DNA of 32,898 nt from Candidatus Onthousia faecavium (GTDB lineage: Bacteria; Bacillota_I; Bacilli_A; RF39; UBA660). Below the pieces are notes generated by a model that saw only the letters and a list, made by a program, of their open reading frames with translations, was not told the origin of the DNA and ran no database searches. Shown piece after piece: positions 1 to 32,898 of the stretch. How positions within the stretch are numbered: the stretch's first letter is position 1; each line of letters begins with the position of its first letter. The position numbers and the translations under genes were made by a program. The DNA is taken from the NCBI GenBank assembly GCA_018711135.1, contig DVIS01000055.1, positions 1 through 32,898 on the forward strand, written 5' to 3'.

Positions 1-54
1 AATTATAAGCATACCTACTATTACACCTATAAGTGCTATTAATATATATATCAT
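1..54 (-). CDS. 5' end of a membrane protein gene (partial, runs off the window)
   Basis: Reading leftwards from a start codon at 54, about 18 codons give a hydrophobic segment rich in I, L, V and G (MIYILIALIGVIVGMLII) that looks like an N-terminal membrane anchor. A GGTGAT ribosome binding site lies just upstream at 57-65. A second in-frame ATG at 60 is possible but sits too close to that site. The gene is divergent from the lipoprotein gene. The family cannot be told from so little; single N-terminal anchors like this occur in RNase Y and many small membrane proteins. Confidence 0.45.
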   Translation of the reverse strand, partial: MIYILIALIGVIVGMLII

Positions 55-119
55 TATCATCACCACTTTTATATTCTTGAATCAATGATATCATATTTTG
101 GCTATTTTGTTCAATAACC

Positions 120-149
120 TTGCCGAACAGGTCTATTTAATGATATAAT
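120..149 (+). promoter_or_regulatory. sigma-A promoter of the lipoprotein gene
   Basis: A perfect -10 box TATAAT at 144-149 lies 18 bp downstream of TTGCCG at 120-125. The predicted start of transcription is near 156, about 40 bases before the lipoprotein start codon. Confidence 0.6.
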
Positions 150-197
150 TAATTCATCAATTGATAAATTTTAGTTTGATAAGATGGAGGATTGAAT

Positions 198-812
198 ATG
201 AAAAAAATATTCTTATGGTTGTTATGTGTAAGCTTATTAATAGGCATAACAGGATGTGGTAACAACAAAAAAGTAGCAACAGCAGAAGATTTAGAAAGTG
301 TTAATAATGAAATTATTGCGTACTTTCAAACTAATGGAACTAGTGGCTATGAAAATTATGTTTTTAACTATGTTGATGAAGAAAATAATGTTGTGGTTGT
401 GGGACTATTAGATAATAGTGAAAAAGAACAAGAACGTTTTAAAGAAACTATCGTTGATTCAAACTTAATTAAATTTGTTAAGAGTGAAAAACTTGTACAT
501 GAAAACGATAATCAGAATAGTAAAGACTTAAAGACTTTTATTAGGACTTATGAAATTTTAAATGTTGCAGAGAGTAATGATACAAATTACATATATTTAA
601 CTATAAGACAATTTCAAGGCGAAGAGGTTCAAACTGTTAAAGTAGAAAAAGCTCTATGCCCTGCTATCGAAGAAGGAAAAAATTATGAATTCACTTTAAA
701 ACAAAAGAGAAAACCAGAAGATAACATCTTATCCATATTTAACAATAGTAGTATTGTTTCAATAATAGAAACTGATAAAATAGGTTTAGAGCAAATTCAA
801 GATTCTATTTAA
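198..812 (+). CDS. putative lipoprotein, 204 aa
   Basis: The N-terminus has a charged start (MKK), a hydrophobic core and a lipobox ITGC with Cys20, so it should be lipidated and anchored on the outside of the membrane. The mature part is hydrophilic and acidic, with no family that I recognise. The ATG at 198 was chosen because GGAGG at 186-190 has ideal spacing to it; an in-frame TTG at 192 is too close. It is a single-gene unit with its own promoter and a terminator directly downstream. Function unknown. Confidence 0.8.
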   Translation: MKKIFLWLLCVSLLIGITGCGNNKKVATAEDLESVNNEIIAYFQTNGTSGYENYVFNYVDEENNVVVVGLLDNSEKEQERFKETIVDSNLIKFVKSEKLVHENDNQNSKDLKTFIRTYEILNVAESNDTNYIYLTIRQFQGEEVQTVKVEKALCPAIEEGKNYEFTLKQKRKPEDNILSIFNNSSIVSIIETDKIGLEQIQDSI

Positions 813-835
813 ACATTTTTGTTTTGACTTTAGTA

Positions 836-870
836 AGCTACTTATAACAGAAATAATAAGTAGTTCTTTT
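836..870 (+). terminator. intrinsic terminator after the lipoprotein gene
   Basis: The arms AGCTACTTAT (836-845) and ATAAGTAGTT (856-865) form a 10-bp stem with a 10-base loop, counting one G-U pair, followed by a T-rich run to 870. Confidence 0.7.
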
Positions 871-879
871 CCTATCTAG

Positions 880-888
880 TGGTATAAT
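880..888 (+). promoter_or_regulatory. extended -10 promoter of rarA
   Basis: TGGTATAAT at 880-888 is an extended -10 element (TGnTATAAT). There is no good -35 box, which is usual for this class. It sits 26 bases before the rarA start codon and directly after the preceding terminator. Confidence 0.6.
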
Positions 889-914
889 TTAATTATTAGA
901 AATGAGGTAATAAA

Positions 915-2249
915 ATGGAACAAGCATCATTATTTGAAATACCGATGAATGAGCCCTTAGCTTCAAGAATGAGGCCAACTAATTTAAGTGACTTTGTAGG
1001 ACAAACTCATTTGTTAGAAAAAAATAAACTACTAAGAAAAATTATTGAAAGTGATCATGTTTCATCTATGATTTTTTGGGGGCCTCCTGGGGTAGGAAAA
1101 ACAACTCTAGCACGGATTATTGCCCATGAAACAAAATCAGAATTTATTAATTTCTCAGCTGTTACAGCAGGAATTAAAGAAATAAAAAAAGTCATGGAAG
1201 AAGCTGATGCTAATAAGAAATTAGGAGTAAAAACGATTGTTTTTGTTGATGAAATACATCGTTTTAATAAAGCTCAACAAGATGCTTTTCTTCCATATGT
1301 AGAAAAGGGTTCTATTGTTTTAATCGGAGCTACAACCGAAAACCCTTCTTTTGAAATAAATAACGCGTTACTTTCTAGATGTAGGGTATTTGTGTTAAAA
1401 GAATTATCTAGTGAAGATATTTTAATATTACTAAAAAGAGCCCTTACTGATGATAGAGGTTTTGGTAAGGAAAAAATTGTTATTGAGGAAGATACATTAC
1501 ATTTAATTGCTAATTTTGCTAATGGTGATGCTAGAGCGGCCTTAACTACATTAGACATGATAATCACTAATGCCGCTCTCGATGAAGAAGGAGTAATAAA
1601 AGTAACTAAAGATATTATTGAAGAATGTTTGACTAAGAAAAATTTATTATATGATAAAAATGGTGATGAACATTACAATATAATTTCTGCTCTTCATAAA
1701 TCAATGCGTAATAGTGATCCTGATGCGGCTGTTTATTGGCTTGCCAGAATGTTAGAAGCTGGAGAAGATCCACTTTATGTTGCCAGAAGAATTACAAGAT
1801 TTGCTTCAGAAGATATAGGACTTGCTGATACTAATGCTTTAAATGTAGCAATTAATGTTTATCAAGCTTGCCACTTTATAGGAATGCCGGAATGTAATGT
1901 CCATTTAGCAGAAGCAGTTATTTATATGTCTTTAGCTCCAAAATCTAATGCTTGTTATGTCGCTTATTCTAAAGCCAGCAGTGACGCTAAGAAAATGTTA
2001 GCAGAACCAGTTCCCTTAGTCATTAGAAATGCTCCTACTAAATTAATGGCTGATCTTGATTATGGTAAAGGCTATCAATATGCTCATGATAATAAAGATA
2101 AATTAACAACGATGGACTGTTTGCCTCCATCATTACTTGGTAAAACTTATTATAATCCAAGTGTTCAAGGTAATGAAATTCGTTTTAAACAACGGTTAGA
2201 GCAGATAAAAAATTGGAAAAAGATTCATAAGCAAAAAGATAAAATATGA
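915..2249 (+). CDS. rarA: replication-associated recombination protein A (RarA/MgsA AAA ATPase)
   Basis: A clamp-loader-like AAA+ ATPase that acts at stalled replication forks. The Walker A motif GPPGVGKT is at residues 56-63 and the Walker B motif DEIHRF at 112-117; sensor 1 (GATTENPSF) and an SRC arginine-finger region follow. The C-terminal half carries the family signatures SDPDAAVYWLARML and the tetramerisation region. The length of 444 aa is normal for bacterial RarA/MgsA. The start at 915 follows GAGGT with suitable spacing. It stops with TGA, which shows that TGA is not a sense codon here. It is monocistronic, next to the UvrX-like polymerase. Confidence 0.96.
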   Translation: MEQASLFEIPMNEPLASRMRPTNLSDFVGQTHLLEKNKLLRKIIESDHVSSMIFWGPPGVGKTTLARIIAHETKSEFINFSAVTAGIKEIKKVMEEADANKKLGVKTIVFVDEIHRFNKAQQDAFLPYVEKGSIVLIGATTENPSFEINNALLSRCRVFVLKELSSEDILILLKRALTDDRGFGKEKIVIEEDTLHLIANFANGDARAALTTLDMIITNAALDEEGVIKVTKDIIEECLTKKNLLYDKNGDEHYNIISALHKSMRNSDPDAAVYWLARMLEAGEDPLYVARRITRFASEDIGLADTNALNVAINVYQACHFIGMPECNVHLAEAVIYMSLAPKSNACYVAYSKASSDAKKMLAEPVPLVIRNAPTKLMADLDYGKGYQYAHDNKDKLTTMDCLPPSLLGKTYYNPSVQGNEIRFKQRLEQIKNWKKIHKQKDKI

Positions 2250-2265
2250 AAAAAAGAAAAATGTT

Positions 2266-2303
2266 AAAGTGATTAATGATTAGCAAATTCATATCACTTT
2301 TTT
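2266..2303 (+). terminator. intrinsic terminator after rarA
   Basis: AAAGTGAT (2266-2273) pairs with ATCACTTT (2293-2300) and is followed by more T residues to 2303. The loop is long (19 bases), so the call is moderately sure. Confidence 0.55.
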
Positions 2304-2425
2304 CAAGTGGTTAAAATAGTGCTTTTGAGAGAAATTGCAACAGTTGTTTTATAAGAAAAAACTTAAAATCTGAATTTTTATAATTTATCTTTTTCTGTTA
2401 ATTTTTACCAACTGCCTTTTAACTC

Positions 2426-2454
2426 TTAACAAGAACTTTTGTTCGTGATAAAAT
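2426..2454 (+). promoter_or_regulatory. SOS-controlled promoter with a LexA/DinR box
   Basis: The -35 box TTAACA (2426-2431) and the -10 box TAAAAT (2449-2454) are 17 bp apart. Between them is GAAC-TTTT-GTTC (2433-2444), a perfect palindrome with the GAAC-N4-GTTC core of the Gram-positive LexA (DinR) box. A repressor bound there would block RNA polymerase. It stands directly in front of a Y-family DNA polymerase gene, a classical SOS target. Confidence 0.85.
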
Positions 2455-2472
2455 TATCTTGGTGATGAAAAA

Positions 2473-3966
2473 ATGGAACGAATGTATATATGTATTGATT
2501 TAAAAAGCTTTTATGCATCAGTAGAATGCGTAGAGCGTAATTTAGATCCCTTGAAGACTAATTTGGTGGTAGCTGATCAATCAAGAACTGAAAAAACGAT
2601 CTGTTTAGCAATAAGTCCTGCTTTAAAACAATATGGAATTGGGGGAAGAGCAAGACTATTTGAGGTTATAGAAAAAGTAAAAGAAATTAATAAAGAAAGA
2701 CAAAAGGCAAATAATTATCAACCATTTACCGGCAAATCAATAGACGGTGAAATATTAAAGAAAGATAAAACGAAAGCCTTAGATTTTATTATTGCGCCTC
2801 CAAGAATGGCTCATTATATTGATTATTCTACAAAAATTTATAATATATATTTAAAATACCTTTCAGCTATTGATATCTTTGTGTATTCTATTGATGAGAT
2901 ATTTGCAGATATTACCTCATATTTAAAATATTATCAATTATCTGCTAAAAAGCTTGTTACAAAGATAATAAAAGATGTTTATGATAGTACGGGTATAACA
3001 GCCACAGCTGGCATTGGTACTAATCTTTTTCTAGCTAAAGTTGCCATGGATGTAGTTGCAAAGAAGCAAAATGCCAATGAATATGGGGTAAGAATTGCCG
3101 AACTTAATGAAAAAACTTATCGGGAAGAAATTTGGGAGCATCAGCCCATTACAGATATTTGGAGAGTTGGAAAAGGTATTGCTAGAAACTTAGAAAAATA
3201 CAATATATATACGATGGGAGATCTAGCTGAATGCTCGCTAAAAAATGAAGATTTGCTATATAAGCTTTTTGGAATTAATGCCGAACTTTTAATAGATCAT
3301 GCCTGGGGTTATGAACCCTGTACCCTTGAAATAATTAAATCCTATCGACCTAATTCTAAAAGTATTAGTTCATCTCAAATCCTTCCCTTACCTTATGATT
3401 ATGAAAAAACTAAGTTAATAATTAAAGAAATGGGTGATCTGCTAGCTTTAGATTTAGTGGCAAAAAAGGTAGTAACAAATAAGTTAGTATTAACAATTGG
3501 CTATGATATTTCTAACATAGATAATAAGGAAAAAAATGCATTCAAATTGACAACTGATTACTATGGTCGTGCCATACCAATGCCTGCTCATGGAACAATT
3601 AATTTAGATAAAGAAACATCAGCTTCTAAGATAATTATAGAAGCGATAAGTATGTTATATGAGAAAATAGTGAATCCTAATTTACTAATAAGAAGGATAA
3701 ATATTAGTGCTACTAATTTAGTTAAAGTAGAAGAATATGATAACAAAATAAAATATAAACAATTTGATTTGTTTTCTAGTACGTTAAAACAAAATCAAAA
3801 GATAGAAGATGACTTAAAAAAAGAAAAGGAAGAAAGAAAGTTACAAGAAACTTTATTAGAGCTAAAAGAAAAGTTTGGAAAGAATATGATCTTAAAAGGT
3901 ATGAATTTAGAAGAAGGAGGAACGACAATAATGAGAAATCAGCAAATAGGAGGCCATCATGAATAG
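2473..3966 (+). CDS. Y-family translesion DNA polymerase, UvrX/YqjW (UmuC-like) type
   Basis: An error-prone polymerase for replication past DNA damage. The N-terminus IDLKSFYASVECVER carries the catalytic Asp9 and the aromatic steric-gate region. The second metal site is the SIDE motif at residues 139-142 (Asp141, Glu142). RTEKTICLAISPALK and the GxGRARLFEV region are typical of the YqjW/UvrX branch rather than DinB. Later come the TAGIGTNLFLAKVAMD helix-hairpin region and a little-finger domain. At 497 aa it has a charged, probably flexible tail beyond the usual ~420. The next gene overlaps by 8 bases and encodes the YolD-like partner, the same pairing as yqjW-yqjX of Bacillus. Confidence 0.93.
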   Translation: MERMYICIDLKSFYASVECVERNLDPLKTNLVVADQSRTEKTICLAISPALKQYGIGGRARLFEVIEKVKEINKERQKANNYQPFTGKSIDGEILKKDKTKALDFIIAPPRMAHYIDYSTKIYNIYLKYLSAIDIFVYSIDEIFADITSYLKYYQLSAKKLVTKIIKDVYDSTGITATAGIGTNLFLAKVAMDVVAKKQNANEYGVRIAELNEKTYREEIWEHQPITDIWRVGKGIARNLEKYNIYTMGDLAECSLKNEDLLYKLFGINAELLIDHAWGYEPCTLEIIKSYRPNSKSISSSQILPLPYDYEKTKLIIKEMGDLLALDLVAKKVVTNKLVLTIGYDISNIDNKEKNAFKLTTDYYGRAIPMPAHGTINLDKETSASKIIIEAISMLYEKIVNPNLLIRRINISATNLVKVEEYDNKIKYKQFDLFSSTLKQNQKIEDDLKKEKEERKLQETLLELKEKFGKNMILKGMNLEEGGTTIMRNQQIGGHHE

Positions 3967-4360
3967 ATATAATCGTATTATAAATCTGCCTCACTATGTG
4001 TCCGCTAAAAGACCACGGATGTCTCTTTATAATCGCTCTTCTCAATTCGCTCCTTTTAACGCTTTGACTACTTATGCAGAAAAAATTAGAGAAACTGCTA
4101 GATTAACGGATGAGAAAATAGAATTAAGTGAAGAAGAAAAAGAAATTATAAATAGAGAACTTCTATTTATAAATAAAATTATTCAAACTAAACCTCAAGT
4201 AGTAATTACTTATTTTGTTAAAGATAAGAAAAAAAGTGGGGGACATTATAAAAAAATAACTGGTAATATAAAGAAAATAGATAAAGTATATAATTACATT
4301 ATCTTAACTGATTGTACGAAGATATTTATTGATGATATAATTAGTATAATTAAGTGTTAA
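3959..4360 (+). CDS. YolD-like protein, polymerase partner
   Basis: A 133-aa protein with the YolD-family signature: residues 18-42 hold RPRMSLYNRSSQFAPFNAL followed by a Tyr, and then ETARLTDEKIELSEEEKE. Members of this family are encoded next to UvrX/YqjW polymerases and are thought to play a UmuD-like accessory role. The start overlaps the end of the polymerase gene by 8 bases and uses the AGGAGG at 3950-3955, so the two are translationally coupled and share the SOS promoter. The C-terminal part (VITYFVKDKKKSGGHYKK...) resembles an SH3/Sm-like beta fold, as in longer YolD proteins. Confidence 0.88.
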   Translation: MNRYNRIINLPHYVSAKRPRMSLYNRSSQFAPFNALTTYAEKIRETARLTDEKIELSEEEKEIINRELLFINKIIQTKPQVVITYFVKDKKKSGGHYKKITGNIKKIDKVYNYIILTDCTKIFIDDIISIIKC

Positions 4361-4429
4361 ATAGCAAATGTTAAAAAACTTGGCGTAATTTCTAAAGATG
4401 TTTGGTAGATATATTAAGTAGTTATGACT

Positions 4430-4435
4430 TATAAT
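4430..4435 (+). promoter_or_regulatory. -10 box before the first XRE membrane protein
   Basis: A perfect TATAAT lies 22 bases before the start codon at 4457. I see no convincing -35 box (TTTGGT at 4401-4406 is off-spacing). Confidence 0.4.
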
Positions 4436-4456
4436 ACCTTTTGAAAGGAGAAAAAA

Positions 4457-5017
4457 ATGAATTTAGGAAATAATATTTTAAAATTAAGAAAGGAAAAACA
4501 TCTTTCACAAGAACAATTAGCAGAAAAGATTAATGTAACAAGACAGACAATATCAAACTGGGAACTAGGAGAAACCTCACCTAATCCTACACAGTTAAAA
4601 CAACTATCTAAAGTCTTAAATGTAAGTATTGATGATCTATTAGATAATGATATTAAAGAAATTATTGTGGAAAAGGTATCTAATACCGAGAAATTAGCAG
4701 GAATAATTATTAAGATTCTTAAAGTAATGGGACTATTAATAATCCTATATTTTATTTTTATAATTTTAGCAATTATCTTCTTTACGATTCTCCCAAAAAA
4801 ACAAGTAACAGAAATTCATAATATGGCCGCCGCCACCTGTTCTCTTAATGATAAGATATATGAAATTAAAGTTATTGATGATGAAAGTATAGATTGTAAG
4901 GAGTGTTCAAAAGAAATGATTTCTGATCTAAAAGAGATCGTTGATTTTACTGATATAGAAAATAGTGGAGAAAAAATTGCAGCTTATTTTGAAGAAAATG
5001 GAGGAATGTGCGAATAA
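4457..5017 (+). CDS. XRE-family HTH protein with one membrane segment
   Basis: Residues 5-62 form a Cro/C1-type helix-turn-helix (LRKEKHLSQEQLAEKINVTR, then WELGETSPNPTQL). Residues about 87-112 are one strong transmembrane helix. The C-terminal ~70 residues lie outside the cytoplasm if the HTH is inside, and contain four cysteines, among them a CKEC pair. The domain order suggests a one-component regulator anchored in the membrane that reports an external or redox condition. Its ligand is unknown. The gene has a strong GAAAGGAG ribosome binding site and stands 80 bp ahead of a second gene of the same general design. Confidence 0.82.
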   Translation: MNLGNNILKLRKEKHLSQEQLAEKINVTRQTISNWELGETSPNPTQLKQLSKVLNVSIDDLLDNDIKEIIVEKVSNTEKLAGIIIKILKVMGLLIILYFIFIILAIIFFTILPKKQVTEIHNMAAATCSLNDKIYEIKVIDDESIDCKECSKEMISDLKEIVDFTDIENSGEKIAAYFEENGGMCE

Positions 5018-5046
5018 ACTAACAGTTTAGTTATTAAACTAACAGT
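5015..5046 (+). repeat. paired direct repeat, candidate operator
   Basis: TAAACTAACAGT occurs at 5015-5026 and again at 5035-5046, 20 bp apart (about two helical turns). Between them AGTTTA-GTTAT-TAAACT also forms an inverted repeat. The block lies directly upstream of the promoter at 5050-5078, where an autoregulating HTH protein would bind. This is inferred from position only. Confidence 0.5.
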
Positions 5047-5049
5047 AGA

Positions 5050-5078
5050 TTGTTAAAAGAAAGTTCTCTTGCTATAAT
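5050..5078 (+). promoter_or_regulatory. sigma-A promoter of the HTH/Asp-box gene
   Basis: TTGTTA (5050-5055), 17 bp spacer, TATAAT (5073-5078). It starts directly after the direct-repeat block. Confidence 0.7.
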
Positions 5079-5099
5079 AAAATAAAAGTGAGGGAGATT

Positions 5100-6848
5100 A
5101 TGAATAATAAAAAAATAGGTGAATTTATTGCCCTTCTTCGCAAAGAGAAGGGATTGACACAGATAGAGTTAGCAGAAAAATTATTTGTTACGGATAAAGC
5201 TGTAAGCAAGTGGGAACGAGGTTTAAGTTTGCCTGATATTACGGTGCTTGAAAAGTTAGCATTAGAACTTGATGTTAAAGTAGAAGAAATTTTGCATGGA
5301 GAAAGAGAAAATAAGAAGCAGAAAGAAGAAAGGCAAGTTATAAAAAGGGATCAGAAAAGACAGTTAATCCTAATTGCTTTATTAATATCATTTACTGTAG
5401 TATTAATGGCATTCTTTATTATTTTTGATTATATAAAATATCATCCAAGTATTATTAAAATAGGTAATAATGATTATAAAATAAGCAACTATGTATTAGA
5501 AGAAAAAGGTCTTGAGAAATTACAAAATATCGTAGAAAAGTCAGAGAAGGCAACTGCTGAATATAATGTTTCTTATATGGAGATTGAGGTAAATAAAAAT
5601 GGGAAATTAGAAAACTTTACCTTAACAGTTAATTACTTTGATAATAATATGATATATGTAGGACGAGGCAGTTATACTTATGATGATAAAAACTTAACTT
5701 ATTCATATACAGCAAAAGAAGATGAAAAAACACTTTTAGTTGAGACTTATTCTAAAAATAATAATATTGCTAATATTAGTGAGAAGATAAAAAAAATACC
5801 TCTTAAAGAACAAATTAAACTTAGTGAATTAGATAATTATTATATTTCTTATCGTCCTAATACGACTTTAGAATGGGGAACACCTATCTTTGATGCGAGA
5901 GATAATAAAAAAATAACTACCTTAACAAAAGAAGATTATAATAAAGGTATAGGTGGAAAAAGCGATTCTGGAGTATTCTTTGCTATTAGATTAAATGATG
6001 GAAGTAGTATTGCTTCAGGACAACAATATTTGTATGTATTTGATTCAACATTGGAAGATACTCCTATTAATCCTAATTATATGATGGAAACAGATTATTA
6101 TATCAATAATGGTAAGTTGCAATTTACAAGAGATTATGGAAAAACATATATTGATGCTGATATAACAGAAGAAGACTTAGAAGAAACATTAAATTTTTAT
6201 GGTAGCTTATCACTTGAAGAGAATAGCTGGTTTTTGTCTACTAATAACCTTATTCCTATCGCTTATTTCTACGGTGAAGAACCAGTATTGAAAATTTCTA
6301 ATGATAATGGTAAAACTTGGAGTGAACATAAATTTATAACGAGTTCTGAGACATTAGGAAAAGAAATTACAAGAAGAGTAGTTGGTTTTACCTCCCAAAA
6401 TTTTGGTTATGTTTTATTAGGAACTGATTGGACTATGGGGAGTGGAGAAATTAAAAAATTATACTTTACTTATGATGGTGGTAGTTCTTGGGAGGAAATT
6501 CCTTTACCTTTAAATGGTACCTCACATGTTGTATATGACTTTTGTATGTATGATGAATTGGTAGGAGTTTTAGTCTTAAGAGATACACTTGAAGCGAATT
6601 TTCCTCTTGTCTATTCAACAGTATCAGGTGGTAAAACTTGGAATGAGGTAAGATATAGAGATAGTAATTTACCCGATGAGATAACATTCCTTAGTGATGT
6701 CGATAGGATTGAAAAAGATGGAGATACTTACTATATTAAGATGGGACAGGGAGATAGTGGAACTTTAAAAGCAACTTTTAGAACTGGTGATATGATTAGT
6801 TGGTCTTTTGTAAAGACAAGTGAAGAAAATATTCATACAGTAGGGTGA
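5100..6848 (+). CDS. XRE HTH, membrane helix and extracytoplasmic Asp-box (BNR) domain
   Basis: A 582-aa protein in three parts. Residues 6-62 are a Cro/C1-type HTH (LTQIELAEKLFVTDKAVSKW). Residues 66-88 are a charged linker. Residues 88-109 are a single transmembrane helix. The remaining ~470 residues hold several Asp-box motifs of the sialidase/sortilin type, S/T-x-D-x-G-x-T/S-W: SNDNGKTWSE, TYDGGSSWEE, TVSGGKTWNE and a weaker TRDYGKTY. These mark the turns of beta-propeller blades. No sialidase active-site set is evident, so a binding role is more likely. The ATG at 5100 is preferred over an upstream GTG because the XRE family begins with MNNKKIGEF. The protein could carry a signal from an external ligand to DNA, but that is inference. 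Confidence 0.85.
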   Translation: MNNKKIGEFIALLRKEKGLTQIELAEKLFVTDKAVSKWERGLSLPDITVLEKLALELDVKVEEILHGERENKKQKEERQVIKRDQKRQLILIALLISFTVVLMAFFIIFDYIKYHPSIIKIGNNDYKISNYVLEEKGLEKLQNIVEKSEKATAEYNVSYMEIEVNKNGKLENFTLTVNYFDNNMIYVGRGSYTYDDKNLTYSYTAKEDEKTLLVETYSKNNNIANISEKIKKIPLKEQIKLSELDNYYISYRPNTTLEWGTPIFDARDNKKITTLTKEDYNKGIGGKSDSGVFFAIRLNDGSSIASGQQYLYVFDSTLEDTPINPNYMMETDYYINNGKLQFTRDYGKTYIDADITEEDLEETLNFYGSLSLEENSWFLSTNNLIPIAYFYGEEPVLKISNDNGKTWSEHKFITSSETLGKEITRRVVGFTSQNFGYVLLGTDWTMGSGEIKKLYFTYDGGSSWEEIPLPLNGTSHVVYDFCMYDELVGVLVLRDTLEANFPLVYSTVSGGKTWNEVRYRDSNLPDEITFLSDVDRIEKDGDTYYIKMGQGDSGTLKATFRTGDMISWSFVKTSEENIHTVG

Positions 6849-6947
6849 TACTTACTTGTTAAAATACCTTTAATAAGTTATACTTGATATGGTAGTAAAG
6901 TAATGATAAAAGATAAAGATTAGTTTAATAAGATAGAAGGAGTATTG

Positions 6948-7115
6948 ATGACAGTTCAAGAAGACAAATTAACTAGAACAGGAACGATAATTGTTATTAA
7001 AGATTTAAGTATAAGAGAATATAAATGTCAAAGTTGTGGAAGAGAATTAGATCGAGATATAAATGCAAGTATAAACATCTTATTTGAAGGATTAAAGTTA
7101 CACTATAAAAATTAA
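6948..7115 (+). pseudogene. C-terminal remnant of IS200/IS605-family TnpB (OrfB)
   Basis: A 55-codon frame whose last half is the C-terminal zinc ribbon and RuvC-III region of TnpB: REYKCQSCGRELDRDINASI. It keeps one CxxC pair and the conserved DRDxNAxxNI, in which the Asp is the last RuvC catalytic residue. A full TnpB is about 370-430 aa, so more than 80% of the gene is gone, including the first CxxC pair. By chance or selection, a GAAGGAG ribosome binding site stands before the ATG at 6948. It is a decayed insertion, immediately followed by a hairpin region that looks like the element's right end. Confidence 0.8.
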
Positions 7116-7137
7116 ATAATGGTTAATATTAAAATTA

Positions 7138-7431
7138 ATGAATAAAGAACAAAAAGTACGGCAGCGACTGTCGGAATTTAAGCCTATTGAGAATAGAGGG
7201 TACTCTATCTATGAAGTAGGAAACCTTGGAGGTAACGACAAGGAGCGAAACAAAATTTATTTTGTTTCCTTTACCCAAAAAAATGGTAATTATAGATTAG
7301 TGACTATTTTTAATAAAATATATGCTTTTTCATTTTTGATTTTGTGGTGTTATATATGTATAAGTAAAAAAAGTTATATATCTTTGGTAATTTTAGTACC
7401 AGTTATTTTCTTTGCAATACGTAATTTTTAG
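7138..7431 (+). CDS. doubtful ORF, two hydrophobic segments at its C-terminus
   Basis: A 97-codon open frame without a recognisable ribosome binding site. Its first ~44 codons run through the hairpin region ascribed to the TnpB element, so that part is probably not protein coding. The last ~45 codons encode two hydrophobic stretches (FSFLILWCYICI and SLVILVPVIFFAI) and might be a fragment of a real membrane protein. No family is recognised. I keep it only as a low-confidence call. Confidence 0.25.
   Translation: MNKEQKVRQRLSEFKPIENRGYSIYEVGNLGGNDKERNKIYFVSFTQKNGNYRLVTIFNKIYAFSFLILWCYICISKKSYISLVILVPVIFFAIRNF
7150..7270 (+). ncRNA. candidate omega-RNA / right-end remnant of the TnpB element
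   Basis: Just after the tnpB stop codon there are four hairpins in ~110 bases: CGGCAG/CTGTCG (7159-7173), ATAGAG/CTCTAT with a GGTA tetraloop (7193-7208), CCTTG/CAAGG (7224-7243), and a near-perfect palindrome at 7247-7268. The segment ATGAAGTAGGAAACC (7211-7225) resembles the GAAGCAGGAA stretch that I know from right ends of IS605-type orfB elements. TnpB guide RNAs are encoded exactly here, overlapping or following the 3' end of tnpB. The identity is inferred from position and hairpins; no alignment was made. Confidence 0.5.
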
Positions 7432-7458
7432 AAAAACAGATGAGAATGGAGGATAAAT

Positions 7459-7980
7459 ATGAATGATGTAATTAAGACTATTTTAGAAAGAAGAAGTGTA
7501 AGAGAATATAAAAGTGATATGGTTAAAGACGAGTTAATTGATGAAATAGTAAAAGCCGGAACATATGCTCCAAGTGGACGAGGTGCACAATCGCCAATTA
7601 TTATTGCCATTACCAATAAAAAAATTAGAGATAAACTTGCTTCTATTAATGCTAAAATAGCAGGTGGAGTTACCGATCCATTTTATGGAGCTCCAGTTGT
7701 TCTTGTCGTCTTAGCAGATAAAAATATTCCTACATATATCTATGATGGTAGTTTAGTAATGGAAAATATGATGTTAGCAGCTAAGTCTTTAGGATTAGGT
7801 AGTTGTTGGATTCATAGAGCGAAAGAGGAATTTGAAACTGAAGAAGGTAAGGCACTTTTAAAATCACTAGGAATTATGGGAGATTATGAAGGAATAGGTA
7901 ACTGTATTATTGGTTATCCTGAGATGGATAATATGAAAAAAAATCCAAGGAAAGAAAACTACGTGTATAAAATAAAATAA
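7459..7980 (+). CDS. nitroreductase family protein
   Basis: A 173-aa FMN-dependent NAD(P)H oxidoreductase of the nitroreductase fold. The N-terminal motif RRSVREYKSD binds the FMN phosphate. APSGRGAQSP follows at residues 37-46. GSLVMENMMLAAKSLGLGSCWI is the dimer-interface helix typical of the family, and the end has IGYPE. Such enzymes reduce quinones, nitro compounds or flavin; the natural substrate is not shown by sequence. The start follows GGAGG with good spacing. It has no close operon partner. Confidence 0.92.
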   Translation: MNDVIKTILERRSVREYKSDMVKDELIDEIVKAGTYAPSGRGAQSPIIIAITNKKIRDKLASINAKIAGGVTDPFYGAPVVLVVLADKNIPTYIYDGSLVMENMMLAAKSLGLGSCWIHRAKEEFETEEGKALLKSLGIMGDYEGIGNCIIGYPEMDNMKKNPRKENYVYKIK

Positions 7981-7986
7981 TTACTA

Positions 7987-8018
7987 ACATTATGATGGAC
8001 AATCATTGTAATGTCTTT
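7987..8018 (+). terminator. weak terminator after the nitroreductase gene
   Basis: ACATTATGAT (7987-7996 in outline) pairs with ATCA and TAATGT (8002-8014) around a 5-base loop, with a three-base bulge, and is followed by CTTTT. Confidence 0.35.
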
Positions 8019-8040
8019 TAAATATAATAAGAGGTCAAAA

Positions 8041-8718
8041 ATGGAAGAAGAAATATTTAAGAAAAGAAAGTTAAATATAGAGAAATTAGTAAACTTTGGC
8101 TTTATCTTAGAAGATAATCAATATAAATACTCTAAAAAAATTATAGGTAATAGCTTTAGAGTAGATATCATTATAAGTAAAGAAGGCAAAGTCAAGGGAG
8201 AAATATACGATTTAGAAACAAATGATCAATATACTAATTTTAGACTTGAAAATATTGAAGGAGACTTTGTCAATAGAGTAAAAGAGGAGTATAAAACTAT
8301 TTTAATAGATATTGCTAATAACTGTTTTGATGAAAAATATTTCCTTTTTGAACAAAGCAATAGACTTACTAAATTAATTAATGAAAAATATAATATTAGA
8401 CCAGAATTCTTATGGAAAAAATTTCCTAATTATGGTGTTTTTAGAAATAGTAATAGTAATAAATGGTTTGCCATAATTATGAATGTTGACAGAAGTAAAA
8501 TCGTTGCTTTAGAAAAGAAAGAGGTTGAAATACTAAATATAAAGTTAGATAACTTAGTTACTCCCTACTTAAAAAAGAAAAATATCTATCCAGGCTATCA
8601 TTTTAATAAGAAAAATTGGGTTAGTATTATTTTAGATGATGTCTTGACTGATCAAGAATTAATGTCATTAATTGACATTAGTTATAACTTATCAGGTGAA
8701 AAAATATGCAAAAAATAG
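8041..8718 (+). CDS. MmcQ/YjbR family protein with an N-terminal extension
   Basis: 225 aa. The C-terminal ~110 residues (from about PEFLWKKFPNYGVFRNSNSNKWFAI) match the MmcQ/YjbR fold, a CyaY-like domain in which members begin around W..P..xVFRh...KWFA and end with ILDD.LTDQELMSLIDISY. The N-terminal ~100 residues form a second region found in longer members. Some members are described as DNA binding; a molecular function is not established. ATG 8041 is preferred to the in-frame ATG at 8011 because AGAGGTC stands right before it. The R-M operon follows after a hairpin. Confidence 0.82.
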   Translation: MEEEIFKKRKLNIEKLVNFGFILEDNQYKYSKKIIGNSFRVDIIISKEGKVKGEIYDLETNDQYTNFRLENIEGDFVNRVKEEYKTILIDIANNCFDEKYFLFEQSNRLTKLINEKYNIRPEFLWKKFPNYGVFRNSNSNKWFAIIMNVDRSKIVALEKKEVEILNIKLDNLVTPYLKKKNIYPGYHFNKKNWVSIILDDVLTDQELMSLIDISYNLSGEKICKK

Positions 8719-8741
8719 ACTGTTAAAATTAAAGATAATGT

Positions 8742-8747
8742 TATAAA
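8742..8747 (+). promoter_or_regulatory. possible -10 box of the restriction-modification operon
   Basis: TATAAA lies 52 bases before the methyltransferase start. No clear -35 box is seen. If it is used, the hairpin at 8750-8776 would lie at the very 5' end of the operon's mRNA. Confidence 0.35.
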
Positions 8748-8749
8748 AT

Positions 8750-8778
8750 AAAGATATATAAAAGGAATATATCTTTTT
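8750..8778 (+). terminator. hairpin with T run between yjbR-like gene and R-M operon
   Basis: AAAGATATAT (8750-8759) and ATATATCTTT (8767-8776) form a perfect 10-bp stem with a 7-base loop and a run of five T. The AGGAGG of the next gene follows within four bases. It may simply end the upstream transcript or act as an attenuator in the leader of the R-M operon. Confidence 0.6.
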
Positions 8779-8793
8779 ATTAGGAGGTTGCCG

Positions 8794-11217
8794 ATGAGAA
8801 CATACATTAGTTTATTTAGCAGCGCTGGTGTCGGTTGCTATGGCTTTAAAGAAAATAACTTTGCTTGTATTGCGACAAGCGAATTATTGAAAAGTAGACT
8901 TGATATTCAAAGATATAATCATAAATGTAAATATGAAAGTGGTTATATTTGTGGAGATATTACTAAAGAAGAGATTAAAAACCAAATATTTAATGAAATT
9001 AAGTTATGGCAAGAAAAAGAAAATTTAGAAGACGTAGATGTCATTATAGCAACACCACCATGTCAAGGAATGTCATCAGCTAATTATAAAAAAAATAATG
9101 AACAAAGAAGAAACAGTCTTGTTGTTGAGGCCATAAAGATAATAAAAGAAATAAAACCTAAAGTTTTTGTATTTGAAAATGTTAGAGCTTTCATGAAAAC
9201 AATATGTACAGATACAGATAATTTTGATAAAACAATTGGGGAAGCGATTAAGGAAAATCTTTCTTCCTTATATAATATTGAATATAAAGTTATTAACTTT
9301 AAAGATTATGGTGTTCCTTCCAGTAGACCTAGAACCTTAGTAATAGGAACAAGAAAAGATCAAGATTATATGTCACCTTTAAATCTTTTTCCTCTTAAAG
9401 AAGCCCAAATCACTCTACAAGAAGCAATTGGTGATTTAATAAGTCTAGCCAATCCAAATGATTTTGCTCCTAATGATATTTACCATTCCTTTAGAGAATA
9501 TGATTCTTATATGCGAGAATGGATTCATGATTTAAAAGAGGGTGAATCAGCTTTTGATAATCCGATAGATAAAAAACCATACAAGTTGGTCAATGGAGAA
9601 AAAATATTACAAAAATCAGGACATTTAGGTAATAAATATCGTAGACTTTACTGGAATAAGCCTTGTGCCTGTGTAGCGACTAGAAATGATCAATTAGCAG
9701 CGATGGATACAATTCATCCTCAAGATGATAGAGTTTTATCAATAAGAGAATTAATGAGGGTTATGAGTATTCCAGATAGTTTTAAATGGACTAATGAAGA
9801 TGTAACTACAATAAAAGATAAAGAAAAGAGACTGTCATTCTTAAAGAAAAATGAATTGAATATAAGAAGATGTATTGGCGAAGCGGTTCCTACTAAAATA
9901 ATGTTTAAAATTGCCAAAAATATTAATGAAATGTTAGATTTTGCTGATTATATTAATAATAATACTAAGAGAAAAAGTAATATCTATATAAAATCATATA
10001 TAAATGAAAATAAAAATACAACAACAGAGGCTCGAAAAAGCGGCAGCTTCTATACACCCCAATCAGTAGTTTATGACTGCTTAAAAGGAATAGATAATTA
10101 TAATAAAAAAGAGCTTCATATCCTTGAACCTTCTGTAGGGGGAGGCAACTTTATTATCCCGATAATGAATAAATTTGATCAAACAGAGGTGCTTTACTTA
10201 GATATTGTTGATGTTAATAAAGAAGTTTTAGATGATACTTTGAGAGAATTAGAAAAATATAACTTTGATAAGAATAAAATCATTATTAATACTTATAATA
10301 CTGATTTTATTGATTTTAATTTTGAAAAGAATTATGACTATATAATAGGAAATCCCCCATTTTTTAAATTAACAGCGTTAGATAGAAAAAAATATAAAGA
10401 TAAAATAGAATATGAATGTAATAATATCTTCGGTTTGTTTTTAGAAAAAATGTATAGAAAGTCTAATAATATAATTATGGTTTTACCTAAAATATTTATT
10501 ATGACTCCAGAGTTTGATTCTTTAAGAAAAAAATATGAGTATTATAATATAAATACAATAATAGATTATGGAGTTAATGCCTTTAAAAATGTCTTTATTG
10601 AAATATTAGTGATACATTTTACAACAGAAAAAAAAGATACTATCTATATTGAAAATGTTCGTGATAAGGAAAAAAGAATTGTACCTCAAAAATATATATA
10701 TCATGATAAAATGTGGCTTATCTATCGTAATGAATTTTTTGATAACTATATAAAGAAATTTAAGTTAGATGTCTTTGAGTTCTTTAGAGATAGGCAGATT
10801 ACAAATAAATACTTAAAAGAAAAAGGTAAGTACTGGGTTCTTAGATCAAAAAACATTTTAGATGATGGAACTATTATTCATATTAAAGGTTATGATAAAT
10901 ATATTGATGATATAGATCAATTTACCGTTAGTAAATACATAAATTCTAAGACCATATTAATGCCTAATTTTACTTATAATACCAGAGCCACTCTAATGCC
11001 TCCTGATGTGCTTGTAAATGGTTCTATTGCTATTCTTATTCCTAAAAATAAAAAACTTAGTATTGACAAGATTGACTTAAGCATATATGCTACAGATGAG
11101 TTCAGAGAATATTATGCTATTGTTAAAAATAAATCTAAGTTTACGATAAATATAGATAAAAATTCAATTTATTATATTGGGGCAGTGAGGTGTAAGAATG
11201 GTAGAAAGACTGATTAA
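8794..11217 (+). CDS. fused DNA methyltransferase: cytosine-C5 domain plus adenine-N6 domain
   Basis: 807 aa with two complete catalytic units. Residues 1-390 are a C5-cytosine methyltransferase: motif I LFSSAGVGCYGF (7-18), motif IV PPCQGMS with catalytic Cys90, motif VI ENV (128-130), motif VIII SSRPRTLVIG, then RELMRVMSIPDSF and IGEAVP (motifs IX-X). Residues ~405-807 are an N6-adenine methyltransferase: motif X/I region GSFYTP and LEPSVGGGNF, and motif IV NPPF near residue 520. The two would protect the two strands of an asymmetric site. AGGAGG at 8782-8787 selects ATG 8794 over TTG 8788. It is the first gene of a four-gene operon and overlaps the next by 20 bases. Confidence 0.92.
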   Translation: MRTYISLFSSAGVGCYGFKENNFACIATSELLKSRLDIQRYNHKCKYESGYICGDITKEEIKNQIFNEIKLWQEKENLEDVDVIIATPPCQGMSSANYKKNNEQRRNSLVVEAIKIIKEIKPKVFVFENVRAFMKTICTDTDNFDKTIGEAIKENLSSLYNIEYKVINFKDYGVPSSRPRTLVIGTRKDQDYMSPLNLFPLKEAQITLQEAIGDLISLANPNDFAPNDIYHSFREYDSYMREWIHDLKEGESAFDNPIDKKPYKLVNGEKILQKSGHLGNKYRRLYWNKPCACVATRNDQLAAMDTIHPQDDRVLSIRELMRVMSIPDSFKWTNEDVTTIKDKEKRLSFLKKNELNIRRCIGEAVPTKIMFKIAKNINEMLDFADYINNNTKRKSNIYIKSYINENKNTTTEARKSGSFYTPQSVVYDCLKGIDNYNKKELHILEPSVGGGNFIIPIMNKFDQTEVLYLDIVDVNKEVLDDTLRELEKYNFDKNKIIINTYNTDFIDFNFEKNYDYIIGNPPFFKLTALDRKKYKDKIEYECNNIFGLFLEKMYRKSNNIIMVLPKIFIMTPEFDSLRKKYEYYNINTIIDYGVNAFKNVFIEILVIHFTTEKKDTIYIENVRDKEKRIVPQKYIYHDKMWLIYRNEFFDNYIKKFKLDVFEFFRDRQITNKYLKEKGKYWVLRSKNILDDGTIIHIKGYDKYIDDIDQFTVSKYINSKTILMPNFTYNTRATLMPPDVLVNGSIAILIPKNKKLSIDKIDLSIYATDEFREYYAIVKNKSKFTINIDKNSIYYIGAVRCKNGRKTD

Positions 11218-11944
11218 GAAATATGAAAGAGTCAGTTTTAAGAATGGAAAATTTCTTTCTGATAAGTCATATGCTTATGATACAGTGTATTTCTTAACTA
11301 AGTTTGTAAGAGATCATAGTGTTGATGGGATATATTATCATAATAAACTTATTAATCTGTTTAAACTTTATATCGCTGATGTCTTCAATAAAGATGCAGA
11401 TAATAGTGATATTGGTAATTATTATAGTGACTTTTTTCACGTTCTAATTTATGCAGGGGTACTTTCTAGAAGAAATCATGAAGTATATAACATTCTAGAT
11501 TATGAAACGATTAATTATATTTGTGAAAAAATGGAAAATGCTTATATCTTCTTATATATTTTAGTATATTTTACGATGAAAAATTCTGATGCTTTAGAGT
11601 TATATAAAAAGTTTTGTGAAGGAGATAAAGAAGATAAGAAAAAATATTTAAACCAAATACATGAAATATTGTATAGAGAAAATCCTAGTGTAAGAGGTAA
11701 TATTGATGAGCAGTGGGCTTTGCAAAATACAGAATATTTAATGAATGTTTTAAATTTTATTAATGAACAACCACGAATATCTAGAGAGTTAAATATTTAT
11801 GATAATAAAATTAAAGATATCGAAATGATTTCTGTAAATGTAAATGGGAGCAGAACGATTAGAAAGAAAAATAATGCATATTTAGAGAGTTTTGATTATG
11901 CTTATGTAAAAAATGAACTTAAAGATTTAATGATAAGAAAGTAG
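11198..11944 (+). CDS. unrecognised R-M operon protein, 248 aa
   Basis: I do not recognise this protein. It is soluble, largely helical in appearance, rich in Tyr, Asn, Asp and Lys, without a membrane segment or an obvious nuclease, ATPase or methyltransferase motif. It has its own ribosome binding site (GTGAGGTG) inside the end of the methyltransferase gene, overlapping it by 20 bases, and the AAA gene follows after 8 bases. The tight packing says it belongs to the restriction-modification system. It could be a specificity or adaptor subunit, or a catalytically silent partner of the nuclease. Confidence 0.8.
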   Translation: MVERLIKKYERVSFKNGKFLSDKSYAYDTVYFLTKFVRDHSVDGIYYHNKLINLFKLYIADVFNKDADNSDIGNYYSDFFHVLIYAGVLSRRNHEVYNILDYETINYICEKMENAYIFLYILVYFTMKNSDALELYKKFCEGDKEDKKKYLNQIHEILYRENPSVRGNIDEQWALQNTEYLMNVLNFINEQPRISRELNIYDNKIKDIEMISVNVNGSRTIRKKNNAYLESFDYAYVKNELKDLMIRK

Positions 11945-11952
11945 GTGTTAAA

Positions 11953-13230
11953 ATGGATTTTAAGTTACCAGTGCTAAGAAGAGGAGAAAAGATAGAAAGA
12001 TTACCTTTTGATAATGAGTTTATTACTTTTGTGTTAGAACAGTATTTATTTGCAGGGAAGAATGTTTTAGAGATTGAAAAAGATTACTTTGAAAGTGAGT
12101 ATTCACAAACAGGAGCGTTTGCCTCTAAAGTCTTAGATTACTTTAGTCTTTTAGATGAACATAATAAGGGCTTATATAATGGGGAAGATGTTTTAAGTAC
12201 TGCTGATAAATTAATTAAGGAAGATAATTCTCTTTATAAAAATATTGGTCATGCATTAAAAAGAGACTTTAATAACTTTAAAGTAGAATATATAGTTGAT
12301 GATAAAGAACGACTTACAGGTGGTTTTAACAAAATCTATTATGGAGTTCCAGGATGTGGAAAGAGTTATAAAGTAAATCAAGTATTTAATAAAGATGACT
12401 ACCATATAATTAGAACAACTTTTTATCCAGAATATACTAATAGTGATTTTATAGGACAAATTATACCTAAACTTGAAAATGGTAAAGTAGTCTATAAATT
12501 TCATGCGGGAGCTTTTACAGAGGCTTTACTTTATGCTTTGCTTCATAAAAAAGAAAAAGTGTGTTTAATAATTGAAGAGATTAATCGTGGTAATGCTTCT
12601 AGTATCTTTGGAGAGGTCTTTCAACTTTTAGATCGTGATCACAATGGGACTAGTTGTTATTCAATTTTTAATAATTTTATTAGTGATTATTTAGAAGAAA
12701 AAGGTATTATCCTTAATAATATTGTTATACCTTCAAATTTATGGATTGTAGCGACAATGAATACTAGCGATCAAAATGTCTTTACACTCGATACAGCTTT
12801 TCAAAGAAGATGGACAAGGGAATATATTCCTAATATTTTTGAAAGTGATAAAACAGCTTTAGGTTATAAATATAGCCAAAAGTTAAAAAATACAGTGATT
12901 CCATTTAAGGGCTTTACTAATATTACATGGGGTGAATTTGTTACAAGAATCAATAAGAAGATTCTCACTAATAGATTTGGTATTAATGGGGAAGATAAAC
13001 AGTTAGGAGTATACTCTGTTACCATTAATGAACTCGAAGATAAAAGTCAGTTTTTTAATAAAGTTTTAGTTTATATCTTTGATGATATAGCAAAAATAAA
13101 TAAAGAAGAATGGTTTGAAAATATTGAGTCTTATGACGAATTATTAGATTCTTACGATAAGAACTATTTAACAATATTTACAGGTTTATTTGATGATATT
13201 GTAAGAAAAACTGGAGAAACTAATGAATAA
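11953..13230 (+). CDS. McrB-like AAA+ GTPase, restriction subunit R1 of LlaJI type
   Basis: 425 aa. Residues 1-120 are a helical N-terminal domain of unknown fold, probably for target binding. Residues ~125-400 are an AAA+ motor of the McrB branch: Walker A GVPGCGKS (131-138), Walker B with LIIEEINRGN (205-214) where the NRGN is a McrB hallmark, and sensor WIVATMNTSDQN followed by DTAFQRRW. In LlaJI and McrBC such a motor uses GTP to translocate on DNA and bring nuclease subunits together. The nuclease gene overlaps its end by 8 bases. Confidence 0.92.
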   Translation: MDFKLPVLRRGEKIERLPFDNEFITFVLEQYLFAGKNVLEIEKDYFESEYSQTGAFASKVLDYFSLLDEHNKGLYNGEDVLSTADKLIKEDNSLYKNIGHALKRDFNNFKVEYIVDDKERLTGGFNKIYYGVPGCGKSYKVNQVFNKDDYHIIRTTFYPEYTNSDFIGQIIPKLENGKVVYKFHAGAFTEALLYALLHKKEKVCLIIEEINRGNASSIFGEVFQLLDRDHNGTSCYSIFNNFISDYLEEKGIILNNIVIPSNLWIVATMNTSDQNVFTLDTAFQRRWTREYIPNIFESDKTALGYKYSQKLKNTVIPFKGFTNITWGEFVTRINKKILTNRFGINGEDKQLGVYSVTINELEDKSQFFNKVLVYIFDDIAKINKEEWFENIESYDELLDSYDKNYLTIFTGLFDDIVRKTGETNE

Positions 13231-14497
13231 TGGTTTAGAACAAGTAGAATTTAAAAGTACTACGGTTAGTGATGGGTTTGTTGGCTTAAGATATAAGAAA
13301 GATAAGATACATATCTACTTACCACTTGGTTATAACATAACTCATAATAATAATATGGAACTTAGAAGTGATATTTTATTACTTTTAAAAAGTATTACTT
13401 TAGTCAAAAGTTATGACAACACCAAAACAGATTTTGGATTTGATATTGGCAATAAAGAGGAAATGCCTTTTAATTCCTTTCTATGGATAATTAGTGATTA
13501 CTTAACTAATGGTTTATATCAAGAGATTGAAAAAAAATATACGCAAAATGGACATGGCAAAATTAATTGGAAAAGAACATTATCATCAACTCCTTACTAC
13601 GTAGATGATAATCCTATTTTTATTAATCCTTACTATGAAACTAATACCTATAAAAATAATATTATTACAGAGTTAAATACTTATTGTGTTAAAGTAAGTT
13701 ATAAATATATTGGTTTTCTTTTTGGTAATATTAAGATACCAGTTTGTAGTTTAGAAGATGAACAGATAAAATGCAATAAAAGATACTATTTAGATATTAT
13801 TAATAAAGAATTAGCTAGGACTTATAACGATAGAAAGAAACAGCTTTTGATAAATATGAAAAGAATAATTGATACCTCTTATGATAAAGATTCTTTAAAA
13901 ATAGCTTCTTTTGGTACTTATAAATATGAATATGTGTGGGAAAAACTAGTTAACGAGGTATTTGGTACTAAAAATATTAAGATAAATGATTATTTTCCAG
14001 AAGCATATTGGTATCTTTTACATAAAGGTAAAGTGAAAGATAGTTCTAAGCTTAGACCAGATACTATTTTGAAAGATAATAAAAATAATAAAATCTATAT
14101 TTTAGATGCTAAGTACTATAAATATGGTATTACTAATGATATAAAAGATTTACCTAGTATCGATTCAATTCAGAAACAAATAACTTATGGTGATAATATA
14201 GCGATTAATAGTAGTAAATATAATAATATTAAAGTTAAGAATATTTATAATGCTTTTATCTTACCTTTTAATAAAGATAAAAATGAATTTGCGGTTACAG
14301 ATAATATCTGTTATGAAGGATATGCAGAAAGTAGTTGGAAAAAGGTAGAAGATGAAAGTTCTTATCAGAAGATAGCTTTGATTTTAGTAGATATTAAATA
14401 CTTAATAGATTGTTATTATAAAAAAGAGAAAGTAAAAATAGAGGACTTAATTACTTGTATTGAGAAAGTTAATAGTGAGCAGCTTAATGAATCTTAA
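13223..14497 (+). CDS. LlaJI-family restriction endonuclease subunit (PD-(D/E)XK)
   Basis: 424 aa. The C-terminal third has the nuclease core LRPDTIL (Asp280) followed 15 residues later by ILDAKYYKY (Asp295, Lys297), a PD-(D/E)XK site in which the second acidic residue is Asp. QKQITYGDNIA after it is a feature I associate with LlaJI/McrC-type subunits. The N-terminal ~200 residues are mixed alpha-beta and hold no known motif. It would be the cutting partner of the preceding GTPase, as R2.LlaJI is to R1.LlaJI. The start overlaps the GTPase gene (ATG 13223, site CTGGAGA). The gene is apparently intact. Confidence 0.88.
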   Translation: MNNGLEQVEFKSTTVSDGFVGLRYKKDKIHIYLPLGYNITHNNNMELRSDILLLLKSITLVKSYDNTKTDFGFDIGNKEEMPFNSFLWIISDYLTNGLYQEIEKKYTQNGHGKINWKRTLSSTPYYVDDNPIFINPYYETNTYKNNIITELNTYCVKVSYKYIGFLFGNIKIPVCSLEDEQIKCNKRYYLDIINKELARTYNDRKKQLLINMKRIIDTSYDKDSLKIASFGTYKYEYVWEKLVNEVFGTKNIKINDYFPEAYWYLLHKGKVKDSSKLRPDTILKDNKNNKIYILDAKYYKYGITNDIKDLPSIDSIQKQITYGDNIAINSSKYNNIKVKNIYNAFILPFNKDKNEFAVTDNICYEGYAESSWKKVEDESSYQKIALILVDIKYLIDCYYKKEKVKIEDLITCIEKVNSEQLNES

Positions 14498-14556
14498 ATG
14501 ATTGACTTAGATATATCTTTGGGCTAAAATTAAAACACAAGAAGTGAGGGGTATTT

Positions 14557-14809
14557 ATGATTAAGAAAAGATTTAGAAGAAAATGTCGTGAAGAGAAAAC
14601 TTTAAGTTCTAAGTTAATATTTTTAGGGAGTGTTATCTCAAATATTATGGTTAGGAGTCGTTTTAATTGCTTTCTTTTTAGTAGAAATGCAAAATATTAA
14701 ACTTGCAGGTTTAACTATAGGTATTATTTTAGCGTTAATTGGTATTACTTTAGATCTTGTTGGAGAGGTACTTTTAGCGAAAGATTATAAGAAATATAAA
14801 AATAAGTAA
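14557..14809 (+). pseudogene. frameshifted small membrane protein
   Basis: A good ribosome binding site (GTGAGGGG) precedes ATG 14557, and the frame MIKKRFRRK... is open for ~24 codons before it becomes non-sensical. At the GGG of 14626-14628 a single extra base shifts the frame: removing one G gives LIFLGVLSQILWLGVVLIAF, then ALIGITLDLVGEVLLA and a lysine-rich end at 14807-14809. The repaired product would be ~83 aa with two transmembrane helices. It is either a pseudogene, a phase-variable G-run or a sequencing error. It fills the otherwise empty stretch between the R-M operon and the VanRS-like operon. Confidence 0.65.
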
Positions 14810-14810
14810 G

Positions 14811-14827
14811 CTTAAGAAAATCTTAAG
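14811..14827 (+). promoter_or_regulatory. tandem CTTAAG operator of the vanR-like promoter
   Basis: CTTAAG-AAAAT-CTTAAG, two half-sites with an 11-bp period, the arrangement used by OmpR/PhoB-family dimers. The second half-site abuts the -35 position of the promoter, as for an activator that contacts polymerase. The same repeat occurs at 16688-16715 before the peptidase gene. Confidence 0.7.
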
Positions 14828-14846
14828 ATTTAGTCATTTCTCATTA

Positions 14847-14855
14847 TGTTATAAT
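14847..14855 (+). promoter_or_regulatory. extended -10 promoter of the vanRS-like operon
   Basis: TGTTATAAT is an extended -10 box; TATAAT spans 14850-14855. No -35 box is present at the expected place; the tandem CTTAAG repeat ends there instead, which suggests activator dependence. Confidence 0.65.
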
Positions 14856-14879
14856 AAAAAAAGGAGAGAAATATGGCTG

Positions 14880-15596
14880 ATGGATAATGTTAATGGCAAT
14901 GGCAATGTTAATGCTAATATATTGATAGTTGATGATGAAAAAGAAATTGCTGATTTATTAGAAATATATTTAAAAAATGAAAATTATTATGTTTATAAAT
15001 ATTATGCTAGTAAAGACGTTTTAAAAGATTTAGAGTATTTAAATGTTGATTTAGCGATTTTAGATGTAATGATGAGAGACATTGATGGCTTTGAATTATG
15101 TAATAAAATTAGAGAAAAATATAATTTTCCTATTATTTTTGCAACAGCAAAAGGAGAAGAGATAGATAAAATAAATGGCCTTATGTTAGGTGCGGATGAT
15201 TATGTTACAAAACCTTTTCAACCTCTAGAATTAATTGCTAGAGTTAAAGCACAACTTAGGCGTTATAAAAAATATAATAATGGTCAAGAAGAAAACTTAA
15301 TTGAAATTAGAGGGTTAAGCATTAATAATGATACCCATGAATGTTATTTTCATGAGCAAGAGTTAGAACTTACAAAAACAGAGTTTGCTATTCTTTGGTT
15401 GTTATGTAAAAATAAAGGTAATGTCGTTAAGAGTGAAGATCTTTTTACTGAGGTATGGCAAGATAAGTATTTTGAAAAGGATAATAATACAATAATGGTT
15501 CATATTAGACATTTACGGGAAAAGATGAATGATAATGGGAGAAATCCTAAATATATAAAAACAATTTATGGAGTGGGGTATAAAATTGAAAAATGA
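14880..15596 (+). CDS. VanR-like response regulator (OmpR/PhoB family)
   Basis: 238 aa. Receiver domain with acidic pair Asp18-Asp19, phospho-acceptor Asp62 in AILDVMMRD, and the switch Lys in VTKPF; then a winged-helix DNA-binding domain (TKTEFAILWLL, NNTIMVHIRHLREKMND, YIKTIYGVGYKIEK). By eye it is very close to VanR of vancomycin-resistance clusters, with the shared stretch PLELIARVKAQLRRYKK. The N-terminus is extended by an NVNGNGNVNAN repeat coded by a hexamer repeat. The best ribosome binding site is spaced for a 4-codon frame starting at 14873, so the true start is uncertain. Van genes themselves are not present here. Confidence 0.92.
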   Translation: MDNVNGNGNVNANILIVDDEKEIADLLEIYLKNENYYVYKYYASKDVLKDLEYLNVDLAILDVMMRDIDGFELCNKIREKYNFPIIFATAKGEEIDKINGLMLGADDYVTKPFQPLELIARVKAQLRRYKKYNNGQEENLIEIRGLSINNDTHECYFHEQELELTKTEFAILWLLCKNKGNVVKSEDLFTEVWQDKYFEKDNNTIMVHIRHLREKMNDNGRNPKYIKTIYGVGYKIEK

Positions 15597-16686
15597 ATTA
15601 ACAAAGCGATTATTTAAAAAGTTTTTAATAAAACTTGCAATTATTACAATTTTAATTCCCTTAACCTTTTTATTTTTGACTTTCATAATTTCAATGATAG
15701 ATTTTCAGTGGCTTTACGACTTTTCTCCTACAGTTTACTATAATATAAATTTACTTTTTCAGTTTTTCTTTGGAGGAGTTAATCTTTTTATAATTATGTT
15801 TCTTATTTGGCTTGTTCTTTTTATTATTTTCTTTTATAAATATCTTAAAGAAATATTTACTTTAATGGATGCCTTGATTGATGCTGCTGATAAATTAGTT
15901 GATAAAAATATCGATTATATCTCTTTACCTAATGATTTAGCTTTATTTGAAAAGAAATTAAATAAATATAAACGCGAAAGTGAAAAAATGGCTCAATTAG
16001 CGAAAGAAAATGAACAGAAGAAAGATGAACTTATCGTTTATTTAGCTCATGATATTAAAACACCTTTAACCTCCATGATTGGTTACTTATCGATTCTTGA
16101 TGAAATTGATGATATGCCTAAAAAACAACAACAGAAATACATTAAAATAGCTTTAGATAAATCTTATCGGTTAGAAGACTTAATTAATGAATTATTTGAT
16201 ATTGCTAGATTTAACTCAGAAAAGATTGTTTTAGTAAAAGAAGAGTTAAACTTAAACTTGATGATTGAACAAATTATAGATGACTTTTATCCGGTTCTTA
16301 AAGAATTAAATAAAAAAATAAATTTTACTTATACTAAGACAGTTATGATAAATGGTGATCCTGATAAGTTAGGGAGAGTTTTCACTAATCTTATTAAAAA
16401 TGCAATTAATTACAGTCAAGATGAAAGTGATATTACAATTACCTTAAATAAAGATGAAAATACTGTGAATGTTGCTATTATAAATAAAGGGAAACAGATT
16501 CCAAAAGAAAAACTGGCGAAAATATTTGAAAAGTTTTATCGAGCAGATACATCTAGAAATACTAAGACAGGCGGTAGTGGGTTGGGACTTGCTATTGCTA
16601 AAGAAATTATAGAGCTTCATAAGGGAAAAATAGAAGCGGAAAGTACGGAAGAAGAAACAACTTTTAAAGTTAGTTTACCTTTGTAA
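15586..16686 (+). CDS. VanS-like sensor histidine kinase
   Basis: 366 aa. Two N-terminal transmembrane helices (about residues 17-38 and 62-86) flank a short ~25-residue outer loop, as in VanS-type kinases with a small sensor. A short linker leads to the H-box LAHDIKTPL with His155, then N-box NLIKNAINYS, and G boxes KIFEKFYRAD and GGSGLGLAIAKEI. The TTG at 15586 is preferred as the start (GGAGTGGGG before it) and lies inside the end of the regulator gene, so the two genes are coupled. The partner is the VanR-like regulator. The signal is unknown; cell-wall stress is plausible. Confidence 0.92.
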   Translation: MKNELTKRLFKKFLIKLAIITILIPLTFLFLTFIISMIDFQWLYDFSPTVYYNINLLFQFFFGGVNLFIIMFLIWLVLFIIFFYKYLKEIFTLMDALIDAADKLVDKNIDYISLPNDLALFEKKLNKYKRESEKMAQLAKENEQKKDELIVYLAHDIKTPLTSMIGYLSILDEIDDMPKKQQQKYIKIALDKSYRLEDLINELFDIARFNSEKIVLVKEELNLNLMIEQIIDDFYPVLKELNKKINFTYTKTVMINGDPDKLGRVFTNLIKNAINYSQDESDITITLNKDENTVNVAIINKGKQIPKEKLAKIFEKFYRADTSRNTKTGGSGLGLAIAKEIIELHKGKIEAESTEEETTFKVSLPL

Positions 16687-16687
16687 A

Positions 16688-16715
16688 TTTAAGAAAATCT
16701 TAAGAATAATATAAG
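16688..16715 (+). promoter_or_regulatory. triple TTAAG-type repeat before the C39-like peptidase gene
   Basis: TTTAAG (16688-16693), CTTAAG (16699-16704) and TATAAG (16710-16715) repeat with an exact 11-bp period. The first two share the core TTAAGAAAATCTTAAGA with the repeat at 14811-14828. The likely binder is the VanR-like regulator encoded just upstream. Confidence 0.65.
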
Positions 16716-16727
16716 ATTAAATTAAAG

Positions 16728-16788
16728 AACAATTATTTCTTTATTGATACAATTTAGTTGTGTTAGAAGAAATAATTGTTTTTTTTGA
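16728..16788 (+). terminator. long-stem terminator after vanS-like gene
   Basis: A perfect 14-bp stem (16728-16741 with 16767-16780), 25-base loop and a run of T to 16786. It ends the vanRS-like transcript immediately before the ribosome binding site of the peptidase gene. A possible -10 box TACAAT (16748-16753) lies in the loop, so a new transcript could start there without forming the stem. Confidence 0.75.
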
Positions 16789-16800
16789 AAGGTGAAGAAA

Positions 16801-17637
16801 ATGAAAATTAAAAGAAAAATCAAAAAATTAGTAATATTAATTATCCTTTGTATAAGTTGTTTTTATTTTTACAATAATTTTTTTGTTAAAGAAGATGATC
16901 ATATAATTATGACAAAACCAAGTGGTAATTTTGATGATAATAGTAGTAAAGAAATGAGCGAGGAGATTATAAATCAGTTATATGATTTAAGTAAAGAGGA
17001 TGAAAGAATCTTAATTATAATAAAAAATAAAGATACAATACCAGAGATTTTATTAGAAATGTTAACTCGTAATTTAGATTTAGTTGATTACGTTTTAAGT
17101 TATAATGACTATAAAGGACAAGTCTTTGCAGATAATATAGGCGATGTAAAAAAAGGTGAATATCCTTTATTATTACAATATGATAAAAGATGGGGATATG
17201 GTTATTATGGTGATAATGTTATAGCGGTTAATGGATGTGGTCCCACCTCACTTGCTATGGTAATTGCAGGTTTAACAGGAAGAAATGATGTTACTCCATA
17301 TACTGTGGCATCAGATGCTTATAAAAATGGTTATTATGATAATGGAACTAAGTGGAGTCTATTTACGGAAGGAGTAGATAAATATAATATAGAAGGAGAG
17401 GAATTATCTTTATCTAAGGCGAGAATGATTAATGAATTAATGAAAAAGCATCCTATTATTGCGAGCATGAAACCTGGTGATTTTACAACAACAGGACATT
17501 TAATTGTTATTACGGGGATTAAAGATGGAAAGTTTGTTGTTAATGATCCAAGTAGTAAAGAGCGAAGTGAAAAATTATGGAGTTATGAAAAAATTGCCCC
17601 CCAAATTAAAAATCTTTGGTCCTTTAAAAGAAAATAG
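16801..17637 (+). CDS. membrane-anchored or secreted C39-like cysteine peptidase
   Basis: 278 aa. An N-terminal positively charged stretch and a hydrophobic segment (residues 9-24) form a signal peptide or anchor. The C-terminal domain is of the peptidase C39-like papain fold: LLQYDKRWGYGYYG, then NGCGPTSLAM with catalytic Cys146, TTGHLIVI with His233 and VNDPSS with Asp249. Such proteins are found on the surface of Firmicutes; the substrate is unknown. ATG 16801 is chosen because AAAGGTG precedes it; the in-frame GTG at 16792 lies in that site. The same operator repeat as in front of vanR suggests it is a member of the VanRS-like regulon. Confidence 0.88.
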   Translation: MKIKRKIKKLVILIILCISCFYFYNNFFVKEDDHIIMTKPSGNFDDNSSKEMSEEIINQLYDLSKEDERILIIIKNKDTIPEILLEMLTRNLDLVDYVLSYNDYKGQVFADNIGDVKKGEYPLLLQYDKRWGYGYYGDNVIAVNGCGPTSLAMVIAGLTGRNDVTPYTVASDAYKNGYYDNGTKWSLFTEGVDKYNIEGEELSLSKARMINELMKKHPIIASMKPGDFTTTGHLIVITGIKDGKFVVNDPSSKERSEKLWSYEKIAPQIKNLWSFKRK

Positions 17638-17797
17638 CAATAGTTGCTTGATACAGGAAGAGATTGATAGTTTACTTGCAGCAGCGGAAGAGGTATCAAA
17701 AGATAAAGGGGTAGCGAATAATGGTCAAGGTATTACCGTAGTTTTAGCAGAAGCTGGAGATATATATGAATATCAAGTAGTAAGAATTTATAAATAA
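17638..17797 (+). pseudogene. orphan 3' coding remnant after the peptidase
   Basis: In the frame one base off the peptidase, the stretch from 17651 to 17797 reads as normal protein (IQEEIDSLLAAAEEVSKDKG, then GQGITVVLAEAGDIYEYQVV) and ends with TAA. There is no start codon with a ribosome binding site. It looks like the C-terminal end of a gene whose front has been lost. The family is not recognised. Confidence 0.4.
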
Positions 17798-17812
17798 CTT
17801 TGTAAATACCTC

Positions 17813-17843
17813 TTGCCTTAGACTTAACTCTAAGTGTTATATT
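17813..17843 (+). promoter_or_regulatory. MerR-type promoter with 19-bp spacer and palindrome
   Basis: TTGCCT (17813-17818) and TATATT (17838-17843) are separated by 19 bp instead of 17. Between them lies CTTAGACTTAACTCTAAG (17817-17834), an 18-bp palindrome with one mismatched pair. This is the standard architecture of promoters that are untwisted and activated by MerR-family regulators. No MerR-family gene is present in the window, so the regulator acts from elsewhere. Confidence 0.85.
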
Positions 17844-17860
17844 AATAATAAGGAGGTTCT

Positions 17861-18355
17861 ATGAAGAGAAAACTGGTTATATTAATACTTATTATAATCG
17901 TTTTACTAAGTTGTATTGCTGTTATAATTAACTGTATTTATAAAGATAATGGCGATAATTCTAGTAATCAAAGTAGTAACTTAGAAATAACAGAAGGAGA
18001 AGATGAAGAAATGCAAATTGTATTAAATGTTAATGGTAATAGTTTTACTGCGACACTCGAAGATAATGACACAGCAAGAGAGCTTTTAAAGAGACTGCCC
18101 TTAAATATTACAATGAATGAGTTAAATGGTAATGAGAAATATTATTATTTTACCGAGAGTTTTCCTACTAATAGTTATAGGCCTGAAAGAATAAATACAG
18201 GAGATATTATGCTATATGGTGATGATTGTTTAGTTATATTTTATGAAGACTTTAAGACCTCTTATAGTTATACAAAAATTGGGAAAATTGATAATGTCGA
18301 TAACTTGAAGAATGTTTTGGAGAGAGGAAATATTACTGTAAGTATAGATAGGTAG
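17861..18355 (+). CDS. secreted cyclophilin-like fold protein
   Basis: 164 aa. An N-terminal hydrophobic segment (residues 4-25) contains LLSC, a possible lipobox with Cys18. The domain from about residue 50 belongs to the cyclophilin-like (Cyclophil_like) family: FTATLEDNDTARELLKRLPL, then MNELNGNEKYYYF, PTNSYRPERINTGDIMLYG and YSYTKIGKID. Isomerase activity is not established for this family. AGGAGG stands 5 bases before the ATG. It is driven by the MerR-type promoter and followed after 7 bases by the DUF3737 gene. Confidence 0.88.
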   Translation: MKRKLVILILIIIVLLSCIAVIINCIYKDNGDNSSNQSSNLEITEGEDEEMQIVLNVNGNSFTATLEDNDTARELLKRLPLNITMNELNGNEKYYYFTESFPTNSYRPERINTGDIMLYGDDCLVIFYEDFKTSYSYTKIGKIDNVDNLKNVLERGNITVSIDR

Positions 18356-18362
18356 TGAGATT

Positions 18363-19208
18363 ATGAGATTAGTGGAAAATAAAACTTATGATGAAGAAAG
18401 AGCTTTATATAATTTAAAAGATTGTGAGGTTAAAAAATGTCTCTTTGCAGGAGTTAGAGATGGGGAATCAGCTTTAAAAGAAGCTAGGAATATTAAAGTT
18501 ATAGATTGTAATTTCTCTTTAAGATATCCTATGTGGCATGTGAAAAAATTTGAACTTATTAATAGTAATCTAGATGAATTAACACGAGCACCTCTTTGGT
18601 ATGATAATGATGGTGTAATAGATAATGTTACTATCAGTTCGGTTAAGGCAATTAGAGAATGTAATAACATTTTAGTTAAAAATTCACATATAGATTCAAA
18701 AGAGTTTGGTTGGAAATCAAAACAGATAAAAATAACTGATTCAGTAATAAACTCTGAATATATTTTTTTAGATAGTAGTGATATTACTATTAATAATTTA
18801 GAATTTAGTGGTAAATACTCATTTCAATATGTAGAGAATTTAGTTATTGATAACTCTAGCTTAGACACTAAAGATGCTTTTTGGCACAGTAAGAATGTTA
18901 CTGTTAAAAATTCTTTGGTAAAAGGAGAGTATTTGGGATGGTTTTCTGATGGATTAACGCTAATTAATTGTAAAATTATTGGAACCCAACCTCTTTGCTA
19001 TTGTAAAAATCTTAAATTAATAAACTGTACGATGGAAGATACAGATTTAGCTTTCGAATATTCAGAGCTCGCTGCTGATATAATTGGTAATATCTTATCT
19101 ATTAAAAATCCTAAGTCAGGTCATATTAAAGCTGATAGTATTGGCGCGATTATTAAAGAAGATTCTATTATGGAAGATACTTGTGATATCGTGATTAGAA
19201 ATACTTAG
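18363..19208 (+). CDS. DUF3737 family right-handed beta-helix protein
   Basis: 281 aa of repeating short units such as ITDSVINSEY, LVIDNSSLDT, VTVKNSLVKG and LTLINCKIIG, which are the strands of a pectate-lyase-like beta-helix. The sequence pattern (FAGVRDGESALKEARN, YPMWHVKKFELINS, RAPLWYDND, EFGWKSKQI) is that of DUF3737, a conserved family of unknown function in Firmicutes and Bacteroidetes that often sits beside MerR-controlled genes. There is no signal peptide, so it is probably cytoplasmic. It is cotranscribed with the cyclophilin-like gene. Confidence 0.85.
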   Translation: MRLVENKTYDEERALYNLKDCEVKKCLFAGVRDGESALKEARNIKVIDCNFSLRYPMWHVKKFELINSNLDELTRAPLWYDNDGVIDNVTISSVKAIRECNNILVKNSHIDSKEFGWKSKQIKITDSVINSEYIFLDSSDITINNLEFSGKYSFQYVENLVIDNSSLDTKDAFWHSKNVTVKNSLVKGEYLGWFSDGLTLINCKIIGTQPLCYCKNLKLINCTMEDTDLAFEYSELAADIIGNILSIKNPKSGHIKADSIGAIIKEDSIMEDTCDIVIRNT

Positions 19209-19330
19209 TATGAAAATGTTAATAAAAATAAGATAAAATATTACTTTTACAAGGAGGAAAGAACACTGATTATAAAAAACTGTACATTTCAATTATTATT
19301 TAAATAAAGAGTTAATCTAAAATAATTTAA

Positions 19331-19359
19331 TGTTAAAACAATAATAAAAATGTTATAAT
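19331..19359 (+). promoter_or_regulatory. promoter of the flavin reductase gene
   Basis: TGTTATAAT (19351-19359) is an extended -10 box with TATAAT at 19354-19359. TGTTAA at 19331-19336 is a weak -35 at 17 bp. Confidence 0.6.
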
Positions 19360-19381
19360 TAGTTTGAAAGGATGGTTCAAA

Positions 19382-19966
19382 ATGGCTAAAAAAGATTTAG
19401 GTGTTAAACCTTATTTATTTCCAATGCCTGTTTTAATGATTGCAACATATAGTGAAGATGGTAGTGTTGATGTTATGAATATGGCTTGGGGAGGTATTTG
19501 TGATAATAATAAAGTGGCTTTAAATATTACAGAAAGCCATAAAACCTCACAAAATATTAAAGAAAGAGGAGCATTTACGATTAGCATAGCTGATATTCCC
19601 CATTTAGCTGAATCAGATTTCTTTGGAACTGTTACAGGTAATAGGATGAAAGATAAATTTGCACGTAGTGGAATGCATGCAACAAAAAGCAAAAGAGTAG
19701 ATGCGCCAATAATTGAAGAATACCCCATTACTCTAGAATGTAAAGTATCTAAAATTGATAGAGATGAAAATAGTTTTAGAGTAGTGGGAGAAATAGTTAA
19801 TGTTTTAGCAGATGAAAAGGTCCTTGATGAAAATGGTAAAGTTGATCCAACAAAATTAAATGCTTTTGTTTTTGATCAATATCAAAATGGCTATTATGCA
19901 GTTGGTGAAAAAGTTGGTGAAGCTTGGAAGAGTGGCAATAAATACCTTAATAAGGAGAATAATTAG
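19382..19966 (+). CDS. flavin reductase family protein (flavoredoxin-like)
   Basis: 194 aa of the split-barrel FMN-binding fold. The family signs are PMPVLMIATYSEDGSVDVMN near the start, then NESHK-type ITESHKTSQNIKERGAFTISI, and FFGTVTGNRMKDKF. Members bind FMN and act as flavin reductases or electron carriers. ATG 19382 is chosen because AAAGGATGG precedes it; the upstream TTG lies before this site. The C-terminus has the family-typical YYAVGEKVGEAWKSG. The ogt gene follows after 13 bases. Confidence 0.93.
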   Translation: MAKKDLGVKPYLFPMPVLMIATYSEDGSVDVMNMAWGGICDNNKVALNITESHKTSQNIKERGAFTISIADIPHLAESDFFGTVTGNRMKDKFARSGMHATKSKRVDAPIIEEYPITLECKVSKIDRDENSFRVVGEIVNVLADEKVLDENGKVDPTKLNAFVFDQYQNGYYAVGEKVGEAWKSGNKYLNKENN

Positions 19967-19979
19967 CTTCTCTTTTAGT

Positions 19980-20504
19980 ATGATGAATTATATTAGTAAT
20001 TATAAATCAAAATTAGGTGATATTCTTCTGGCTAGTGATGGAGAAAAGTTGATTGGTCTTTGGTTTTCAGACCAGAAATACTTTGCCAGTACTCTGAAAG
20101 AAAATTATGAGATTAAAGAATTACCAGTATTTCAAGAAACGAAAAGATGGTTGGACCTTTATTTTTCATCACAAATACCTGATTTTACTCCACCTTTAAA
20201 ATTAATTGGTACCCCTTTTCAACAACTTGTATATTCACTCCTTTTAGAAATACCTTATGGGAAAACGGTAACTTATGGTTATTTAGCTACAATTATTTCT
20301 AAGATAAAGAATGTAGACCACTTTTCAGCTCAAGCTGTAGGTAATGCCATTAGTCATAATCCTATTAGTATAATCATTCCTTGTCATCGGGTTATTGGAA
20401 CTAATAATACTTTAACTGGTTATGCAGGGGGCCTTGAGAAGAAAGAATATCTTCTTAACCTTGAAAAAAGTAAAGTAAGGAGAATTGCAAATGAAAAGAT
20501 GTAA
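19980..20504 (+). CDS. ogt: methylated-DNA-protein cysteine methyltransferase
   Basis: 174 aa. It removes O6-methyl groups from guanine in a suicide reaction. The active site IIIPCHRVIG holds Cys135 and is followed by the YAGGLEKKEYLL substrate-pocket motif; the recognition helix region is YGKTVTYGYLA. The real start is ATG 19980 or the adjacent ATG 19983; no ribosome binding site is well placed (GGAG is ~22 bases upstream), so expression may depend on coupling to the flavin reductase gene. It overlaps the tag gene by 14 bases, making an alkylation-repair pair. Confidence 0.93.
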   Translation: MMNYISNYKSKLGDILLASDGEKLIGLWFSDQKYFASTLKENYEIKELPVFQETKRWLDLYFSSQIPDFTPPLKLIGTPFQQLVYSLLLEIPYGKTVTYGYLATIISKIKNVDHFSAQAVGNAISHNPISIIIPCHRVIGTNNTLTGYAGGLEKKEYLLNLEKSKVRRIANEKM

Positions 20505-21039
20505 TTGGGTTAATCTTAATAATCAATTATATGTTTATTATCATGATCATGAGTGGGGAGTACCACATTATGATGATATTTATATGTTTGAGTTTCTAAT
20601 ATTAGAAATGTTTCAAGCTGGTCTTTCTTTTGAATGCATTTTAAATAAAAGAGAAAACTTTCGTATTGCTTTTGATAACTTTGATTGTTATAAAGTAAGT
20701 AAATATAATCAAAAGAAAATAGAGGAGCTCTTAAATGATAAAGGCATAATTAGAAATAAATTAAAAATAGAAGCAGCTATTAATAATGCTAAAATATTTA
20801 TTAAAATTAAAGAAGAGTTTGGAAGCTTTTCTAATTATATTTGGAGTTTTACAGATAATAAAATAATAAAAAATGAAGATGATAATTTTAAGACAAGTTC
20901 CCCATTATCTGATAAAGTTTCTAAAGACTTAAAAAAACGAGGTATGAAATTTGTAGGTACTGTTATTATCTACTCTTACTTACAAGCTTTAGGAATAATT
21001 AATGACCATGAATTAAGTTGTGAATTTTATAATACTTAA
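20491..21039 (+). CDS. tag: DNA-3-methyladenine glycosylase I
   Basis: 182 aa. It excises 3-methyladenine from alkylated DNA. The zinc-binding residues of the family are all visible: Cys4 in MKRCNWV, His18 in YYHDHEWG, and His173 and Cys177 in NDHELSCE. The core signature FEFLILEMFQAGLSFECIL and the helix RGMKFVGTVIIYSYLQALGI are present. ATG 20491 follows AAGGAG with good spacing and lies inside the end of ogt. Confidence 0.95.
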   Translation: MKRCNWVNLNNQLYVYYHDHEWGVPHYDDIYMFEFLILEMFQAGLSFECILNKRENFRIAFDNFDCYKVSKYNQKKIEELLNDKGIIRNKLKIEAAINNAKIFIKIKEEFGSFSNYIWSFTDNKIIKNEDDNFKTSSPLSDKVSKDLKKRGMKFVGTVIIYSYLQALGIINDHELSCEFYNT

Positions 21040-21070
21040 AACGATAAAGCTCTTTTAACTTTATCGTTTT
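21038..21070. terminator. bidirectional terminator between tag and the minus-strand gene
   Basis: A perfect 12-bp stem (21038-21049 with 21059-21070) with a 9-base loop; A-rich on the left and T-rich on the right, so it serves both converging genes. Confidence 0.85.
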
Positions 21071-21074
21071 AAGT

Positions 21075-21515
21075 TTACATGCTAGTTATCATTAAAAATT
21101 GGATAACACATAGGATGATAGTAATAATATTTAAAACAAGACCAGCACTATTTGCTCCATTTTTAACTTTACCACGACTAGTAATAGCTAAGATGAAACC
21201 AATAAGTGATAAGATACCTGGTAAAAATATAATTCCGATAGCAGTAGCTAATTTTTCTTCTTCATAACTACTTGATATTGATCCATATAGTTGCATTTCT
21301 AAAGAATTACTAGCATAAGAACTTACACCTAAAGCGATTAGAAGAGTAATTACTCCGAAAATAAGTCCTAAAATACCAAGTACCATGCTTGCAGTAGCAG
21401 CACCACTTTTTTCAGGTTGGTTCGTATTATTAGTCTCCTTTTTTAAGGATACACCACATTTAACACAAACAACTGCCTTTTCATCAACCTTAGCTCCACA
21501 ATTTGGACAATACAT
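21075..21515 (-). CDS. zinc-ribbon membrane protein (DUF4190-like)
   Basis: 146 aa. It begins with a zinc ribbon of the zinc_ribbon_2 type, MYCPNCGAK and CVKCG (four Cys). A short linker leads to a GILGLIFG-containing first membrane helix and two further hydrophobic segments, a pattern seen in DUF4190 and related small membrane proteins. The function is unknown. The start at 21515 is chosen because AAAGGAGTGA stands before it and because the ribbon usually begins at the first residue; the frame is open a little further upstream without support. Confidence 0.82.
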   Translation of the reverse strand: MYCPNCGAKVDEKAVVCVKCGVSLKKETNNTNQPEKSGAATASMVLGILGLIFGVITLLIALGVSSYASNSLEMQLYGSISSSYEEEKLATAIGIIFLPGILSLIGFILAITSRGKVKNGANSAGLVLNIITIILCVIQFLMITSM

Positions 21516-21556
21516 TATTCTCACTCCTTTACTCATAGTTAATAATATCATATACT

Positions 21557-21586
21557 ATTATACTTTTCAATTATTTTTTTGTGCAA
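21557..21586 (-). promoter_or_regulatory. promoter of the zinc-ribbon membrane protein
   Basis: On the minus strand TTGCAC (21586-21581) and TATAAT (21562-21557) are 18 bp apart. Its -35 box lies 3 bp from that of the divergent superoxide reductase promoter. Confidence 0.7.
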
Positions 21587-21589
21587 CTT

Positions 21590-21618
21590 TTGACAAAAAG
21601 AAAGGGAAATGCTATTAT
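21590..21618 (+). promoter_or_regulatory. strong sigma-A promoter of the superoxide reductase operon
   Basis: Consensus TTGACA (21590-21595), 17 bp spacer, TATTAT (21613-21618). Back to back with the minus-strand promoter, so one bound regulator could affect both. No PerR box was recognised. Confidence 0.8.
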
Positions 21619-21645
21619 CAATAGTGTAGTGAGGGAGGATTAAAA

Positions 21646-22020
21646 ATGGAGAAATTAAAATTAAAAAGATGTTTAAAATGTGGAGCTTTAGTTAAAGTTT
21701 TACAAGATTGTAATTGTGATGATGGTATTATGTGTTGTGGAGAAAAAATGCAAGATGTTGTAGCAAATAGTATGGATGCTAGTTTTGAAAAACATGTTCC
21801 TACTTATCAAAAAGAAGATGAGGAAATGATCGTTACCGTCAATCATGTTATGGAAGAAGATCATCATATTGAATGGATTTTAGTTAAATATGAAAATGAA
21901 AATAGAGAGGTATTTTTTAAACCAGGAGATGAAGCTTCTGTTCGTGTACCTTATGAGAAAGGAGCATTAATCTATTCATATTGCAATAAACATGGTCTTT
22001 GGAAATGTGAGGTTATGTAA
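21646..22020 (+). CDS. desulfoferrodoxin (superoxide reductase, two-iron type)
   Basis: 124 aa. It reduces superoxide to hydrogen peroxide without making oxygen, a defence of anaerobes. The N-terminal desulforedoxin domain has Cys9, Cys12, Cys30 and Cys31 for the first iron. The catalytic iron is held by His50 (FEKHVP), His67 and His73 or His74 (NHVMEEDHH), Cys113 and His116 (YCNKHGLW). GAGGGAGG precedes the start. The stop overlaps the start of the flavin reductase-rubredoxin gene (TAATG), which should supply its electrons. Confidence 0.95.
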
Positions 22021-22676
22021 TGGACTTAAATGTTTTTAAAGATATAACTTATGGTATGTATATAGTATCTACTACTAAGGACCAAGAAAAAGTAGGTTGT
22101 ATTATCAATACACTTACACAGATAACGTCTAAAGACTCTATAGTTACGATTAGTTTAAATAAAGATAACTATACTAATAAAATTTTAAAAGAGACTAAAA
22201 AATGTGCTGTAGCAATTTTATCTAAGGAAACACCTAGAGATGTTATTACTAAATTTGGTTTCTTTTCTTCTAAAGATGAAGATAAATTTAAAGACTCTAT
22301 TTATCAAGAAGATTCTGGTTTGCCTGTTGTAATAGATAAAATCTGTTCCTATTTAATAGGTGATGTTTTAGATATAATTGATTGCAATAGTCATGATATT
22401 TTTGTAATTAAAGTGATAAAAACAGTAAAAAAAGAAGACTTGGTACCAATGACTTATAAATATTATCAAGATGAGTTAAAAGGTAAGGCTCCTTTTAAAG
22501 CACCTACTTATATAGAAGAAAGTAAAGCTAATACTAGTTCATCATGTAAATATAAGTGTACTGTTTGTGGATATATTTATGATGATGCGAAAGAGAAAGT
22601 TAAATTTGTTGATTTACCAGATGACTGGAAATGTCCAAGATGTGGAGTTAGTAAAGATAAATTTGTACGTCTATAA
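22020..22676 (+). CDS. flavin reductase-rubredoxin fusion (high-molecular-weight rubredoxin)
   Basis: 218 aa. Residues 1-150 are an FMN-binding flavin reductase domain ([20 protein letters not shown], then [12 protein letters not shown]). After a Ser-rich linker, residues ~173-218 form a rubredoxin with the two iron-binding CxxCG knuckles [12 protein letters not shown] and [13 protein letters not shown]. Known proteins of this architecture pass electrons from NAD(P)H via FMN to oxygen-defence enzymes; here the neighbour is superoxide reductase. The ATG shares its first base with the preceding stop codon, so the genes are coupled. Confidence 0.94.
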
Positions 22677-22735
22677 TTAAATCATTTTTCATAATTAGCC
22701 CATTATTTTCCCATAATTATTTCCTATACTTTTAT

Positions 22736-22993
22736 ATGAAAGGAGGAGATAATATCATAAATATTAAAGTAATTGGCGCTAATTGTAGTAATGGTATGAA
22801 AATACTTAAAAACTTATCTAAAGTAGAGCGTGAACTTGATCTGAAATTTAATATTGAAAAAGTTGATTCTACTTATAAGAAAAAATACAATATAAATATC
22901 ATACCAGCTCTTATAATTGAAGATAAAGTGGTATCTACTGGTAATGTATTATCAGACCGTGAAATAAAAAATTATGTTAAAGAATTTGTATAG
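22736..22993 (+). CDS. small thioredoxin-fold protein
   Basis: The product (about 78-85 aa) matches the thioredoxin_3 type: INIKVIGANCSNGMKILKNL, then the cis-Pro loop IIPALIIEDKVVSTGNVLS. The usual CxxC is replaced by CSNG, so only one active-site Cys remains. The ATG at 22736 lies upstream of and within reach of the AAAGGAGGAG site (22739-22748), which instead points at ATC 22754 or ATA 22757 just before INIKV. The true start is therefore open. It probably works with the neighbouring redox genes. Confidence 0.75.
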   Translation: MKGGDNIINIKVIGANCSNGMKILKNLSKVERELDLKFNIEKVDSTYKKKYNINIIPALIIEDKVVSTGNVLSDREIKNYVKEFV

Positions 22994-22996
22994 ATT

Positions 22997-23025
22997 AAAA
23001 GAACTCTAGTTATTAGGGTTCTTTT
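22997..23025. terminator. bidirectional terminator between thioredoxin-like and ABC genes
   Basis: A 12-bp stem (22997-23008 with 23014-23025, one T-G pair) closing a 5-base loop, with A run on the left and T run on the right. Both converging genes end within 12 bases of it. Confidence 0.85.
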
Positions 23026-23036
23026 GGTATATAAAA

Positions 23037-25457
23037 TTATTTATTAAGGATGGCTTCTATTGGTTTAATCTTAGTAATCTTACTTAAAGATATAATAGTA
23101 ATGATTATTGAGATGATAATTGTGTAAATAAACATTAATACTGGTACTAATTGATTGGTTATGATTCCCTTTAAAAGATAAGTTTTATCTCCAAACAAAG
23201 AATAATTTAATAGATTAATAGTTATAAACCAAAGAATAATAGAAATAATATAAGAAATAATTCCAACTATAAAGCTTTCATATAAAAATATCTTAATAAT
23301 ATCATTTTTATTTGCTCCTAAGGCTCTTAATATACCTATTTGTTTTTTAGAATAAGTTATAGATATGTAAATGAAATTAGAGAAAAGTATTACTGTAAAT
23401 AAGATAAAAACCAAGGTTACAATATTAATGTATTTAGCCAGAAATTTATAAGTAGAATCTATGGCATTTAAATCAACATTATGAGGTAAGGATAAATAAT
23501 AATATTCACCATTATCTCTTGTTTCGGTTTTATAACTATTTATAATATTAGATAATTTATTAAGATTATTTTCATAGATTCTGTATCCTGTTATAAATGT
23601 ATTACTATTATTACTTAAAATACTGTTGAGATAATTAGCACTTATGTAATTATTATCGTCATAGCTGATACCAATAACATTTACTTTATTCTCATAAGAA
23701 TCTCTATTTATATTAATAGATAATGTAAGTGATAAATCATTTAAATAGTTAGTGCTTTCTAGATAGTTAGTTGTAAATTCTTTTAAAACTGTATTATAGT
23801 CTCTATTACTATTACTTAATAGATAAGCATCTAAACTTTTACTATAGTCTTCATTAATTTCTTTTAAAAAGTTAAAAGAAATTATAACATCATTATGATC
23901 TAAAGTATTTTTATTTTGATATAATAACTCTTCATTATTATAAAGTTTCACATTTATACTTTCTTTAATATTATCAAGGTTAGGTTTATAGTAAAGATGA
24001 GTATAATTAGTTAAAATCTCTTCTTGATTAGTATTTAAAATAGCGTTATCAACAAAACCATTAGTATAAATATATGAGTAAAAATTAATATGATCTTCAT
24101 CAGCAATATCTTTATTTATATAACCTGTAATTATAACAGGATTATTTCCTAACATTATTTCTTTATTTGAGGTAATTAATTCATTCAGTGAATTCGGTTT
24201 ATAGATAGTGCTATCACTTGTTTTAACACCATATTTTATAATATATTCAGCGACATATTTATGAATTACAATTTCATTGCTTTTAGCTGGGACTTTTCCT
24301 ACTAAATCAGAAATTATTCTTTCATCTTTTACATCTATAAATTTAAAACTACTAGGTGTTCTTATAAATTCTTTATCATTATCATTTTTATTACTCCCAT
24401 ATTGGATTGTTAAATCTCTACTGTTATCATAAAGTGTATAGATGGGGTTTAGATTGGTGTTAGTAGTTTCTCTTATTGTTTGTTCGTCTAAAGTATTTAA
24501 TGGTGTAACTAAATCACCACCACCATAACTATTAGTTTTGTTTTTATAAATATCAAAAACATATTCATTGTTATCTTTCATAACACTAGCCATAAAAGTA
24601 CCTTTATCATAAAGAAATGAGTTAATGGATATTCCCATAAATAAAAGAGAAATAGTTGTTAAAATGATAGTGAATAAAAGTTTTACTTTATTACTTTTTA
24701 AAGAGGTTAAAGCAAAGTGTAAACATTCTTTAAAGGGTAGTTTTGCTTTAGTTAAGGTGAAAGTGTCGTTATCTTCTAGTTCTTCTATATTTAAATCATT
24801 TCTAATAATTATTCCATCTTGTAATTCTAAAATCTTATCAGCATAAGTATTGGCATTTTCTAAATCATGTGAGACAACGATTACTAATTTTTCTTTACTA
24901 ATTTCTTTTAAGAGTTTAAATATTTCTTTACTAGAATTACTATCTAAATTTCCTGTTGGTTCATCTGCTAATATTATTTTAGGATTTTTAATTAATGCTC
25001 TAGCAATACCAACGCGTTGTTTTTGGCCACCTGATAACTCATTAATATTTCGATATTCTAATCCTTTAAGATCTAGGCGTGCTAAAAGATTTAGTATTGC
25101 TTCTTTATCAACTTTCTTTCTTAAAAGTTTTGCTGCTAACATAACATTATCAAAAACATTATATTCTTCTAGTAAATTAAAGTCTTGAAAAATAAAACCT
25201 ATATAAGTATTTCTATAACTATCAAAATCTTTTTCTTTAAAACTATCTATGTCTTTATTATCAATATAAATCTTACCGCTGGTTTTGCTATCAAGTCCGC
25301 CTAGAATATTTAATAATGTGCTTTTACCACTACCACTTTTACCAATAATAAATACTAGTCCTTCATTATCAAAATTAATATTAATATCAGTTAAAGCTTT
25401 AGTAACTTGTCCTTTTTTACTTTTATACTCTTTAGATACGTTTTTTAACCTTATCAT
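23037..25457 (-). CDS. ABC transporter, ATPase fused to FtsX-like permease
   Basis: 806 aa. Residues 1-225 are an ABC ATPase of the MacB/LolD branch: Walker A GKSGSGKST (39-47), Q-loop FIFQDFNLL, signature LSGGQKQR, Walker B ILADEPTGNLD and the switch His in VVSHD. A first membrane helix at ~250-270 is followed by a ~380-residue extracytoplasmic domain. Three membrane helices at the C-terminus have the FtsX motif KKQIGILRALGANKNDIIKIF. Such pumps often expel peptides or act with cell-wall stress systems; the substrate is unknown. ATG 25457 follows AGGTGA; a GTG at 25466 is inside that site. Confidence 0.92.
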   Translation of the reverse strand: MIRLKNVSKEYKSKKGQVTKALTDININFDNEGLVFIIGKSGSGKSTLLNILGGLDSKTSGKIYIDNKDIDSFKEKDFDSYRNTYIGFIFQDFNLLEEYNVFDNVMLAAKLLRKKVDKEAILNLLARLDLKGLEYRNINELSGGQKQRVGIARALIKNPKIILADEPTGNLDSNSSKEIFKLLKEISKEKLVIVVSHDLENANTYADKILELQDGIIIRNDLNIEELEDNDTFTLTKAKLPFKECLHFALTSLKSNKVKLLFTIILTTISLLFMGISINSFLYDKGTFMASVMKDNNEYVFDIYKNKTNSYGGGDLVTPLNTLDEQTIRETTNTNLNPIYTLYDNSRDLTIQYGSNKNDNDKEFIRTPSSFKFIDVKDERIISDLVGKVPAKSNEIVIHKYVAEYIIKYGVKTSDSTIYKPNSLNELITSNKEIMLGNNPVIITGYINKDIADEDHINFYSYIYTNGFVDNAILNTNQEEILTNYTHLYYKPNLDNIKESINVKLYNNEELLYQNKNTLDHNDVIISFNFLKEINEDYSKSLDAYLLSNSNRDYNTVLKEFTTNYLESTNYLNDLSLTLSININRDSYENKVNVIGISYDDNNYISANYLNSILSNNSNTFITGYRIYENNLNKLSNIINSYKTETRDNGEYYYLSLPHNVDLNAIDSTYKFLAKYINIVTLVFILFTVILFSNFIYISITYSKKQIGILRALGANKNDIIKIFLYESFIVGIISYIISIILWFITINLLNYSLFGDKTYLLKGIITNQLVPVLMFIYTIIISIIITIISLSKITKIKPIEAILNK

Positions 25458-25574
25458 AATCTTCACCTAGTATAAGTGTAACATATTAAAATAGGAAAAT
25501 CTTCAGTAAAATGGGTTTACTTAAAAGTTTTATGAATTAATTACTTTTCTTTACATTATACATTATTTTCCTTA

Positions 25575-25603
25575 TTGCTAAATTTTTCCGATTATATTAT
25601 TAT
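25575..25603 (+). promoter_or_regulatory. sigma-A promoter of the following unrecognised gene
   Basis: TTGCTA (25575-25580), 17 bp spacer, TATTAT (25598-25603), 17 bases before the ATG at 25621. Confidence 0.6.
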
Positions 25604-25620
25604 GAATTTGGGTGAAAAAT

Positions 25621-26595
25621 ATGGCTGAATTAACAATTGGTAAAGTGTATTTTATTAAAGATGGTGCTGTTTCAATAAAAGATGTATCTTTATCTAATAA
25701 TGATTTAAGGAAACAAATGCTTCCTGGTTTAGGAAGAAGAATAATGTTACATAGTAATGAAGAGTTAGAGATGGGACAAGTTGATTTGTATCATACCTAT
25801 AGACCAAGATTAGATGAAAATTATACTGTTGTTAGGGCAATTCATTCTGCAATGTGTGATATGGGTGAGATAAGCATCTTGCCTCAATATGAGGTTGATA
25901 TTTATATACCTTTTAAACCTAATTTAGATGATGTTACTAGATTAAAAGAGGTTTTAGATATCTATAAAGAGGAAAAAGAATATGCTTTTAGAATTATTAA
26001 TTGTCGAGAGGATGATTATGATTTGTATGACTATGATAATTTTTCTTATATAAAAAGAAATATAGGGGATATCTGTGAGTACTATTATAAAGAGAAGAAT
26101 AATGTTTTAACACCTTTAGAACAAGAAATGTTTGATCGTTATCGTAACTTTGATTTACATAATTTAATTCTTGAAGACTACTATAATTATCTTCTTAATA
26201 ATCGAAATGCTGCAATATTTATAGTTACACCTAGAGAGACTATTAAGAAGACAGTTACAAAAAGTTTTCATAAAAGAGAAATTTTATCATCGTTAAATCA
26301 TTTATTAACTTTATCTGATGTTGATAAGAGTGTAAGTTATTCTAAGTTAGTAAGTGATTATAACCTAGTCTTAGGATTTATAACTAAAGATAGTATTGGT
26401 GTCTATGTAAATAGTGATATTAATGACTATCAACATAAAAAGTTAGAAGAGTTTGTTGATGAGGTTTATGATGTTAAAACTTATAAAGAAGATTTAATAA
26501 CTAATGTTAATGTTATTAAAGATAATGAGATAGTCTTTGATGGTGAATTAAATAGTGTTAAGACTTTCTTTGGGACGAAAAATAAAAATAGATAG
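25621..26595 (+). CDS. unrecognised cytoplasmic protein, 324 aa
   Basis: I do not recognise this protein. It has no signal peptide or membrane helix. It begins MAELTIGKVYFIKDGAVSIK and contains an invariant-looking stretch GLGRRIMLHSNEELEMGQVD and a pair of Asp/Tyr-rich regions (CREDDYDLYDYDNFSYIK). The second half has alternating hydrophobic residues suggesting mixed alpha-beta folds. It has its own promoter and no partner; the T-box operon follows at once. ATG 25621 is chosen over GTG 25612 because GGGTG precedes it. Confidence 0.75.
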   Translation: MAELTIGKVYFIKDGAVSIKDVSLSNNDLRKQMLPGLGRRIMLHSNEELEMGQVDLYHTYRPRLDENYTVVRAIHSAMCDMGEISILPQYEVDIYIPFKPNLDDVTRLKEVLDIYKEEKEYAFRIINCREDDYDLYDYDNFSYIKRNIGDICEYYYKEKNNVLTPLEQEMFDRYRNFDLHNLILEDYYNYLLNNRNAAIFIVTPRETIKKTVTKSFHKREILSSLNHLLTLSDVDKSVSYSKLVSDYNLVLGFITKDSIGVYVNSDINDYQHKKLEEFVDEVYDVKTYKEDLITNVNVIKDNEIVFDGELNSVKTFFGTKNKNR

Positions 26596-26624
26596 TTGTA
26601 AAACCGTTAAATATAGCGTATAAT
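26596..26624 (+). promoter_or_regulatory. promoter of the T-box operon
   Basis: TTGTAA (26596-26601), 17 bp spacer, TATAAT (26619-26624). Transcription would start near 26631, just before the T-box stem I. Confidence 0.75.
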
Positions 26625-26630
26625 ACACTT

Positions 26631-26855
26631 AAATGCGATTGATATTCAAGGAGTACATATAAAGTATTTAGAGAGAGTTAATGGTTGGTGAAAATTAACA
26701 ATACAATATATGGAAGGTAGTGAATAGAGCAGGATTTCTGAACTTTTAGTAAGTTATTCCGGTATAGTCCGTTATCTATAATGAGATAGTTAAATAACTA
26801 TAAATCAAGGTGGTACCACGAAAAGATTCGTCCTTGAGTTATAGTTATTTTTTTG
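26631..26855 (+). promoter_or_regulatory. T-box riboswitch (valine) leader of the valS operon
   Basis: Stem I is closed by TATTCA/TGAATA (26643-26648 with 26721-26726) and CATATA/TATATG (26656-26661 with 26707-26712), with the S-turn sequence AGTA at 26652-26655 and GAA at 26713-26715. The apical part has AGAGAG (26670-26675) and GGTTGGTGAAA. The T-box AGGTGGTACCACG at 26808-26820 has UGGU, which pairs with an ACCA tRNA end, that is a tRNA with discriminator A such as tRNA-Val. GTA, a valine codon, is at 26717-26719. Uncharged tRNA-Val should stabilise the antiterminator and switch on valS. Confidence 0.92.
26793..26855 (+). terminator. regulated terminator of the T-box leader
   Basis: An 18-base arm (26793-26810) pairs with 26832-26849 with one mismatch, followed by seven T to 26854. 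Its left arm includes the start of the T-box sequence, so it is exclusive with the antiterminator. Confidence 0.9.
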
Positions 26856-26871
26856 TTATTAGGAGGTGTTT

Positions 26872-27309
26872 ATGAAAAAAGTCGTCATTGTTCCAGATGA
26901 AGAACAAATATCCAATAGTGAGGTTAAAAATTATAGTTTGGATCTTGATTATCATGTTAAAGCATATCAAAAGTTTTCAGATGATAATAATTTAGACTTT
27001 GAATTTACAGAGGATGAATCACATCTTGCCGCTTTGCTGATTGCAGGATTAGGACACTTTAATTATAAAACAGAAGAGGAGATGGGACTTTTAATTTTCT
27101 ATCTTCCTGAAATAATAACTAATAGACAACTTACATACTTTCAAGAACATAAAAATGAGTATGAAAACTATAAACAAATAGGAGCATATTTAATTAGAAA
27201 GATGGATGATGATATCTTTACAGATGAGGTGTATGGAGTTAATGATATAGAAAGAGAAATGATTAAAAGAAATAAAATATTTAAGGAGGAAAAAGGACAT
27301 GTTAGATAA
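26872..27309 (+). CDS. unrecognised protein in the T-box valS operon, 145 aa
   Basis: I do not recognise this protein. It is small, acidic and soluble, with no membrane segment; it contains [20 protein letters not shown] and a helical stretch [28 protein letters not shown] at 26861-26866 is 5 bases before ATG 26872, and the valS start lies inside its end (11 bases of overlap). It is therefore controlled by the valine T-box. A role in translation or amino-acid supply would fit the position but nothing in the protein shows it. Confidence 0.75.
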
Positions 27310-29836
27310 GAAATATAATCATAAAGAAGTAGAGAAAGACAAATATAATAATTGGGTAAATAAAGGTTATTTTAAGGGCAATGTTGATCAAAGTAGAGAA
27401 CCATTTTGTATTGTTATTCCTCCTCCAAATGTAACGGGTAAATTACATTTAGGACATGCTTGGGATACAACTATTCAGGACATTATCATTAGATATAAAA
27501 GAATGCGTGGTTACGATACTTTATGGGTTCCTGGTATGGATCATGCCGGTATTGCTACGCAAGCGAAGGTTGATAAAAGATTAAGAGAGATGGGAATTAA
27601 TCCACGGGGAATTAGTAGAGAAGAATGGTTAGAACATGCTTGGAGTTGGAAAGATGAATATGCGACGACAATTCATGAACAATGGGCTAAGCTTGGATTA
27701 AGTCTTGATTATACTAAAGAGAGATTTACTTTAGATGAAGGACTTAGTGAAGCGGTTAGATATGTTTTTGTTAAACTTTATGAAAAAGGACTAATTTATA
27801 GAGGAGAAAGAATTATTAACTGGGATCCAGTGCAAATGACGGCTTTATCTAATGAAGAGGTTATTTATAAAGAAGATAAAGGAGCTTTCTACCATATTAA
27901 ATACTATATAACTGGTACTGATCAATACTTGGATGTAGCGACAACAAGACCTGAAACATTATTTGGTGATACTGCTGTTGCTGTTAATCCTACTGATGAT
28001 AGATATAAACATTTAATTGGTAAAACCGTTATTTTACCTATTGTTAATAAAGAAATACCAATTGTTGGTGATTATCATGCAGATAAAGATTTTGGGACGG
28101 GTGTTGTTAAGATAACTCCTGCTCATGATCCTAATGACTATGAGGTTGGACTAAGACATAATTTACCAAGAGTAGTGGTAATGAATTTAGATGCAACAAT
28201 GAATGAGAATGCTCCTGGATATGAGGGATTAACAAGAGAAGAGTGCCGTGAAAAACTAGTAGAGGATTTACAAAAACAAGGTTTATTAATTAGAATTGAA
28301 GAAATGACTCATAATGTTGGTCATAGTGAAAGAAGCGATGCGGTAGTTGAACCAACATTATCAAAACAATGGTTTGTTAAGATGAGACCACTTGCTGATA
28401 GAGTACTAGAAAATCAAAAAAATAAAGCTACAAAAGTAAATTTTGTTCCAGCTCGTTATGAGAAAACAATGAATCACTGGATGGAAATTACTTATGATTG
28501 GTGCATTTCAAGACAACTTTGGTGGGGACATAGAATTCCTGCTTGGTATAAAGGTGATGAGGTTTATGTAGGAATGACTGCTCCTGATGGAGAAGGCTGG
28601 GTTCAAGAAAGTGATGTCTTAGATACATGGTTTTCTTCTGCTTTATGGCCATTTTCAACTTTAGGTTGGCCAGAAGAAACAGAACTATTAAAAAGATTCT
28701 ATCCTAATAATGTTTTAGTTACAGGTTATGATATTATTCCATTTTGGGTTAATAGAATGACTTTCCAGGGTTTAGAATTTACAGGAAAACGCCCTTTTAA
28801 AGATTGTATTATTCATGGCCTTATTAGAGATAAAGAAGGTAGGAAGATGAGTAAATCCTTAGGTAATGGGGTTGATCCTATGGATGTTATTGATAAATAC
28901 GGTGCTGATAGTTTAAGATTTTTCTTAACTACTAATACCTCTCCAGGAACAGATTTAAGATATGATGAAGAAAAAGTTAAATCAACTTGGAACTTTATTA
29001 ATAAACTCTGGAATGCTTCAAGATATGTTTTAATGAATATTGAAGATTTAAAGAATGCTTGTTATGATTATATTAATTTAACTAAAGCTGATAAATGGAT
29101 TTTGACTTTAAAGAATAATTTAGTTGAAGATGTAATTAAAAATATGGAAAGTTACGATTTTCATAATGTTGGTAATAGTCTATACAAATTTATTTGGGAA
29201 GACTTTTGTGATAACTATATAGAACTAAGTAAAGCTAATATGAATGATACAACAAAAGCGGTTTTACTTGAGGTTTTAACAACAATATTAAAACTATTAC
29301 ATCCATTTATGCCTTATGTAACTGAAGAAATTTATTTAATGTTACCATATAAAGATAGTGAATCTATTGTAATTAGTACTTATCCTAAAGTAGATAGTGA
29401 AACAATATTTAGTGAAGAAATGGAAGAAATAACTAAAGTTATTGAAGACTTAAGAGAAATAAGAAATTTAAAAGCAACTAATAATATTAAAAAAGATGAT
29501 AAAGTAAAATTAACTGTTAAAGATAATCTTGCTTATATTTATAAGTCACAGTTAAAAATTACTGATGATAATATTGTTACTAGTGATTTAAGTGATTATC
29601 AGTCTATTAATTATAAATCTAATTTAATTGATATTACTTATTACTTTAAGAATGATATTAATAAAGAGGACTTAAAAGCGGATATAGACAAATTAAAAAT
29701 GTCTATTAATAGACGTAAGAACTTATTAAGTAATGAAAATTATGTAAATAAAGCCCCTAAAAATATTGTCGATTTAGATAGAGAAAAATTACAAGAAGAA
29801 GAGGCTAAGTTAAAATTATTAGAAAGTCAGTTATAA
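27299..29836 (+). CDS. valS: valyl-tRNA synthetase
   Basis: 845 aa, full length for a bacterial ValRS. It attaches valine to tRNA-Val. The class I signature [15 protein letters not shown] has HLGH at residues 50-53, and KMSKS is at 516-520. The editing (CP1) domain between them includes [17 protein letters not shown] and [29 protein letters not shown] and [20 protein letters not shown] are further family marks. The C-terminus (~775-845) is the tRNA-binding coiled coil. AAGGAGG precedes the ATG. It is under T-box control. Confidence 0.98.
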
Positions 29837-29926
29837 TATGCTAGGTAATGGCAGACAATATTCGTTAGTTTTCAGTCACATTTGTTAAAAAAAATTATTA
29901 GGTGTTTAAAGGAGTGTTAACTGAAA

Positions 29927-30991
29927 ATGATTAAAAAGATAAAATGTAATGAAAAAGAATTTGAAAACATAAAAAATGATATGCAAACTTATAAAATTTT
30001 TAATAATAGTTTAAATTTAGAATATTTAGAAACTTGTAAATTAGTTAATGAAAATACAGATGAAGAATTAGAAATTCAGATTACATCGATAAAAAAATAT
30101 AATAGTCTAGATGATGTGCTTAATATTATAAATTTAGAAAATTTTGGTATATATAAAGATAAAGAAGACTTTATTAAATATATTAATAAAATTTATGATG
30201 ATAATGAATATTTAGTTTGTAGAATTAAAAAAACTGCAAATAAAATAATTATTGATGATAAAAAATTATTAAATTTAATCAAAATAGAAACATTACAACA
30301 AGAAAAATTAGGACTTTCTGGTTGCTTAGTTTACCGTTTAAATACAAAAGAAAATCAAAATGCTATTTTAAAAATTCAAAATATTAAAGGAAATGACACT
30401 TTAAAAGAAGAAAATGATGTATTAAAATATTTGAAAGGTAAAATGAATGTTGCTAATGTTTATTATTATAACTTGTATGAAAATAAAGAGTATTTATTGA
30501 GAGAATATATTGATGGAGAACCTTTATATAAATTAAAAAAATTTGGGTATCAACTTGGACAAGAGTTAAAAAAAATTCATGGACATTATAATGAAAAATG
30601 TCAATTTAAAAAATTTTCTGTAAACAATTTATTAAATAATACAATTGAAAAGATTGATATAGTTTATCAATTAAGAGGAGAGTATTTTAAAGACTTTTCT
30701 AAAAATGATATAATTAATTTTTTAGAAGAAAATAAACCTGCTGATGATGCTTTAATTCATGGTGACTTTAGTTTGACAAATATTTTAGTTAATAATGGAG
30801 AATATTATTATATTGATTTAGGTAATTTATCTATATCAACAAAATATTTTGATATTTACATTTTAAAGAAAAGTTTAAAAATTAATAATTTAGAAGAAGA
30901 ATGGAATGAATTTTTAAGAGGTTATAAGATAGAGGATTATAATGAGATTTATATGAGATGGATGGAATTAATTGAACTTTCATACAACTAA
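29927..30991 (+). CDS. ASCH-like domain fused to an aminoglycoside phosphotransferase-like kinase
   Basis: 354 aa. Residues ~1-100 resemble an ASCH/PUA-like RNA-binding fold (NLEYLETCKLVNENTDEELEIQITSIKKYNSLDDVL...). Residues ~125-354 are an APH-type kinase: nucleotide Lys in NAILKIQN, catalytic loop HGDFSLTN (His278 to Asn285, Asp280 base) and metal-binding IDLGN with Asp297. The kinase part alone would be a candidate antibiotic or small-molecule kinase. The fusion suggests a substrate linked to RNA or a ribosome-bound target, but that is inference. GGAG is 12 bases before the ATG, a long spacing. It stands alone after valS. Confidence 0.78.
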   Translation: MIKKIKCNEKEFENIKNDMQTYKIFNNSLNLEYLETCKLVNENTDEELEIQITSIKKYNSLDDVLNIINLENFGIYKDKEDFIKYINKIYDDNEYLVCRIKKTANKIIIDDKKLLNLIKIETLQQEKLGLSGCLVYRLNTKENQNAILKIQNIKGNDTLKEENDVLKYLKGKMNVANVYYYNLYENKEYLLREYIDGEPLYKLKKFGYQLGQELKKIHGHYNEKCQFKKFSVNNLLNNTIEKIDIVYQLRGEYFKDFSKNDIINFLEENKPADDALIHGDFSLTNILVNNGEYYYIDLGNLSISTKYFDIYILKKSLKINNLEEEWNEFLRGYKIEDYNEIYMRWMELIELSYN

Positions 30992-31056
30992 TTTGGGGAT
31001 AGAAATTATTATAATAATTCATTGTTTCAATTTAATTAAAAATCAAATAAATATTA

Positions 31057-31087
31057 AAAATCGAGGATAAGTTATTTCCTCGATTTT
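31057..31087. terminator. bidirectional terminator between kinase and carboxypeptidase genes
   Basis: A perfect 11-bp stem (31057-31067 with 31077-31087), 9-base loop, A and T runs on the two sides. It overlaps the stop codon of the minus-strand gene. Confidence 0.85.
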
Positions 31088-31952
31088 ATGCATTTTCTAG
31101 ATATCTAACGTAATATTCATCAAAAGTAAGATTGCTTTCTTTAATCTTTTTAGCTAGATCAACACCAACATAACGATAATGCCAAGCTTCAAAGGTGTAA
31201 GTGGTTATTTCTTCTTTATCTTTTGGGTATCTTAAAATAAATCCATAATCACTAGCATGTTCTAACATCCATTTATATTCTTCTGTATTTTCAAAATTAT
31301 TGAAATTATCAAAGCTTCTCGTCACATCAACTACTAGTCCTGTTTGATGTTCAGAATATCCTGGACGAGCGGAATATGTATCGGCAAGTTTTTCACCATC
31401 TGTTTTTACATAGTTGTTATATAAGTTAACTTGATAAGAGTAACTGCGATATGCAGAGGTTACTCTGATGTTTAAACCATCTTCTTTAGCGGCAGCGATT
31501 AGTTTTTCAAGCATATCTTTCGCTTCTTTTACTAAATAAATTCCACTTTTAGCATAACTATTATCTAAAAGTTCCAAATTATTAGGAATATAATCGCTAC
31601 CTAAATAATTAAATTTATTGACAAGAACATAATTTGTGTTAAGGTTTGTTGCTTGTACAGTATCAGTATATATTTCTTTATCAAGATTTAAATTTACTCT
31701 TGTAACTATATCACTGTTATCTAAACTAGAGTTGTTAGCTTTATAATTTCGGTACCGTTCTAAGTTTTCCTCTTTGTAATAACTGTAACTAGAAAACTCA
31801 TTCTTTTCTTTTTCTGTCGTATTAATATCCTCATATTCAGGTTTTTCTTCTAAGTTATCTATAGACTCATCATTAACATTAAAAAGAAATATCATTAGGA
31901 TAATAAAAATTAAAACAATAATACTACTTAAAATAATAATAACTTTTTTCAT
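31086..31952 (-). CDS. M15-family D-alanyl-D-alanine (VanY/LdcB-like) carboxypeptidase
   Basis: 288 aa. An N-terminal hydrophobic segment (residues 4-25) anchors the protein outside the membrane, followed by a flexible acidic linker. The M15B catalytic domain has YRSYSYQ, the zinc motif SEHQTGLVVDV (His202, Asp209) and EAWHYRY (Glu255, His258). Such enzymes trim the terminal D-alanine or the L,D-bond of cell-wall peptides. AGAGGT stands 5 bases before the ATG. It may be functionally related to the VanRS-like system and to the neighbouring truncated D,D-carboxypeptidase, but there is no shared operator in front of it. Confidence 0.92.
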   Translation of the reverse strand: MKKVIIILSSIIVLIFIILMIFLFNVNDESIDNLEEKPEYEDINTTEKEKNEFSSYSYYKEENLERYRNYKANNSSLDNSDIVTRVNLNLDKEIYTDTVQATNLNTNYVLVNKFNYLGSDYIPNNLELLDNSYAKSGIYLVKEAKDMLEKLIAAAKEDGLNIRVTSAYRSYSYQVNLYNNYVKTDGEKLADTYSARPGYSEHQTGLVVDVTRSFDNFNNFENTEEYKWMLEHASDYGFILRYPKDKEEITTYTFEAWHYRYVGVDLAKKIKESNLTFDEYYVRYLENA

Positions 31953-32053
31953 TTTTTCAACCTCTATAATAATATATTATTTCTATTTATCTTTAATAAC
32001 ATAATATCATATTTATAATTACTTTGCATAACTTTTATTAGGAGTTGATGGAA

Positions 32054-32521
32054 TTGAAAAAAATCACGGTGTTACTTATGTTATTATTGATGGTGATACC
32101 AATTTCCGTTTGGGCCCAAGATGAGGAAAGTACTGAAGGAAATGTTCAAAATGAAGGTACTGATACAGATAATAGTGTGGCTTTAATTGAAAATGCTAAA
32201 GCGGGTATATTAATGGATGCGACAACAGGAGAGATTATCTTTGAAAAAAATAAGGATGAACAGTTAGCGGTAGCTTCTATGACGAAGATGGTAGCACAAA
32301 TAATTATTTTAGAGCAAATAGAAAGTGGCAAGATAAAATGGACAGATGAGGTAACAGCAAGTAGTAATGCTTCAGGAATGGGTGGTAGTCAGATTTATTT
32401 AACAACAGGTGAGGTTATGACGGTTGAAGAGATGATGAAAGGTATTTCGATGGCTAGTGCTAATGATGTGGCAGTAACCAAAAAGCAGTCGCTAGTTATA
32501 AGCGAAGAAATAATAATATAA
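32054..32521 (+). pseudogene. truncated D,D-carboxypeptidase (DacA/PBP5-like), disrupted
   Basis: The frame encodes a signal peptide (MKKITVLLMLLLMVIPISVWA), then AGILMDATTGEIIFEKN, the catalytic SMTK tetrad (SxxK) and the SAN (SxN) motif in SMASANDVAV. Homology stops near base 32480: what follows (TKKQSLVISEE and a stop at 32519-32521) is unlike the family, and the KTG motif and the rest of the ~400-aa protein are absent. TTG 32054 fits the AGGAG at 32040-32044; ATG 32048 is closer to it. The protein cannot be active as it stands. Confidence 0.75.
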
Positions 32522-32608
32522 CTACTTTTAAACCTTATGTTTTAAAGTATTATTATAAGCTTTATATTTAAGCCATGTATATGGCTTTTTTATTTTGGAG
32601 GTGTAAAA
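32480..32608 (+). other. left end of an inserted mobile element
   Basis: Beyond the break in the carboxypeptidase gene comes a non-coding stretch with several inverted repeats: TCGCT/AGCGA (32489-32505) and TACTTTTAAAC/GTTTTAAAGTA (32523-32549, one mismatch). It leads to a mobile-element replication-type gene at 32609. I read it as the attachment-site side of an integrated element. Confidence 0.55.
32570..32591 (+). terminator. hairpin with T run before the element's first gene
   Basis: AAGCCAT (32570-32576) and ATGGCTT (32581-32587) form a 7-bp stem with a 4-base loop and a run of T to 32591. It may insulate the element from host transcription. Confidence 0.65.
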
Positions 32609-32898
32609 ATGTCAGTTTTTAAAATAGAGAAAAATAGTAATTATACAGTTATGTCTAATTATCATTTAAGAGATCATAATTTATCATACAAAGCAAAAGG
32701 ATTGTTATCATTTATGCTTAGTTTGCCTGAAGACTGGGACTATTCATTAGCAGGGTTATGTTCAATTAGTAAAGAAGGTAGAGATGGTATAAGATCTATC
32801 CTAAAGGAATTGCAAGAACACCATTATTTAGAAATAGAAAAAGTAAGAGGAGATAAAGGGTATTTTGAATATAATTATTTGATTTATGAAGTACCTCA
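32609..32898 (+). CDS. mobile-element helix-turn-helix protein (replication-initiator type), partial
   Basis: The visible 96 residues begin MSVFKIEKNSNYTVMSNYHL and continue with HNLSYKAKGLLSFMLSLPED, WDYSLAGLCSISKEGRDGIR and SILKELQEHHYLE, a winged-helix region found at the front of DnaD-like or replication proteins of conjugative elements and phages of gut Firmicutes. The site TGGAGG stands 6 bases before the ATG. The gene is cut by the window's end. It is the best sign that an integrated element starts here. Confidence 0.85.
   Translation, partial: MSVFKIEKNSNYTVMSNYHLRDHNLSYKAKGLLSFMLSLPEDWDYSLAGLCSISKEGRDGIRSILKELQEHHYLEIEKVRGDKGYFEYNYLIYEVP

What the first reader, a model, noticed from the sequence alone, without database searches (positions are those of the whole stretch)
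8794..11217. One polypeptide carries both a C5-cytosine and an N6-adenine DNA methyltransferase
Seen: a full C5 motif set (Cys90 in PPCQGMS, ENV, IGEAVP) and, after residue ~405, a separate motif set ending in NPPF, the form of N6-adenine enzymes. Known: systems with asymmetric targets need two methylation activities; LlaJI itself uses two separate C5 enzymes. Inference: the target is asymmetric, with a C modified on one strand and an A on the other, so this system recognises a site different from LlaJI's and its two modification activities were fused.
Basis: partly seen in the sequence, partly recalled or inferred. Interest (0 to 1): 0.72.

Follow-up and report, generated by a model that had tools for sequence, protein, structure and literature searches.

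The report
HpyAV-type double methylase with McrBC-like cutter
The protein that puts two kinds of methyl mark on DNA belongs to a known kind (the Helicobacter enzyme M.HpyAV), but here and in close relatives it sits beside a DNA-reading module that nature has joined to four quite different DNA-cutting machines, apparently without changing the site that is read.

Summary
In detail: window 8794-11217 is one 807-residue chain with an intact C5-cytosine and an intact gamma-type N6-adenine methyltransferase. The fusion is not new. It is homologous end to end to M.HpyAV (HP0054, 823 aa), a documented C5/N6A fusion marking m5C in CCTTC and m6A in GAAGG; Hin4II has the two as separate genes. So "C on one strand, A on the other, not LlaJI's site" is supported, by homology only. 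The unexpected part lies downstream. HpyAV and Hin4II cut with one HNH enzyme; here follow ORF2 (248 aa), a short McrB-like GTPase and a LlaJI-type nuclease. ORF2 is a remote homologue of the N-terminal winged-helix part of HpyAV-type REases, without the HNH. In sister systems the ORF2 domain is fused to McrB (with McrC) or to an unrelated HNH_2 nuclease. The adenine-half recognition region stays more conserved than its core across these swaps; the C5 one slightly less. Best reading: a Type II system that kept its reader and exchanged its cutter. New variant of a known kind; the target CCTTC is not measured.

The parts
8782..8787 (+). AGGAGG ribosome-binding site of the methyltransferase gene
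   Evidence: read directly
8794..11217 (+). bifunctional C5-cytosine / N6-adenine DNA methyltransferase, 807 aa, M.HpyAV family
8794..9948 (+). C5 domain (residues 1-385), recognition region about residues 195-312
   Evidence: PF00145 E 1.2e-47; motifs
10006..11193 (+). gamma-class N6A domain (residues 405-800), recognition region about residues 630-797
   Evidence: GSFYTP, LEPSVGGGNF, NPPF; PDLC03382 E 9e-56
11198..11944 (+). ORF2, 248 aa, winged-helix protein homologous to the N-terminal (recognition) part of HpyAV-type HNH REases; no nuclease domain; inferred specificity subunit
   Evidence: fused to McrB in L069-L071 and to HNH_2 in L068
11953..13230 (+). R1, McrB/LlaJI.R1-like AAA+ GTPase, 425 aa, with a short N-terminus (Walker A at residue 131, against 271 in LlaJI)
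13223..14497 (+). R2, LlaJI-type nuclease subunit, 424 aa, PD...DAK motif
   Evidence: PF09563 E 5e-40; PDLC03549 2.8e-53; motifs

Best explanation
The four genes 8794-14497 form one Type II restriction-modification operon. The 807-aa enzyme is an M.HpyAV-family bifunctional methyltransferase: its C5 half marks a C in one strand and its N6A half an A in the other strand of an asymmetric site, most likely CCTTC/GAAGG. Restriction is done by a three-subunit complex: ORF2 reads the unmodified site (it is the recognition half of an HpyAV-type REase without the HNH half), R1 is an McrB-like GTPase motor that has no large N-terminal reading domain of its own, and R2 is the PD-(D/E)XK nuclease. Shown here: membership of the methylase in the M.HpyAV family, intact motifs, operon layout, homology of ORF2 to the HpyAV-type REase N-terminus, and fusion of the same module to other cutters in relatives. 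Inferred: the exact target, that ORF2 reads it, and that R1 and R2 cut where ORF2 binds.
For: Methylase: end-to-end match to an 823-position model, the length of M.HpyAV, E 5.9e-170; models of 387 and 445 positions, the lengths of M1/M2.Hin4II, match the halves; 40% identity over 838 columns to the 822-aa MTase of a Helicobacter-family genome whose next gene carries the published HpyAV HNH spacing. ORF2: profile-profile E 1e-9 to 6e-11, score 59-74, against at most 21.6 in 20 shuffles and at most 18.6 for 15 LlaJI R1 N-termini; a scan of 392 whole genomes with the ORF2 profile hit 7, of which 4 are HpyAV-type REase genes beside the methylase and 3 are ORF2 itself or ORF2-McrB; same order of predicted structural elements. 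Fusions: ORF2-McrB + McrC (L069-L071), ORF2-HNH_2 (L068). R1 lacks the N-terminal extension seen in 15 other LlaJI systems; LlaI and BsuMI are known three-gene cassettes with short R1 (PMC1459862). Recognition regions stay conserved when the cutter changes: N6A region 65-66% against core 40-42% for McrB-linked relatives, 41-46% against 29-39% for HNH-linked ones.
Against: No activity, methylome or binding data. The C5 recognition region is slightly less conserved than the C5 core in HNH-linked relatives (47-54% against 57-64%), so a small change of target is possible. ORF2 evolves faster than the other cassette genes (dN/dS 0.41 against 0.06-0.14). Its model is of moderate quality (pLDDT 71), residues 189-227 are unresolved, and PDB matches are weak (best Z 6.6; FokI recognition part Z 5.4). 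The LlaJI-type form is seen in one lineage only (window and L066, 90-95% identical DNA).
Confidence: 0.72

Rival explanations
1. Same operon, but the target differs from CCTTC: the family keeps C-on-one-strand, A-on-the-other chemistry while the exact sequence has drifted (for example to a related 5-6 bp site).
For: Only 40% identity to the Helicobacter enzyme; C5 recognition region 47-54% identical to HNH-linked relatives, below the core; the 2010 authors say only that homologues may share CCTTC.
Against: N6A recognition region is more conserved than its core in every relative compared, and the C5 one equals its core inside the ORF2 clade.
Confidence: 0.3
2. ORF2 is not the specificity subunit but a decayed leftover of an HpyAV-type REase; R1 and R2 find the site by themselves.
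For: ORF2 has the highest dN/dS in the operon (0.41) and has no nuclease domain.
Against: dN/dS is still below 1; the same domain is fused in frame to a McrB GTPase and to an HNH_2 nuclease in sister lineages; R1 lacks the N-terminal part that reads DNA in LlaJI.
Confidence: 0.12
3. The methylase and the McrBC-like cutter are two unrelated neighbouring systems: a stand-alone HpyAV-type methylase next to a LlaJI-type restriction cassette.
For: The methylase has a higher dS (0.37) than ORF2, R1 and R2 (0.12-0.17) between window and L066, so its history differs somewhat.
Against: Overlapping or nearly touching genes on one strand (11198 lies inside the methylase gene; 8 bp gap before R1; R2 starts inside R1); methylase followed by ORF2 domain recurs in every member of the clade; no other methylase gene lies in the cassette.
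Confidence: 0.06

Closest known systems
HpyAV (Helicobacter pylori 26695, HP0053/HP0054; PMC2816704)
   Same: Single C5+N6A methyltransferase of about 820 aa, same domain order, homologous along its whole length; R gene downstream whose N-terminal half is homologous to ORF2
   Different: HpyAV cuts with one 419-aa HNH enzyme; here the HNH is absent and the cutter is a GTPase plus a PD-(D/E)XK nuclease
Hin4II (Haemophilus influenzae)
   Same: Same two methylating activities; isoschizomer of HpyAV (CCTTC)
   Different: M1 and M2 are separate genes; HNH REase
LlaJI (Lactococcus pNP40; PMC1459862)
   Same: R1 (41% identical over the GTPase part) and R2 (32%)
   Different: LlaJI has two C5 methylases, target GACGC/GCGTC, and an R1 with about 270 residues before the GTPase that include the site-reading part
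LlaI and BsuMI three-gene restriction cassettes
   Same: Short McrB-like R1 (337, 343 aa) plus a third gene
   Different: The ORF upstream of the GTPase gene in the LlaI-like locus L158 shows no similarity to ORF2; BsuMI was not examined here
McrBC
   Same: GTPase plus nuclease; sister systems L069-L071 use a classic McrC (PF10117)
   Different: McrBC cuts methylated DNA and has no partner methylase
Alw26I / Eco31I / Esp3I methylases
   Same: m5C and m6A on opposite strands of an asymmetric site
   Different: Their C5 enzymes are circularly permuted (PMC5944983); this one is in the normal order

Membership tests
M.HpyAV (fused C5-N6A) methyltransferases | C5 domain followed by a gamma N6A domain in one chain of about 810-860 aa, homologous along its whole length | tested here: met
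   PDLC03277 (823 positions) covers residues 3-800, E 5.9e-170; 40% over 838 columns to the Helicobacter homologue
M.HpyAV (fused C5-N6A) methyltransferases | Intact catalytic motifs in both domains | tested here: met
M.HpyAV (fused C5-N6A) methyltransferases | m5C in CCTTC and m6A in GAAGG | not testable with these tools
   needs a methylome; recognition regions conserved
HpyAV restriction-modification system | R gene with an HNH site, H-H-x15-N-x8-H (H294 H295 N311 H320) | tested here: not met
   Present in relatives (H300 H301 N317 H326 in L078); ORF2 ends before the region that would hold it
LlaJI-type restriction systems | McrB-like R1 and RE_LlaJI R2 with PD...(D/E)XK | tested here: met
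   PF09563 E 5e-40, PDLC03547 2.7e-52, PDLC03549 2.8e-53; motifs
LlaJI-type restriction systems | R1 carries the sequence-reading N-terminal domain | tested here: not met
   Walker A at residue 131 against 180-551 in seven other LlaJI-type R1 proteins
LlaJI-type restriction systems | Two separate C5 methylases | tested here: not met
   one fused C5-N6A enzyme
FokI-type recognition domain (for ORF2) | Winged-helix recognition fold | tested here: inconclusive
   Z 5.4 over 170 residues, within the range of common arrangements

The most novel reading that the evidence does not exclude
Probability: 0.6. Interest if true: 0.65.

Novelty: new variant of a known kind. Interest (0 to 1): 0.47.

Why it matters
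How LlaJI-type and McrBC-type machines find a site, and what their GTPase motor adds, has been hard to study: purified LlaJI subunits showed neither GTPase nor cleavage activity in vitro (PMC1459862). Here nature offers matched systems with homologous methylase and reader but either a simple HNH cutter or a GTP-driven one. If the site is the same, one can ask directly what the motor changes: cut position, need for two sites, strength against phage. It also shows where the specificity subunit of a three-gene cassette may have come from.

Tried and rejected
(1) That the fusion itself is new: rejected. (2) That it belongs with the Alw26I/Eco31I group: rejected, those C5 enzymes are permuted. (3) XhoI-like specificity part in BsuMI as a precedent: the PF04555 search rang nowhere, so it says nothing. 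(4) LlaI's upstream ORF as an ORF2 or FokI relative: no similarity; the BsuMI and LlaJI.R1 structure papers are not held. (5) CCTTC depletion or a site in the promoter: 32 sites against 38 expected, none between 8718 and 8794, uninformative. (6) ORF2 in viral contigs: none found. (7) Foldseek against PDB for ORF2 and for the HNH enzyme: no significant match. (8) A published link of HpyAV to McrBC: the searches found only papers that name both, which I did not read for it in full; the library lacks most subscription journals, so priority is not established.

Full report
OBSERVATION. The 807-residue frame at 8794-11217 is real, has a strong ribosome-binding site, and carries a complete C5 motif set followed by a gamma-class N6A set. 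A close relative from another assembly has the same frame at 95% identity, so it is not a sequencing artefact.

THE FUSION IS KNOWN. A PADLOC model of 823 positions covers residues 3-800 at 5.9e-170, and models of 387 and 445 positions cover the two halves. These are the lengths given for M.HpyAV, M1.Hin4II and M2.Hin4II (PMC2816704); that the models derive from these enzymes is my inference from the lengths. That paper states that M.HpyAV is a true fusion of a C5 and an N6A enzyme and lists homologues that are fused too. SMRT sequencing of H. pylori 26695 found m5C at 1198 of 1304 CCTTC sites and m6A at 1252 of 1304 on the other strand (PMC3936762). To test kinship directly I searched the family of Helicobacter bilis and took a 1.6-Mb genome (G565): its 822-aa methylase is 40% identical to the window's over 838 columns, and the next gene ends in the HpyAV HNH pattern.

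THE NEIGHBOURS. In relatives from plasmids, phage contigs and genomes of several phyla, the gene after the methylase is an HpyAV-type HNH enzyme of about 410 aa. In 18 aligned examples the catalytic residues H-H, N, H keep the published spacing (H294 H295 N311 H320 in HpyAV; H300 H301 N317 H326 in L078). In the window it is not there. Instead come ORF2 (no family in Pfam, NCBIfam or PADLOC), R1 (McrB-like) and R2 (RE_LlaJI, 5e-40). R1 and R2 keep their GTPase and PD...(D/E)XK motifs.

ORF2. It resembles the N-terminal 250 residues of the HpyAV-type HNH enzymes: BLASTP 2e-7; profile-profile E 1e-9 to 6e-11. Controls: 20 column shuffles and the reversed profile scored at most 21.6 against 59-74; 15 LlaJI R1 N-termini at most 18.6. 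A scan of 392 whole genomes with the ORF2 profile alone gave seven hits: three are ORF2 or ORF2-McrB, and the four weak ones are HpyAV-type REase genes beside the methylase. AlphaFold models of ORF2 (pLDDT 71) and of an HNH enzyme (pLDDT 87) show the same order of helices and a two-strand wing; both match winged-helix domains, but weakly.

FOUR CUTTERS. A genome scan with the methylase found sister systems. L069, L070 and L071: the ORF2 domain is the N-terminus of a 555-570 aa McrB-like GTPase, followed by a McrC (PF10117, 3.8e-61 for L071). L068: the ORF2 domain (42% identical) is followed by HNH_2 (PF13391, 2.4e-8), which is not similar to the HpyAV HNH. Window and L066: ORF2 is a gene of its own, with R1 and R2. 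In the methylase tree the ORF2-bearing rows form one fully supported group of seven opposite 23 HpyAV-type rows, and its three cutters fall on separate sub-branches. The root is not known, so the direction of exchange is not shown. Two split methylases lie at separate places among the HpyAV-type rows.

SAME SITE? Within the N6A half, the recognition region is 65-66% identical to McrB-linked relatives against 40-42% for the core, and 41-46% against 29-39% for HNH-linked ones; within the C5 half it is about equal to the core inside the clade and somewhat lower outside. This argues for a conserved target but is not proof.

OTHER LlaJI SYSTEMS. In 15 other LlaJI-type loci from the same class R1 has 170-530 residues before the GTPase match, and the methylases recognised nearby by this comparison are C5 enzymes. 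The window's R1 has Walker A at residue 131. O'Driscoll and colleagues noted that LlaI and BsuMI have short R1 proteins in three-gene cassettes, so the layout has a precedent; the relation of the third gene to an HpyAV-type REase is what is added here.

ACCESSORY CHARACTER. Only two of 31 genomes of the genus carry the fused methylase. In one relative without it, the same YjbR gene and response regulator flank about 3.5 kb of other sequence.

SELECTION. Between the window and L066 all cassette genes have dN/dS below 1 (methylase 0.06, R1 0.10, R2 0.14, ORF2 0.41); ORF2 is the least constrained, which fits either a DNA-reading part under change or relaxed constraint.

LIMITS. No wet data; the LlaJI-type form is known from one lineage; priority could be checked only in open-access papers.

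Noticed in passing
L121 3151-4371 and 5016-6260: Two different HpyAV-type HNH REase genes follow one fused methylase in a viral contig.
   Followed up: no
L124 3922-6155: Two tandem C5 methylases, both about 45-48% identical to the window's C5 half, with no N6A half nearby.
   Followed up: partly
L087, L088, L090, L093 (Prevotella and relatives); L091; L123 7001-8161 (viral contig): C5-half relatives (57-61% identical) without an N6A partner; the Prevotella ones have about 130 extra C-terminal residues, the viral one looks like an orphan that could protect phage DNA.
   Followed up: partly
L155 3498-4596: In this Helicobacter-family genome the HpyAV-type REase reads as a shortened frame of 281 aa after an intact methylase; the gene looks broken or phase-variable.
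   Followed up: no
window 8794-14497 against L066: dS of the methylase (0.37) is about three times that of ORF2, R1 and R2 (0.12-0.17) and far above that of the genes downstream (0.02-0.03), which suggests local recombination.
   Followed up: partly
L158 2131-7409: A LlaI-like cassette with the adenine methylase in fragments while the 337-aa GTPase and the 464-aa nuclease frames are intact.
   Followed up: partly
window 5088-6848: Helix-turn-helix N-terminus on a long C-terminal part with weak BNR/sortilin-like repeat matches; an odd combination.
   Followed up: no
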